This document shows positions 1-57,548 of a stretch of 57,548 nt of DNA, piece after piece. Source of the stretch: Candidatus Desulfovibrio intestinavium. Its GTDB lineage: Bacteria; Desulfobacterota; Desulfovibrionia; Desulfovibrionales; Desulfovibrionaceae. The stretch is taken from positions 1 to 57,548 of the forward strand of contig DWZD01000034.1 of assembly GCA_019118345.1 (NCBI GenBank). The letters are read 5' to 3'. The first letter of the stretch is position 1; each line of letters begins with the position of its first letter. The translations under genes were made by a program, and so were the position numbers. Below the pieces are notes generated by a model that had not been told where the DNA came from, ran no database searches, and was given only the letters and a program-made list of their open reading frames with translations.

Positions 1-864
1 GAATTTGACCGCATAGGCTGTACAAGGCGGAACAAGCACGAGCAGCAGGCAGACCACGCCCACACGGCGTCCCCGCGCGGGCTTCCGGCAACGATCCTCG
101 CGGCGGAAGGCAAAAAGGAACAGGCTGTAGATCAGCAGAAAGGCCAGGGTCGCCGCCTCGAACAAAAGGAACGACGCGGAAGAAAAAGCGTGCATGAAGG
201 AATAGCCGAGGGAAAGAAACAACAGCGGCGGCAGCAGGAGGGGCAGATAACGCGCGGCGAAGCTGCTGGGAGAAGGCGCCCCGGACGCCAGCCGACGGCC
301 GCAGTCCAGTGCGACGAAGAGGCCGGAAAGGCCGAGCGGCGCCGACAAAAAGCTCTTTACCTGAGTGCTGGACGCTGCATAAAGATCCCAGGCGCAGACA
401 AGGAGCAGCGGCGCGGTCAAGCAGCCCAGACACAGGGCCAGCAGGATAGTGGCCTCCACCGCCATGAGCAGATAGCGCGCGTAGGCTTTTCCCGTCATCT
501 TCCGCTGTCGTTCCGCGGGGCCGGTAAAAAGGCCCAGCAGGAACAGGCCGTACGGCACGAAAAGGAGCAGGACGCTCCCGTCCGGCCATTCCCGGAAAGG
601 TAGCTCCAGACCCAGCGGCAGCAGCGCCAGCGGCAGCAGCAGGGGCAGGAACCTTGCCGGGAACGAGCCGGATGCCTCCATCCTGATCCGCCGCCCGGCA
701 TATGCGGGCAGGAAGAGGAAAGGACAGATGAATGCCAGGATGGACGGATCGAAGAACTCATCATGCAGCGCCTGCCGAATGACGGCGAGCAGAAACCCTT
801 CGGCCAGCGCCAGAAGAGCGAAGGCTGTGCTTACCGTGGCGCGCTCCACATGTGTTGCCGTCAT
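1..864 (-). CDS. polytopic membrane protein, 3' end beyond window (paralog of the next gene)
   Basis: An open frame of 288 codons runs from an ATG at 864 off the left edge, so the protein is incomplete. It begins MTATHVERA and holds about six hydrophobic segments separated by short Arg-rich loops. Its last visible part, PARGRRVGVVCLLLVLVP, closely matches the segment around the fifth membrane helix of the upstream gene (PPARGRRAGMACLLLVLAP), so the two are tandem paralogs. The ATG overlaps the stop of the upstream gene (ATGA), indicating one operon and translational coupling. By analogy with its neighbour, a periplasmic PstS-like binding domain would be expected to the left of position 1, but this is inference. 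Function unknown. Confidence 0.75.
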   Translation of the reverse strand, partial: MTATHVERATVSTAFALLALAEGFLLAVIRQALHDEFFDPSILAFICPFLFLPAYAGRRIRMEASGSFPARFLPLLLPLALLPLGLELPFREWPDGSVLLLFVPYGLFLLGLFTGPAERQRKMTGKAYARYLLMAVEATILLALCLGCLTAPLLLVCAWDLYAASSTQVKSFLSAPLGLSGLFVALDCGRRLASGAPSPSSFAARYLPLLLPPLLFLSLGYSFMHAFSSASFLLFEAATLAFLLIYSLFLFAFRREDRCRKPARGRRVGVVCLLLVLVPPCTAYAVKF

Positions 865-2399
865 CGGCATGGTGGGGCGTCCCTGTCCCTGCCTTTCCCC
901 GCGTCGCCGTCGCTTTCGCCGCCGTTTTCGTCCTCCCACGGCAGATAGCCCGCCCGGCGGATGAGGTCGCGGCCTTCGGGGCCGAGCAGCCAGTCGCGGA
1001 AGGCGTGGCCTTCCCTGTTGAGCGGACGGCAGGTGATCAGGCAGAGGGGCAGGGCCAGCGGATAGCTGCCGTCGCGCAGGTTCGCGTCCGTGGGCGTTAC
1101 CCCGTCCACGGCCAGCAGGCGGATGTCGCCGTCGGGGAACCAGTCGGCCAGATAGCGGCGCAGGCCGAAGCCCAGCGCGCCCGTCCGTTTGCGGTAGCGG
1201 GCCACCCTGCTTTCGGGCGTCAAGCTGTGTTCCGACGGCGAATACTCCTCCCGCAAAGGCGGGGCGGCCTCCTCCCCGCGCAGGATGAGCCGTTCCAACA
1301 GGATCTGATTCTCGTCCTCCGCTTCATGCTGGAAGGGGAGGATGCGCTCGTCATGACCGCCCACCTCCTGCCAGTTGGCGATCTCCCCGGTATAGATGCG
1401 CCGGAGCTGTTCGCTGGTCAGGCTTCTTACGGGATTGTCCTTGTGGACGAAGAAGATGAGGCCCTCGTGGGCCACGGGCCGCACGACGGGCGTGAGCCAC
1501 TCGGCGCGCAGGGCGGCAAGCTGCCGTTCGGACGGCGGCAGGCCGAAAAAGATGTCCACGGAATCCGGGCTATGGTGCGGCATCAGCACACCTGCCCGGG
1601 CCAGCCGTTCGATCCAGGTTTTGTCGGGGAGGGGGCGGCCGTCCGCATCAAGACGGCTGACGGCCCGTATGGCGGCGACATAGAGAGGTCTGGCGGCCAG
1701 TATGCCGTTCAGCCGGGGCAGGGTTTCGCCAAGGCGCAGGGAGGGCGGCGCGGACGGTCGGGCCAGCGCATTGTCCGGCCTGTCGGGGGTAAATGCCTTC
1801 CAGAAATCCTCATTTCCCATCACGCCGACGGCATCATGATCGCCCGTGATCAGGGTGGCTTGCGTGTCGTGCAGGCTGACGGCAAGGCCCGCGCAGAACG
1901 GGGCGAGCACAAGCAGCAGGCAGGCCATGCCCGCGCGGCGTCCCCGTGCGGGCGGACAGGCGCGGCTCCAGTTGAGGAAATTAAGCAGAAACGGGCCGTA
2001 GGTCAGCAGAAAGGCCAGCCCTGCCAGCCTGTAGAGGGGGGCGGAGCCGAAGCATGAGCGGACGCACAGGATCAGAACGGCAAGAAAGAGCGGCAGCGGC
2101 AGGAGGAGCGGCAGATATCGGGCGATGAAGGTGGCGGCGATATGGGCGTGGGCCGCCAGCCGTCCGCCGCAGATCCCGGGGATGGTGAGGCTGAAGCAGA
2201 CGACCGCCGCCGCGAAATCGTTATCCCGGCTGAGCCGCAGCGGGTCGCCTGTCAGGGCGGAAAGAAGGCCGTCCGCAACGTAGAGGTTGAGCAGGGTGCA
2301 GAGCGGCAGGAAGAAAAGGATTGCGACAAAGGCCGTGCCCACAAAGTAGGCCAGCGCATTCGCGTCCCGGCTGTGTGCGGAGGGGGTGGGCGTTTTCAT
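861..2399 (-). CDS. membrane-anchored PstS-like substrate-binding protein (fusion)
   Basis: The product has 512 residues. Residues 1-180 contain five predicted membrane helices (near 17-37, 64-82, 95-112, 124-142, 158-178). The Arg-rich loop before the last helix suggests the N-terminus is inside and the C-terminal domain outside. Residues from about 195 resemble a PstS/PBP-II phosphate-binding-like domain: HKDNPVRSLTSEQLRRIYTG followed by IANWQEVGG is the typical segment of that family. Classical PstS is a soluble or lipid-anchored partner of PstCAB; here it is fused to a polytopic module and no ABC permease or ATPase is adjacent. It shares an ATGA junction with its downstream paralog. A sensing or anchoring role is as plausible as transport, and the ligand is unknown. 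Confidence 0.7.
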   Translation of the reverse strand: MKTPTPSAHSRDANALAYFVGTAFVAILFFLPLCTLLNLYVADGLLSALTGDPLRLSRDNDFAAAVVCFSLTIPGICGGRLAAHAHIAATFIARYLPLLLPLPLFLAVLILCVRSCFGSAPLYRLAGLAFLLTYGPFLLNFLNWSRACPPARGRRAGMACLLLVLAPFCAGLAVSLHDTQATLITGDHDAVGVMGNEDFWKAFTPDRPDNALARPSAPPSLRLGETLPRLNGILAARPLYVAAIRAVSRLDADGRPLPDKTWIERLARAGVLMPHHSPDSVDIFFGLPPSERQLAALRAEWLTPVVRPVAHEGLIFFVHKDNPVRSLTSEQLRRIYTGEIANWQEVGGHDERILPFQHEAEDENQILLERLILRGEEAAPPLREEYSPSEHSLTPESRVARYRKRTGALGFGLRRYLADWFPDGDIRLLAVDGVTPTDANLRDGSYPLALPLCLITCRPLNREGHAFRDWLLGPEGRDLIRRAGYLPWEDENGGESDGDAGKGRDRDAPPCR

Positions 2400-2535
2400 G
2401 GCGCATGTCTCCCGTCGTGCATGGGCCCTGCCATTGGCGGCGGGCGGCTGTTCCCCGGCGAGGCTTCCTCGCGACGCGGCAGGAGAGACAGGGGGAAGCG
2501 CAACGCCACCCGCCCTTGCCGCCCCGCGTCCCGCC

Positions 2536-4947
2536 TCAGCGCAGTTCCACGATGGTCATGCCGTCGCCGCCGCGATCTTCCGGGGCAAGGGCAAAATGGG
2601 CCACCGCCGGGAAGCCGCGCAAAAACTCGTGGATTTGCCGCCGCAATGCGCCGGTGCCGCGCCCGTGCACCACTTCCAGCTCATGGAAGCCCGCCAGCAG
2701 GGCCTTGTCGAGGAAGCGCTCCACCTCGGCCAGCGCCTGATCGGCGCGCATGCCGCGCAGATCGAGCTTGAGCGAGGGGCCGTCATCGGCCCCGGCCTGC
2801 GCGCGCACGGCCCGGCCCACAGCCGAGGGGGCAGCTGTCGGAGCGGCGGTCACGGGCAGGCGCACGTCCTTCATGGCGGCCCAGAGGCTCACGCCATTGA
2901 GGTCGAGACGCAGGCGGTTGCGGCGTTCGTCAATGTCCGTGATGCGGCCGCGCTTGTTGAAGGCCGTATGCAGCACCTCCTGTCCCACGCGGAAATCGGC
3001 GGCCGCGGGCTGGGGCGCGGCCTGCGCTTCCGGCTGGGGGGGCGCGGCCAGCGAGGCCCGCAGGCGGGACATTTCGCGCAGGGCCTGCTTCTGGGTGGCA
3101 CGGCCCTCTTTCCAGGCGCGCAACAATTCCTGCGCCTGCGCGCGTACCTCGTCATGTAGGCGCAGACGTTCCTTTTCGTACTTTTCGCGGGCGTGCTCGG
3201 CCTCGTGGCGGGCCTTGTCCTGCGCTTTCTTCAGATCGCGCAATTCCTCCTCGCGGCGGGCGGCCAGATCGTTGAGGCGCTGGAGCACCTGCCCGGTCTC
3301 CTGCCCGTCCTGCAAAAGGTATTGTTCCGCGCGGCGCAAAATGCTTTCCGGCAGGCCGTGTTCGCGGGCCACGTCCAGCGCCTGACTGGCCCCCACCTGA
3401 TCGTAGGCCAGCCGGAAGAGGGGCTTCTTGCTCTGCGGGTCAAAGAGCACCGAGGCCGCCCGCGCGCCCTCGCGGGTGAGGGCATAGCTCTTGAGGGCCG
3501 GGAAGTGGGTGGCGGCAAGCGTATAGGTCTGTTTTTCCAGCAGTTCGTCGAGGACGGCCTGCGCCAGCGCCGCGCCCTGCGCCGGATCGGTGCCCGCGCC
3601 AAATTCGTCCAGCAGTACGAGGGCTTCGGCGTCCAGATGCTTCCAGGCCTTGCCCAGATGCTGAATCTGGGCCGTGAAGGTGGACACGTTGTCCGCAAGG
3701 CTCTGCTCGTCACCGATGAAGGCATCCACCCGCCCGAACCACGGCAGATGCGAGCCCGCGCCCGCAGGCACGGGCAGGGCGCTGAGAGTCATGGCGGCCA
3801 TGAGGCCCAGCGTCTTGAGGCAGACCGTCTTGCCGCCCGCATTGCCGCCGGTGATGATGAGCGCCCGTTCGCCGGGGCGCAGGACGATGTCCAGCGGGCG
3901 CACGCGGCGCCGGGCCGCCTCGCGGGCCTCGGCCTCGTCGCGGGCGTTGCGGCGTTCGCGTTCCGGCGCGGCCTGTCGGCTGCCGTCCGCATGGCCCAGC
4001 AGGAGGAGAGGGTGGCGGGCTTCCAGCAGGCTGATGCCCTCGGCGGCCGGGGTCAGGGGCACGCAGCGCCCGTCATAGCGGTCGGCCAGACGGCACTTGG
4101 CCTGCAAAACATCCAGATCGGCCAGCAGATCGAGGGCGGCGCGCGCCCCGGGCAGTTCGGCCAGCAGCAGGGAGCGCAGATAGATGAGGATTCTCTGTTC
4201 CTCCTCGCGCTCCTCGCGCTTGAGTTCCTGAAGGCGGTTGTTGATCTCCACCAGAAACATGGGTTCAAAATAGCAGGTCTCGCCGGTCTGCGACCAGTCG
4301 TGAATGATGCCCTGCATGCGGCCCTTGAAATTGGCCTTGAGCGGCAGCACATAGCGGTCGGACGAGAGGGTCATGAACTCGTCCTGCAAATAGGGCAGCA
4401 TATTGTACTGCACGGCGTAGTCCTTGACCTTGCGCATGCAGCTCTGATGCAGGCGGCGCAGTTCGCCGCGCACCTGATGCAGTTCCGGCGAGCTTTCGTC
4501 GCGGATGTAGCCGTCATCGGACAGGCAGCGGTTGAGGGCGGCGGTGAGCTGCACCGGCAGGGGCGATTGGCGGGCGAAGGCCAGCAGATGCGGCCACTGA
4601 TCCTCGGCCTCCGGCACGGCGACGGCCTCCACGGCGGCCTGCGCCAGCCGCAGCACCTCGCGCAGGGCCCAGAAGGCGTCGGTGTCCGGCTGGGCATGGG
4701 GCCGTTCCACGGCGCGCAGAAGGCCGCTCACATCCGGGAAGGCCGTCAGGGCAAAGCCGCCTTGCGGACGGGCCGCCCAGACGCGAAATTCCTCGAAAAG
4801 GCGGGCGGCATGGGTGACGGCCCCGGCATCGGACAGGGGCGCGACGCGCAGGGCGAGATCGCGGCCCACGCCGGAAGCGCAGAGTGCGGCCAGATGGGCG
4901 ATGATGGCGTCAAATTCCAGAGCGGCAAGGGTTCGCGCGTGAATCAT
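2536..4947 (-). CDS. mutS2: endonuclease MutS2
   Basis: The product has 803 residues, normal for MutS2. It has a MutS-like lever/core region to about residue 320, a P-loop GGNAGGKT near residue 367, a Walker B with the MutS signature VLLDEFGAGTDP near 446, a long charged coiled region (about 530-640), and a C-terminal Smr domain from about 722 with LDLRG and the HGRGTGALR loop. MutS2 lacks the mismatch-recognition domain of MutS; family members act in recombination control or rescue of collided ribosomes through the Smr nuclease. The gene lies downstream of rpsU and the YqeY gene but is separated from them by a terminator at 5029-5054. Confidence 0.95.
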   Translation of the reverse strand: MIHARTLAALEFDAIIAHLAALCASGVGRDLALRVAPLSDAGAVTHAARLFEEFRVWAARPQGGFALTAFPDVSGLLRAVERPHAQPDTDAFWALREVLRLAQAAVEAVAVPEAEDQWPHLLAFARQSPLPVQLTAALNRCLSDDGYIRDESSPELHQVRGELRRLHQSCMRKVKDYAVQYNMLPYLQDEFMTLSSDRYVLPLKANFKGRMQGIIHDWSQTGETCYFEPMFLVEINNRLQELKREEREEEQRILIYLRSLLLAELPGARAALDLLADLDVLQAKCRLADRYDGRCVPLTPAAEGISLLEARHPLLLLGHADGSRQAAPERERRNARDEAEAREAARRRVRPLDIVLRPGERALIITGGNAGGKTVCLKTLGLMAAMTLSALPVPAGAGSHLPWFGRVDAFIGDEQSLADNVSTFTAQIQHLGKAWKHLDAEALVLLDEFGAGTDPAQGAALAQAVLDELLEKQTYTLAATHFPALKSYALTREGARAASVLFDPQSKKPLFRLAYDQVGASQALDVAREHGLPESILRRAEQYLLQDGQETGQVLQRLNDLAARREEELRDLKKAQDKARHEAEHAREKYEKERLRLHDEVRAQAQELLRAWKEGRATQKQALREMSRLRASLAAPPQPEAQAAPQPAAADFRVGQEVLHTAFNKRGRITDIDERRNRLRLDLNGVSLWAAMKDVRLPVTAAPTAAPSAVGRAVRAQAGADDGPSLKLDLRGMRADQALAEVERFLDKALLAGFHELEVVHGRGTGALRRQIHEFLRGFPAVAHFALAPEDRGGDGMTIVELR

Positions 4948-5028
4948 GGGCAGGGCTGGCCACGGGGCCGGGTGAGAGTGTGGACGGCGCGCCGCAACAG
5001 GGGCGCGGCGCAGGAAACGGGAACCAAG

Positions 5029-5054
5029 AAAAAAGGCCGCGCTACGGCACGGCC
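5029..5054 (-). terminator. Rho-independent terminator after the YqeY-family gene
   Basis: On the minus strand an 8-bp GC-rich stem (GGCCGTGC pairing with GCGCGGCC, one G-U pair) with a four-base loop is followed by TTTTTT. It sits between the stop of the YqeY gene and the start of mutS2, so mutS2 probably has its own promoter or depends on readthrough. Confidence 0.8.
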
Positions 5055-5065
5055 CGTCGTCGGCA

Positions 5066-5524
5066 TTACTGGGGCGTCAGGCGCAGTTTGACGGCCTCGG
5101 AAAGGGCCTTGCCGTCCACGCGCCCCTTGTGCGAGGCCATGATGGCGGAAATGACCTTGCCCATGTCGCGGGGCGAGGCCGCGCCCACGGCGGCGATGGT
5201 TTCCTCGATGAGGCGGCCGAGTTCCTCCTCGCTCAGGGCCTTGGGCAGATATTCCTGAATGACGGCCAGCTCGTCGGCTTCCTTCTGCGCCAGATCGGGA
5301 CGATTGGCGGCATTGTACTGTTCGATGGAGTCCTGCCGCTGCTTGCCTTCCTTGATGATGACATCCAGCATTTCTTCATCGCTCAGGGTTCCGCCGGGGC
5401 GGCGCAGATCCACCAGACGGTTCTTGACCGCCGTCTTGAGCAGGCGCAGCACGGTCAGGCGCACCGCATCCTTGGCCTTGTAGGCCTGCACATAGTCTTT
5501 TTCAATCTGTTCAAACAGGCTCAT
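5066..5524 (-). CDS. GatB/YqeY domain protein
   Basis: The protein has 152 residues, starting MSLFEQIEKDYVQAYKAKD. This is the small YqeY family, which resembles the C-terminal tRNA-interacting domain of the GatB amidotransferase subunit. Typical features are RLTVLRLLKTAVKN near the N-terminus, LSDEEMLDVIIKEGKQRQDSIEQ in the middle and PRDMGKVISAIMASHKGRVDG near the end. The ATG at 5524 is preferred over a longer frame because a GAGG ribosome site lies six bases upstream and the family begins here. Genes of this family often lie next to rpsU, as here. The exact biochemical role of free-standing YqeY is not established. Confidence 0.92.
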   Translation of the reverse strand: MSLFEQIEKDYVQAYKAKDAVRLTVLRLLKTAVKNRLVDLRRPGGTLSDEEMLDVIIKEGKQRQDSIEQYNAANRPDLAQKEADELAVIQEYLPKALSEEELGRLIEETIAAVGAASPRDMGKVISAIMASHKGRVDGKALSEAVKLRLTPQ

Positions 5525-5552
5525 GGAAAACCTCATGGGGATGAACCCCCGG

Positions 5553-5594
5553 AAAAAATCAAAAAGCGGGAAGCCCGACAAGGGGGCCTCCCGC
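5553..5594 (-). terminator. Rho-independent terminator after rpsU
   Basis: On the minus strand the hairpin GCGGGAGGCCC / GGGCTTCCCGC (one G-U pair) is followed by TTTTTGATTTTTT. It lies directly downstream of rpsU and before the YqeY gene start. Confidence 0.85.
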
Positions 5595-5638
5595 AAACGG
5601 ACAGCGTCGCTCACGCCCGAATGGACGCGGGCGCGACA

Positions 5639-5842
5639 TTACGCCGCGTTCATCTTGCGCATTTTCTTCATCAGGCGCTTACGGGCAGCGGCCTTCTTCT
5701 TCTTGCGCATCACGCTGGGCTTTTCATAGTGCTGCCGCTTCTTCATTTCGGACAGCACGCCGGCCTTTTCCACCTGCTTCTTGAAGCGGCGCAGCGCGAT
5801 ATCAAAGTTGTAATCGTCTTCGTTGAGGAACACTCCGGGCAC
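5639..5842 (-). CDS. rpsU: 30S ribosomal protein S21
   Basis: This small basic protein has 67 residues. The sequence [19 protein letters not shown], then [20 protein letters not shown] and a lysine-rich tail, is unmistakably S21. The GTG at 5842 gives [13 protein letters not shown], the family N-terminus, with an AGGGGGTGAT ribosome site ending about six bases upstream. Two in-frame starts further upstream (ATG 5848, GTG 5851) lie inside that ribosome site and are less likely. S21 sits near the mRNA exit of the 30S subunit. A strong terminator follows, making it a short, probably highly expressed transcript. Confidence 0.95.
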
Positions 5843-6037
5843 AGACATCACCCCCTTTTTTCAGGGCTCCGGCCGTGGCCGGGCGCTTCGGCGGGCAGAT
5901 CGCCGCCGTTCCGTCGGAACGGAAAGGCATGCTTACGCCCTTTTTGCAAAAAAGGCAAGTCTTTTCCCGAAAAGAAAAGGGCGGCATGCTCCGGCGCGTG
6001 AACGGGAGCGGCAGCGCCGCCCGCCGCCGTCATCCCG

Positions 6038-6838
6038 CTACCTGGCCCCGGCCAGACGCGCGGAACGCTCGCAACCTTCCTCGCAGCCCTGTTGGCAGGC
6101 CCTGTCGTACCAATGACGGGCCTTGAAGGGATCGCGTTTGACGCCCTTGCCCTCTTCATACAGGGTGCCGAGATACATCTGGGAGGCAAAAAAACCGTCA
6201 TTTGCCGCCTTTTCCCAGTATGCGCGCGCCTTGGCATAATCCTGCTTCACGCCCCGGCCTTCATAATGGAGATAGCCGAGATTGTGCAGGGCATAGGGAT
6301 TGAGTTGCGCGGCGGCCTTTTCCCACCAGTCGCGCGCCTTGGCGTCGTCCTGCGGTACGCCCCAGCCGTTGGCGTACAGGTTGCCGAGCGCATACTGGGC
6401 GGTATCCTCGCCCTCCGCGGCGGCTTTTTCCCAGTATGCGCGCGCCTTGGCATAATCCTGCTTCACGCCGAGACCTTCGACATACAGGCGGCCGAGATTG
6501 TATTGCGCACCCGGGTAATTCTGCGCGGCGGCCTTTTCCAGCCAGCGGCGGGCAAGGGCGTAGTCCTGCTTTGTCCCGGCGCCGTTGGCGTACATGAGGC
6601 CGAGGATATTCTGGGCCGGAGCGTAGCCCTGTTCGGCGGACTTCTTGAACCAGCGGAAGGCCTCGTCCTCGTCCGGCGCGACGCCTTCGCCCCGGCTGTA
6701 GCGGGAGCCGAGTTCAAACTGCGCGGTTTTTTCGCCGTGTTTGGCCTCTTTTTTCACCTCGTCAAACGAGGCCGCCAAGGCCGCCGTGCCGCCGACAAGC
6801 TGTGCCGCAAGCAACAGCGCAAGACAGAGAAGTTTCAT
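6038..6838 (-). CDS. secreted Sel1-repeat (SLR) protein, copy 1
   Basis: The protein has 266 residues. A signal peptide (MKLLCLALLLAAQLVGGTAA, cleavage near residue 24) is followed by about six Sel1-like repeats of about 36 residues with the pattern LG-x-LY-x-x-G-x-GV-x-x-D-x-x-x-A-x-x-W, each ending in KAA. The C-terminus has a short Cys-containing end (ACQQGCEEGCERSARL). SLR proteins form alpha solenoids used for protein-protein contacts. The ATG at 6838 has GAAGGAGT upstream. Its tandem neighbour (7030-7848) shares signal peptide, repeats and tail, so the pair arose by duplication. No partner is identifiable. Confidence 0.88.
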   Translation of the reverse strand: MKLLCLALLLAAQLVGGTAALAASFDEVKKEAKHGEKTAQFELGSRYSRGEGVAPDEDEAFRWFKKSAEQGYAPAQNILGLMYANGAGTKQDYALARRWLEKAAAQNYPGAQYNLGRLYVEGLGVKQDYAKARAYWEKAAAEGEDTAQYALGNLYANGWGVPQDDAKARDWWEKAAAQLNPYALHNLGYLHYEGRGVKQDYAKARAYWEKAANDGFFASQMYLGTLYEEGKGVKRDPFKARHWYDRACQQGCEEGCERSARLAGAR

Positions 6839-6952
6839 GGGGACTCCTTCGGGTGATGGATGCCCTCGCCCGCCCGCCGCGCGGGCGGTCCGCGTCGGAA
6901 AGGCGAAAGTCCGGGCAAGTATGGCACAGGCACGGCCAAAGGTCGAGGGGAT

Positions 6953-7004
6953 GCGGACGGACAATGCGGACGGATAACGCGGACGGACAGCGCGGAAGGA
7001 CAGC
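6953..7004. repeat. four tandem 13-bp repeats
   Basis: The unit GCGGACGGACAAT is repeated four times in perfect 13-bp register with few changes (6953, 6966, 6979, 6992). It lies between the two Sel1-repeat genes, upstream of copy 1 and just past the stop of copy 2. It could change promoter or leader spacing by slippage, but no function is shown. Confidence 0.85.
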
Positions 7005-7029
7005 GGCGAGGCCTGAGGGCCGCCCCGCG

Positions 7030-7848
7030 TCAGCGTTGGGGGCTCAGTCGTGCGGCTTGTTCGCAGCCTTCCCTGCTGCCCTTGCGGCAGGCCGTTTCAA
7101 ACCACGTCAAGGCGGCGGCGGTGTCCTTTTGTCCGCCCTTGCCCTCGGCATACAGGGTGCCGAGTTGCACCTGCGCGGCGGGAAAGCCCTTCCGGGCCCC
7201 TTTCTCGAACCACGCGCGCGCCTTGGCGTAATCCCGGGGAACGCCCTTTCCCCCTTCGCAATAGAGGAGGCCGAGCATGTAGAGGGCGGGCAGAAAGCCC
7301 TCCTCAGCGGATTTTTCCCACCATTGGCGGGCTGTTGCGTAATCCTGCTCCACGCCCTCGCCGTTGGCGTACATGACTCCCAGATAAAACTGGGCGCCCT
7401 CGTCATCATCGGCGGCGGCCTTTTCCCACAGTGCGCGCGCCCGGGCATAATCCTGCTTCACGCCGAGACCTTCGGCATACAGGAGGCCGAGATTGCGATC
7501 CGCCGGGGAATAGTCCTGTGCGGCGGCCTTTTCATACCAATGGCGGGCTGCTGCGTAATCCTGCTTCACGCCGCGACCTTCGGCATACATCGAGCCGAGA
7601 TAGTTCTGCGCCGTACAAAAGCCCTGTTCGGCGGATTTTTTGAACCAGTGAAAGGCCTTGGCATCATCCCGGGGAACATCCGTGCCCGTCATGTACATGT
7701 ATCCGAGTTTGCATTGCGCGGTTTGCTTGCCTTCTTCGGCCTCCCGCCGGATCTCTGCAAAGGATGTTCCCCAGGGGGAGGCCGCAAGGGCGGCCGTGCC
7801 GCCGACAAGCTGTGCCGCAAGGAAAAGGGCAAGACAGAGAAGTTTCAT
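7030..7848 (-). CDS. secreted Sel1-repeat (SLR) protein, copy 2
   Basis: The protein has 272 residues. It has nearly the same signal peptide as copy 1 (MKLLCLALFLAAQLVGGTAALAAS), then about six Sel1 repeats containing motifs such as GRGVKQDYAAARHWYEKAA, and a tail ACRKGSREGCEQAARL. The ATG at 7848 has GAAGGAGT upstream, and the 5' flanks of copies 1 and 2 are nearly identical for about 25 bases, which supports recent duplication. Exported alpha-solenoid scaffold; binding partner unknown. Confidence 0.88.
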   Translation of the reverse strand: MKLLCLALFLAAQLVGGTAALAASPWGTSFAEIRREAEEGKQTAQCKLGYMYMTGTDVPRDDAKAFHWFKKSAEQGFCTAQNYLGSMYAEGRGVKQDYAAARHWYEKAAAQDYSPADRNLGLLYAEGLGVKQDYARARALWEKAAADDDEGAQFYLGVMYANGEGVEQDYATARQWWEKSAEEGFLPALYMLGLLYCEGGKGVPRDYAKARAWFEKGARKGFPAAQVQLGTLYAEGKGGQKDTAAALTWFETACRKGSREGCEQAARLSPQR

Positions 7849-7919
7849 GGATACTCCTTCGGGTGATGGATGCCGTCGCCCGCCACGCGGGCGGCCCGTG
7901 CCGGGTAAGGCGATAGTCC

Positions 7920-7957
7920 CGGCAAGTAAGGAATAGGGCAAGACAGAGGATTTTCAT
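7920..7957 (-). pseudogene. stub of a third Sel1-repeat gene (signal-peptide codons only)
   Basis: From the ATG at 7957 the minus strand reads MKILCLALFLT, the start of the signal peptide of the two Sel1-repeat genes, with a recognisable copy of their GGGCAAGACAGAG region. Homology ends after about 11 codons and runs into the sequence upstream of copy 2. This looks like a deletion product from recombination between tandem copies. Confidence 0.65.
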
Positions 7958-8044
7958 GGATACTCAGTTGGCTGGCAGATGCCGGCAGTCAGCATGACGC
8001 GGGTGCGGCAGAACAGGAGGCGGCTACGCCGGATACGGCGCCCG

Positions 8045-8077
8045 AAAAAAAACGGGCATACGCGAAACGTATGCCCG
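8045..8077 (-). terminator. Rho-independent terminator of the HU gene
   Basis: This is a perfect 10-bp stem (CGGGCATACG / CGTATGCCCG) with a five-base loop, followed on the minus strand by eight T residues. It lies about 90 bases downstream of the HU stop. Confidence 0.92.
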
Positions 8078-8170
8078 ACCGGGAAAAAAGCGCACCTGTT
8101 TGCGGCGCGACATATGGCAATGGCGTTTTCCGCGGAAGGGCTGCCGGCGCGGAAAAACGGACTGCGATCC

Positions 8171-8446
8171 CTAGTCCCCCAAGGCGTCCTTGAGCATTTT
8201 GCCGGGACGGAAACGGATAACCTTGCCGGCAGGGATGTTCAGCGTTTCACCGGTGCGCGGATTGCGGCCCTGCCGGGCTTCGCGGCTGTCCACGCTGAAG
8301 CTGCCGAAGCCCGTGAGCGTGAGCTTGCCTTCTTCCACAAGGCTTTCTTCCACGGCGGCAAGAAAGGCATTGAGCACTCGTTCAGCGGCCGCCTTGGTCA
8401 GATTGGACTTGGCCGCAACTTTTTCAATAAAATCCGACTTGGTCAT
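8171..8446 (-). CDS. hup: HU family DNA-binding protein
   Basis: The product has 91 residues, the standard HU/IHF length. It begins MTKSDFIEKVAAKSNLTK and carries the family signature GFGSFSVDSREARQGRNPRT, which forms the arm entering the DNA minor groove, and ends with FRPGKMLKDAL. The start at 8446 follows AGGAGGAAAG. A TTGACA element overlaps the end of rsmA (complement of 8563-8568), so the gene probably has its own promoter despite following rsmA. HU bends and compacts DNA. Whether it is HU-alpha-, HU-beta- or IHF-like cannot be decided here. Confidence 0.95.
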   Translation of the reverse strand: MTKSDFIEKVAAKSNLTKAAAERVLNAFLAAVEESLVEEGKLTLTGFGSFSVDSREARQGRNPRTGETLNIPAGKVIRFRPGKMLKDALGD

Positions 8447-8564
8447 TTTCTTTCCTCCTACACTCTTCCCGGCCCCCCCGGCCAGGGTTGTTGTGCGGCG
8501 TATCGGGATCAGGCGGAAAAAGAAAGGCCGCACAAGCTGAAAGGAACAATTTTCCGAAAGGTTG

Positions 8565-9371
8565 TCAAGCTCTGGCAGCCCAAAGCAGGCTCAAATTCTG
8601 AAAATCGGCCACGGAAAGCTGCTCGGGACGCAGATTTGGGTCAAGATTTGCCGCCTGCGGCAGATCCTGAAGGGCACTTTCCCCGCTGCGGCGAAAGATG
8701 CCCCCGATCTGCTTGCGGCGCTGCTGGAAGCAGATTTTCAGCAGGCGCGACAAATGGTCAGCATGGAGCGGCCGGGCCTCGGGCGGCAGAGGGGTGAAGG
8801 ACAGCACGGCGGAATCCACTCTGGGCGGCGGGCTGAAGGCTCCCGGCCCCACGATGAATTCCAGACGCGGGCTGACAAAGCTCTGCACCCAGACCGACAG
8901 CGCGCCGTACTGGGCCGTGCCGGGTCGGGCGGCAAGGCGTTGCCCCACCTCCTTTTGCACCATGAAGGCTCCACGCAGCAGGCCGCGTGCCTGCGCCACC
9001 ATGTCCCAGAGCATGGGCGAGGCCACATTGTAGGGCAGATTGCCCGCGATTTTCCACGGATAGTCCGGCGTGATGCGCGACCAGTCAAAGCGCAGGGCGT
9101 CGCAGAGCACGGCCTGTGTGCGCGTCCCGGCCTGACGCTGCCGCTCGGCGGCCCAGTGATTGTCCTTTTCCAGCAGGAGCAGGCGGGCATGGGGCTGGGC
9201 CTCCAGGGCGCGGGTCAGCGCGCCCGGCCCGGGGCCGATCTCGATGACGCGATCTCCGGACTCGGGCAGGAGCAGGGCGGCAATGCGCCGGCAGATATGG
9301 TCGTGCTTCAGGAAATGCTGGCCAAGGCTCTTTTTGGCTGCGGGCTGGGCGGCAGGGGCGGGCTGTTTCAT
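8565..9371 (-). CDS. rsmA: 16S rRNA (adenine1518-N6/adenine1519-N6)-dimethyltransferase
   Basis: The product has 268 residues. It opens with KKSLGQHFL, the KsgA/RsmA N-terminal signature, then the SAM-binding loop VIEIGPGPGALT and the catalytic motif IAGNLPYNVASP. A C-terminal rRNA-binding region (QQRRKQIGGIFRR) follows. The enzyme dimethylates two adjacent adenines in the helix 45 loop of 16S rRNA, a late 30S assembly step. Start options are ATG 9371 (MKQPAPA) or ATG 9380 (MRAMKQ); neither has a strong ribosome site. The gene begins 8-17 bases after the EF-G stop, so the two are probably co-transcribed. Confidence 0.95.
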   Translation of the reverse strand: MKQPAPAAQPAAKKSLGQHFLKHDHICRRIAALLLPESGDRVIEIGPGPGALTRALEAQPHARLLLLEKDNHWAAERQRQAGTRTQAVLCDALRFDWSRITPDYPWKIAGNLPYNVASPMLWDMVAQARGLLRGAFMVQKEVGQRLAARPGTAQYGALSVWVQSFVSPRLEFIVGPGAFSPPPRVDSAVLSFTPLPPEARPLHADHLSRLLKICFQQRRKQIGGIFRRSGESALQDLPQAANLDPNLRPEQLSVADFQNLSLLWAARA

Positions 9372-9387
9372 GGCGCGCATCCCGCGA

Positions 9388-11430
9388 TCAGGGCAGGTCG
9401 AAGCGGTCAAAGGCCAGCATGAGGCCCGCACGGCCCTGCGTTGCCGAACGCAGCTGGGTGGAAAAGCCGAAGAGCCTGCGCAGGGGGGCCGTGGCCTGCA
9501 CCTGCTTGAGGCCCGCCCGATCCTGCAAATCGTCCACCTTGCCGCCGCAGGTTCCCAGCAGGCTGATGGCCGCGCCCAGAAAATCGTCCGGCACGCTGAT
9601 TTCCACCTTCATGATGGGTTCCAGGGTCACGGGCGAGGCGGCGGACACGGCCTCGCGCAGGGCCTGCCCGGCGGCAAGGTGCGTGCCCGGCACGGTGGTC
9701 AGACCCTCGATGCGCTCCACCAGCTCAAGGCGCACCGCCACATCTTCCAGCGGATAGCCGGTGCGTTCGCCGCTTTGCAGGGCGTCCCGCACGCCGGACA
9801 GGGCGGCGTCCAGCAGGGCCTTGGGCAGCAGGCGCGCGGCCTCCTGCGGATCAACGGGCAGAAAGTCGCCCACCGTGACCGCATTGCCCGTGCCGCGCTC
9901 GCGCGGGGCAATGCTCAGGCGTACATGGCCCTGATGGTGCTCCTTGCCGAGATCGCGGTCGAAAACCACGTCGGCCTCGCCCGTCCTGCGCACGCATTCG
10001 CGCAGGATGACCTGCGGATGCCCGGCGCGCGGTTCGATGCCGTATTCGCGGCGGATGCGCTCCAGCAAAATGTCCAGATGCAGTTCCCCCATGCCGGAGA
10101 CCATGCGACAGCCGGATTCCTCGTCCTGCCGCACGAGCAGGGTGGGATCCTCGGCGGCAAAGCGTTCAAGCGCCTCGTCCAGCACCTTGCCCTCGTCGGC
10201 ATTGCGCGGCTCCAGGGCCAGGGTGATGACCGGGGCGTAACTTTCGATGGCTTCCAGTCGCACCTGCCGTTCGCGTGCGCAGAAGGTCTCGCCGGTATGG
10301 GCCGAGCGCAGGCCGATGACGCTGACGATGTCGCCCGCCGAGGCGCTGTCCAGCTGTTCGCGGCGATCGGCGTGCATGCGGTAGAGGCGGCCCACACGCT
10401 CGTCACAGTTGCCGTTGACGTTGCGCAGGTTGTCCCCCTCATGCAGGGTGCCGGCATAGAGGCGCAGAAAGCTCAGTTTGCGCCCGTTTTCCATGAGCAC
10501 CTTGAAGACCAGCGCGGCCACGGGGGCAGCCGGGTCGGCGGGGATGGGGCTTTCCCGGCCTTCGGCATCCATGCCCACGGGCGCGGGAATGTCCAGCGGC
10601 GAGGGCAGCCAGGCGCAGACCCCGTCCAGCAGGGGCTGCACGCCGCTGTTGCGCAGGGCCGAACCGCAATAGACGGGCGTCACGGCGCGGGCAAGGGTGG
10701 CCCGGCGCAGGGCCTGCCGGATGTCCTCCGGCCCGTAGTCGCCGCCCAGATAGGCTTCCAGAAAGGCGTCGTCAGCCTCGGCCAGCTTTTCCAGCAGCAG
10801 TTCCCGCCACCGGGCGCAGAGCGCCGCCGCATCGCCGCCCGCCTCAGCCGCCGGTTGCCGCAGTACCGTGCGGCCCTGATCCTCCGGGGAAAAGGTGAGC
10901 ATTTCTTCGCTCAGCAGATCCACGAGGCCCCGGAAGTCCTCGCCCTGCCCGAGCGGTACGGTGAGCGGCAGGGGATTGGCCCCGAGACGCTCGCGCATGG
11001 CCGCGAGCACTGCCTCGAAATCCGCGCCCAGCCGGTCAATCTTGTTGATGAAGGCCAGTTTTGGCACGGCAAAGTGTTCGGACTGCCGCCAGACCGTTTC
11101 CGACTGCGGCTCCACGCCGGCCACGGCGCAAAAGACGCCCACCGCCCCGTCCAGCACGCGCAGGGAACGCTCCACCTCGATGGTGAAATCCACATGGCCG
11201 GGCGTGTCGATGAGGTTGAGCGTACAGTCGTTCCATTGGCAGGACGTACAGGCCGAGGTGATGGTGATGCCGCGTTCCTGCTCCTCGGGCAGGTAGTCCA
11301 TGGTGGCCGTGCCCTCATGCACTTCGCCCAGACGGTGGATTTTGCGGCTGTAAAAGAGCATGCGCTCGGAAAGGGTGGTTTTTCCGGCGTCGATGTGGGC
11401 GATGATGCCGATGTTGCGAATGTCCTTCAT
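9388..11430 (-). CDS. elongation factor G-like GTPase
   Basis: The product has 680 residues with full EF-G architecture. The GTPase motifs are AHIDAGKTT (G1), ERGITIT (switch I), DTPGHVDF (G3) and NKIDRLG (G4); later come the domain IV/V motifs of EF-G (GMGELHLDIL, EPIMKVEISVP). The ATG at 11430 follows AGGA. The canonical fusA normally sits with rpsL-rpsG-tufA; here the partners are rsmA and an unrelated protein, so this may be a second EF-G paralog. No insertion or missing motif marks it as a ribosome-protection protein. Whether it is the main translocase cannot be told from the window. Confidence 0.88.
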   Translation of the reverse strand: MKDIRNIGIIAHIDAGKTTLSERMLFYSRKIHRLGEVHEGTATMDYLPEEQERGITITSACTSCQWNDCTLNLIDTPGHVDFTIEVERSLRVLDGAVGVFCAVAGVEPQSETVWRQSEHFAVPKLAFINKIDRLGADFEAVLAAMRERLGANPLPLTVPLGQGEDFRGLVDLLSEEMLTFSPEDQGRTVLRQPAAEAGGDAAALCARWRELLLEKLAEADDAFLEAYLGGDYGPEDIRQALRRATLARAVTPVYCGSALRNSGVQPLLDGVCAWLPSPLDIPAPVGMDAEGRESPIPADPAAPVAALVFKVLMENGRKLSFLRLYAGTLHEGDNLRNVNGNCDERVGRLYRMHADRREQLDSASAGDIVSVIGLRSAHTGETFCARERQVRLEAIESYAPVITLALEPRNADEGKVLDEALERFAAEDPTLLVRQDEESGCRMVSGMGELHLDILLERIRREYGIEPRAGHPQVILRECVRRTGEADVVFDRDLGKEHHQGHVRLSIAPRERGTGNAVTVGDFLPVDPQEAARLLPKALLDAALSGVRDALQSGERTGYPLEDVAVRLELVERIEGLTTVPGTHLAAGQALREAVSAASPVTLEPIMKVEISVPDDFLGAAISLLGTCGGKVDDLQDRAGLKQVQATAPLRRLFGFSTQLRSATQGRAGLMLAFDRFDLP

Positions 11431-11471
11431 GCGCTGTCCTGTCGGGCTGGCGGGAAGAGGAAAAGGCGCGC

Positions 11472-12344
11472 CTACAGCGGGCCGAGGGCCATGCGCCGGA
11501 TGGCGAAGAACTCGGGCGTCAGGCCGTCATGCAGCCAGAAGCCTTCGCAGCCGGGCGTCAGGGCCAGCGGAGCCGCGCCGCGTCCGAAGGGCCGATCCGC
11601 GCTCAGGTGGCAGTGGGCGCGGGCGGCCTCAGGAGTGGTATAAATGGCCGACGGACTTTCCGGCAGGGCGGCGGTGCGGGCGCGCTTGACGCAGCCCTCG
11701 CCGTGGGCCAGCACAAGGGCCTCCATGTCGAAAAGATCCGGTTGCGGCAGGGCCAGGGCCGGGGCGCAGCGCTCCTCATAGCAGGGAATGTTGAGATGGC
11801 GCGCCGTCTGGACGGCAATGTCCAGCTCGCCCTTGTGCAGGAGAACGAGGCGGCCCGGGCCGGGCTGGGTTTCTTCCAGCAGGCGGCAGAGGCCCGTTTC
11901 GTCCAGACAGAACACATCCTCCACGCCGCCCAGTTCCAGAGCCAGCAGGGCCTGCGGCGTGGGCGTGAAGGAACCCGCGCCCACGCAGACGGCTCCCAGC
12001 AGGGGCACCTGGGCCAGCAGGCCGGGCAAAAAGGCCGCCGTCAGGCGCGCCGCCGCCGCATAGGCCGGAGGAAAGGCCACAATGGCCCACGGGGCCGGGC
12101 AGCGGTGGGACTCCTGCCAGAATCCGTTGAAGGGATCGCTCCAGCCGCCGTGCTGCTGCGCGGCCGGGCGGCCGAAATGGCTGGCCAGCAGGGCCAGACC
12201 GGTTTTGAGAAAAGCGCGCAGGGGAGCGGATGTGCCTTCGTAGGCAGCGGCGCAGGCCGCGTCGTCCACGCGGCGGGCGTCCAGCCATTGGGGCCAGCCG
12301 GCGGCCGGATCGTCAAAAATGTCGGGAAGGGTGGCGGCGTTCAT
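11472..12344 (-). CDS. uncharacterised protein, possibly histidinol/aldehyde-dehydrogenase-like
   Basis: The protein has 290 residues. The ATG at 12344 has a good GAGGAGA site, so I do not use the longer frame. A central stretch (AAARLTAAFLPGLLAQVP, then QALLALELGGVEDVFCLDE) resembles the alternating cofactor-domain segments of histidinol dehydrogenase and aldehyde dehydrogenase. I see no catalytic Cys/Glu or zinc-ligand motif, and the length is far below either family. It lies 41 bases upstream of EF-G on the same strand. Best treated as a conserved hypothetical of the HisD/ALDH-like fold, low confidence. Confidence 0.5.
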   Translation of the reverse strand: MNAATLPDIFDDPAAGWPQWLDARRVDDAACAAAYEGTSAPLRAFLKTGLALLASHFGRPAAQQHGGWSDPFNGFWQESHRCPAPWAIVAFPPAYAAAARLTAAFLPGLLAQVPLLGAVCVGAGSFTPTPQALLALELGGVEDVFCLDETGLCRLLEETQPGPGRLVLLHKGELDIAVQTARHLNIPCYEERCAPALALPQPDLFDMEALVLAHGEGCVKRARTAALPESPSAIYTTPEAARAHCHLSADRPFGRGAAPLALTPGCEGFWLHDGLTPEFFAIRRMALGPL

Positions 12345-12525
12345 GGAATCTCCTCGTTGGGCAGGGCATGTCTCCGGCGGCAGCGCCGTCCACGCGCGGC
12401 AGCGCTGCCCGACAAGCATAGCAGAACCTTGTCCCGTGCGCCAGTGGGCCGCGCGGCCCGTCGCGACACCCGCTTTGCCGGAGCCAGACCCGGCCTGTCC
12501 CGCTGCCGGAACGACCGGCAGGGCG

Positions 12526-12550
12526 AAAAAAAGGAGGGGCAAGCCCCTCC
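12526..12550 (-). terminator. Rho-independent terminator after the lipoprotein gene
   Basis: An 8-bp stem GGAGGGGC / GCCCCTCC with a two-base gap is followed on the minus strand by seven T residues. It lies 15 bases beyond the stop of the lipoprotein gene. Confidence 0.88.
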
Positions 12551-12565
12551 CGCGCGTATTCCGTC

Positions 12566-13033
12566 CTATTCCTTTTCGCAGGCCTGCCAGCGGCGCACCA
12601 CCTCGCGCCGCAGGCCCCCGGCCATGCCGTCCTTGCCGATCTTGAGCGCCGCATACGCCGCCCAGGGCAGGTTGCGGCACTGGACAGCGGCCGCATGCAC
12701 CACGTCGGCCAGGATGTCGTCCCGCCGATCCGTATGGCTCATGGCCAGCGCCGAGGCGCAGGCGGCGTCGTAACGGTGCTGTTCGAGGGCTTCCCGCGCC
12801 AGATTGGCCCGGCGCTCGTCCTTGTGTTCGGGCATGTCGCGGGTCAGGACAATGGCCGCCAGGGTCTGGGCCAGCGGATCATTGCCGGGATCCTCCTGAA
12901 TCCTGGTTACGGCGTCTTCCAGCAGGAGGGCGCGCTGTTCCAGTTTTTCGGGAATGACATCGCTGTCGCCACAGGCGGCAAGGCCGAGGCCCAGTCCGGC
13001 GACAAAGGTCGCGGTCAACAGACGTTTGCTCAT
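12566..13033 (-). CDS. small putative lipoprotein
   Basis: The protein has 155 residues. A short signal (MSKRLLTATFVAGLGLG) ends in the lipobox LAAC with the Cys at residue 21, so lipid anchoring in the envelope is expected. The mature part is alpha-helical and charged, with three further Cys residues (DAACAS, VQCRNL, WQACEKE). No known enzymatic motif is seen. It lies 120 bases downstream of argH and ends in a strong terminator. The helical pattern suggests a small TPR-like or hydrophilic scaffold, but that is a guess. Confidence 0.75.
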   Translation of the reverse strand: MSKRLLTATFVAGLGLGLAACGDSDVIPEKLEQRALLLEDAVTRIQEDPGNDPLAQTLAAIVLTRDMPEHKDERRANLAREALEQHRYDAACASALAMSHTDRRDDILADVVHAAAVQCRNLPWAAYAALKIGKDGMAGGLRREVVRRWQACEKE

Positions 13034-13154
13034 GAAGGCGTTTATCCTGTTGCAGGTTGATGAAGGGCGCATCTTCCCGCCGTCCGCAAGGGTTCCATTC
13101 CGGCGGGGGCGCGCCATGCCCTGTCCGTCGGGAACAGGGCAACGGGACATTGGA

Positions 13155-14543
13155 TCAGTCGCGGCCCGCCAGCCACTGCCGCAGCTGTTCGAGCTGGCGC
13201 GCCACGGACTTCGGCCCGGTTCCGGCCGGGGTTTCGCGGCGGCGCACGGCGGCGTCGTAATCGAGCACGGCATACACATCCTCGTCGATGCGCGCATCCA
13301 GCGTTCTGAGCTGCTCGAGGCTCAGATCCTCGAGGCCCTTGCCTTCCTTTTCGGCCAGGGCCACGGCATGCCCGGTGACGTGATGGGCCTCGCGGAAGGG
13401 CAGGCCCTTGCCCACAAGATAGTCGGCCAGTTCCGTGGCGTTGAGGAAGCCGCGCGCGCAGGCGGCGCGCATGCGATCGGTACGGAAGGAGGCTTCCTCC
13501 AGCATGCCCGCCATGAGGCTGAGCGAGGCTTCCACCGTGCGGTCGGCATCGAGGAAACCTTCCTTGTCTTCCTGCAAATCCCGGTTGTAGGTGAGGGGCA
13601 GGCCCTTGACCGTGGTGAGCAGGCCCATGAGCGCGCCATACACCCGGCCGGTCTTGCCGCGCATGAGTTCGGCCACATCGGGATTCTTTTTTTGCGGCAT
13701 GATGGAAGAGCCGGTGGAATAGCCGTCCGAGAGGCTCACGAAGCCGAAGGCCGGATTGGCCCAGAGGATGATTTCCTCGCAGAGACGGGACAGGTGGGCC
13801 ATGATGCAGGAGGCGGCGAACAGGGCTTCCAGCACGAAGTCCCGGTCGGACACGCCGTCCATGGAATTGCCGTAAATGGCCTCGAAGCCCACTTCCCGGG
13901 CCACGCTTTCGGGGTCGAGGGGATAGGTGGTTCCGGCAAGGGCCGCGCAGCCCAGCGGGGAGACGCGCACCCGTTTGCGCACGTCGTCCAGCCGCTCGAC
14001 ATCGCGGGCGAACATCCAGGCATAGGCCAGCAGATGATGGGCAAGGCTCACGGGCTGGGCCGGTTGCAGATGGGTGCAGCCGGGCAGGATGTCGGCCTGA
14101 TGGCCGTCGGCCAGACGCACGAGGGTGGCCACCAGATGCGCGGCGGCCTTCTGCCAGTCGGCCAGCCGGTCATTGACGAAGAGCCGGAAAGTGAGGCCCA
14201 CCTGATCATTGCGGCTGCGCCCGGTATGCAGCTTCTTGCCGGTATCGCCCACCAGCTCGGTGAGGCGGGCCTCGATGTTCATGTGCACGTCTTCCAGAGC
14301 GGGCTGCCAGTCAAATGTCCCGTCCTCGATTTCCTTCCTGACGGCATTGAGGCCGCGCACAAGGGTTTCGGCCTCCTGCGGGGTGATGATGCCCTGCCGC
14401 CCCAGCATGCGGGCATGGGCCTGCGAGGCGCGGATGTCCTGCGCGTAGAGGGCGCGATCATAGGTTTGGGAATCGGTATAGGCGGCCACGGCCTCCCGGG
14501 GGCCTTCGGCAAAGCGGCCGCCCCAGCTCTGATTGGTGCTCAT
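13155..14543 (-). CDS. argH: argininosuccinate lyase
   Basis: The product has 462 residues, full length for ArgH. It starts [15 protein letters not shown], with SRNDQV in the substrate region, THLQPAQPV around the catalytic His, and the superfamily signature [12 protein letters not shown] with the catalytic Ser. It cleaves argininosuccinate to arginine and fumarate, the last step of arginine synthesis. It follows argG (stop to start 87 bases) and the two are probably one transcript. The start at 14543 gives the conserved N-terminus, although its ribosome site (GAGAG) is modest. Confidence 0.97.
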
Positions 14544-14630
14544 AGTCAGCTCTCGCAAAAGAAGAAGGTGCGGAAAAGGCGCGGAGACCCGCCGGGGCCG
14601 TCCGCGCCTGTCCATGACGCCGATGCCGGG

Positions 14631-15839
14631 CTATTTGCCCAGCTTGGCCTTGATGGCGGCGTACATGCCGAGCCGCAGGCCGTTGAGGCGGATGAAGCCC
14701 GCCGCATCCTTGTGATCGTAATCGCCGCCCTCGAAGGTGGCGAGATCCTCGGAGAAGAGGGAATAGGGAGAGGTGCGGCAGAGCGGCCAGACCCCACCCT
14801 TGTAGAGCTTGGCCTTCACCGTGCCGGTGACCGTCTCCTGCGACTTGTCGAAAAAGGCCTGCATGGCTTCGCGTTCGGGCGAGAACCAGTAGCCGTTGTA
14901 AACGGCGTGGGAGTAGGGCACGGCCAGCTGATCGCGAATGGCCAGCAGATCGCGATCCATGCAGATGCCCTCAAGGTCGCGCTGCAGGGCAAAGAGCAGG
15001 GTGCCGGCGGGATTTTCGTACACGCCGCGGCACTTCATGCCCACATAGCGGTTTTCCACCATGTCGTCACGGCCGATGCCGTGCTTGCCCGCCTTTTCGG
15101 CCAGCACGCGAATAATGTTGTAGGGCGAGAGCTTTTCCCCGTTGACGGACACGGGATTGCCGGCCTCAAAGCCCACTTCGATGATTTCCGGCTCGTTGGG
15201 GGCCTGCTCCACGGGCACGCAACGCTCGTGGCAGGATTCGTGCGGGGCATTGGCCGGATCTTCCAGTTCGCTGCCTTCAAAGCTCGTGTGCAGCATGTTG
15301 GCGTCCATGCTGTAGCGTTTGGCCGCGGAGGAAATGGGAATGCCGTGCTTTTCGGCAAAGGCGTTGAGGGCCGTGCGGGACATGAGATCCCATTCGCGCC
15401 AGGGGGCGATGACCTTGATGTCCGGCGCGAGCGCCTTGGCGGAAAATTCAAAGCGCACCTGATCGTTGCCCTTGCCGGTGGCGCCGTGGGAAATGGCGTC
15501 CGCGCCCTCCTTGCGGGCGATGTCGATAAGGGCCTTGGTGATGCAGGGCCGGGCGATGGAGGTGCCCAGCATGTAGCGGTTCTCGTAGCGGGCGGCGCCG
15601 CGCATCATGGGAAAGACGAAATCCCGCGCCATTTCCTCGCGCAAATCCACCACATAGGCCTTGGAAGCGCCGGTCTTGTAGGCCTTGGCCTCGACCCCGC
15701 TCAGGTCTTCCGGCTGGCCGAGGTCAGCCGTGCAGGTGATGACTTCGCAATGGTAGGTTTCAATCAGCCATTTGAGGATGACTGAGGTATCCAGCCCGCC
15801 GGAATAGGCGAGCACCACTTTTTTGATCTTGTTGCTCAT
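14631..15839 (-). CDS. argG: argininosuccinate synthase
   Basis: The product has 402 residues. The PP-loop AYSGGLDTS is near residue 11 and the family motif [14 protein letters not shown] is near residue 115. It joins citrulline and aspartate using ATP, and ArgH next door finishes the pathway. The ATG at 15839 has GAGG upstream. The carbamoyltransferase and earlier arginine genes are not in the window. Upstream lies an unusual pair of 24-bp repeats (15915-15998) that could regulate it, though the repeats do not resemble AT-rich ArgR boxes. Confidence 0.97.
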
Positions 15840-15914
15840 GGCAGCCTCGCTAGAAAAGAGTGGCCGCAAGTATTGCCGCAAATGGCGGCTTTGGCAAGTC
15901 CCCCCCTTGCGTCC

Positions 15915-15998
15915 CCCGCCGTATGGGCGCGCGGGAAGCTGAGAATCAAACTCTCCAGTTCAAATCTGTTGCAACCCGCCGTATGGGCGCGCGGGAAG
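15915..15998. repeat. two identical 24-bp palindromic repeats, 60-bp period
   Basis: The same 24 bases (beginning CCCGCCGTATGGGCG, ending GCGGGAAG) occur at 15915-15938 and 15975-15998. Start-to-start distance is exactly 60 bp with a 36-bp unique AT-richer spacer. Each copy can fold, with CCCGC pairing with GCGGG around GCCnnnnnGGC. Possible readings are a degenerate two-repeat CRISPR or a tandem operator upstream of argG. Confidence 0.8.
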
Positions 15999-16216
15999 CG
16001 GCCCGAAACACGACCGGAAAGAAGGACGACGGCATGGTTTGCGCGGGATGGGTGGCCGCGCGCGGGGGGCCTTGTGGGCCGGGCTTTCGGCCACGGCGGC
16101 GGCGCTGGCCGGCCCTGCGGCAAGGGTGGGAAACCGTGGGAGAGCGAGAATGATTTTTGATAAGTAATATGCTGAATTTCAAGAAAAAGTTTGTATGCTG
16201 CCGTGGGTATCGTCTC

Positions 16217-16245
16217 TTGACAGAGGGGAGGGCTTGGGGCATAAG
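16217..16245 (+). promoter_or_regulatory. dcw cluster promoter (sigma-70 type)
   Basis: A consensus TTGACA (16217-16222) is followed after exactly 17 bases by CATAAG (16240-16245) as the -10 element. Initiation near 16252 would give a leader of about 35 bases before the mraZ GTG. Confidence 0.75.
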
Positions 16246-16281
16246 TGGGAAAAAGTGGTAAAACATGGTAATTGTGTGGTA
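16246..16281 (+). promoter_or_regulatory. MraZ-box operator array
   Basis: TGGGA (16246), TGGTA (16256), TGGTA (16266) and TGGTA (16277) are spaced 10, 10 and 11 bases apart. MraZ is known to bind direct repeats of TGG(G/T)N at 10-bp spacing upstream of its own gene, so this is very probably the autoregulatory operator. It overlaps the expected transcription start and the mraZ ribosome-binding region. Confidence 0.85.
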
Positions 16282-16285
16282 GATC

Positions 16286-16732
16286 GTGAGAAAGCTCTTT
16301 CGTGGCAGTTTTCATCGCAGCCTGGACGCCAAGGGGCGTCTGATGCTGCCTCCCGGATTCCGCGACGGCCTGCAGGCCGAAGGCGGGAACGGGACATTCT
16401 GGCTCACGGCCTACTACGGACATTTGACGGCCTATCTGCCCGATGACTGGGAAAAGATCATCGAGCAGCTGAGCCGTATCCGCTTTCCTTCCCCGGCGCT
16501 GTCCCATTTCAAGTCCAAGGTCATCGGGCTGGCACAGGAGATGATCCCTGACCCGCAAGGGCGGGTGCGCATACCGCAACCGCTCATGCGCGAGGCCGGA
16601 TTGTGCAAGGACGTGGTGCTGGTGGGCATGCTCGACAAGTTTGAAATCTGGGATCAGGGCCGCCATGACGCCATTGAGCTTGCGGATGTCTCCGCCGAAC
16701 TGGCGGCCAGCGGCATAGAATTCTCCTTGTAA
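16286..16732 (+). CDS. mraZ: transcriptional regulator MraZ
   Basis: The product has 148 residues, typical length. It carries two SpoVT/AbrB-like half domains, each with the DxxxR signature: LDAKGRLMLPPGF near the N-terminus and PDPQGRVRIPQPL in the middle. MraZ forms a ring that binds the repeated boxes upstream of its own gene and tunes the dcw operon. The start is GTG at 16286, giving MRKLFRGSFH; there is no good ribosome site because the MraZ boxes occupy that stretch. It is the first gene of the 15-gene division cluster. Confidence 0.96.
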   Translation: MRKLFRGSFHRSLDAKGRLMLPPGFRDGLQAEGGNGTFWLTAYYGHLTAYLPDDWEKIIEQLSRIRFPSPALSHFKSKVIGLAQEMIPDPQGRVRIPQPLMREAGLCKDVVLVGMLDKFEIWDQGRHDAIELADVSAELAASGIEFSL

Positions 16733-16742
16733 AGGGGTGCGC

Positions 16743-17762
16743 ATGAGCCTTGCATCCTCTGTCAGCGATATTGCCTCGCGCCATCTTTCCGTGCTGCCGC
16801 GCGAAACGCTGGCGGTCTTTGCCCCGCTCTGGACGGAGGGCGAGGGGGATGTGCGCCTGCTGGACGGCACGCTGGGTCTCGGCGGGCACACCCAGGCCCT
16901 GCTGGAAGCCTCGCCGCGCGTGCGCGTCTGCGGTCTGGACAGGGACGAGGAGGCGCTCGCCCTGGCCCGGCAGCGGCTGGCCCCCCACGGGGATCGCTTC
17001 CGGGGGTTCCATATTTGCTACAGCCGCTTTGCAGAGGCCCTGGACGAACTGGGCTGGGACAGGCTGGACGGGGCGCTGCTGGACATCGGCGTGTCCTCGC
17101 TGCAGCTGGACGAGGCCCAGCGCGGCTTCAGCTTTTACGGCGACGGCCCGCTGGACATGCGCATGGATCAGCAGTCCGGCCGGCCCTCGGCCTGGCACTG
17201 GGTCAACCGGGAATCCTTTGATCGCCTGCGGGACTGCATCGCCACCCTGGGCGAGGAGCCGCAGGCCGGGCGCATTGCCCGCACCATTGTGGAGGCCCGG
17301 CAAAAAGACAGCATCGATACCACCGCCCAGCTGGCCGCGCTGGTGGAGCGCGCCTATCCGCCAGCCTGGCGGGCGAAGGCCCGCCGTCACCCGGCCACGC
17401 GCACCTTTCAGGCCCTGCGCATGGCCGTCAATGACGAGCTGGGCGAACTGCAGGCCTTTCTGGACGCCATTCTGGGGCGCTTGCGGGTGGGCGGACGGCT
17501 GGCCGTCATCTGCTTTCATTCGCTGGAGGATCGCATGGTCAAGCAGGCCATGCGGCACTGGGCCGAGGGCTGCCGCTGTCCGCGCCATGTCATGCGCTGC
17601 GTCTGCGGTCACGAGCCTGAGGTGCGCATTCTGTTCAAGAAGCCCGTGCAGGCCGGCGAGGACGAGCTGGCCCGCAATCTGCGGGCAAGCAGCGCCAAGT
17701 TGCGCGCCGCGGAAAAGATCGCTGAAGCCGCGACGGCAGGGAGTGAATCGCCATGCGCATGA
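16743..17762 (+). CDS. rsmH: 16S rRNA (cytosine1402-N4)-methyltransferase
   Basis: The product has 339 residues. It has the SAM-binding loop DGTLGLGGHTQALL, the acidic motif GLDRDEEAL, and the RsmH signatures DIGVSSLQLDEAQRGFSF and FHSLEDRMVKQ. It methylates N4 of C1402 in the ribosomal P site. A cysteine cluster (CRCPRHVMRCVCG) near the C-terminus is of the kind seen in many RsmH proteins. ATG 16743 is preferred to GTG 16737 because AAAGGGG lies at the right distance. The last 10 bases overlap ftsL. Confidence 0.96.
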   Translation: MSLASSVSDIASRHLSVLPRETLAVFAPLWTEGEGDVRLLDGTLGLGGHTQALLEASPRVRVCGLDRDEEALALARQRLAPHGDRFRGFHICYSRFAEALDELGWDRLDGALLDIGVSSLQLDEAQRGFSFYGDGPLDMRMDQQSGRPSAWHWVNRESFDRLRDCIATLGEEPQAGRIARTIVEARQKDSIDTTAQLAALVERAYPPAWRAKARRHPATRTFQALRMAVNDELGELQAFLDAILGRLRVGGRLAVICFHSLEDRMVKQAMRHWAEGCRCPRHVMRCVCGHEPEVRILFKKPVQAGEDELARNLRASSAKLRAAEKIAEAATAGSESPCA

Positions 17763-18058
17763 AGACGGCAATGCTGCAGCGCACAAGCGGACGCGGCTGG
17801 CTGCTGGTGCTGGCCTGGGGCGTCATTGCCTGCATGAGCATGGGGCTTGTGCTGGTCTGGGTGAATATCGAGCGCATGGACACCAATTATTTTATCAATA
17901 TTGCCCAGAATACGCTCAAAGAGCGCAAGTCCCTGCGGGCCAAGCTGCAGGTGGAGCGCGAGCGTCTGCTGTCGCCCTATGAACTGCGCCGCCGGGCGGA
18001 GGAATTCGGCATGAAGGAGCCGAAGCCCGGGCAGGTGCGGCGTTTGCAAGTCAATTGA
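17753..18058 (+). CDS. ftsL: cell division protein FtsL
   Basis: This small bitopic protein has 101 residues, with a basic cytoplasmic tail, one membrane helix (about residues 14-37) and a periplasmic heptad-rich segment (NTLKERKSLRAKLQVERERL), then the short conserved end ELRRRAEEFGMKEPKPGQVRRL. FtsL pairs with FtsB through the coiled coil and activates FtsWI. The assignment rests on topology and its position between rsmH and ftsI, since FtsL sequences are poorly conserved. It overlaps rsmH by 10 bases. Confidence 0.88.
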   Translation: MRMKTAMLQRTSGRGWLLVLAWGVIACMSMGLVLVWVNIERMDTNYFINIAQNTLKERKSLRAKLQVERERLLSPYELRRRAEEFGMKEPKPGQVRRLQVN

Positions 18059-18149
18059 TGCATTTTCCGCCGGTGCGGCAGCGGGCCGGAAAAAGCCCGC
18101 ACGGCCTGCGGCAACGGCGGCATTCGGAAAGAGGAAAGGGGTTCGGAGC

Positions 18150-20303
18150 ATGCTGAAATTTTCGCTGTCGCGCGGCAAGCGCAACACGCCGAAAAAGAAC
18201 GAAAGCAGACCGCGCAAGCGTCAGCCTGCCGTCTCGCGCCTTCTCGGCGAATCCTCGGGCAACAGGGCCAATGCCTCACGTCAGGCCGCCAAAAAGAGTT
18301 TCTGGGCCGATGTGGACTGGACGCGCGCCCGCATCAATCTAGTCGTTGCCGGTTTCTGTCTGCTGTGGGGCGGCCTCTGGTGCCGCGCCTGGTATCTGCA
18401 GATGATCGAGGGGCCGCGCCTGGCGGATCGGGCCAACCGGCAGCACACGGCCACTGAACTGGTGACCGGGCGGCGGGGCATGATCTTCGACCGCAACGGA
18501 CAGGTGCTGGCCCGCAGTGTGGAAGCCCGTTCCGTCTATGCCAAGCCGCGCGAGATTCAGGATTTCCTGACCATGGCCAATACTCTCGGCCCGCTGCTCG
18601 GCATGGAGCCGCAAAAGCTCTATGATAATCTGTCCAAAACCAGCCGCCGCTTTGTCTGGTTGCGTCGCAAGGTGGACGATTATACTGCCGAGGCCGTGCG
18701 CCGGGCCAATATTCCCGGCATCGGCCTGACCAAGGAATATGATCGCGTCTATCCTTTCAAGCATCTGGCCGGACAGCTGCTGGGCTTTGTGGGGCTGGAC
18801 GACAAGGGACTGGAAGGCATCGAGCGTTCGCTCGACGGGCGTCTGGGTTCGCTGCCCACCCGGCAGGTGGTGCAGCGCGATGCCACGGGCCGCCGCTTCT
18901 ATCTGCATGAGGAGGGGCGCACCGAGCCGCGCGGCGAGGACATCACCCTGACCATCGACGTGCAGATGCAGTTCATTGCCGAGGAGGCCGTGGCCCGCGC
19001 CGCAAAGGACTTTGATGCCCGCTGGAGCGGCGCGCTGGTGGTGGACGTGCCGTCGGGCGAAATTCTGGCCTGGGCGCAGTATCCCTTCTTCAATCCCAAC
19101 AATTATCGGGAATCCAGCCCGGTGGTCTATCGCAACCGGCTGGCGGCGGACGCCCTGGAACCGGGATCGACGTTCAAGCCCTTCATCATGGCCGCCGCCC
19201 TGCAGGAAAGAAAGATCAATCCCAACACGGCCATCGACTGCGAAAACGGGCGCTGGGAAACGAAAAAGGTCACCCTGCGCGACACCTCGCGGCAGGGCGT
19301 GCTGCCCGCTCACAAGGTGCTGCGCTACTCCTCCAATATCGGCATGGCCAAGATCGGTCTGGAGCTGGGCGCGCCCACCACCTACCGCTACCTGCGCGCG
19401 CTGGGCTTTGGCGAACATGCCGCCGTGCCGGTGGCCGACAGTCGCGGCATCCTGCGCGTTCCCCGGGACTGGAGCGATGTGGACATCATGTCCGCCGCCT
19501 TCGGGCAGAGCGTATCCGTCACCGCGCTGCAAATGGCGCAAGCCTATCTGACCCTGCTCAACAACGGCGTGCGCAAACCGCTCTGCCTGCTCAGGGAAGA
19601 CAGCCATGTGGAGGAGCGTCAGCCCCGCATCTTCCGTGAGGAAGTGGCCGAGCAAGTGCGCAGGATGATGCGCGATGTGGTGGAGGAAAAGGACGGTACC
19701 GGCAAACGTGCCCGTATCGAGGGCGTGGAGGTGGCCGGCAAGACGGGCACGGCCCAGAAGGCCGACCGCCGGGCCGGTGCTTATGGCGACAAGCGTCTGG
19801 CTTCCTTTGTGGGCTTTCTGCCTGCCGAGAATCCGCGGTATCTCATCCTCGTACTCGTGGATGAACCCACCAAGAACCAGTACGGCGGCGTGGTGGCTGC
19901 GCCGGTCTTCCGTGAGATCGCGGCCCGCACCATCACCTACAGCGGCGCCATCGTACCCACCGCCGTAGCCGAGGAAAAGGAAGAAAAGCGCAGCGGGCGG
20001 CAGCGCAGTCTCAAGCTCTCCCTGCCGACAGCTCCGTATCTGGCCGAGGCGGCGGTGACGCCCGCCCGCCATGTGACCGAAGGCATGCAGTTGCCCGGCC
20101 ATCGCAGCCGGGCCGGTGCCAGAGTTCCCGACGTGCGGGGCAAAAGCCTGCGCAATGCGGTGGAACTCTTTGCCCGGGCGGGCATCGTGCCCGAACTCAA
20201 GGGCAGCGGCAGCCGCGTGATCAAGCAGAGTCCGCCCGCGGGCAGCAGCTGGTCTGAGGAAAGCAAGAACGTCAAATACATCCTTTGGCTTTCGGAGAAG
20301 TAG
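18150..20303 (+). CDS. ftsI: division transpeptidase FtsI (PBP3-type) with C-terminal PASTA domain
   Basis: The product has 717 residues. It has a long basic cytoplasmic tail (1-60), one membrane helix (about 62-82), a dimerisation/pedestal domain with RRGMIFDRNG, and a transpeptidase domain with GSTFKPF (catalytic Ser about 340), YSSNIG and GKTGTAQ (about 531). A single PASTA domain ends the protein (from about residue 659, VPDVRGKSLRNAVELF). FtsI cross-links septal peptidoglycan with FtsW. A PASTA end is usual in Gram-positive division PBPs and spore SpoVD, and is a notable feature in a Gram-negative context. Confidence 0.95.
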   Translation: MLKFSLSRGKRNTPKKNESRPRKRQPAVSRLLGESSGNRANASRQAAKKSFWADVDWTRARINLVVAGFCLLWGGLWCRAWYLQMIEGPRLADRANRQHTATELVTGRRGMIFDRNGQVLARSVEARSVYAKPREIQDFLTMANTLGPLLGMEPQKLYDNLSKTSRRFVWLRRKVDDYTAEAVRRANIPGIGLTKEYDRVYPFKHLAGQLLGFVGLDDKGLEGIERSLDGRLGSLPTRQVVQRDATGRRFYLHEEGRTEPRGEDITLTIDVQMQFIAEEAVARAAKDFDARWSGALVVDVPSGEILAWAQYPFFNPNNYRESSPVVYRNRLAADALEPGSTFKPFIMAAALQERKINPNTAIDCENGRWETKKVTLRDTSRQGVLPAHKVLRYSSNIGMAKIGLELGAPTTYRYLRALGFGEHAAVPVADSRGILRVPRDWSDVDIMSAAFGQSVSVTALQMAQAYLTLLNNGVRKPLCLLREDSHVEERQPRIFREEVAEQVRRMMRDVVEEKDGTGKRARIEGVEVAGKTGTAQKADRRAGAYGDKRLASFVGFLPAENPRYLILVLVDEPTKNQYGGVVAAPVFREIAARTITYSGAIVPTAVAEEKEEKRSGRQRSLKLSLPTAPYLAEAAVTPARHVTEGMQLPGHRSRAGARVPDVRGKSLRNAVELFARAGIVPELKGSGSRVIKQSPPAGSSWSEESKNVKYILWLSEK

Positions 20304-20305
20304 GC

Positions 20306-21775
20306 ATGAACGGCCCCTTTGACGCATTGTGCGAACAGGTGGAACAGGGCGGCGTGGAAGTTCGCGCCGACTCGCGACAGGTACAGCCCGGCGACATCTT
20401 TGTGGCCGTGCCCGGCGCAAGCGAGGACGGAGCGCGCTTCATTCCCGCCGCGCTCGAGGCCGGGGCAGGCGTCATCGTCTGCACGCCGCAGGCCGCCGCC
20501 TCCCTCGAAGCGGGCGGGGCCTGCCGCATCGTCGCCCATGCCGACCCGCGCGAGGCGCTCTGGCGTCTGGCTGCGGCACGCTGGCATACGGCGGCGCATC
20601 CCATGACCATCATCGGCGTCACCGGCACCAACGGCAAAACCACCAGCGCCTATTTGCTGGAGCATCTTTTCACGGCCGCAGGGCACACGGTCGGCGTGCT
20701 GGGCACGGTCAATTACCGCTGGCCCGGCCATGTGGAAAATGCGCCTCTCACCACCCCCGATCCCCTGAGCCTGCACGCCATGCTGGCCCGCATGGCCGAG
20801 GCGGGCGTGGATGTGGCGATCATGGAGGTCTCCTCCCACGCGCTGGATCAGCAGCGGGTGGGCGGCATTCCCTTTGCCGGGGCGCTCTTTACCAATCTGA
20901 CGCAGGATCATCTGGATTTCCATCCCGACATGGACGCCTACTTCGCGGCCAAGGCCAGACTGTTCACGGAACTGCCCCGACAGGACAAGGCGCTGGCCGT
21001 CAATGCGGACGACGCATGGGGCCGCCGGCTGCTCGATCTCTGCCCCGCAGCCCTTTCCTACGGCCTGCAGGTTGCGCCGGCCGCCGGGGAGGCGGGCGGC
21101 AGGCATCGCCACCTGCGCGGCGAAATCCGGCATGCGGGCACGGACGGCCTGCAACTGCGCATGACGCTCGAGGGGCGTGCATGGGAATTGCGTTCGCCGC
21201 TGGTGGGGCAGTTCAATGCGCTCAATCTGCTGGGCGTGCAGGCTCTGGCGCTGGGGCTGGGGCTGGATGTGGAGGCCCTGCGGGCGCTGGAGGACTTTCG
21301 CGGCGTAAGCGGCCGGCTGGAGCGGGTGGAGAATCCGCGCGGCCTCAATGTCTTTGTGGATTACGCCCACACGCCCGATGCGCTGGTCAATGTGCTGCAG
21401 GCGTTGCGCGGTGCGGGCTTCAAACGCATTGTCGCCGTCTTTGGCTGCGGCGGCAATCGGGATCGCGGCAAGCGCCCGCTCATGGGCGAGGCTGTGGCCC
21501 GCCATGCCGATGTGGCGGTGCTGACCTCGGACAATCCGCGTTTTGAGGAGCCTGAAGCCATCCTGCGGGATGTGCTGCCCGGCCTGAAAACGGCCCGGGA
21601 AGTGCTGGTGGAAGCCGACCGCCGCACGGCCACCCGCAAGGCCCTCGAGATGCTGGGGCCGGAGGATGCCCTGCTCATCGCGGGCAAGGGGCATGAGGAT
21701 TATCAGATCATTCAGGGCGTCAAGCACCACTACAGCGATCAGGAAGTGGTACGGGAGATACTGGGGTGCGCCTAG
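20306..21775 (+). CDS. murE: UDP-MurNAc-L-Ala-D-Glu:meso-diaminopimelate ligase
   Basis: The product has 489 residues. The ATP loop TGTNGKTT is near residue 113, the UMAG-binding TTPDP follows, then the Mur ligase motif MEVSSHALDQQRV and the C-terminal DYAHTPDAL. The motif DNPRFEEP near residue 413 is the one associated with selection of meso-diaminopimelate over lysine, as expected of a Gram-negative wall. ATG 20306 follows GGAGAAGTAGGC, two bases past the ftsI stop. The end overlaps murF by 10 bases. Confidence 0.96.
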   Translation: MNGPFDALCEQVEQGGVEVRADSRQVQPGDIFVAVPGASEDGARFIPAALEAGAGVIVCTPQAAASLEAGGACRIVAHADPREALWRLAAARWHTAAHPMTIIGVTGTNGKTTSAYLLEHLFTAAGHTVGVLGTVNYRWPGHVENAPLTTPDPLSLHAMLARMAEAGVDVAIMEVSSHALDQQRVGGIPFAGALFTNLTQDHLDFHPDMDAYFAAKARLFTELPRQDKALAVNADDAWGRRLLDLCPAALSYGLQVAPAAGEAGGRHRHLRGEIRHAGTDGLQLRMTLEGRAWELRSPLVGQFNALNLLGVQALALGLGLDVEALRALEDFRGVSGRLERVENPRGLNVFVDYAHTPDALVNVLQALRGAGFKRIVAVFGCGGNRDRGKRPLMGEAVARHADVAVLTSDNPRFEEPEAILRDVLPGLKTAREVLVEADRRTATRKALEMLGPEDALLIAGKGHEDYQIIQGVKHHYSDQEVVREILGCA

Positions 21776-23184
21776 AACTGGAAGAACTGGCTGCTGCCGC
21801 CGGCTGCACGCTGCCGGAGGCCGCGGGGAACGTGACCGTCACCGCCGTGGTCACGGACAGCCGTGCCGTGCGGCCCGGCACGCTCTTTGTCTGCCTGGCG
21901 GGCGAACATGCGGACGGGCACGACTTTGCGCTCACAGCCCAGGAAAGCGGGGCTGCTGCCGTGCTCGGCACGCGCGCGGCTGAGGACATGCCCGCCGGAC
22001 TGCGCATCCCCTATCTGCGGGCGGATGATGCGGTAACGGCCCTGGGCCGCATGGCAGCCTGCTGGCGCAGCCGCTGCACCGGAGTGAAGGTCGTCGGCAT
22101 TACCGGTACCGCCGGCAAGACAACGGTCAAGGAATTGCTGGCTCAGACCCTGGCCCTTCAGGGCAAGACGGCGCGCAATCCCGTCAACCTGAACAATCAG
22201 ATCGGCCTGCCGCTCTCTCTGCTGGCCACGGACGGCGATGAAGCCTTCTGGGTCATGGAGGTCGGCATCAGCCACGAGGGCGACATGGACGAGCTGGGCG
22301 AAATCCTGCGCCCGGATGCGGCCCTCATCCTCAACGTGGGGGCCGGGCATACCGAGGGGCTTGGGGCGCGCGGCGTGGCCTGGCACAAGGCGCGCCTGTT
22401 GCGCCATGTGCCCCGCGAGGGCATCTGTCTCATCAGCGCCGACTATCCCGATCTGGTACGCGAGGCGAGGGCCGTGCGGGGGGATTTGCACTATTTTACC
22501 GCCGAGGGCCGTCCCCTGCAGTTTCGCGGCGCGGCAGCCGGACGGGACGGGGAGCGGGGGCGCTACCGCCTCAGTCTGGACGGCAAATCCTGCGACGTGT
22601 CGGCGCCCTTCCGGGGCGGCTACGGCACGGAAAACTGCATTGCCGTGGCGGCGATGGCCAGTCTGCTGGGCCTCGCGCCGGAAACCATTGCCCGGGGCAT
22701 TGCCGGGGCCGAACTGCCCGCTCAGCGATTCGTGCGGCAGAGCATCGGCCCGTGGAGCGTCATTGACGATACCTACAACGCCAATCCGCTGTCCATGCTG
22801 CGCATGCTGGACGCCGCCGCCGAGCTGGCCCAGAGCGACGAGCGCGATTGTCTGGTGGCCGTGCTGGGCGAAATGCGGGAACTGGGCGAACTGGCCGAAG
22901 CCGAGCATGAACGCCTCGGGCGGCATCTTGCCGAATTGCGGCCCTGTGCCGTCATCTGGAAGGGCGGGCAGGGCGAGGCCGTGCGTGCCGGACTGGAGCG
23001 GGGCGGCTATGCGGGCCTTTTCCGCCAGCCGCAAGACGCCGCGGAATTTGTTGACTGCATGGCGGCGCTGGGCAGGGAACATCCGCAGGGCGGGCTGGCG
23101 CTGTTCAAGGGTTCGCGCGGCAACGCGCTGGAAGTTTGGCTGACGGCTCTGCGGGACGGGGCCGGCGAACGGCGGGAGAGGTAG
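21766..23184 (+). CDS. murF: UDP-MurNAc-tripeptide:D-Ala-D-Ala ligase
   Basis: The product has 472 residues. The ATP loop GITGTAGKTTVKELL is near residue 112, then NNQIGLPLSLL, MEVGISHEGDM and the C-terminal DDTYNANPLSM, all characteristic of MurF. It adds D-Ala-D-Ala to finish the UDP-MurNAc-pentapeptide in the cytoplasm. The start is GTG at 21766 inside the last codons of murE, so translation is probably coupled. Confidence 0.96.
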   Translation: MRLELEELAAAAGCTLPEAAGNVTVTAVVTDSRAVRPGTLFVCLAGEHADGHDFALTAQESGAAAVLGTRAAEDMPAGLRIPYLRADDAVTALGRMAACWRSRCTGVKVVGITGTAGKTTVKELLAQTLALQGKTARNPVNLNNQIGLPLSLLATDGDEAFWVMEVGISHEGDMDELGEILRPDAALILNVGAGHTEGLGARGVAWHKARLLRHVPREGICLISADYPDLVREARAVRGDLHYFTAEGRPLQFRGAAAGRDGERGRYRLSLDGKSCDVSAPFRGGYGTENCIAVAAMASLLGLAPETIARGIAGAELPAQRFVRQSIGPWSVIDDTYNANPLSMLRMLDAAAELAQSDERDCLVAVLGEMRELGELAEAEHERLGRHLAELRPCAVIWKGGQGEAVRAGLERGGYAGLFRQPQDAAEFVDCMAALGREHPQGGLALFKGSRGNALEVWLTALRDGAGERRER

Positions 23185-23187
23185 CGC

Positions 23188-24264
23188 ATGTTTTACCATC
23201 TGCTGGTGCCGCTGGCCAACGAATGGACGGCGCTCAACGTTTTCCGCTACATCACCTTCCGCTCGCTGGCGGCGCTGATGACCGCGCTGGTCATTTCCGT
23301 GTTGGTGGGGCCGCGTTTCATTGCCTGGCTGCGCAAGATCAAGTGCGGGCAGTACATTCACGAGGATGTGGCCGCCCATGCGGGCAAGGCGGGCACGCCC
23401 ACCATGGGCGGCCTGATGATGCTGTTCAGCCTCGGCCTGAGCCTGCTGCTCTGGGCGGATCTGACCAGCGCCTACATCTGGCAGACCTTTTTCGTGTTTG
23501 CGGGCTTTGGCGCGGTGGGCCTGTGGGATGACCTGACCAAGCTGCGCCACCACCAGAACCGGGGCATCAGCGGGCGGGCAAAGCTGGCCGGACAGGCCGC
23601 CGTGGCCATGCTGGCCATGCTGGCCCTGTACAGCAATGAGGGCTGCAATACCACGCTTTCCATCCCCTTCATCAAGGAATGGACGCCGGATCTGGGCATA
23701 TTCTACATTCCTTTCGGCATGTTCGTGATGATGGCCGCCTCCAATGCCGTCAATCTCACGGACGGGCTGGACGGGCTGGCCATCGGGCCGACCATCGTGG
23801 CGGGCGCGGTCTTTGCCATCTTCATTTACATCACCGGCCATGCGCGCATGGCCTCCTATCTGCTCGTGCCCTATGTGCCGGGCATGGGCGAGGTGACGGT
23901 TTTTTGCGGCGCGCTGGTGGGGGCCGGCCTGGGCTTTTTGTGGTTCAATGCCTACCCGGCACAGATTTTCATGGGGGATGTGGGTTCGCTGAGTCTCGGC
24001 GGCGTGCTGGGCTATCTGGCCCTGCTGAGCAAGCAGGAACTGGTGCTGGCCGTGGTGGGGGGACTCTTTGTGGCCGAAACCCTGTCCGTCATCATGCAGG
24101 TGGGCTACTTCCGCTGGACAGGGGGCAAGCGGCTCTTCCGCATGGCGCCGCTGCACCATCACTTTGAACTCAAGGGCGTGCCGGAGTCCAAAATCATCAT
24201 CCGCTTCTGGATCACGTCCATCTTGCTGGGGCTTATGGCCCTGTCCGTCCTCAAGCTGCGCTAG
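23188..24264 (+). CDS. mraY: phospho-N-acetylmuramoyl-pentapeptide-transferase
   Basis: The product has 358 residues with about ten membrane helices. The catalytic motifs of MraY are present: GTPTMGG near residue 70, [13 protein letters not shown] near 190, [10 protein letters not shown] near 267 and the HHHFELKG loop near 325. It transfers the phospho-MurNAc-pentapeptide to undecaprenyl phosphate, giving lipid I in the inner membrane. It starts three bases after murF with a GGGAGAGG site. Confidence 0.97.
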
Positions 24265-24288
24265 ACGGGACGGGGGAGGAGAACGCAC

Positions 24289-25608
24289 ATGGCTTTGGAA
24301 CGCAATAGAGGTCGTCGCATTCAGCCCGGAGAACTGGCCGTGGTGGTGGGCGCCGGGCGCTCCGGTCTTGCCGCCGCCCGCCTGCTGCGCCGGGAAAGCG
24401 CGCGGGTGCGCCTTCTGGAACGCCACCGCAATGCCATTGATCTGGGCACGCTGGCCGATTTGCAGCGTGCGGGCATCGAGGTGCTGTTCGGCGAACATAC
24501 GCCGGAACTTTTCGAGAATGCCGCGATGGTGGTTTCCAGTCCCGGCCTGCCCCTTGCCGCCCTGCGCGAGATGATGGGGCCGCAGGCCCAGCGCCCCGGC
24601 TGCGAAATCCTGGCGGAAATGGAACTGGCCTGGCGCTATCTGGACGGCGAACCGGTGCTGGCCGTGACCGGCACCAGCGGCAAGACCACCACCGTGAGTC
24701 TGGCCGCCGCCATGCTGCAGAAGCAGGGCTATGCCGTCTTTCTGGGCGGCAATATCGGCACGCCCCTTTCGGAATATGTGCTGGCGGGCCGCCGGGCCGA
24801 TGTGCTGGTGCTGGAAGCCTCGAGTTTCCAGCTGCAGGGCTGTTCCACCTTCTGTCCGCGCGTGGGGGTGATTCTCAATATTTCGCCCAACCATCTGGAT
24901 CACCACAAGGACATGGCCGAATACATCGAAGCCAAGTTCCGCATCTTCCGCTGCCAGGACGAAGGCGATCTTGCCATCATGGGCGAGGGCCTGCGCAAGG
25001 TGGCCGCCGCCTTCCGGCTGCGGGCGCGGCAGCAGCTGTTCATCCCGGCCCGCTGCCCGCAGCGCTTTGCCGAAAGCCGCCTGCTGGGCGCGCACAATGT
25101 CTTCAATATGGAAGCCGCCTGGCTGGCCTGCCGCTTTTTCGGCGTAAGCGAGGCCAATGCCGCAGCCGCCGTGGCGGCCTTCCATCCCCTGCCGCATCGT
25201 CTGGAACGGGTACGCCGCCATCGCGGGGTGCTCTATGTCAATGATTCCAAATGCACCACCGTGGCTGCGCTCAAGGTGGCGCTGGAGTCCTTTGATCAGC
25301 CCGTGCGCCTGCTCTGCGGCGGCAAGTTCAAGGGCGGCGATCTGGCGGCCCTTGTGCCGCTGCTGCAGGAAAAGGTGCACGAAGTGGCCCTGTTTGGCGG
25401 CAGTCGCGAGGTCTTTGAAGAGGCCTGGGGCGATGTGGTGCCCCTGCACTGGCACGAAAATCTGGAAGAAGCCGTAACCCTGCTGTCCAGCACAGCCCAA
25501 AAGGGCGACGTGGTGCTGCTGGCCCCGGCCACCTCCAGCTTCGATCAGTACGAGAATTATCTGAAGCGTGGCGAGGACTTCAAGCGCATTGTGGGGATGC
25601 TGGCATGA
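24289..25608 (+). CDS. murD: UDP-MurNAc-L-Ala:D-Glu ligase
   Basis: The product has 439 residues. It has an N-terminal Rossmann-like UDP-binding segment (VVGAGRSGLAAARLL), the ATP loop TGTSGKTTTVSL near residue 126, the Mur ligase motif NISPNHLDHHKDM, and C-terminal YVNDSKCTTVAALKVAL. It adds D-glutamate to UDP-MurNAc-Ala. A strong GGGGGAGGAG site lies ahead of ATG 24289. The stop overlaps the ftsW start (ATGA). Confidence 0.96.
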   Translation: MALERNRGRRIQPGELAVVVGAGRSGLAAARLLRRESARVRLLERHRNAIDLGTLADLQRAGIEVLFGEHTPELFENAAMVVSSPGLPLAALREMMGPQAQRPGCEILAEMELAWRYLDGEPVLAVTGTSGKTTTVSLAAAMLQKQGYAVFLGGNIGTPLSEYVLAGRRADVLVLEASSFQLQGCSTFCPRVGVILNISPNHLDHHKDMAEYIEAKFRIFRCQDEGDLAIMGEGLRKVAAAFRLRARQQLFIPARCPQRFAESRLLGAHNVFNMEAAWLACRFFGVSEANAAAAVAAFHPLPHRLERVRRHRGVLYVNDSKCTTVAALKVALESFDQPVRLLCGGKFKGGDLAALVPLLQEKVHEVALFGGSREVFEEAWGDVVPLHWHENLEEAVTLLSSTAQKGDVVLLAPATSSFDQYENYLKRGEDFKRIVGMLA

Positions 25609-26774
25609 AGAAGAACAGCTTTCGCGAAAAAAAGGAAAACGGCGTCCTCGCGCGCGTGGCCGAAAAGGCCCTGCCGGGGGGCTTTGACTGGTGGCTGTTC
25701 ACGCTGACCGTCATCATCCTGTCCATCGGCCTGATCATGGTGCTCTCGTCCAGCGGCATCGTGGCGGAGATCGACAACGGCGACAAATACTACTTCTTCA
25801 AGCGTCAGGTCGTCTTTGCCGTGGCCGGACTGCTGGCCCTCTGGGGTGCGGCCCTCATGCCGCGCGCCTGGCTCTACAAGCTGCAATATCCGGCGCTGTT
25901 TCTCTCGCTCCTGCTCCTTCTGCTCACCCTTTCGCCGCTCGCGCCCGCCATCAACGGCGCGCGCCGCTGGATCCCCATCGGGCCGATTTCGATCCAGCCC
26001 ATGGAATTCGTCAAGATTTCCATGGCGCTCTATCTGGCCTACTTCATGAGCAGCAAGCAGGATTTGATCAAGACCTTCAGCCGCGGCGTCATCCCGCCCT
26101 TTGCCGTGACCGGCCTCTTCTGCTTCCTCCTGCTGCTGCAGCCGGATTTCGGCAGCTCGGTCGTGCTGGCCAGCCTGCTCTTTTTCATGTGTGTGGCCGG
26201 AGGAACGCGCTTCATCTACCTGTTTTTTGCCATGGCCCTGGTGGTCGCCGGCGCCATGGCGCTGGCCATTGCCTCGCCGTACCGCCTGCGGCGGCTGTTG
26301 GCCTTCCTCGACCCCTTTGCCGATCCGTCCAACACCGGCTACCACCTGGTGCAGTCCCTGCTGGCCTTCGGCTCGGGCAGCTTCCTCGGCGTGGGGGTGG
26401 GGGCCAGCAAGCAGAAAATGTTTTACCTCCCCGAAGCCCACAACGACTTCATCATGGCCGTGCTGGGCGAGGAACTGGGCTTTGTGGGCGTGAGCGTGGT
26501 CATGCTGCTCTTCACCATGCTGTTCTGGCGTTGCTACCGCATCATTATGGGCCAGCAGGATTTGCGCGACCGCTTCACGGCCTTTGGCCTCACGGTGATC
26601 ATTGCCATGGGCTGCGTCATGAATCTGGCTGTGGTCATGGGCGTGGCCCCGCCCAAGGGCGTGCCCATGCCGCTGGTGAGCTATGGCGGCAGCAATCTCG
26701 TGGCGACCCTGCTCTGCGTGGGCCTGCTGCTCAACTTCTCAAGGACGGCCGAGGGATGGAAAAGATCCTCCTGA
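25605..26774 (+). CDS. ftsW: septal glycosyltransferase FtsW (SEDS family)
   Basis: The product has 389 residues and about ten membrane helices. SEDS-family features are GARRWIPIGPISIQPMEF early, QPDFGSSVV in the middle, the extracytoplasmic loop GVGVGASKQKMFYLPEAHND, and the C-terminal GVPMPLVSYGGS. It polymerises lipid II at the septum together with FtsI. The start overlaps murD by four bases, and its 3' end overlaps murG by 19 bases. Confidence 0.96.
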   Translation: MKKNSFREKKENGVLARVAEKALPGGFDWWLFTLTVIILSIGLIMVLSSSGIVAEIDNGDKYYFFKRQVVFAVAGLLALWGAALMPRAWLYKLQYPALFLSLLLLLLTLSPLAPAINGARRWIPIGPISIQPMEFVKISMALYLAYFMSSKQDLIKTFSRGVIPPFAVTGLFCFLLLLQPDFGSSVVLASLLFFMCVAGGTRFIYLFFAMALVVAGAMALAIASPYRLRRLLAFLDPFADPSNTGYHLVQSLLAFGSGSFLGVGVGASKQKMFYLPEAHNDFIMAVLGEELGFVGVSVVMLLFTMLFWRCYRIIMGQQDLRDRFTAFGLTVIIAMGCVMNLAVVMGVAPPKGVPMPLVSYGGSNLVATLLCVGLLLNFSRTAEGWKRSS

Positions 26775-27826
26775 CCACCGGCGGCACCGGTGGACACATC
26801 TTTCCGGCGCTGGCCGTGGCCGAGGAGCTGCGGCGGCGGCATCCGCAGGCGGAGCTGCTCTTCATGGGCGCGCTCTACGGCCCGGAAGCCCGGCTGGCGG
26901 CGCAGGCCGGACTGCCCTTTGCGGGTCTGCCGGTGCGCGGTCTGGTGGGGCGCGGCTGGCGGGGAGCGGCTGCGGCGGCGGGGCTGGCGGCGGCCTGCGG
27001 GCAGGCCCTGGCCCGGGTGCGGCGCTTCCGGCCCCATGTGGCCATCGGCTTCGGCAGTTATGCGGCCTTTGCGCCCCTGCTGGCGGCCCGCCTCTGCGGC
27101 GTGCCCTGCGTGCTGCATGAGCAGAACGCCGTGGCCGGCGCCAGCAACCGGCTGCTGGGGCGGCTGGCAAGAAGGGTATGCCTTTCGCTGGAGGGCACGA
27201 GCGGTTTTGCCCCGGAAAAATGCGTGCTCACCGGCAATCCCGTGCGCGCGGCCGTGGCGGCTGCCGGAGAACGGGAACGGACGTTTACGGGCAGGCGGTT
27301 GCTCGTCATGGGCGGGTCGCTGGGCGCGCATGCCATCAACGAATATGTGGTGGAGCATCTGGCGGCCCTGCGCGAGGCAGGGGTGGAAATACGGCATCAG
27401 ACCGGCGAACGGGATTATGACGGCGTACGCGCGGCCTATGTGGCGGCGGGCTATGACGCCGGTTGTGTGAGCGCCTTCATGGACGACATGGGCGCGGCCT
27501 ATGCCTGGGCCGATCTGGCCCTGTGCCGGGCCGGGGCCACCACAGTGGCGGAATTGTGCGCCGCCGGGTTGCCCGCCATGCTGATCCCCTTCCCCTATGC
27601 GGCGCACGACCACCAGAGCGGCAACGCCATTGCTCTGAGCCGGGCCGGAGCCGCCGACTGGATGGCGGAATGCCGCATGCGGCCCGATGGCTTGCTGACG
27701 CGGCTGCTGGCCCTGATCGATGCGCCGGACGAACGGCGGCGCATGGCCGAGGCGGCGCGGCACGCGGCACGGCCCCTGGCGGCGGCGGCCGTCTGCGATG
27801 TGCTGGAAGGCGTGGCGCGGGCCTGA
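26756..27826 (+). CDS. murG: UDP-GlcNAc:lipid I N-acetylglucosaminyltransferase
   Basis: The product has 356 residues. The N-terminal glycine-rich loop [14 protein letters not shown] is diagnostic, followed by [44 protein letters not shown] and the C-terminal [11 protein letters not shown], which binds UDP. It adds GlcNAc to lipid I on the inner face of the membrane to yield lipid II. The start lies inside ftsW with a GAGGG site. Confidence 0.96.
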
Positions 27827-27899
27827 GGCGCCGGACAGGAACAACAACAGCCGAAAGGCGTCAGAACGGATGCGAGGTTTGCGCGTGGAACGGAGCGGA

Positions 27900-29273
27900 A
27901 TGAACAACAGGGTGCGGCGCATCCATATGGTGGGCATCGGCGGGGCCGGCATGAGCGGCATTGCCGAGGTGCTGCTCAGTCAGGGCTATCAGATTTCGGG
28001 TTCCGACATGGCGGATTCGGCCGTGGTGCGGCATCTGCGTTCCCTTGGCGCGCAGATTGCCGTGGGGCATGCCCCGGAAAATGTGGGCGACGTGCAGGTG
28101 CTCGTCAAATCCACGGCCATTGCCGACAGCAATCCCGAAGTGGCTGAGGCCCGCCGCCGCAATATCGCCATCATTCCGCGCGCCGAAATGCTGGCCGAAC
28201 TCATGCGCCTGCGGCAGGGCATCGCCATTGCCGGCACGCACGGCAAAACCACCACCACCTCGCTGACCGCCGCCATATTTGACGCCGCCGGTCTGGATCC
28301 CACGGTCATCATCGGCGGGCGGCTCAATGTCTATGGCACCAATGCCCATCTGGGAACCGGGGAATACCTCATTGCCGAGGCCGACGAGTCGGACGCCTCC
28401 TTTCTCTGCCTGTTTCCCATCATCAACGTGGTCACCAACGTGGATGAGGATCACCTCGACCACTATGGCACGCAGCAGGCGCTGGATGAAGCCTTTGTCC
28501 GCTTCATGAACAAGGTTCCCTTCTACGGGCGCAATGTGGTTTGCGTGGATGATCCGGGCGTGCGGCGGCTTTTGCCGCAGGTCAAGCGCCCTGTGCTGAC
28601 TTACGGCTTCAGCGGCGAAGCCCGGCTGCGGGCGGAAATGCGTGAGAGCGGCGCGGCCAGCCGTTTTGACGTCTATCTGGACGGCGCATGCCTTGGCGAA
28701 GTGCGCCTGCCGCACCCGGGCCACCACAATGTGCTCAATGCGCTGGCGGCCATCGGCACGGCCCTGGAAGCGGAAATTCCCTTTGCGCGCTGCGCCGAGG
28801 GGCTGGCGGCCTTTGCGGGAGTGGGGCGGCGCTTTGAATTCAAGGGCGAACGCAACGGCGTGACCGTGGTGGATGATTACGGTCATCACCCGGCGGAGAT
28901 AGCCGCCACGCTGGAAACCGCGCGGCAGGTTTTTCCCGGGCGGCGCATCGTGGCTGCCTTCCAGCCGCATCGCTTCAGCCGCACGCAGGCGCATTTCGGC
29001 GAATTCTGCAAAGTTTTTGAAGGGATCGACCGCATCATGCTCACAGAGATTTATGCCGCCGGCGAAAATCCCATTCCGGGCGTCTCTGGGGAAAGTCTCG
29101 CTCAGGGCATGCGGCAGGTGTGCCCCACGCCGGTGCGCTATGTGCAGACGCTGGAAGAACTGGTCGCTGCGCTCTCCGAAGAACTTGTGCCCGGCGATGT
29201 GCTGCTGACTCTCGGCGCGGGCAGCATCACCCGGGTGGGGCCGCTCTGGCTGGAGGAAAAAGACCATGCGTGA
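27900..29273 (+). CDS. murC: UDP-N-acetylmuramate:L-alanine ligase
   Basis: The product has 457 residues. The Rossmann-like start [17 protein letters not shown], the ATP loop [32 protein letters not shown] and the C-terminal [10 protein letters not shown] are all MurC hallmarks. It adds L-alanine to UDP-MurNAc, the first amino acid of the stem peptide. ATG 27900 with CGGAGCGG upstream is chosen; an ATG at 27870 would add ten residues. The end overlaps murB by eight bases. Confidence 0.96.
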
Positions 29274-30144
29274 AATCATGGAGCCGCATCTTTCCCAACG
29301 TACCAGCATTCACCTCGGCGGAAAAGCCATTGCAGAATTGCTTATTGAATCGGAAAGCGACATTTTCCGAATCACTGAGCGCTGCACGCAACTTGGCGGA
29401 AGTATTTTTTTTCTCGGCGCTGGAACGAACATTCTTGCGAGCGATGGCGATTTGCCTATTGTTCTTGTACGTTATGCAGTTGCCGATGGGCCGGAAATGG
29501 TTAGGGAACGCGACGATATGGTATGGGTGCGTGCTGGCGCCGCTGTGCCTCTGCCGCGACTGTTGCGTTACTGTGCCGCCCACGGGCTTGGCGGTCTGGA
29601 AGGACTGGTGGGCATTCCGGGAAGCGTGGGCGGGGCCATTGCCATGAATGCGGGATCCTTCGGCTGCGAGGTCGGCCCGCAACTGGCTTCGGTACGGATT
29701 TTTGACGGAACGGGCATTGCCGATCTGGACGCCTCGCAATTGGACTATGGCTACAGGCGGATGCGCTTCGGAAAAAAAGAGGGAAAATATCTCGTGCTTT
29801 CCGGCACCTTTCGCTTGACTCGCAAGGCAAGGAATGGCATTGCTTTACTCATGCGTCACAACTTTTTCGAGAAAAAGTCTAAACAACCTGTGACCGCATG
29901 GAGCGCCGGCTGCATCTACAAGAATCCCGCCCCTGGGCAGACCGCAGGAAAATTGTTGGATCTCGCAGGGTTTCGTGGAAAATCGCTGGGCGGTATGATG
30001 TTTTCTCCCCTGCATGCCAACTTCCTTGTTAATACGGGCAGGGGAAGCGCCACGGCGGCGCATGACCTGATGCGGCTGGCCGAAGAAGAAGTGAAGCGCC
30101 GGTTTGCGGTGACGCTGGAACCGGAAGTCAGGTTGCTGTCGTGA
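29266..30144 (+). CDS. murB: UDP-N-acetylenolpyruvoylglucosamine reductase
   Basis: The product has 292 residues, type II MurB length. FAD-binding elements are [10 protein letters not shown] (most MurB have GSN instead of GTN), [21 protein letters not shown] and [10 protein letters not shown]. The active-site segment SAGCIYKNP carries Cys next to the usual catalytic position, followed by HANFLVN and a final LEPEVRLLS with the catalytic Glu. It reduces the enolpyruvyl group to make UDP-MurNAc. Two stretches (about 29266-29520, 29760-29880) are only about 47-53% GC, well below neighbours. The stop overlaps the ftsQ GTG. Confidence 0.94.
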
Positions 30145-31007
30145 GCCTGTCGCTGAAAAGGAAAAAACAGGCTCGCAACAGCTATCGCAAGGAGAAGGCA
30201 TCGCGCTGGGCCGCCCTGCGAACGCTTCGCCTTCCTCTGCCCCGGTGGCAGATGTCGCGCGGCGGACTGGTCAATATACTGACGATATGCGCGCTGCTGA
30301 TATTCGTGGCGGTTGTGGTGACCGGCGTCTGCTCCCTGAGCCTTTGGCTTTACGGCAAGGCGACCACAAGCGACTTTTTTGCCACGACGCATATTGACGT
30401 GACGGGAAACGTCCGACTTTCCCGGGATATGGTGCTGAAATACGGCGGACTCAGCGAGGGGGACAACAGTCTTGCCGTCAGCATTACCGAGCTGGAACGC
30501 AAGCTGCGCGCCACGCCGTGGGTGGAGGAGGTCTCCGTCAAGCGGCTGCTGCCGGATCGTTTCATCATTCGCATCAAGGAGAGGATGCCCTCTTTCTGGG
30601 TGCACAAGGACGGCGTGCTGTATTACGCCAATGAACGCGGGGAATTGATTGCCCCGGTTGAAAGCGAGAATTTTCTTTCGTTGCCCACGCTGTCCGTGGA
30701 GTCCGGCGGTGAGGATGCCATTCCCTTTCTGGGCCGCCTCATGGAGGACTTGAACAGCGGCAGCCTCCCCGTGGAGTCCGGGGCCATCGCTTCGGTGACG
30801 CTCAGCCCGGCACGAGGCGTGGAAGTGTATCTGGAAGATCGGGAGATGCGGCTTTCCATCGCCATTGACGACTGGAGCGGCAATCTGGCCCGACTGGGAG
30901 CCACCCTGGGCGATTTGGCCCGGCGTCAAGAATTGCGGAATGTGCGGGACGTGCGAGCGGTTCACGGCAATGTGTGGGTGATTTTGAACGAAAATGTACA
31001 GGGTTGA
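30141..31007 (+). CDS. ftsQ: cell division protein FtsQ
   Basis: The product has 288 residues, with a basic cytoplasmic tail (1-44), a membrane helix (about 45-72), and a POTRA domain starting FATTHIDVTGNVRLSRDMVLKYGG, followed by WVEEVSVKRLLPDRFIIRIKERMP and the FtsQ beta domain. FtsQ links early and late divisome proteins and binds FtsBL. The start is GTG 30141 overlapping the murB stop. Topology and position between murB and ftsA support the call. Confidence 0.93.
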   Translation: MSLSLKRKKQARNSYRKEKASRWAALRTLRLPLPRWQMSRGGLVNILTICALLIFVAVVVTGVCSLSLWLYGKATTSDFFATTHIDVTGNVRLSRDMVLKYGGLSEGDNSLAVSITELERKLRATPWVEEVSVKRLLPDRFIIRIKERMPSFWVHKDGVLYYANERGELIAPVESENFLSLPTLSVESGGEDAIPFLGRLMEDLNSGSLPVESGAIASVTLSPARGVEVYLEDREMRLSIAIDDWSGNLARLGATLGDLARRQELRNVRDVRAVHGNVWVILNENVQG

Positions 31008-31022
31008 CCTCAGGTGGCAGGA

Positions 31023-32261
31023 ATGAACAAGTCTGATCTCATTGTCGGTCTTGATATCGGCACAACCAAGATTTGCGCGGTGGTCGGCCAGCTCAACGAG
31101 GCCGGCGGCATCGAGGTGGTCGGCATCGGCAACAGCGTGTCCACCGGGCTGCGGCGCGGCGTGGTCGTCAATATCGAGCAGACCGTGCAATCCGTGCGCA
31201 AGGCGGTGGAAGAAGCCGAACTCATGGCAGGCTGCGAGATCAATTCCGTCTATGTGGGCATTGCCGGCAGCCACATCATGGGGATCAACAGTCACGGGAT
31301 CATTGGGGTCAAGGGTGGGGAAGTCTCTCAGCGCGATATCGAGCGCGTGCTCGATGCGGCGCGGGCCGTGGCCATCCCCGCGGATCGCGAAGTCATCCAC
31401 ATCCTGCCGCAGGAATATACCGTCGACAATCAGAACGGCATCGCCGATCCCCTTGGCATGGCCGGCATACGGCTGGAAGTGCGCGTGCACATCGTGACCG
31501 GCGCCATTTCCTCGGCGCAGAATATTGTGCGTTCCTGCCATCGTTCGCAGCTTGAGGTGTCGGAAATCGTACTCGAATCCCTTGCCTCGGCCAAGGCCGT
31601 CCTCACGGACGAGGAGCGCGAGATCGGCGTGGCGCTGGTGGATCTGGGCGGCGGCACGACGGATATTGCCGTCTTTGCCAACAATGCCATCAAGTATACC
31701 TCGGTGCTGGCCCTTGGCGGGCAGAACCTCTCCAACGACATCGCCTTCGGCCTGCGGACGCCCCTGGCCTCGGCCGAGAAGATCAAGATCAAGTACGGCT
31801 GTGCCCTGACCGAACTGGTGCACGCCGACGAATACATTGAAGTGCCCAGCGTGGGCGGCAGGGAATCCCGCCGCCTGACGCGGCAGGTGCTGGCGGAAAT
31901 CTGCGAACCGCGCATGGAGGAAATCCTCTACCTTGTGGATCAGAGCCTTGTCAGCTCCGGTTACAAGGATCTCATCGGCGCCGGCGTGGTCCTCACGGGC
32001 GGGACATCGCTGATCGAAGGTTGCCAGGAGCTTGGCGAGCAGATTTTCAACCTTCCGACGCGCATAGGCTATCCGCGCAATGTGGGCGGCCTCAAGGACG
32101 TTGTCAACAGTCCCAAGTTCTCCACGGCAGTGGGACTCTTGTGCTACGGCGCGGAAAAGGAAATGAGCGGGCAAAAGAAATTCACCTCTTCGCACAATGA
32201 AAGCAGCATGTTCGAGGGGCTGCTGTCGCGCATGAAGAAGTGGTTTGCCGACGTTTCCTAG
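31023..32261 (+). CDS. ftsA: cell division protein FtsA
   Basis: The product has 412 residues and an actin fold. It opens DLIVGLDIGTTKICAVVG (phosphate 1), has the SHS2/1C region with EVIHILPQEYTVD, the phosphate 2 motif LVDLGGGTTDIAVF and the adenosine motif VVLTGGTSLIEG. It ends in an amphipathic helix (MFEGLLSRMKKWFADV), the membrane-targeting sequence. FtsA tethers FtsZ to the membrane. ATG 31023 with AGGTGG upstream is preferred over GTG 31014. Confidence 0.96.
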   Translation: MNKSDLIVGLDIGTTKICAVVGQLNEAGGIEVVGIGNSVSTGLRRGVVVNIEQTVQSVRKAVEEAELMAGCEINSVYVGIAGSHIMGINSHGIIGVKGGEVSQRDIERVLDAARAVAIPADREVIHILPQEYTVDNQNGIADPLGMAGIRLEVRVHIVTGAISSAQNIVRSCHRSQLEVSEIVLESLASAKAVLTDEEREIGVALVDLGGGTTDIAVFANNAIKYTSVLALGGQNLSNDIAFGLRTPLASAEKIKIKYGCALTELVHADEYIEVPSVGGRESRRLTRQVLAEICEPRMEEILYLVDQSLVSSGYKDLIGAGVVLTGGTSLIEGCQELGEQIFNLPTRIGYPRNVGGLKDVVNSPKFSTAVGLLCYGAEKEMSGQKKFTSSHNESSMFEGLLSRMKKWFADVS

Positions 32262-32308
32262 TTTTCTTTTTTGCGGGCAATACAGGCAACATAACGAGGA
32301 GAGGAAGC

Positions 32309-33628
<1,320 letters not shown>

Positions 33629-33689
33629 CTCGCGCCGGAAAGGAGAACAACTTTCAGGGTTTGCCTCTTCGGCCCTGAAATGCCCGCCG

Positions 33690-33766
33690 GGAGGCCCATT
33701 GGGGGCCTCCTAGTGCATTTTCCCAAGTCCGCAAAAGTCCGCGTTTCCCTCGGGAGACGCGGACTT
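33690..33766 (+). terminator. two hairpins downstream of ftsZ
   Basis: A stem GGAGGCCC / GGGCCTCC (33690-33710) is followed by a second perfect 10-bp stem AAGTCCGCGT / ACGCGGACTT (33735-33766) and then a short T-containing stretch. Neither has a long U tract, but the tandem arrangement after the last dcw gene fits transcription termination. Confidence 0.6.
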
Positions 33767-33824
33767 CCTCATTTTCCGGGTGCACCGTGGTGTGTCCGGG
33801 TTCGTTGTCTGCCGCAATATTTTC

Positions 33825-33845
33825 GGGGTAACTCTTGGGGTAACT
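33825..33845 (+). repeat. tandem GGGGTAACT repeat upstream of the integrase remnant
   Basis: GGGGTAACT occurs at 33825-33833 and 33837-33845, a 12-bp period, about 40 bases before the integrase start. A similar 12-bp-period pair (GGGTGACA) precedes the second integrase at 53180-53199. These may be arm-type recombinase sites or integrase autoregulation sites. Confidence 0.6.
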
Positions 33846-33883
33846 TTTCAACCTGTTGTCCCATATTTCGGAGTTAGCCCACA

Positions 33884-34210
33884 ATGGCTCTGACAGACAG
33901 GCAGATCAAGGCATTGCAGCCGGAAGACAGGCCGCGCCGGTATCATGATGCCGGCAGCGTGCCCGGTCTGTACATCGAGGTTTCCCCGTCAGGGGGAAAA
34001 TGGTGGCGATTCAGTTTTTCGCTTCACGGCAAGGCGCGGCTCATGTCCCTGGGCGTCTATCCCGAGGTGAGCCTGAAGGCGGCATGGCTGGCCGCGCGGG
34101 AAGCTCGGCAGATGGTGGCCGAGGGCTCCCGTTCGCAAAAGGGCAGGGAAGGGGGAGCGCGTCGCTCGTCATTGTGTGCGGGAGGTGGCAGGCGAATGGC
34201 TGTCCGCCCA
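33884..34210 (+). pseudogene. truncated P4-type integrase (DUF4102 arm-binding domain only)
   Basis: The ATG at 33884 opens MALTDRQIKALQPEDRP, with WWRFSFSLHGKARLMSLGVYP, the standard N-terminal arm-binding domain of P4-like tyrosine integrases. After about residue 85 the frame shifts (near 34140), and similarity (VREVAGEWLSAQ) continues in another frame to about 34205. From there the sequence becomes an unrelated phage protein. The catalytic domain with the R-H-R-Y residues is absent, so this is an inactive relic formed by an internal deletion of a prophage. No tRNA gene lies next to it. Confidence 0.8.
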
Positions 34211-35981
34211 GGTCGCGGCGGGCTTTGACCGCACCACGTCCGCCCGTCTCATGGAGGCGGCGGACATCGCGCAGGCCGAGGCGGACGCGGGCCAAAGCGA
34301 TGCCGCATGGATGCTGCGGCGGGCCGCCGGAGGGCTGGGCGACGAGATGGGGGAGGCGCTCTCCGACGCGCTGGAGTTCTCCGGCGCGAAGGAGGCCGGG
34401 TCGCCCCACGCCCACGCCCTGACGGAACGGGACTGGAAAGCCTCGCCCTGGTACAGGAAGGAGATGCCGTTCCGCCCGGACATGACGCCCACGCGGGCGC
34501 GCATCATGGCGGAGAATTTCGACGAACGCCGCCGCCGTGACCGCCTCATCGCCGCCGGGAGCAAGGCATATGACGGATGGGGAGACATGGCGCTGGGCTT
34601 CGGGGCTTCCCTGCTCGGCTCCCTGCCCGACCCCGTGAACGTCATCCCTTTCGGCGGCGGCCTGAAGGCCGCCCGCACGGCGGACTCGCTGGGCAAGGCC
34701 GTGCTGGCCGGAGCGCGGGCCGGGGCCGTGGAAGGCGCGGCCGCCACGGCGCTGGCGGATGCCGTCGTGCTGCCCGATCTGGCCTCGCGCGGGGAGGACG
34801 TGGACTTTGCCGATCTGGCGCTGGACGTGCTGGCCGGGGGCGTGCTCGGCTCCGTCTTCGGCGCGGGCGGCGGCGCGCTGGCCCGGCGTTCGGCCATGCG
34901 GCGCGGGGCGGAAGCCGTCCCCGGCACGCTGGAAGCTGCGGAAGCGGTCGGGCCGCTGCCGGAAAGCCCGCCTGCGCGCAACGCGGACAATGACGCCCTG
35001 CGGGGGACCCTGACGGCGGGCGACCGGCGCACGCTCGCCGCCGCCACGGACGCCGCCCTGGACGACATCGCCGCCGCCCGGCCCGTTGACGTGGGCGAGG
35101 CCCTCAGGGAGGCGGGGGTGCTGGAACGGGCCTACGACAGGGTGCGCCAAGACCCGCTGGGCGGAGAGCCGGACGAGGTGCTGGCCGCCATCCGCCCGGA
35201 GGACATCGAGGCCGTGTTCGTGCATCGCGGCCCGGCGATCATGCGGGACGGGCAGATCGTGGTGCAGGGCGGAGAGCTGCGGCGGGCCACGGGATCAAGA
35301 AATGGCTACGGCCTCGTGAAGATCATCTTTGCCCACGGGGAAGGCGGCAACAAGCGACCGGACATGCCGCCGGTCACGCGGGAGGACGTCATTTCCCTGC
35401 CCCGGCTGCTGCGGGAATATGAAAGCCGTGTCGAGGGGGATCATCGTGTATGGCGCATCCCGCGCGAGGATGGCAATGTCCTGCGCATTGTCACGCGGCA
35501 CGGAGAAGAAGGGCCGGGGGCGCGGCTGGTCAGCATGTATGTGGGGCCGCTGAAAGAAGGGGAAGAGTTCTCAAGGAGAAAACCCCCTATCGCGTCCTCC
35601 ATCCCGGCAGCCAACGAGGATGGAGATACCGGCCGGGGGATTTTGATCTCACACCCGGCGGGCGAACAGGGGGCTGGTCATATGACTGACTCCAGCATGC
35701 CTGACGGGGCGGAGTCTGTCAAGCCCTTCGCGCCGGACTATTCCCCGGCCGCCGAAGCGCCCGTCCTGCCGGTGGAGACATGGGAGACCCCGGAGGCCGC
35801 GCGGCTGGCGGAGATGGAGGAGCTTGCCGGACAGGACGAGGCCTTGCGGCTGGGCATGGAGGAACTGGAGGCGCGGGGCGCGGCGGATGCGGACGACATC
35901 GCCGCCGCCCGCACGGAAAACGGCGATACCGGCGCACTGGGCCATGAGGTCATGGACTGCGCCTGGACAGTGGAGGTGTGA
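34176..35981 (+). CDS. 5'-truncated phage virion-associated protein with PBECR-like domain
   Basis: This open frame has about 600 codons and its true 5' end is lost at the junction with the integrase. The N-terminal half has a phage-type character (ERDWKASPWYRKEMPF, then a Gly/Ala-rich hydrophobic stretch GFGASLLGSLPDPVNVIPFG and a second such stretch). Residues about 365-460 (GYGLVKIIFAHGE, TREDVISLPRLLREYES, VWRIPREDGNVLRIVTRHGE) match the pattern of PBECR (barnase/EndoU/colicin/RelE-like) domains found at the ends of phage MuF and internal proteins. The tail is acidic. It overlaps the next gene by four bases. Likely an ejected virion protein or toxin; probably no longer expressed. Confidence 0.65.
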   Translation: MREVAGEWLSAQVAAGFDRTTSARLMEAADIAQAEADAGQSDAAWMLRRAAGGLGDEMGEALSDALEFSGAKEAGSPHAHALTERDWKASPWYRKEMPFRPDMTPTRARIMAENFDERRRRDRLIAAGSKAYDGWGDMALGFGASLLGSLPDPVNVIPFGGGLKAARTADSLGKAVLAGARAGAVEGAAATALADAVVLPDLASRGEDVDFADLALDVLAGGVLGSVFGAGGGALARRSAMRRGAEAVPGTLEAAEAVGPLPESPPARNADNDALRGTLTAGDRRTLAAATDAALDDIAAARPVDVGEALREAGVLERAYDRVRQDPLGGEPDEVLAAIRPEDIEAVFVHRGPAIMRDGQIVVQGGELRRATGSRNGYGLVKIIFAHGEGGNKRPDMPPVTREDVISLPRLLREYESRVEGDHRVWRIPREDGNVLRIVTRHGEEGPGARLVSMYVGPLKEGEEFSRRKPPIASSIPAANEDGDTGRGILISHPAGEQGAGHMTDSSMPDGAESVKPFAPDYSPAAEAPVLPVETWETPEAARLAEMEELAGQDEALRLGMEELEARGAADADDIAAARTENGDTGALGHEVMDCAWTVEV

Positions 35982-35983
35982 GC

Positions 35984-37351
35984 ATGGCCAATCGGGCGGA
36001 CTGCATACGCGCGGCCGTGGCGGCGGGCGCGACGGAGGAGCAGGCGGCGGACATCGTGGACGCCATCATGGAGGAAAAGAAGCGCCTCAGGGAGGAAGGG
36101 CGGCTCACGCGGGAGAATCTGGAACAGGCCTGGCGGGAACGCGCGCCGGAGGTGGAACGGGCGGCGGACCTCAAAAAGCGGCGGGCCATGCTTTCCGCCA
36201 TACGGCGCAACGAGGCCCTGACCGACATCCGGCGCGCGCAGGATGCGGGCTTCGACTTTCTGGACGGGCTGAAAGCCCTGCTCGTGGGCAGGTCCAAACG
36301 CTTCACCGGCGCGCGTCAATCCATCGCCGCCCAGCGCCGCGCCGTGTTCACGGCCTGGGCGGAACCGCTGGTGCGCGAGCTGGACGGCCTGGGAGCAGGG
36401 GGCGCGGAGGGCATGGGCAAGGGCGGCGTGCTGAAGCTCTTGCGCGAGGACAAGGACTTTCATGACGCGGTCATCATCGCCATGCGCGAACCGGATGCGG
36501 AGGCCGCGCCGCTGGTGCGGGAAACGGCTGAGGTCGTCACCCGTTATGCCGAGGCGGCGCGGCGGCGCTTCAATCTGACGGGCGGCGACATGGGCCGCCT
36601 CGAGGGCTGGACGCCGCAGCTCCACAGCGCGGAAAAGCTGCTCAGGGCCGGGCGGGAGAAATGGAAAGAGGCAATACTGCCCCTGCTGGACAGGGAGCGC
36701 ACCTTCGGCCGCCACGCCGCCGATGCGGAACGCGTCTCGGAGGTGCTGGACGGCATCTATGATACGCTGACCCTCGGCAGGAATCCCTTTCTCGCCGCCG
36801 GGAGCGGGAGCGGCAAGGGCGTGGGCAAAAACGCCGCGCGACCGCTGGAACAGTCGCGCGTCCTCCACTTCGCGAGCGGCAGGGACGCCGTGAAATACCA
36901 TGACCGTTTCGGCTCCGGCAGCCTCATCGACGCCACCGTGCGCCACCTTGACCGCATGGCGCGGGCCGTGGCGCTCATGGAGCGGCTGGGGCCGAACCCG
37001 GAACAGACCGTGCGGCGGCTCATCGACGACGAACGCGCCCGCGTGTACGCCGACAAAACGCTTGACCAGAAGACGAAGGACGGTCTTTTGCGGCGACTGG
37101 ACGCGGCCATGAAGCCCGGCGTGACGGGCGGCGCGCCTTCCCGGGACAGGCCGCCGCCAGACGTCTGTCATTTTCTTGCTGTCCTTGCCCGCTCGCCTTA
37201 CGCTCCCTGCGGCGTGTCCTCCTGCTTTTCCAGAGCGGCCCGCAGTTCCTGCGGCGGAATGTGCCGCAGCGTTTGCACGATATCCGGATCAAAGGCGTCG
37301 CTTTGGCTCAGAATGTCAAGCGCCTGTTCGATGGGCATGCCGCTGCGGTAG
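35984..37351 (+). CDS. 3'-truncated phage virion protein
   Basis: The ATG at 35984 has GGAGGTGTGAGC upstream. The frame starts MANRADCIRAAVAAGATEEQAADIVDAI and is strongly helical and charged, typical of large internal virion or tail-tape-like phage proteins. Phage-like sequence continues to about 37140 (TKDGLLRRLDAAMKPGVTGG). After that the frame runs antisense into the 3' end of the bacterial gene at 37198, so about the last 65 codons are not native. The recombination joint therefore lies near 37140-37190. No specific family is recognised. Confidence 0.65.
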   Translation: MANRADCIRAAVAAGATEEQAADIVDAIMEEKKRLREEGRLTRENLEQAWRERAPEVERAADLKKRRAMLSAIRRNEALTDIRRAQDAGFDFLDGLKALLVGRSKRFTGARQSIAAQRRAVFTAWAEPLVRELDGLGAGGAEGMGKGGVLKLLREDKDFHDAVIIAMREPDAEAAPLVRETAEVVTRYAEAARRRFNLTGGDMGRLEGWTPQLHSAEKLLRAGREKWKEAILPLLDRERTFGRHAADAERVSEVLDGIYDTLTLGRNPFLAAGSGSGKGVGKNAARPLEQSRVLHFASGRDAVKYHDRFGSGSLIDATVRHLDRMARAVALMERLGPNPEQTVRRLIDDERARVYADKTLDQKTKDGLLRRLDAAMKPGVTGGAPSRDRPPPDVCHFLAVLARSPYAPCGVSSCFSRAARSSCGGMCRSVCTISGSKASLWLRMSSACSMGMPLR

Positions 37352-39270
37352 GCCCGGTCGCTGGTCATGGAACAGAAGGCATTGACAATGGCCAGAATGC
37401 GGGAATGGATATTGATGTCCATGCCCTTCAGGCCGCGCGGGCCGCTGCCGTCGAACTTTTCGTTCATGTCGTACACGGCTTCTGAGACAGGCAGGCCGAA
37501 CGGAATGCCTTTCAGAATATTGAAGGCGTATTCGGTGGAGCGCAGCACGGCCTGCTGCTCCTCGTCCGTCAGTTTGCCGCTTTTCTGCAGCAGCTCGTGC
37601 GGCACGAATATCTTGCCGATCTGGCAAAGCCGGGCCGCCATGTGCAGGGTGGTGACGTCCGGGGCGTCAAGCCCCATGTGGCGGCTCAGCACGGCCGCGA
37701 CTTGCTCCATCTTGAGGCTGTGCCCCACAAGATTGGGATCCACATTTTCCACGGCCCGAATCAGGGCGTCCATCAGGTTGCGTTGCAGGGCCTTGGCCTG
37801 CAGGGCCTTTTTGCGGAACTGGGTAATGTCGTTGAACATGGCGACGACACTGAGGGCGTCCTCGTGCGTCTCGCCGCCCTCATCGCCGCTGAACAGGGAG
37901 AGAGAGACCCGGTACAGGCGCTGCTCGCCGTCCTGCCCGGTCAGGGAGATTTCCACGTCGTCTGCCGAAGCGTCCTGCTGCTTGCGGGCAATGCCATCCC
38001 GCAGCGTCCGGGCGGCTTCCGCCGGAAAAATGTCGTCCAGGGCCGTCCCTTCGGGCTGATCGTGGCCCAGCATGCCGCAGATGCGGGCAAATTCGGGGGT
38101 AAAGAGGCGAATGCCGCCCTGCGGGGAAAAGAGGACGATGCCGACCTGCAGCGAGGCATTGATGCTGTCCAGCAGCTGTTTCTGATCCCGAATGAGGGTA
38201 TAGAGCGTTTTGAAATAGGCGGCCATGGCCTGATGCGCGCGACCGGCCAGAAAGGAGACGCCAAAGGCCAGCAGCAGCGCAACGCCGGCGCAGCCGATGA
38301 CTGCCCCCAGATAGACGATCAGGCTTTTGCGGCTGATTTCATCGTCAACAAGCCGGGCGGGGATGGCCGCTTCCAGCAGGAAGCTGTCAGGCAGGTGCGC
38401 CAGCCTGATGAGGGAATAAACCTCGGCGTCCCCTCGCAGTCCGGCACGTTTCGCAAAGGTCTGGGATTGAGACGTGCGGGCGCCGTCCGCCAGAGGGCGC
38501 ATGCACAGGGCATTGTCCTGCACAAAAAAGACGGACTGCCCCTGCGGAGAGATGTCTGCCAGCTCCAGCAGCACTTCCTTGTCATGGAGCAGAGTGAACA
38601 AAAAGGTGTTCATCTTGAAGGTGAATACTGCGCAGCCGATGACGGCGGGCGTTTCCACGCCGCTGAGTTCGAGCAGGGGGGCCGCCACGCCGAGAAGGAT
38701 ATCTTCGTCATTCGCTTCCAGCGAAGAAAAGAGCGTCTGGCGCGAGGCCATGCTGAGCTGGACGAGCTGGGCGGTGAATGAGGGGGCGGCGCTTGCGGCG
38801 CTATCGACAATCTTGCTGCCGTCCGGCAGGAACAGGCTGATGCGCTGTATGCTGCTGCTGCCCCGGGCCATGTCGGCCAGCAGGCGCTGCATATAGTCGC
38901 GCTGCTCCAGCAGGGATTGCTGGCCCTCATCCAGCGTTTCCCGCGACGCTTCCGGGGCATGCAACAGGTCTGCGGGCAGGGTGGCCATGTCCTGAACAAA
39001 AAGGCGTATGGCCTCTGAGGTTCGCACATTCTGCACCTGATCCAGGATGTCTGAGCGCCAGAACTGGAGGCGCTGCTGCATGGTATCCATCTTGGAAAGG
39101 AGGAAGCGGTTTCTGGCGCTGAAAATCTCCTGCTCCGTCCGGCTGATCTCGAGCTGGCAAAGCGCATAGCAGAAGGCGACCACCAGAAGGAAGAAAAGGA
39201 TGCTGCCGATGACGAGCTGCCGTTTTGTCCAGCGCAGTTTGCGTGGCATTTCCGGGAAGTAGGTGCTCAT
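37198..39270 (-). CDS. membrane sensor with PAS and degenerate HD-GYP domain (LapD-analog candidate)
   Basis: The product has 690 residues, with membrane helices at about 19-40 and 317-342 flanking a periplasmic domain of about 275 residues. A PAS-like domain follows (about 365-470, SINASLQVGIVLFSPQGGIR), then an HD-GYP-like C-terminus (about 500-690). HD-GYP proteins normally have HDIGKI and HHExxDGxGYP; here the first reads LCQIGKI (residue about 548) and the second YDMNEKFDGSGPRGLKG (about 605), so metal ligands and the GYP tip are lost. SDRAYRSGMP near the end is retained. It starts three bases after the LapG-like gene. In Pseudomonas, LapD uses a degenerate EAL domain to hold LapG, so a c-di-GMP receptor role is inferred. 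Confidence 0.75.
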   Translation of the reverse strand: MSTYFPEMPRKLRWTKRQLVIGSILFFLLVVAFCYALCQLEISRTEQEIFSARNRFLLSKMDTMQQRLQFWRSDILDQVQNVRTSEAIRLFVQDMATLPADLLHAPEASRETLDEGQQSLLEQRDYMQRLLADMARGSSSIQRISLFLPDGSKIVDSAASAAPSFTAQLVQLSMASRQTLFSSLEANDEDILLGVAAPLLELSGVETPAVIGCAVFTFKMNTFLFTLLHDKEVLLELADISPQGQSVFFVQDNALCMRPLADGARTSQSQTFAKRAGLRGDAEVYSLIRLAHLPDSFLLEAAIPARLVDDEISRKSLIVYLGAVIGCAGVALLLAFGVSFLAGRAHQAMAAYFKTLYTLIRDQKQLLDSINASLQVGIVLFSPQGGIRLFTPEFARICGMLGHDQPEGTALDDIFPAEAARTLRDGIARKQQDASADDVEISLTGQDGEQRLYRVSLSLFSGDEGGETHEDALSVVAMFNDITQFRKKALQAKALQRNLMDALIRAVENVDPNLVGHSLKMEQVAAVLSRHMGLDAPDVTTLHMAARLCQIGKIFVPHELLQKSGKLTDEEQQAVLRSTEYAFNILKGIPFGLPVSEAVYDMNEKFDGSGPRGLKGMDINIHSRILAIVNAFCSMTSDRAYRSGMPIEQALDILSQSDAFDPDIVQTLRHIPPQELRAALEKQEDTPQGA

Positions 39271-39273
39271 GGC

Positions 39274-39993
39274 TTACTCACTGATTTTTTTACCTTTCAT
39301 ATGCGCCCAGCGGCCCTGCTCATTGAAGGAAAACTGCGGCGAGTAGTTGCGCAGCCTTGTGTGGGACAGGACGCTGTTGCTGAGATTGTCCAGAATGAGA
39401 ATATCATCATCGGTGTAGACGGCAAGCACGGCATGGGGCAGGCGACGCAGCGTATCCCGCAGCACGACAATGCGCATCTTTTCGACCGGCACGCCCAGTT
39501 CCTTGAGCGTAAAATATTTGATAATGGCGTAATCCTCACAATCGCCGGACTTTTGCAGGAAGGCATTGGGCCAGGCCCAGTAATCCGGCAGCCCCCAGTT
39601 CTCCTTGTCCTCGCGATAGGGAAAGCGGTTCCAGAAGGCATTGACGTACCGCAACAGTTCAACGCCTGTTTTCCCGGCAGCTTCCTGCTGGAATTTTTCC
39701 CAGGTGACGCCCTTGCGAAAGACTTTTTCCTTGAGAAAAATGGGTTCCTCGGCGTTCTTGTTGCGAACGGTCTCCCAGGCGGGCAGGCTGGAAAGGGGGC
39801 GCTTGAATTCCACCGTGCCGAACAGGCCGGCGCCAAGAGCCGCCGTGGGCCAGAACGGCAGGGCCGCCAGCAGCAGAAGAGCGGCCAGCCCTGTGCGGAT
39901 GCCATGCCGCAGGGCGCGGGCGGCAAGCGCCGGCGGCTTCGCAGCCCCGGCAGCGGGTGCCGCATGATGCCAGTGGATGATTCTGTTCGCCAT
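39274..39993 (-). CDS. LapG-like periplasmic transglutaminase-like cysteine protease
   Basis: The product has 239 residues. A hydrophobic signal (about 32-54) is followed by a BTLCP/DUF920 protease domain. WNRFPYREDKENWGLPDYWA and SGDCEDYAIIKYFTLKELG give catalytic Cys152, PHAVLAVY gives His187 and ILDNLS gives Asp202, so the triad is complete. LapG proteases cleave large surface adhesins near their N-terminal retention module when c-di-GMP falls. The partner membrane gene follows by three bases. No LapA-like adhesin or type I secretion system is in this window. No clear ribosome site precedes ATG 39993. Confidence 0.85.
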   Translation of the reverse strand: MANRIIHWHHAAPAAGAAKPPALAARALRHGIRTGLAALLLLAALPFWPTAALGAGLFGTVEFKRPLSSLPAWETVRNKNAEEPIFLKEKVFRKGVTWEKFQQEAAGKTGVELLRYVNAFWNRFPYREDKENWGLPDYWAWPNAFLQKSGDCEDYAIIKYFTLKELGVPVEKMRIVVLRDTLRRLPHAVLAVYTDDDILILDNLSNSVLSHTRLRNYSPQFSFNEQGRWAHMKGKKISE

Positions 39994-40695
39994 AGATCAG
40001 GAAGGAAAAAGGCCCAAAGGTCGCTCCAATCAATATTGTCATGACGGCACGTCCCTGTCGAGAGGGAAAAGGTCTCTCCCCCGGCGTATGCCGTCGCCCG
40101 GTCGGGCCTGATGCGGCCTTCCGTCTCGCCGCGTTCCGGGACGGGCCGCCGGCACACGCGAAAGGAGGCGGCAGGCCGGGGCCGTGAGAAAAAGCGGCGG
40201 TCAGCCCCTCGCGCGCAACACGCCCCGCCGCCTGGGCAACGGCGCATTTGCCCTTTTCCGCCGTCGCCCTGCCGCGTGCTTGGCGCGGTGAAAACCGTTG
40301 CCGTCGCCGGCCCGCACAAATCCGACATGCCGCCTGTTGCCGCCCCGCCGACGGCCCGAATCGCCGACGGCGTCGAGCACTGAGGGCGGCAGCCGTGGGG
40401 TGTGACGCGGATCGCCCGTTGTCCTTACGCCGCTCGGGCCTGTTACCACGATTCGCTGCGTGTTTTGGGGGGAAGGGGCACCCCGCGCTCTGCTGTCGGT
40501 GCCCGCAAGGTTCCTGCCCTAACGGGCACGGCCCTTGCGGGCCGCCTTTCGGTCGCTGCCGGCCCCAAGTCCTTCATCCCATCCCCAACGCGCGTTTACC
40601 GGGCAAGAGACAGGGACACGAGGCAACCCTGCCTCCAAAAGCAAGCTGAGCGTGTACGGCCTATTTGCATTATCTGTTGAAATTGTTTGTAAAAT
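39994..40695. other. 702-bp non-coding region upstream of the LapG-like gene
   Basis: No convincing gene is seen on either strand. It is GC-rich with several inverted repeats, for example GTGCCCG / CGGGCAC around 40500-40529 and GGCCC / GGGCC around 40530-40545. The right end (40660-40700) is AT-rich and on the minus strand offers a weak promoter (TTTACA, then GATAATG 14 bases later), so a leader of about 680 bases could precede the LapG-like gene. I looked for cyclic-di-GMP riboswitch, RNase P, SRP and tmRNA hallmarks and found none. Confidence 0.55.
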
Positions 40696-41652
40696 TTACG
40701 TTGACAGACCTTGGCCGTCCTGGCCCTGTGAAAGCCCCAGATCCCGCAGCAGATTGTCCACGGCCATGCGGCCCATGAGTTCCGTGGCGCCGCGCGTGGA
40801 GGAGGAGCAGTGCGAACCCATGACCAGATTGTCCAGCTGGTACCACGCCTCCTCGACGGGCGGTTCCTGCTCGAAGACGTCGAGGCCCGCGCCGTGGATG
40901 CGGCCTTCCTGAAGGGCGGCCAGCAGGGCGGCATTGTCCACCAGTTCGCCGCGCGCGGTATTGATGAGGATGGCCGTGGGCTTCATGCTTGCCAGACGGC
41001 GGGCGTCGATGCAGTGGCGGGTGCTGTCATCCAGCTGGGTATGCAGGGAGATGAAGTCGGCCTCGGCGCAAATCTCGTCGAGGCTGGCGCGTTCGATGCG
41101 GTTGGCCGCGGCAAAGTCCTCGTCCCAGCGGATGTCATTGGCCAGGATTCGCATGGAAAAGCCCTGCGCCCGGCGGGCCACGGCCCGACCGATGGCCCCC
41201 AGGCCCACAATGCCCAGTGTCCTGCCGAAAAGATCGATGCCGGTAATCTTGCTCCAGTCGCGTTCCCGGCAGCGCCTGTCGATGAGCGGCACCTTGCGGG
41301 CCACGGCCAGCATGAGAGCCAGGGCGTAGTCGGCCACGGCCTCGGTGGGCGCGCCCAGCGTGCGGGAAACGGCAATGCCGCGCGCCTCGCAGGCCGCCAG
41401 ATCGATATTGTCCAGACCGACGCCGTACTTGGCAATGGCTTTCAGCGCCGGCGCGTCCGCCAGCACATCCGTATTGACCGGATCCACGCCGACGATGAGA
41501 CCCTGACAATCCGTCAGGAGGGCGCGCATTTGATCCGCCTTGAGGATGCCGCCGGTCTCATTGCGTACGATGTCCAGACCCGCCGCGCGCAGGCGGTCAA
41601 ACAGGCCCGGATCGGTTTTGCCGAAGGAACGCGGAGTCACCAGAACTTTCAT
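40696..41652 (-). CDS. D-isomer-specific 2-hydroxyacid dehydrogenase (phosphoglycerate dehydrogenase-like)
   Basis: The product has 318 residues. It has the NAD-binding loop LGIVGLGAIGRAVARRA near residue 145, and catalytic residues in INTARGELVD (Arg), DVFEQEP (Glu) and GSHCSSST (His). The family fits phosphoglycerate dehydrogenase best (KYGVGLDNIDL near residue 75), but the C-terminal ACT regulatory domain of many SerA proteins is absent, so other hydroxyacids are possible. ATG 41652 has GGGAGG upstream; the longer frame is rejected. Confidence 0.88.
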   Translation of the reverse strand: MKVLVTPRSFGKTDPGLFDRLRAAGLDIVRNETGGILKADQMRALLTDCQGLIVGVDPVNTDVLADAPALKAIAKYGVGLDNIDLAACEARGIAVSRTLGAPTEAVADYALALMLAVARKVPLIDRRCRERDWSKITGIDLFGRTLGIVGLGAIGRAVARRAQGFSMRILANDIRWDEDFAAANRIERASLDEICAEADFISLHTQLDDSTRHCIDARRLASMKPTAILINTARGELVDNAALLAALQEGRIHGAGLDVFEQEPPVEEAWYQLDNLVMGSHCSSSTRGATELMGRMAVDNLLRDLGLSQGQDGQGLST

Positions 41653-41710
41653 ACAAACCTCCCTGCGGGGATGGAAAAAAACATCGGACGCAAACCGGGG
41701 CGATACGACA

Positions 41711-41744
41711 GGGGCGCTCCGTTTCGGCAAACAGGAGCGCCCCC
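41711..41744. other. hairpin between the dehydrogenase and the YjfB-like gene
   Basis: GGGGCGCTCC pairs with GGAGCGCCCC around a 14-base loop. There is no T tract on either side, so a terminator is possible but unproven. Confidence 0.4.
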
Positions 41745-41765
41745 GGGGATGTTCCCGCCGGACGA

Positions 41766-41963
41766 TCAGGCCACGGCATCCAGCCGGGTGCCGATGCCTT
41801 CGGCGGCCAGGCCGGCCGCACGCGCCGGATCGGTCTGCGTGGCGGGGGCAGCCGCGCCCGCCGTGCTGCCGTTGATGAGCTGGCTGGCAAGACTGGCCTG
41901 CATGTTCAGGATGGAACGGCTCAACGCGACGTTGAGACTGGCCTGCAGGGCTTCCATTTCCAT
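41766..41963 (-). CDS. small YjfB-like putative motility protein
   Basis: The protein has 65 residues (MEMEALQASLNVALSRSILN), with an N-terminal helix followed by an Ala/Gly/Thr-rich tail. The pattern matches the small YjfB family, which is annotated as putative motility proteins and has no known mechanism. ATG 41963 has AAAGGAG upstream. It sits downstream of trmFO on the same strand; no flagellar gene is nearby, so the name says little about its role here. Confidence 0.65.
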   Translation of the reverse strand: MEMEALQASLNVALSRSILNMQASLASQLINGSTAGAAAPATQTDPARAAGLAAEGIGTRLDAVA

Positions 41964-42006
41964 AATGGCTCCTTTGTTGCCATGAACAGTACGCGCTGAG
42001 GATACC

Positions 42007-43374
42007 CTAAAACGCCGCGTCCGGGAAGAGGAGGGCAGCAGCCCCCGCCGCTTCGCGCCAGCGTGCAAAGGCGGCCTGCGCCCGCTGGGCGTAGAGGGCC
42101 TTGCGATCCTTTTTTCTGGCCTTTTCGCCCAGTTCCGGCATGAGGCCGAAATGGGCGTTGGAAGGCTGAAAATGCTTGACCGGGGTACGAAGGTGTTGAA
42201 GCAGCGCCCCCAGAGCGCATTCCGCGGGCGGCTGCGGCAGCTCTCTTCCCTGTTCGCGGGCTATGAGGCTGAGCGCCAGCCAGAGGCCGCAGGCCGCGGA
42301 TTCCACATAGCCTTCCACCCCGGTGATCTGCCCGGCCAGATAGACATGGGGCCGCGTCCTGAGCGAAAGTTCCGGCGTCAGCGCTTCCGGCGCGTTGACG
42401 TAGGTATTGCGGTGCATGCTGCCGAAGCGGGCAAATTCGGCCCGCTCGAGTCCCGGCACCATGCGAAAGATGCGGGCCTGCTCGGCATAGGTCAGCTTGG
42501 TCTGGCAGCCCACCAGATTGCAGGCCTCGCCATTGCTGCTTTCCGCCCGCAGCTGCAGCACGGCCCACGGGCGGCGGCCGCTGCGCGGATCCACAAAGCC
42601 CACGGGTTTGAGCGGGCCGAAGGTGAGCGTGCGCGGCCCGCGCTGGGCAAGCGCCTCGATGGGCATGCAGCCCTCGAAATGCTTTTCTTTTTCGAAGCCG
42701 TGCGGCGTGACCTTTTCCGCTGCCAGCAGGGCCTCGTAAAAGGCTTCATATTCGTCCCGTTCAAAGGGGCAGTTCAGATAGTCGCCGCCTTCCTCGCCCT
42801 TTTCCTGCCCGTAGCGCGAGGCGCGAAAGACAACGGACATGTCCAGCGAGTGCGTCCAGACAATGGGCGCAATGGCGTCGTAAAAATAGCAGTGTTGCGC
42901 TCCCACCGCCTCGGCCAGGGCGGCGGACAGGCTGTCGTCCGTCATGGGGCCGGAAGCGATGATGATGACCTCATGCCCCTGCAGGCGGGGATCCTCCAGC
43001 GAGGCGATGCGGGCCTCCACCCGCTGAATGCGCTCCGCGGCGGCCACCCGCCGCGTCATGTCCGCGGCAAAGGCTTCCCGATCCACGGCCAGCGCCTTGC
43101 CCGCCGGCACGCGGTGAGCATCGGCGGCGGCCATGAAGTCGCTGCCCAGCGCGCGCATTTCGGCCTTGAGCAGACCGATGCCCGAGACCGGCTCGTCGGA
43201 ACGCAGGGAATTGGAACACACCAGCTCAGCCAGCTGACCGCTCACATGGGCGGCGGACATATGGCCCGGCTTCTGCTCGAACAGGGTCACCGCCAGACCG
43301 GCGCGGGCAAGCCGCAGGGCACATTCGCAGCCCGCCAGCCCGCCGCCGACCACGGCATATCGTTTTGGGGACAC
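42007..43374 (-). CDS. trmFO: folate-dependent tRNA (uracil-5-)-methyltransferase TrmFO
   Basis: The product has 455 residues. The FAD loop AVVGGGLAGCECALRLA is at the N-terminus, then the TrmFO-specific AELVCSNSLRSDE, IIIASGPMTDDSL, the mid segment FEGCMPIEALAQRGPRTLTFGPLKPVG and the C-terminal QITGVEGYVESAACGL. It makes m5U54 in the T loop of tRNA from methylenetetrahydrofolate. The start is GTG 43374 because AAGGAGTTTCC lies ahead and the family begins here; the 62-residue upstream extension has no family resemblance. Confidence 0.95.
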   Translation of the reverse strand: MSPKRYAVVGGGLAGCECALRLARAGLAVTLFEQKPGHMSAAHVSGQLAELVCSNSLRSDEPVSGIGLLKAEMRALGSDFMAAADAHRVPAGKALAVDREAFAADMTRRVAAAERIQRVEARIASLEDPRLQGHEVIIIASGPMTDDSLSAALAEAVGAQHCYFYDAIAPIVWTHSLDMSVVFRASRYGQEKGEEGGDYLNCPFERDEYEAFYEALLAAEKVTPHGFEKEKHFEGCMPIEALAQRGPRTLTFGPLKPVGFVDPRSGRRPWAVLQLRAESSNGEACNLVGCQTKLTYAEQARIFRMVPGLERAEFARFGSMHRNTYVNAPEALTPELSLRTRPHVYLAGQITGVEGYVESAACGLWLALSLIAREQGRELPQPPAECALGALLQHLRTPVKHFQPSNAHFGLMPELGEKARKKDRKALYAQRAQAAFARWREAAGAAALLFPDAAF

Positions 43375-43546
43375 GGAAACTCCTTGAAAAGATGTTTGCC
43401 GTATGTTGCCCAAGTGCGCCGCGCTTGGCAAGGAGGGGGAGGGCGGCCCTTCCCGCTTGCCTGACCGGACGACATGGCACATAATGCAGCTGTCGCAATG
43501 ACTTCCGGCGCGGTGTCGTCGCAGCAGAAAAGCGGAACAGGTCATC

Positions 43547-44555
43547 ATGGCGGCAGGCAAGGAATCCCGCGCATATCCCTACGTGGTCATGCCCTCGGCC
43601 ACATTGTTGCAACCCCCCCCGGGTCTACCTGGCGGGCGTGTATTGTCGCGGGCGGCCTCTTCCGGAAGCCCTGCTTTTCCGGCACTACGCCAGAGTCGAA
43701 TTTTTGCGTCCATATGCCGAACCGGAAGTCTTCATTGACGCTCCGGCCATTTACTGTGGACGATTTTTTTCGCATTACGGGCATTTTTTGCTGGAAAGTC
43801 TTTCGCGATTGACGCTTGCCAAAATGCATCCTTCGCTGCTCTGCTGCTATGTCAGTGATGGGCAGGGAGAGCTTGCCGCATGGCAGCGGGAGATCCTTTC
43901 GCTTCTGGGCCTACGGAACACGTTTTGGGAAGTCACCCGCCCGACGGCCTTTCGCAAACTTGTCGTTCCGCCGCCCGGCTATGTCATCCCCACGGAATTC
44001 GCGGCGGAACATGCCGCCTTTCTGGCCTGCGTCACCCCGGAGGAAATGATCACGGGGAAAAAAACCTATCTTTCCCGCGCGCTGGCCGGCAATCGGGTCT
44101 ATGCCAACGAGGCCGAGGCCGAAGAGATGCTGAGAGGCCACGGCTGGAATGTCCTTTCTCCTGAGACCCTGTCCGTCAGGGAGCAGCTGCGCGAGATCGC
44201 AAGCTCGGAAATCGTGCTTGGCATTGAGGGTTCCGCCTTTCATACGATTCTGCTTTTTCGGGAGTTGCGAACAAGGATGTATGCCATCAGGCGAGATGAA
44301 AATGAAAATTTTGTGACGATCCGACAGCGGAGAGGCTTTTTCTACAAGCGGATTGATGTCGGGAAAGATGGTTTGCTCGATATTCCCCGACTGGAAGAGG
44401 CGGTTCGGCATGACAGCCTTGAACGCCTTGTCGTCCCTGATGATGCGGCGCACCGGCTTGCCTGTCGCAACCGGCTGGTCAGAACGGCGCAATCACCCAT
44501 CTGCTGCAGCGAAAGTCTGCTGCGGCGGGCAGGATGCCTGCCGGGACGGGCCTGA
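43547..44555 (+). CDS. GT61 (DUF563) glycosyltransferase, frameshifted at a C8 tract
   Basis: The ATG at 43547 opens MAAGKESRAYPYVVMPSATL and reaches eight C residues at 43613-43620. The rest of the protein lies in another frame (RVYLAGVYCRGRPLPEALLF onwards). With one C fewer (seven) the two halves join smoothly (LLQPP-RVYLAG), giving about 335 residues. The body has GT61/DUF563 features: FFSHYGHFLLESLSRL, KKTYLSRALAGNR and VLGIEGSAFHTILLF. Such enzymes modify surface polysaccharide or glycoprotein. The C tract at the 5' end is the classical arrangement of a slippage-controlled (phase-variable) gene, read here in the off phase; an assembly error is the alternative. It is divergent from trmFO. 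Confidence 0.75.
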
Positions 44556-44712
44556 TCTCTTGCCAACCGTCCACGGGGCGGCATGACGCCCTGTGGGCCT
44601 GTGCGATGCGCCGGTGTGCGCCATGCGGGGCAGGGCGGCAGGGGTCGGCGCGTCTGGCGGTCGGCTTTTGGGCCTCGAAGACTTGGCGCAGGGCCTGATG
44701 CGGCCCGAAATG

Positions 44713-45294
44713 CTAGCGCGGCTTGCCCACGGACTGGGTGGCCGCCGCCTTCCAGCCCCGGGGCAGGAAGCCGAATCGGCTTGCATCGCGGGTGGTGGAG
44801 GCCTTGACCACGTTGGCCAGTCCGGCCGAAGCGCAGAACAGGCCCACATTCTGGTACACGGAGCCGACGTGCATGCCGCCGTAGGGGTCGTTTTCGGGCA
44901 CGGCAAAGATCAGCACCGCAGGGGCTTCGTCGAGGGGACTGCCCAGCGCATCGCTGATGCGCTCAAGGCTGTGGGTGGCGGCCTCATAGCGCCAGAGGCC
45001 GTCGGCCTTGTTGACGTAGAGTTGCAGGGCCTGCCGGTTGCGGGCGCTGGGGGCCGTGCGCTTGCCGTCGGGGCGATTCTGGCCCCAGGCGGCCCAGAGC
45101 AGATTGCCCAGGGTGGCATTGTCCAGCGGATCGGGGCGGAAGGCGCGGGTGGTGTGCCGCTGGGCGAGCGCCTGCATGAGCGGCTTGCCGCCGGTGGTGT
45201 CCGGGGCCGGTAGGCTGAGGCTCTCGGCCATGAGGGCGGTGGGGCAGGCGGCGAGCAGGCAGAGGGAAAGCAGGGGCAGGGAGCGGATGTTCAT
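44713..45294 (-). CDS. SagB/nitroreductase-family protein, exported
   Basis: The product has 193 residues. The N-terminus MNIRSLPLLSLCLLAACPT is either a lipobox (LAAC, Cys17) or a signal peptide cleaved near LMAES. The body has the nitroreductase-like RHTTRAFRPDPLDNATLGNLLWAAWGQNR and SVYQNVGLFCASAGL, which match the SagB/ThcOx branch that binds FMN. SagB enzymes oxidise thiazolines or reduce nitro and quinone substrates, but an exported one must obtain a flavin in the periplasm. The start has AAGGAAG and lies 38 bases after the PTS EIIC stop. No substrate is suggested by the neighbours. Confidence 0.75.
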   Translation of the reverse strand: MNIRSLPLLSLCLLAACPTALMAESLSLPAPDTTGGKPLMQALAQRHTTRAFRPDPLDNATLGNLLWAAWGQNRPDGKRTAPSARNRQALQLYVNKADGLWRYEAATHSLERISDALGSPLDEAPAVLIFAVPENDPYGGMHVGSVYQNVGLFCASAGLANVVKASTTRDASRFGFLPRGWKAAATQSVGKPR

Positions 45295-45332
45295 GAGACT
45301 TCCTTGTGGGTTGCCGGCAGGGGCCGGGTGAA

Positions 45333-46012
45333 TCAGATCCTGTACTCCAGAAGGAGCGCCACGGCGGCAAGGCAGAGTCCCGCCAGCAGCGTGGCATAGG
45401 CCCGGCGCACGCGCAGGGAGAGAATGGCCCCCAGCATGGCGGCCACATACATCATGGGCCAGTTGATGGTGCGCAGAAGCGGGCCGCGGCGCTGCGAGTC
45501 CAGCCCGTCAAAGATGACGGCCAGCAGGATGAAACAGGCGAGATAGAGGGCAAATTGCCAGCAGGCGCGCAGGCTGATGCCGACGAGCAGCGCCCCGCCC
45601 GGCGGGCAGCCCTTTCCGCTGCGGCAGAAGTTTTCCACGGCGGGCATGAGGCGGTTGAGCAGAACGCGCTGGCTGCGTTCGGCAAAGGCCGCGCCGTAGG
45701 CGGCAAGGACGGCAAGGAGCAGGGGCAGCAGCAGGGCGCCGGGGGCTGACCAGCCGTAGAGGCGGGCCAGCGGGAACATGAGCAGGAAACTCAGTACGCC
45801 TTGCGGCGGCACGACGCTGCCCAGCGGCACCACATCCAGCCAGAGCAGTTCCAGGGTGATGCCGAGCGGCAGGGCCAGCAGCCAGTCGCCGGTCAGGCCG
45901 CCCATGAGCAGGGCCGCAAAGAGCGGCCGGTCAGCGAGGCGAAAAACCAGCGTGTGGCGGCAGAGTCCCAGAAGGACAAAAAAAAAGCGTAAGGTATCCC
46001 GGCCAGGGCCAT
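45333..46012 (-). CDS. PTS mannose-family EIIC, frameshifted at a nine-base homopolymer
   Basis: The membrane permease EIIC starts at ATG 46012, one base after the EIIB stop. It reads MALAGIPYAFF and meets nine T (A at 45978-45986 on the plus strand). In the written frame it soon meets a stop; with one extra T it continues FVLLGLCRHTLVFRLADRP into MGGLTGDWLLALPLGITLE, a full EIIC of about 226 residues with several helices. The family translocates sugars of the mannose group with EIID. The tract may cause slippage, represent a real mutation or be an assembly error. No EIID follows, so transport is uncertain. Confidence 0.75.
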
Positions 46013-46013
46013 G

Positions 46014-46475
46014 TCAGAGAAGCTGTTCAATGGAGTCCCTCACCTTCTCGGAAGGTACGCAGCGAAAGTCCAGCTGCACGCGCCGCGCAAGCAGGGTGCG
46101 CAGATCCTCGCTGTCCTGTTCGGAAACGGCCACATGGGGCAGCAGCTGTTTTTTGCCGGGGCCGTAATGCAGGTTGCCGATATTCAGGCTTTTCATGACA
46201 ACGCCGGTATCGCTGGCCTGGCGGGCATCCTTGCAGTCCTCGAAAAGGACAAAGGTGCTGTCGCCGCAGGCCCGCAAGGTGTCGGCCAGCGCATCCAGCG
46301 TGACAAAGTAGGTTTCCACGCTTTGCGGTACGGCCAGAAGCGTGATCTGCTGCCGCAAGTCGTCCCGGGCCATGACATCATTGGCCACCACAAGATGTTT
46401 GGCCGCCACATAGGGCAGCCAGCCCTCGATGACCTGCCCGTGTACCAGACGATTGTCCACGCGGAACCACGTCAT
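46014..46475 (-). CDS. PTS mannose-family EIIB
   Basis: The product has 153 residues. It begins MTWFRVDNRLVHGQVIEGWLP, with the phosphorylatable His12 in the diagnostic DNRLVHGQV motif. The rest (VVANDVMARDD, LFEDCKDARQASD) fits the mannose/sorbose EIIB family. It would receive phosphate from EIIA next door and pass it to a sugar. The ATG overlaps the EIIA stop by four bases (ATGA), consistent with coupled synthesis. Confidence 0.9.
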   Translation of the reverse strand: MTWFRVDNRLVHGQVIEGWLPYVAAKHLVVANDVMARDDLRQQITLLAVPQSVETYFVTLDALADTLRACGDSTFVLFEDCKDARQASDTGVVMKSLNIGNLHYGPGKKQLLPHVAVSEQDSEDLRTLLARRVQLDFRCVPSEKVRDSIEQLL

Positions 46476-46933
46476 GCCTTTTCGCCTGCCTTGTCCGTCT
46501 TTTCGCGGGTCTTGTTGCGCAGCATCTTGCCGGCCACCACAATGCCCCGGGTGCCCGCCTCGCCCGCCAGTTCGGCCAGTTCCTCCAGACTCTTGTCGCG
46601 GCTGCTGAACACCTTGAGCAGCATGGGCAGATTGACGCCGGTCACCACTTCCACATGGTGATTGCCCAGCAGCGACAGGGCCAGATTGGTGGGCGTGCCG
46701 CCGAACATGTCCGTGAGAATGATGACCCCGGCGCCCTTGTCGAGGCGTTGGGCGGCGTCATCCAGACGCCTGACGGTTTCCGGCACTTCCTGGGCAATAT
46801 CGACGCTGATGGAGGTACAGTCGCTCAACGTGCCGAGGATGAATTCCGCCGTGCGCAGCATGGCCGAGCCATAATCGGCGTGGGCCACGACAATGATGCC
46901 GACCTGTGCGGAGCTGCTCTGATCTTCTGCCAT
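46472..46933 (-). CDS. PTS mannose-family EIIA
   Basis: The product has 153 residues. VGIIVVAHADYGSAMLRTAE carries the phosphorylatable His18, and IILTDMFGGTPTNLAL is the second family motif. EIIA passes phosphate from HPr to EIIB. ATG 46933 (MAEDQSSS) has AAGG upstream; a longer frame from 47005 would overlap rapZ. Together with rapZ, hpf and rpoN upstream this resembles a regulatory PTS block more than a sugar operon. Neither HPr nor EI is in the window. Confidence 0.9.
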   Translation of the reverse strand: MAEDQSSSAQVGIIVVAHADYGSAMLRTAEFILGTLSDCTSISVDIAQEVPETVRRLDDAAQRLDKGAGVIILTDMFGGTPTNLALSLLGNHHVEVVTGVNLPMLLKVFSSRDKSLEELAELAGEAGTRGIVVAGKMLRNKTREKTDKAGEKA

Positions 46934-46991
46934 GATGGACCTTGCCCTTCTGTCGGTTGCGATAATTTCTTTTTTCAGCCTGCCAGCTTTT

Positions 46992-47900
46992 TCAGCCAAG
47001 TTCAAGATGCCGGTGTTCGACCACGGCTGCGTAATCGGCCTGCCGCAGGGCCTGGGTCAGCTCCTCGGCCACGGCCACCGAGCGATGACGACCGCCCGTG
47101 CAGCCCACGGCAATGCTGACGCGGTATCGGCCCTCGGATTCCATGAGCGGCAGCACGAAAAAGAGCAGATCGCGCAGTTTCTGGAAAAATTCCTGCGCTC
47201 CCGGCGAGTGCAGCACATAGTCGGCCACGGCCCTGTCCTTGCCGGAGAGCGGGCGCAGGGCGGGATCAAAGTAGGGATTGGGCAGAAAGCGCATGTCGAA
47301 GACCATGTCCGCCTCGCGGGGAACGCCGTACTTGTAGCCGAAGGAAAGGACGTTGACGCGGATGGCGCGCAGCTTTTCCTTGGAGCGCCAGCGCTTTTGA
47401 ATGGCGCGCCGCAGATCGTGAATGGAAAAGCGCGTGGTGTCAAAAACGAGATCCGCCGATTCGCGCAGGGGGGCAAGACGGCGTTGCTCCGTGGCAAGCG
47501 CCTCCTCGAGTCCCATGCCTTCGCGTTCGAGGGGATGCGGGCGGCGCGTCGTGGCGTAACGGCGCATGAGTTCGGCCGGGGCGGCCTCCAGAAAGAGCAG
47601 CAGGGGCCGGTAGCCGTCGCCGGAGAGGCGGGACAGGGCCAGGGTGATGTCTTCCAGAAAGTCGCTCTGGCGGATATCCATGCCCAGGGCCACGCCCTTG
47701 TAACGATTCATGGAAGGGCGGGCCATGAGAGCGGCCATGTCCGGGGCAAGGGCCGCGGGCAGGCCGTCCACCGTGAAGTAGCCCAGATCCTCGAAGACGC
47801 CGAGCGCGGTGCTTTTGCCGGCGCCGGACAGGCCGGTGACGATGCAGACGGTGGAGGAAACGCGCGGACAGTCGGCGGTAGGGGCGGGGGAGGTGTTCAT
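46992..47900 (-). CDS. rapZ: RNase adapter protein RapZ
   Basis: The product has 302 residues. It has a P-loop [24 protein letters not shown] near residue 25 and the family-specific [24 protein letters not shown], with the C-terminal [16 protein letters not shown]. In enteric bacteria RapZ senses glucosamine-6-phosphate and directs RNase E to GlmZ sRNA; a broader nucleotide- and RNA-binding role is assumed elsewhere. ATG 47900 has GAGG upstream. It lies between hpf and the PTS genes, behind a terminator. Confidence 0.93.
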
Positions 47901-47920
47901 GCGGCCTCGCTGCGGCGGGG

Positions 47921-47943
47921 AAAAAGGCCCCCTTGCGGGGGCC
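47921..47943 (-). terminator. Rho-independent terminator after hpf
   Basis: GGCCCCC pairs with GGGGGCC around TTGC, followed on the minus strand by TTTTT. It separates rpoN-hpf from rapZ-PTS. Confidence 0.82.
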
Positions 47944-47952
47944 GTTGCGATC

Positions 47953-48498
47953 CTACAATACGGGGTCGATGAGGGCAAAGCCGCTGTCGCGCCGCCGATA
48001 GACCACATTGACGCGCGTGGACTCGGCATTGATGAAGACGAGGAAGTCCCCGCCCACGTTTTCCAGCTGCAGGAGGGCTTCATCCAGATGCATGGGCTTG
48101 GGCGCAAAGCGATCCGTGCCCACCACATCCGCGGACACCTCTTCCTCGGGCTGCGCTTCAAGATTGTAGGTGAAGACATCCACATCGGCATTGCGGGCCT
48201 TGCGGCGCTGTTCCTTGACGCGGGACACCTGCTTCTTGATCTGGGCTTCCACCTTGTCGGTCACAAGATCAATGGCGGCATACATGTCTGAGGTCTGTTC
48301 CGAGGCATTGATATGCAGGCCTTCGCCGCTGACGGTCACTTCGCAACGGTGGCGGAACTTGTCCACGGTGAGCACCACGGCCACTTCCAGACCGGAGGAC
48401 TTGCCGAAGAAGCGGCCCAGCTTTTCCATGCGGCGGCGGGCGTACTTCTTGAGATGATCGGACGCATCAAAATTCTTGAAGGCAAAGGAAATGTTCAT
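47953..48498 (-). CDS. hpf: ribosome hibernation-promoting factor, long form
   Basis: The product has 181 residues. The N-terminal HPF/RaiA domain ([23 protein letters not shown]) is followed by a linker and a C-terminal dimerisation domain ([24 protein letters not shown]). The long form pairs two 70S ribosomes into inactive 100S dimers in stationary phase. GGAGG precedes ATG 48498. It directly follows rpoN (20 bases), a classic linkage. Confidence 0.95.
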
Positions 48499-48518
48499 GG
48501 GGCCTCCGAGGTTGGCGG

Positions 48519-49949
48519 TTAGAAATGTTCCCTGCGCTTGGAGGACGAGGGAATGTTCAGTGCCGTTCGATACTTGGCGACGGTGCGTCGCGCGATGGTC
48601 ACCTTGAGATGATCCTTGAGCATTTCGCCCAGGCGTTCGTCGCTCAGGGGCGAGCGGGGATCCTCTTCGCTGATGAACTTCTTGATCAGGGCCTTGACGC
48701 TTTCGGAACCGACCTGACTGCCGTCATCCAGCTCCAGCCCGCTGTTGAAAAAGAACTTCAGTTCAAAGATGCCGTGCGGCGTGGCCGCGTACTTGTTGGT
48801 GGTGATGCGGCTGACCGTGGATTCGTGCATGCCGATATCGTCGGCAATGTCCTTGAGGATGAGGGGCGCAAGGTGGGTCACGCCGTACTCGAAGAAGGGG
48901 CGCTGATGGCGCACGATGCTTTCCATGACCTTGTACAGCGTGCGCTGCCGCTGGTACAGGCTCTTGATGAGCCAGGAGGCGGAGCGGATCTTATCCGCGC
49001 AGTAGTCCTTTTCCGTACTGCTTTCGCAATCGATGGGCGCCTTGGCCAGTTCGGAAAGCTGCAGCTGGGGCAGACCGTCCTCATTGAGCACGATGACAAA
49101 GTCGTCGCCCAGCTTGTACACATAGACATCGGGACTGACATAGGTGGGTTCGCCCCCGCCGAAGCTGGCCCCGGGCAGGGGGTCAAGGCTCTGGATGATC
49201 TCCAGATATTCGCCCAGGGTGTCCATGTCCAGCCGGAACTTGCGCAGCAGGGGCTTGTAGCGGTGGGCCTCCAGATCTTCCAGATGATATTCCACCAGCT
49301 CCCTGAGCACGGGGTCACGGTCGTAATGGAGGTTGCGGAGCTGGATGAGCAGGCATTCCCGCGCATCGCGTGCGGCCACGCCCACCGGATCGAAAAACTG
49401 TATCCGCTCCAGCACGGTGGCCACTTCCTCGGGCGCGGCATCGGTCAGGGCGGCGATTTCTTCCAGACTGGCCTGCAGATAGCCGGAGGAGGCAAGATTG
49501 CCGATAATGGCCTCGCCAATATCCTTCTGCCGATCACTCAGAGTGGACAGGCGCAGCTGCCACATGAGGTGACTCTCCAGCGAGGGCTTGGCGGCATGGC
49601 GGGCTTCAAGGGGGGAACTCTCCTCCGGCACTTCGTACTCGCGCGGCTGGACAAGGCGCGGCGTACTGGCGAACTCGCCGAGGTAATCCTCCCAGTCGGC
49701 ATTGCGCACAAGGTCGGCCTCGTAAACGGGATCCTCCTCATGGGTATGGCGGCTGTCCTCGATCACCTGGCTGTCGGCGGCGGCAGGCGATTCGCTTTCC
49801 TCCAGAAAGGGATTCTCCATCAGTTCCTGCTGGACGGTCTCCAGCAGTTCCACACGGGAGAGCTGCAACAGCTTGATGGCCTGCTGCAATTGCGGCGTCA
49901 TGCGCAGTTGCTGGGCAAGCTTGAGCTGCTGACGAAGTTCCAATGCCAT
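48519..49949 (-). CDS. rpoN: RNA polymerase sigma-54 factor
   Basis: The product has 476 residues. The glutamine-rich region I (ELRQQLKLAQQLRMTPQLQQAIKLLQLS) binds enhancer-dependent activators, and an acidic region II follows. The C-terminal region III holds the helix-turn-helix and the RpoN box ARRTVAKYR, which contacts the -24 element. Transcription needs an AAA+ activator. I did not find a convincing -24/-12 promoter ahead of any gene in this window. The ribosome site (AGGAA) lies about 12 bases from ATG 49949. Confidence 0.97.
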   Translation of the reverse strand: MALELRQQLKLAQQLRMTPQLQQAIKLLQLSRVELLETVQQELMENPFLEESESPAAADSQVIEDSRHTHEEDPVYEADLVRNADWEDYLGEFASTPRLVQPREYEVPEESSPLEARHAAKPSLESHLMWQLRLSTLSDRQKDIGEAIIGNLASSGYLQASLEEIAALTDAAPEEVATVLERIQFFDPVGVAARDARECLLIQLRNLHYDRDPVLRELVEYHLEDLEAHRYKPLLRKFRLDMDTLGEYLEIIQSLDPLPGASFGGGEPTYVSPDVYVYKLGDDFVIVLNEDGLPQLQLSELAKAPIDCESSTEKDYCADKIRSASWLIKSLYQRQRTLYKVMESIVRHQRPFFEYGVTHLAPLILKDIADDIGMHESTVSRITTNKYAATPHGIFELKFFFNSGLELDDGSQVGSESVKALIKKFISEEDPRSPLSDERLGEMLKDHLKVTIARRTVAKYRTALNIPSSSKRREHF

Positions 49950-50158
49950 AAGTCGTCGTGATTCCTGTTGAGTCTTTTACCCCGTTACAAATACCATGCC
50001 ATAAGTCATAAAAACTTGCAATAGCCTTGTGTTGCGCCATATTGTCCGAAAAACGGCCTGAATTGGCGACCGAAAAGGAGCGGGGAAGGCACGCGGACGG
50101 CAAATCCTGAAGGAAGGGGGAGGGGCGGGAAGGAGGCGCGGCGGGGCTGCGCACGCCC

Positions 50159-50181
50159 GGGGGCGGGCAAACCCCGCCCCC
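50159..50181. other. GC-rich hairpin after pyrG
   Basis: GGGGGCGGG pairs with CCCGCCCCC around a short CAAA-containing loop, just past the pyrG stop on the minus strand. It lacks a T tract, so a terminator is only possible. Confidence 0.4.
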
Positions 50182-50208
50182 TCGTCATTGTTGCGGCAAA
50201 AGGCGTCG

Positions 50209-51939
<1,731 letters not shown>

Positions 51940-52060
51940 TCATCCGCAAGGCTATACCCCAAGTCGGGTCTGCTGACCAGCATTGACTATGCGACCCACA
52001 AAACGTAATGTACATTCCCTTTCACCACAGGATGCTTGTTCCTTCAGGAGGCTGGACCGC

Positions 52061-52870
52061 ATGGGCGCTGTCAATACCTTGGTCATTACGGGCTACGGCA
52101 CCAATTCCCACCTTGAAACGGCGCATGCCGCGCGCCTTGCCGGGGCGGACAGGGCCGACGTGGTGCATTTTTCGGACATCGTGGCCGCCCGGGTGCGTCT
52201 GGAGGATTATCATTTTCTCGTCTTTCCCGGCGGCTTTCTGGACGGGGACGACCTCGGCGCGGCCCAGACGGCCAGTCTGCGCTGGCGCTATCTGAAGGAT
52301 GATGCCGGCACGCCCCTGCTGCAAAGCCTGACCCGCTTCCTCGACGACGGCAAGCTGGTGCTCGGCATCTGCAACGGCTTCCAGCTGCTGGTCAAGCTCG
52401 GCGTGCTGCCCGCGCTGGACAATGCGCGCTTCGAGCGGCAGGTTTCCCTGAGCCACAACGACTCGGCCCGCTACGAGGATCGCTGGGTGCGCCTTTTGCC
52501 CAATAAAAACAGCCCCTGCGTCTTCACGCGCGGCCTCGACATGCTGGCCATGCCCGTGCGCCACGGCGAGGGCAAGCTCGTGACCCGCGATGCGGCCACC
52601 CTGCAGCGCCTGCAGGAGGAAAATCTCATTGCCCTCCAGTACGCCGATCCGGCCACCGGTCGGCCCACCGAGGCGTATCCCCTCAATCCCAACGGCTCCC
52701 CGCTGGGCATTGCGGGCCTGACCGACCCCAGCGGGCGCGTGCTCGGCCTCATGCCCCATCCCGAAGCCTTCCACCACGTCACCAATCACCCGGCCTGGAC
52801 GCGCGGCGAGGTGGATGCGCCGGGCACCATGCTCTTTGTCAATGCCGTCAACTACCTGCGCGGCCTGTAG
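52061..52870 (+). CDS. PurQ-like glutamine amidotransferase (FGAM synthase glutaminase)
   Basis: The product has 269 residues. It resembles the glutaminase part of phosphoribosylformylglycinamidine synthase: VITGYGTNSHLETAHAARLAGA, HFSDI, LVFPGGFLDGDDLGA, the nucleophile GICNGFQLL (Cys about 104) and MPHPEAFHHVTNHPAW with the His/Glu pair. It would supply ammonia to PurL for purine synthesis. ATG 52061 has AGGAGG nine bases ahead, so the upstream in-frame ATG is rejected. It is divergent from pyrG. PurL itself is not in the window, and the protein is somewhat longer than a typical small PurQ. Confidence 0.85.
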   Translation: MGAVNTLVITGYGTNSHLETAHAARLAGADRADVVHFSDIVAARVRLEDYHFLVFPGGFLDGDDLGAAQTASLRWRYLKDDAGTPLLQSLTRFLDDGKLVLGICNGFQLLVKLGVLPALDNARFERQVSLSHNDSARYEDRWVRLLPNKNSPCVFTRGLDMLAMPVRHGEGKLVTRDAATLQRLQEENLIALQYADPATGRPTEAYPLNPNGSPLGIAGLTDPSGRVLGLMPHPEAFHHVTNHPAWTRGEVDAPGTMLFVNAVNYLRGL

Positions 52871-52983
52871 GGCACAGCGCATCAATATGGCGAGGCAGGG
52901 ACGCCGCCCCGCGCGCCCTTTTCGCTGAAAACAACACACGCCCGTCGGACAGCTCCGGCGGGCGTTGCGCGTCTGTGCGCGAG

Positions 52984-53019
52984 AAAAAGGGACGTGCGGC
53001 GCTTTTTCCGTACGTCCCT
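52984..53019 (-). terminator. Rho-independent terminator of the tRNA-Arg locus
   Basis: Stem GGGACGTACGG / CCGCACGTCCC (one G-U pair) is followed on the minus strand by TTTTT. It lies just beyond the 3' end of the tRNA fragment. Confidence 0.85.
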
Positions 53020-53026
53020 GAATTGC

Positions 53027-53071
53027 TGGCGCGCCCGGGAGGATTCGAACCCCCGACCAAGAGCTTAGAAG
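53027..53071 (-). tRNA. 3' half of tRNA-Arg(UCU), attachment site (attL)
   Basis: Read on the minus strand, the sequence runs from the anticodon loop CTTCTAA (anticodon TCT) through the 3' anticodon strand GCTCTTG, a complete T arm (GGGGGTTCGAATCCTCC) and acceptor GGGCGC ending in GCCA. The 5' half is missing: the bases before the loop do not pair with GCTCTTG. An integrase begins about 120 bases away. This is the duplicated 3' end left by integration; an intact tRNA-Arg should be rebuilt at the other end of the element, beyond the window. Confidence 0.9.
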
Positions 53072-53179
53072 AAGGCTGACGGTATTTCCCATGGTTGCCC
53101 TTACTGTCTTATCATCTTGATTTATAAGCATGGCCGATGATAACAGATGCCCATAAATGCCCATGACGTCAAAAAAGGT

Positions 53180-53199
53180 GGGTGACAGTTGGGTGACAA
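53180..53199 (+). repeat. tandem GGGTGACA repeat at the integrase start
   Basis: GGGTGACA occurs at 53180-53187 and 53192-53199, a 12-bp period overlapping the ribosome site and TTG start of the integrase. Compare GGGGTAACT x2 at 33825-33845 before the other integrase. Possible arm-type binding sites. Confidence 0.6.
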
Positions 53200-54532
53200 G
53201 TATCGCTGGCAGACCGTCCCGGGCAAAGAGGGCGTCCTTTATCGCGAACATCCCACTCGCAAAAATGGCCGCGTGCCGGACCGTTGCTTCTCCATCCGTT
53301 ACCGGGCAGGAGGCGGCAAGCGCATGCACGAGTCCCTGGGCTGGGCCAGTGACGGCTGGACCGTCGCCAAGGCCATTGCCCTGCTGCGTGAGCTGAAGGA
53401 AAACATCCGTACCGGCAAGCGCCCGCAGAGCCTGCGAGAGATGCGCAGCATGGCAGAGGAGCAGCGGCAGCGCGAGGCTCTGCTGCGCAGCAAGGAGCGT
53501 GTGGCCGGGCTGACGTTCAGGGAGCTGGCCGCATGCTATACCGACTGGACACAGCGGCATCGGGCGAGCCATGCCAAGGTCGTCCAGCTGCTGACGAACC
53601 ATATCCTGCCTGTCCTTGGGGATCGTCTCGCCCGGGAGATCACCCCGCAGGACATTGCGGAGCTTGGACGGATCGTGGCCGCCAAGCGACCGCTCACCGG
53701 ACGCAACAAGAATGACCCATCGGCCGGTCTTGCTCCCCAGACGGTCCTGCACATCCTCAAGACCGTGCGGGAGGTCTACAACTACGCGCTGGAGACGCCC
53801 GCCCCGGGTTTGTCGGGCGTGATGCTGTTCAACGGCTCCAATCCGGCCATGCTGAGCCGCCGCAATCGTGCCGTCGTGCTGCCCGAAACGGACAGCCGCC
53901 GCCTGCGCGTCCTGAGCGATACGGAGATCGAGGCCCTGCTGGCCTACCAGGGCCGGCGGGAAGGGGCCAGCGATCTGCATGACATGATACTCCTTTCTCT
54001 GGATACGGGCCTGAGAGCGGGGGAGCTGATCACCCTCCGCTGTGAAAGCTGCACGCCGGAAACGGGAGCCATACGTGTACTTACCGGCGCAAAAGGCAGC
54101 GAGCGATCCACGAAGGGCGGCAAGACGCGCATCGTCCATGCCGGACGCCTTTTTCCCGAGAGCCTCGCCATGCTGCGCAAGAGGCTGAAGCATGCCTCCA
54201 GCGAATACCTTTTTCCCGGACCCGGCGGAGAGATGCGCTCTCCCTTCGGCTTGCCGCAGGCCATGCGCCGCATCATGGACAAGCTCGGTTTCAATGACGG
54301 CGTGACGGACCCGCGCAACCGGGTGGTCTGGCACACGCTGCGGCATACCTTTGCCACACGCATGCTGGAATCCGGGCTGGACATCTACGCCCTGCGGACG
54401 CTCATGGGGCATGCCAGCGTCACGACGACGGAGATCTACCTCCACATCTGCGACATGGACAAGCGCCGGGCCGCTCTGGCGAAAGCGGAGCTGGCCCGGC
54501 AGACGGAGATCAAAAGGACGGCGGGACAATGA
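53189..54532 (+). CDS. tyrosine integrase of the tRNA-Arg element
   Basis: The product has 447 residues. The catalytic set is complete: LDTGLRAGELITLR (Arg), the later HTLRHTFATRM (His-x-x-Arg), LMGHAS (His) and TTEIYLHI (Tyr nucleophile). An SAM-like core-binding domain precedes it (about 110-220). The only in-frame start after the upstream stop is TTG 53189, with AAAGGTGGG ahead. It would insert the element at the tRNA-Arg anticodon loop, 120 bases to its left. It is unrelated to the truncated integrase at 33884. Confidence 0.92.
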   Translation: MGDKYRWQTVPGKEGVLYREHPTRKNGRVPDRCFSIRYRAGGGKRMHESLGWASDGWTVAKAIALLRELKENIRTGKRPQSLREMRSMAEEQRQREALLRSKERVAGLTFRELAACYTDWTQRHRASHAKVVQLLTNHILPVLGDRLAREITPQDIAELGRIVAAKRPLTGRNKNDPSAGLAPQTVLHILKTVREVYNYALETPAPGLSGVMLFNGSNPAMLSRRNRAVVLPETDSRRLRVLSDTEIEALLAYQGRREGASDLHDMILLSLDTGLRAGELITLRCESCTPETGAIRVLTGAKGSERSTKGGKTRIVHAGRLFPESLAMLRKRLKHASSEYLFPGPGGEMRSPFGLPQAMRRIMDKLGFNDGVTDPRNRVVWHTLRHTFATRMLESGLDIYALRTLMGHASVTTTEIYLHICDMDKRRAALAKAELARQTEIKRTAGQ

Positions 54533-54779
54533 TCTTCACTCCTTTTTCTTCAAGATATGCCAGAAAGAACGGCGTCGGGTACACGACGGCGTCACCCATC
54601 TTCATGCGGACACGGGGACCGTTGCCCAGATAATCGTCATTGGAGACGCTTTTGGGACTGATGGCGCCGCCGGTGAAATACTTGACCTCCTTGCGGGCGA
54701 TCATGGGCGGCAGCTTGTCCAGAAAGCAGCCCAGCACCTTCAGCTGGGGCGGGGCGGGCATGGTTGTTGGCTTGGACAT
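54510..54779 (-). CDS. putative excisionase (AlpA/winged-helix type)
   Basis: The product has 89 residues. LPPMIARKEVKYFTGGAISPKSVSN, then GPRVRMKMGDAVVYPTPFFLAYLEEKG, follows the pattern of small AlpA/Xis winged-helix proteins (target-recognition helix, then a basic strand and a YPxxxFLxxLE tail). Such proteins are directionality factors that let the integrase excise. It converges with the integrase (23-base overlap at the 3' ends). ATG 54779 has GGAGG ahead. Excisionase is inferred from fold pattern and position. Confidence 0.65.
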   Translation of the reverse strand: MSKPTTMPAPPQLKVLGCFLDKLPPMIARKEVKYFTGGAISPKSVSNDDYLGNGPRVRMKMGDAVVYPTPFFLAYLEEKGVKIIVPPSF

Positions 54780-54781
54780 GT

Positions 54782-55210
54782 TCACACCTCCTTGAGCGCA
54801 AAACGCCGGCAGGCGGCATCACGGATGATGGCCCACGGGCGCAGGGTGACCGTCAGGCCGCAACGCTGTGCGGCACGGGCCAGACGATAGGGATCGCCGT
54901 CGCCGCCGAAGCTTCGTTCGGCGTTGCGCGCCAGGGCGCGTATGCTTATCTGCGGCGCGGACGGGTCGTCCCGCAGGGCTTCTCCCAGGACGCGCAGCAG
55001 CACGACGGCATCAGGCACGGCATCCCGTCGGCGCACGAGCCGGGCATGATCGGGGCAGCCGGCGGCAAGCGCCTGGCCGGCCGGGCAGACGAAGCAGCTT
55101 TGCAGATCGGCAGCCTCGCCGGTCCGGCAGATCAGGGCCGCGCAGTCTGACGGCGGGATGACCCGGCCCAGGCGGGCGCAGGAGACGGACGCAGGATGGG
55201 CGGCACGCAT
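54782..55210 (-). CDS. hypothetical Cys-rich protein of the mobile element
   Basis: The product has 142 residues. The N-terminal half is rich in Cys (SCARLGR, SDCAALICRTG, SCFVCPAG, GCPDHARL), suggesting a metal-binding or zinc-ribbon-like segment, and the rest is basic (RALARNAERSFGG). No family is recognised. The start at 55210 has GGAGG upstream. It lies two bases after the MazG-like gene and directly before the putative excisionase, all leftward. Confidence 0.6.
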   Translation of the reverse strand: MRAAHPASVSCARLGRVIPPSDCAALICRTGEAADLQSCFVCPAGQALAAGCPDHARLVRRRDAVPDAVVLLRVLGEALRDDPSAPQISIRALARNAERSFGGDGDPYRLARAAQRCGLTVTLRPWAIIRDAACRRFALKEV

Positions 55211-55212
55211 GG

Positions 55213-55575
55213 CTAAACCTCCAGCAGGGCACGCAGCCGGCTGCATTTGTGGGCCACACTCTGGTCGATCTCGGCGGCCATGAACGGTTCGGTGCGCAGT
55301 TGATCGATAAGCACCAGCACGTCGCCAAGTTCCTCTACCACCTCTTCACGCGCGCCACGGCGGCCGCGCCGCAGGTGGCTGATGGCCACGATGGCCTCGG
55401 CCAGTTCTTCCTGCAGCACCTGCAGCTGGGCATCCAGGCCAAAGCGGCGCACGGCCTGCGCCGCCAGACCGGCATCGACGAGCAGCGTCCGGCACAGGTG
55501 GTTTCCTGCGGCGGTCGGGGAGGGGAGCGGAGCCTGCCCGGGAGCAGGGGACGGGATGACGGCGTCAGCGGACAC
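55213..55575 (-). CDS. MazG-like NTP pyrophosphohydrolase-type protein
   Basis: The product has 120 residues. LQVLQEELAEAIVAISHLRRG and EEVVEELGDVLVLIDQLR give the EExxE plus ExxD pattern of the all-alpha MazG-like NTP-PPase superfamily, which coordinates Mg2+ and hydrolyses NTPs to NMPs. Phage-encoded MazG-like proteins may affect nucleotide or alarmone pools. GTG 55575 with AAGGAG upstream is the start; it overlaps the preceding small gene by 11 bases. Confidence 0.7.
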   Translation of the reverse strand: MSADAVIPSPAPGQAPLPSPTAAGNHLCRTLLVDAGLAAQAVRRFGLDAQLQVLQEELAEAIVAISHLRRGRRGAREEVVEELGDVLVLIDQLRTEPFMAAEIDQSVAHKCSRLRALLEV

Positions 55576-55729
55576 GGGGAGTCTCCTTGCGGGAAGGGAG
55601 GACGGTCAGCAGCCAGTGCAGCATCTGGCGATGGCTGGCCAGCACGCGCCGGGGCGGCATGCCGGGCAGGCGGACACGGTAGCTGGCGACCTTGACAAGA
55701 GCGGATGGGGCAACATGGGGTCGGGACAC
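55565..55729 (-). CDS. 54-residue small protein of the mobile element
   Basis: A GTG at 55729 with AAGGAGCAAACCT upstream opens a 54-codon frame (start MSRPHVAPSALVKVAS) ending TGA at 55565. It overlaps the MazG-like start by 11 bases, in the style of the neighbouring genes. It is basic, with PPRRVLASHRQML and ending KETPRVR. No family is recognised; position, ribosome site and overlap support it being real. Confidence 0.55.
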   Translation of the reverse strand: MSRPHVAPSALVKVASYRVRLPGMPPRRVLASHRQMLHWLLTVLPSRKETPRVR

Positions 55730-55786
55730 AGGTTTGCTCCTTCGGAAGTTCGGGCTGTGGACGGTTCCAGCGTCCGCAGCTCTTTT

Positions 55787-56260
55787 TCATATCTGGCGGT
55801 CGTGGGTCTCGTGCGCCAGCCTGAGGATGGCGAGGATGGCTTCCACGGCCTCATGACCCCGGCGGGTCATGTCGTGCAGTTCCTGCGAGGTGATCCTGCC
55901 GTCAGCGATATGGTCCGCCGCCGCGCAGGCGAATTCGCCGAATTCGCGGATGCTGGCGCTCAGCCCGGCGACCAGCTGTTCCGGCCCGCCGGCGGGGATG
56001 CGCAAGGGCACAAAGGCTCCGCCGCGCTGCCGGGCAAGGAAGATGAGCGGCAGGTCGGACTCGCAGACGTCCATGAGCGGCAGCAGCAGCTCCGCGCCCA
56101 GCTTGTGGCCGGGCTGCTGCGACAGTTCGCTCATGAGGGTGGCATAGGGCTTGCCCACCAGATCGGCCACTGTGCGCACGTCCAGGCCGGAGGGCGCCGC
56201 CTTGACCATGCCGTGCAGCACGGCCGTCAGGGAAGGATACGGGCGGCAGGGGGCGTTCAT
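55787..56260 (-). CDS. phage regulatory protein CII-like (CP76 family)
   Basis: The product has 157 residues. DVRTVADLVGKPYATLMSELSQQP, followed by LLPLMDVCESDLPLIFLARQRGG, matches the CII-like CP76 family of phage regulators, with an N-terminal helix-turn-helix-like part. The C-terminal half is helical (IREFGEFACAAADHIADG). It probably controls the element's early genes or lysogeny. ATG 56260 has GGAGAG upstream. Leftward, in series with the Cro-like gene. Confidence 0.72.
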   Translation of the reverse strand: MNAPCRPYPSLTAVLHGMVKAAPSGLDVRTVADLVGKPYATLMSELSQQPGHKLGAELLLPLMDVCESDLPLIFLARQRGGAFVPLRIPAGGPEQLVAGLSASIREFGEFACAAADHIADGRITSQELHDMTRRGHEAVEAILAILRLAHETHDRQI

Positions 56261-56325
56261 GTAAAAAACTCTCCATCTTTTGCGTGGTTCTGGCGTCGAA
56301 TGCGCGTTATGCCGTCATCATGGCG

Positions 56326-56586
56326 TCAGCAATCGCGCGGTTTGGGACCGGTGGGCACGTCTTCGGCCCGGGGCAGCAGATCCAGCGGGATGCTGAGGCA
56401 GCCCCGGAGCTTCTCATGATGACGCACGGGCATGCGGTCCTGCTTCAGGCTGATGCTGGCGGCACGCCCGGAGATGCCCAGGAGCCTGCCCAGGGCCTCA
56501 AAGGTCAGATCCCGCTCCAGCATCCAGATCTTCAGCTTGAGAATGCGGGCTTGCCTGCCGGTTTTCATTGGTATAGGCTGTTCCAT
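56326..56586 (-). CDS. Cro-like small helix-turn-helix regulator
   Basis: The product has 86 residues. LTFEALGRLLGISGRAASISLKQ is a clear helix-turn-helix (about residues 28-50), followed by a short tail (LPRAEDVPTGPKPRD). ATG 56586 has AAAGG upstream. It starts only 40 bases from the divergent repressor at 56626, so their promoters overlap: the usual layout of a CI/Cro-type switch. The family is not resolved. Confidence 0.65.
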   Translation of the reverse strand: MEQPIPMKTGRQARILKLKIWMLERDLTFEALGRLLGISGRAASISLKQDRMPVRHHEKLRGCLSIPLDLLPRAEDVPTGPKPRDC

Positions 56587-56700
56587 AAAACGACCTTTCC
56601 CTTTCGGGGTGAGAGGTAAACGTACATGTATGCAGACAATGTGAAAAATTCTTTCGTTCTTGTCAACAAAATTTCCCGAATTGAAATGAAAGATTCCAAG
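56587..56700. promoter_or_regulatory. divergent switch region of the mobile element
   Basis: On the minus strand a TTGACA followed after 17 bases by CACATT lies within the first codons of the rightward repressor and can drive the leftward genes. GACAA and TTGTC form an imperfect inverted repeat flanking this stretch. The 56635-56715 segment is AT-rich compared with its surroundings. Operators are inferred only. Confidence 0.4.
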
Positions 56701-57231
56701 AAAAACGAACTATACGAGCGCGTTGCCGCCGCCGGAAAATTTTTCGGGGGCATCCCGACGTTCGCGGAAATGGTGGGGGTGCAGTACCGGACGTTCCTCG
56801 GCTACCTGAACCGGAAGCGGCAGCACAACCTCTGGCCGCTCCTGCCCGCCATGCTGGAGGCATTCCCGCGCCTGTCGCGGCAATGGCTGTATTTTGGGGA
56901 AGGCCCCATGCTCATCGGGCACGGCACGCCGCTGGACAGGCCGGTGCCCCTGCAGGAGATCGCGGTCGCGGCCGAGGCCATGGCCGCCGAAGCGGGCGGG
57001 ACTTGGAGCGATGTGCTGACCTACATCGTGGATGCTGCACGGGCGGAAGGCGTGCGAACGGAACCGGCGGCCGACAGCCGCCAGATCCAGGAACTGCAGG
57101 CCAGATTGCTGGCAGCTCAGGAAAGGATCATTCAGCTTCAGGATGAATTGCTGACCAGGCAGAGAGAAGGACGCACCGACGCCCCCAAGGCCCTGCCTGC
57201 CGGCATTGGCGACACTGCTGCCCGCTTGTAG
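56626..57231 (+). CDS. CI-like phage repressor
   Basis: The product has 201 residues. An N-terminal DNA-binding segment (PTFAEMVGVQYRTFLGYLNR, then WPLLPAMLEAFPRLSRQWLYFGEGPM) fits the Bacteriophage CI helix-turn-helix family, with a helical C-terminal region (LQARLLAAQERIIQLQDELLT), probably a coiled coil. No LexA-type Ser/Lys autoprotease is seen, so induction would not be by self-cleavage. ATG 56626 (GAGAGG site) is chosen; ATG 56686 is a shorter option. Divergent from the Cro-like gene. Confidence 0.75.
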   Translation: MYADNVKNSFVLVNKISRIEMKDSKKNELYERVAAAGKFFGGIPTFAEMVGVQYRTFLGYLNRKRQHNLWPLLPAMLEAFPRLSRQWLYFGEGPMLIGHGTPLDRPVPLQEIAVAAEAMAAEAGGTWSDVLTYIVDAARAEGVRTEPAADSRQIQELQARLLAAQERIIQLQDELLTRQREGRTDAPKALPAGIGDTAARL

Positions 57232-57240
57232 GGTGGCGGC

Positions 57241-57280
57241 AGTAGGGGGGATCGCAAAGCCCCCCTACTGTTCCTCTTTT
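57241..57280. terminator. bidirectional terminator between repressor and HEPN-like gene
   Basis: AGTAGGGGGG pairs perfectly with CCCCCCTACT around a nine-base loop, then TTCCTCTTTT on the plus strand. It overlaps the stop of the leftward gene and serves the rightward repressor. Confidence 0.75.
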
Positions 57281-57548
57281 ATCTTAAACTGTGTAAAATC
57301 AATTTCTTTTATTTTTTCAGGAATAGTAAATATTTTTTTGTTATCAGACTCATTGTCGAAACCTCTATAGCCTCCCTCATAGCCGACAACGATAAAGTTA
57401 AGTAAGTAAAAAAGTTCGAGGCATGTAAAGGCTTTATTTATCTTCTGCTGCGTTTCGCCGCTAGGATTGGCATGAGAAATTTGATTTCTAAGAGAGCGCC
57501 ATGCTTCAATATGTTCTTTTTTTACCGCATTTTCCTTGCACAAATTTT
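57265..57548 (-). CDS. HEPN-like protein, 5' end beyond window
   Basis: The frame is open to the right edge, so only the C-terminal part of about 94 codons is seen (…CKENAVKKEHIEAWRSLRN). The segment WRSLRNQISHAN contains R-x4-H, the HEPN catalytic-type motif, followed by FTCLELFYLLNFIVVGYEGG and a charged end (FKIKEEQ). It is AT-rich (about 35-40% GC) against about 65% around it, a clear sign of recent acquisition. HEPN proteins of this kind are common in abortive-infection and toxin systems. The position next to the repressor is a typical cargo site in temperate phages. Function inferred; an Apea-like HEPN is the best fit. Confidence 0.6.
   Translation of the reverse strand, partial: NLCKENAVKKEHIEAWRSLRNQISHANPSGETQQKINKAFTCLELFYLLNFIVVGYEGGYRGFDNESDNKKIFTIPEKIKEIDFTQFKIKEEQ

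Follow-up and report, generated by a model that had tools for sequence, protein, structure and literature searches.

A LapG-type protease and two DvhD-family receptors with diverged putative nucleotide sites in Candidatus Desulfovibrio intestinavium

In the 2.53 Mb genome of Candidatus Desulfovibrio intestinavium, a gene for a LapG-type cysteine protease is followed at once by a gene for a membrane receptor with a degenerate HD-GYP domain, and this pair raises the question of which known switch, if any, it represents, and whether the receptor governs the protease alone. The window, meaning the whole analysed stretch of 57,548 nucleotides, is contig 17 of 54 in this assembly. A sequence-only reading of it had proposed the inside-out logic of the Pseudomonas LapD/LapG switch rebuilt on a degenerate HD-GYP fold, possibly as an alternative class of adhesin-retention switch. 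The receptor of the window is called D2 below, and the features of the pair are as follows.

39274..39993, minus strand: dvhG-like gene for a LapG-type cysteine protease of 239 aa (from the open reading frame, a profile match and an alignment)
39271..39273, minus strand: intergenic gap of 3 bases between the dvhG stop and the dvhD2 start (...gag taa gcc atg...)
37198..39270, minus strand: dvhD2 gene for a membrane receptor of 690 aa with dCache, PAS and degenerate HD-GYP domains
D2 residues about 45-315: periplasmic dCache domain of the DvhD type (from a profile of 12 D2 relatives)
D2 residues about 360-490: PAS domain
D2 residues about 495-675: degenerate HD-GYP domain
37621..37626, minus strand: codons of Cys549-Gln550, which replace the HD metal-binding pair (LCQIGKI)
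37438..37443, minus strand: codons of Gly610-Pro611 (GSG-PRG), with no Tyr between them where GYP has one (Tyr621 in DvhD)

The protease matches Peptidase_C93 with 68.8 bits (cut-off 27), and the triad C152-H187-D202, read from the sequence as intact, is invariant in an alignment of 15 relatives together with its calcium-site neighbours D151 and E153. Against the NCBIfam LapG model the score is 100.1 bits, with a cut-off of 320. The first about 55 residues resemble a signal peptide by eye, and the protease is predicted to be periplasmic; it is the sole C93 gene found in its own genome. The 3-base spacing of the two genes, also correctly read, fits their co-transcription. Among 80 named DvhG loci, a DvhD-type receptor comes after the protease on the same strand in 69, and in 6 of the remaining 11 the contig ends just past the protease.

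The receptor had been described as a membrane protein with a periplasmic domain and a PAS domain, and this description holds. Hydrophobic helices are seen by eye at about residues 19-41 and 317-341, and a profile of 12 D2 proteins matches the PDB entry 9rc2 along a periplasmic-sized domain (E 1.9e-24). The PAS_9 match, at 26.2 bits, is slightly below its cut-off of 27, and the PAS region aligns to 9rc0. The HD_5 match reaches 133.9 bits (cut-off 27.2), and the best PDB matches are 9rc0 (E 2.3e-44, over PAS and HD-GYP) and 9rbz (HD-GYP), both named 'HD domain/sensory box protein' in the PDB; the codes 9rc0, 9rbz and 9rc2 were assigned to DvhD fragments via the aligned region. The reported lack of HD and GYP residues is borne out as well: C549-Q550 stands in place of HD, Met-Asn in place of the double His, and GYP has lost its Tyr. 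Window-type D2 rows have Gln as the second HD residue in 32/32 cases and are without Tyr621 in 31/31 readable ones, so that the loss of HD and GYP residues is not an error of a single genome.

A switch with this architecture is known from Desulfovibrio vulgaris Hildenborough. The main text of a Nat Commun 2026 paper (PMC13090378) describes the Dvh (Bfs) system, consisting of the protease DvhG (DVU1019), the dCache-PAS-HD-GYP receptor DvhD (DVU1020) and the adhesins DvhA and DVU1545, and reports crystals of three kinds of DvhD fragment (9rc0, 9rbz, 9rc2). According to the same text, DvhD binds c-di-GMP and, more weakly, 3'3'-cGAMP, gave no hydrolysis in assays and carries Ser-Gln as its HD pair and Met-Asn as its double His; mutation of P567, R650, Y652 or R653 weakened stabilisation by c-di-GMP, and DvhG cuts di-alanine sites in adhesin sequences. 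An earlier reconstitution in P. fluorescens is also described (PMC13090378, PMC11784015). The proposed inside-out logic on a degenerate HD-GYP fold was therefore the right reading, but not a new class, as it had already been published as DvhG/DvhD (BfsG/BfsD).

As in the Dvh system, the protease of the window adjoins a receptor of dCache, PAS and degenerate HD-GYP domains. In DvhG of D. vulgaris a membrane helix is combined with a linker of some 180 residues, whereas the window protease has 239 aa and a signal-peptide-like start; most DvhG orthologues have predicted signal peptides, as stated in PMC13090378. With LapD/LapG of Pseudomonas fluorescens the pair shares the protease family and the inside-out logic of control. 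LapD, however, combines a LapD/MoxY periplasmic domain with HAMP-GGDEF-EAL, as the same main text gives it, and a search of the window receptor at E up to 1 detected no LapD/MoxY, HAMP, GGDEF or EAL domain. PmGH (4mcw, 4mdz) and other active HD-GYP phosphodiesterases belong to the same HD-GYP sequence family as D2, which, unlike them, lacks the HD, double-His and GYP residues.

Candidates for the remaining parts of such a switch are encoded at two further loci of the same genome.

L009:12826-16713, plus strand: RTX adhesin of 1295 aa with RTX repeats and the motif EDLMPAAG, on a contig other than the window
L020:380-8118, plus strand: exporter operon TolC-ABC (LssB-type)-HlyD-D1, separate from the protease operon

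The genome search for an adhesin with a di-alanine site, suggested by the sequence-only reading, thus yielded a putative substrate with a PAAG site. Its N terminus comprises a BapA-prefix-like stretch and then SGADFFAALGEDLMPAAGPAAG, in line with the layout given in print, a retention domain with a helix and a [T/A/P]AAG site; the BapA_N matches are under their cut-offs (20 bits against 27 in Pfam, 29.2 against 35 in NCBIfam). The [TAP]AAG motif is kept in 120/120 N-terminus homologs listed of 350 found, all at least 79% identical, and more distant adhesins near DvhG at L064 and L067 carry PDLLPAAG. At E up to 0.1 the genome gave one match only to this N terminus, and so no second adhesin of its kind; the search went by likeness of the N terminus, and an unlike second adhesin would lie outside its reach.

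In the exporter operon, TolC, the LssB-type ABC protein and HlyD each score above the NCBIfam cut-off, and the last gene encodes D1, a DvhD-type receptor of 693 aa. D1 and D2 share 34% identity over 357 aligned positions, which span PAS, HD-GYP and the second membrane helix. With E 9.9e-25, 9rc2 is also matched by a profile built from 12 D1 proteins; as the D2 profile matches it too, both receptors have a periplasmic domain of the DvhD type. D1 stands after LssB and HlyD in 20/20 further D1 loci, which were hand-picked. The adhesin with its retention-domain-like N terminus and di-alanine site, and the TolC-ABC-HlyD exporter, are again as in the Dvh system. The differences are that the parts here are spread over three loci, with the protease next to D2, the exporter next to D1 and the adhesin on a third contig, that there are two receptors, and that D2, without Tyr621, carries Asn at 523 and Gln at 582.

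From this gene content and the analogy with D. vulgaris, the LapG-type protease and a DvhD-family receptor without HD-GYP metal ligands likely control adhesin release by a cyclic dinucleotide, with a second DvhD-type receptor beside the type I exporter, and this much can be held with good confidence. As in D. vulgaris, the exporter would lodge the adhesin in the outer membrane so that its retention domain sits in the periplasm, and the nucleotide-bound receptor would restrain the protease; once the nucleotide falls, the protease would be freed to cut the PAAG site, and the cell would let go. A search of the genome gave eleven GGDEF domains. The core of this arrangement is already known, and the second DvhD-type receptor in the exporter operon is the part not found in print. 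Literature searches that took in PMC11784015, PMC5646257, PMC6890996 and the main text of PMC13090378 found no description of a two-receptor arrangement; the words 'paralog' and 'duplicat' each have 0 occurrences in the main text of PMC13090378, and the Lap and Dvh switches in the literature searched are presented with a single receptor for each protease.

The two receptors differ in their nucleotide pockets, for which positions are given in DvhD numbering. In DvhD, Tyr621 and Lys582 contact one phosphodiester of c-di-GMP and Tyr523 a ribose, and Arg650 contacts the other phosphodiester (main text of PMC13090378). The window D2 keeps 4/8 canonical contacts (L577, M646, R650, Y652) and 1/3 bridging contacts; it has other residues for Y523 and K582 and none for Y621, and it retains P567, R650, Y652 and R653. 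The D1 of the same genome keeps 5/8 canonical contacts and the DvhD of Nitratidesulfovibrio (L065) 7/8. These differences recur in sets of relatives assigned by hand from the HD-domain tree, with rows more than 95% identical removed within each set (D2 from 49 to 32), a filter meant to take out repeats, as the named loci and the G-handle loci are probably in part the same genomes; the incomplete L041 was excluded from site counts and trees. In the thinned D2 set N523 is present in 31/32 rows, and Q582 in 25 of the 31 readable ones, D2 row L042 being masked at residues 582-621; P567, L577, R650 and R653 are kept in 32/32. The D1 rows are invariant for Y523, R582 and Y621 (21/21), and Tyr621 is invariant in 26 DvhD-proper proteins. 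With N523, Q582 and no Tyr621 beside a retained Arg650, window-type D2 receptors appear to have swapped their contacts to one half of the ligand and to retain those to the other. The mean pairwise identity of the HD domains is nearly the same, 0.67 for D1 and 0.66 for D2 in 22 genomes with both, which argues against simple decay of D2.

The altered pocket is no trait of the whole D2 lineage, since three basal relatives (L053, L055, L061) keep both Tyr523 and Tyr621. Four other D2-side rows (L059, L066, L069, L070) have lost both tyrosines and are without the Asn; these seven rows were kept outside all pocket sets. Eight D2 proteins, L071 and seven shortened forms, make up a divergent group that retains Tyr523 but no longer has Tyr621 or Tyr652, so that D2 may possibly have decayed in part of its lineage. 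The idea that the tyrosines were lost from D2 only where D1 exists was rejected, as six readable D2-only genomes are also without Tyr621; conversely, G079 and G164, outside the genus, hold both receptors and keep the D2 tyrosines.

A tree of 64 proteins, built on PAS plus HD-GYP after removal of 4 shortened rows and 8 that were odd or long-branched, and rooted on a pair of distant, long-branched canonical HD-GYP proteins, gives the D2 clade a support of 98/91 and the D1 clade 100/98; DvhD of D. vulgaris groups with D1 (98/92). An earlier quick tree of the HD domain alone, with rows more than 85% identical dropped and the odd rows kept, supported D2 more weakly (81). Of two canonical HD-GYP controls chosen from the genome itself, one (L008) was omitted, having no frame with an HD.GK motif. 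By the tree, the window D2 is a paralogue, not an orthologue, of the tested DvhD within one wider family. The receptor of G149, a genome outside the genus with a single operon of exporter, DvhG and receptor, is sister to the D1 clade (97/94). The simplest history would be that D1 descended from the receptor of such a one-operon system and that DvhG came to be linked to an older paralogue, D2. An attempt to read the choice of partner from correlation with DvhG divergence was uninformative (0.93 for the D2 dCache, 0.91 for the D1 dCache), species relatedness being common to all.

Both receptors are widespread in the genus. DvhG occurs in 56/79 genus genomes and a D1-type receptor (at least 250 bits to D1 and a lower score against D2) in 40/79, tallied by hand; 38/40 of the latter also have DvhG, and the two without it, G002 and G040, are 63% and 74% complete. 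DvhG with an adjacent D2-type receptor and D1 elsewhere is found in 38/79. The D2 of these 38 is one long frame in 29, lies over two contig ends in one (G004) and is shortened to 446-617 aa in 8; the shortened loci are L190-L197, each beside DvhG with D1 elsewhere, and the seven with readable sites have lost Tyr621 and Tyr652. The other 18 DvhG genomes include seven with D2 beside DvhG and no D1 (G025, G026, G027, G029, G063, G075, G076), four of them at least 93% complete and G027, G075 and G076 63-82%; six of the seven have a divergent exporter operon, the contig of G076 being too short, and all six readable D2 sites are without Tyr621. Three further genomes have D2 alone (G046 and G050, 78-80% complete, and G058, complete), one has two D2-type proteins and seven have a weakly D1-like second protein. 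The D2-only genomes indicate that D1 may not be needed for D2 to act. In a sample of 149 genomes of the family, a D1 match (E 1e-70 or better) was found in 9, of which 6 belong to the genus; the other three are G149, with its single operon, and G079 and G164, which carry exporter-D1 and DvhG-D2 on separate contigs.

The best reading of these sequences is that two receptors, diverged in their cyclic-dinucleotide sites, govern a single protease, and adhesion is predicted to depend on both of them, as against the one receptor studied in D. vulgaris. D1 would be the receptor with the more DvhD-like, putative c-di-GMP site, and D2, with its remodelled site, would give a second and differently tuned input on the same protease, either as its own dimers or mixed with D1. 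That D1 acts on the window protease we infer from two things, its linkage to the exporter and its family membership. A fuller version can be put forward tentatively, as a possibility somewhat short of probable: Desulfovibrio of the D. piger type would have a two-receptor gate in which one protease answers to two ancient DvhD paralogues, D1 senses c-di-GMP, the D2 site is re-specialised (for another ligand, another affinity or none) and release needs both inputs.

It is also quite conceivable, though again not probable, that D2 is a plain DvhD equivalent that binds c-di-GMP as the sole receptor on DvhG, with D1 doing otherwise, for example regulating the exporter. The co-encoding of D2 with DvhG, the occurrence of D2 alone in some genomes and the position of D1 with the exporter in 20/20 hand-picked loci all agree with such a division, as does the retention in the window protein of P567, R650, Y652 and R653; it is at odds with the replacement of Y523 and K582 and the missing Y621 there, and with the fact that D1 has both tyrosines and groups with the tested DvhD.

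A rather unlikely alternative is that D2 has given up nucleotide sensing and serves as a constitutive partner or scaffold for DvhG, while D1 senses c-di-GMP, perhaps in mixed dimers. Two contacts to one phosphodiester and a ribose contact have indeed been lost, and the divergent group of mostly shortened forms shows a different loss that includes Tyr652; but D1 and D2 are alike in the conservation of their HD domains, the Asn that replaces Tyr523 is nearly invariant across the thinned D2 rows and some genomes have only D2. The conservation of the contact replacement, which does not look like random loss, would suit a D2 that responds to another cyclic dinucleotide such as 3'3'-cGAMP, a ligand that DvhD already binds, if more weakly than c-di-GMP (main text of PMC13090378); this reading is improbable. 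Despite its good HD_5 score, the window receptor is hardly conceivable as an active HD-GYP phosphodiesterase unrelated to the protease, given Cys-Gln for HD, Met-Asn for the double His, the lack of hydrolysis by DvhD with Ser-Gln and Met-Asn (main text of PMC13090378) and the gene pair in 69/80 DvhG loci.

If two diverged receptors do act on one protease, adhesion in D. piger-type bacteria would be a coincidence or graded decision, as opposed to a single c-di-GMP threshold, and the protease-linked receptor of D. piger should not be assumed to behave like DvhD. The D1 and D2 pockets differ at a few contacts and offer a natural test of ligand choice in HD-GYP receptors.

Several minor observations concern the organisation of these genes and their surroundings. 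In D. piger ATCC 29098 (L023, 2020-12778) the exporter-D1 and DvhG-D2 halves lie on opposite strands, back to back, their stop-to-stop frames at least 130 bases apart, and one intergenic region may control both. D2 relatives of 1086-1093 aa exist (L037:10678-13956, L044:10537-13815 and P0006), and P0006 shows by eye several near-identical PAS modules in series; this suggests growth of a PAS array in a receptor of the DvhD family. Within the genus, G020, G030, G050 and G053 have three C93 matches instead of one.

In the window itself, no riboswitch or other Rfam RNA was found at the gathering threshold, and no tRNA. A phage remnant (33884-37351, plus strand) lies between ftsA-ftsZ-like genes (31014-33628) and the receptor gene. 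It includes a 114 aa fragment of an integrase arm-binding domain, a 601 aa open reading frame with weak virion-protein matches and a 457 aa open reading frame whose match to the virion structural protein phrog_684 is confined to positions 3-357 of the 840 in the profile; beyond the match, the frame of the last continues across the receptor gene's 3' end, which lies on the opposite strand. Outside the sulfate reducers, DvhG is found beside a degenerate HD-GYP receptor in records named Alphaproteobacteria (L078, L087, L090, L101 and L102), which include Kiloniella and Geminicoccaceae.
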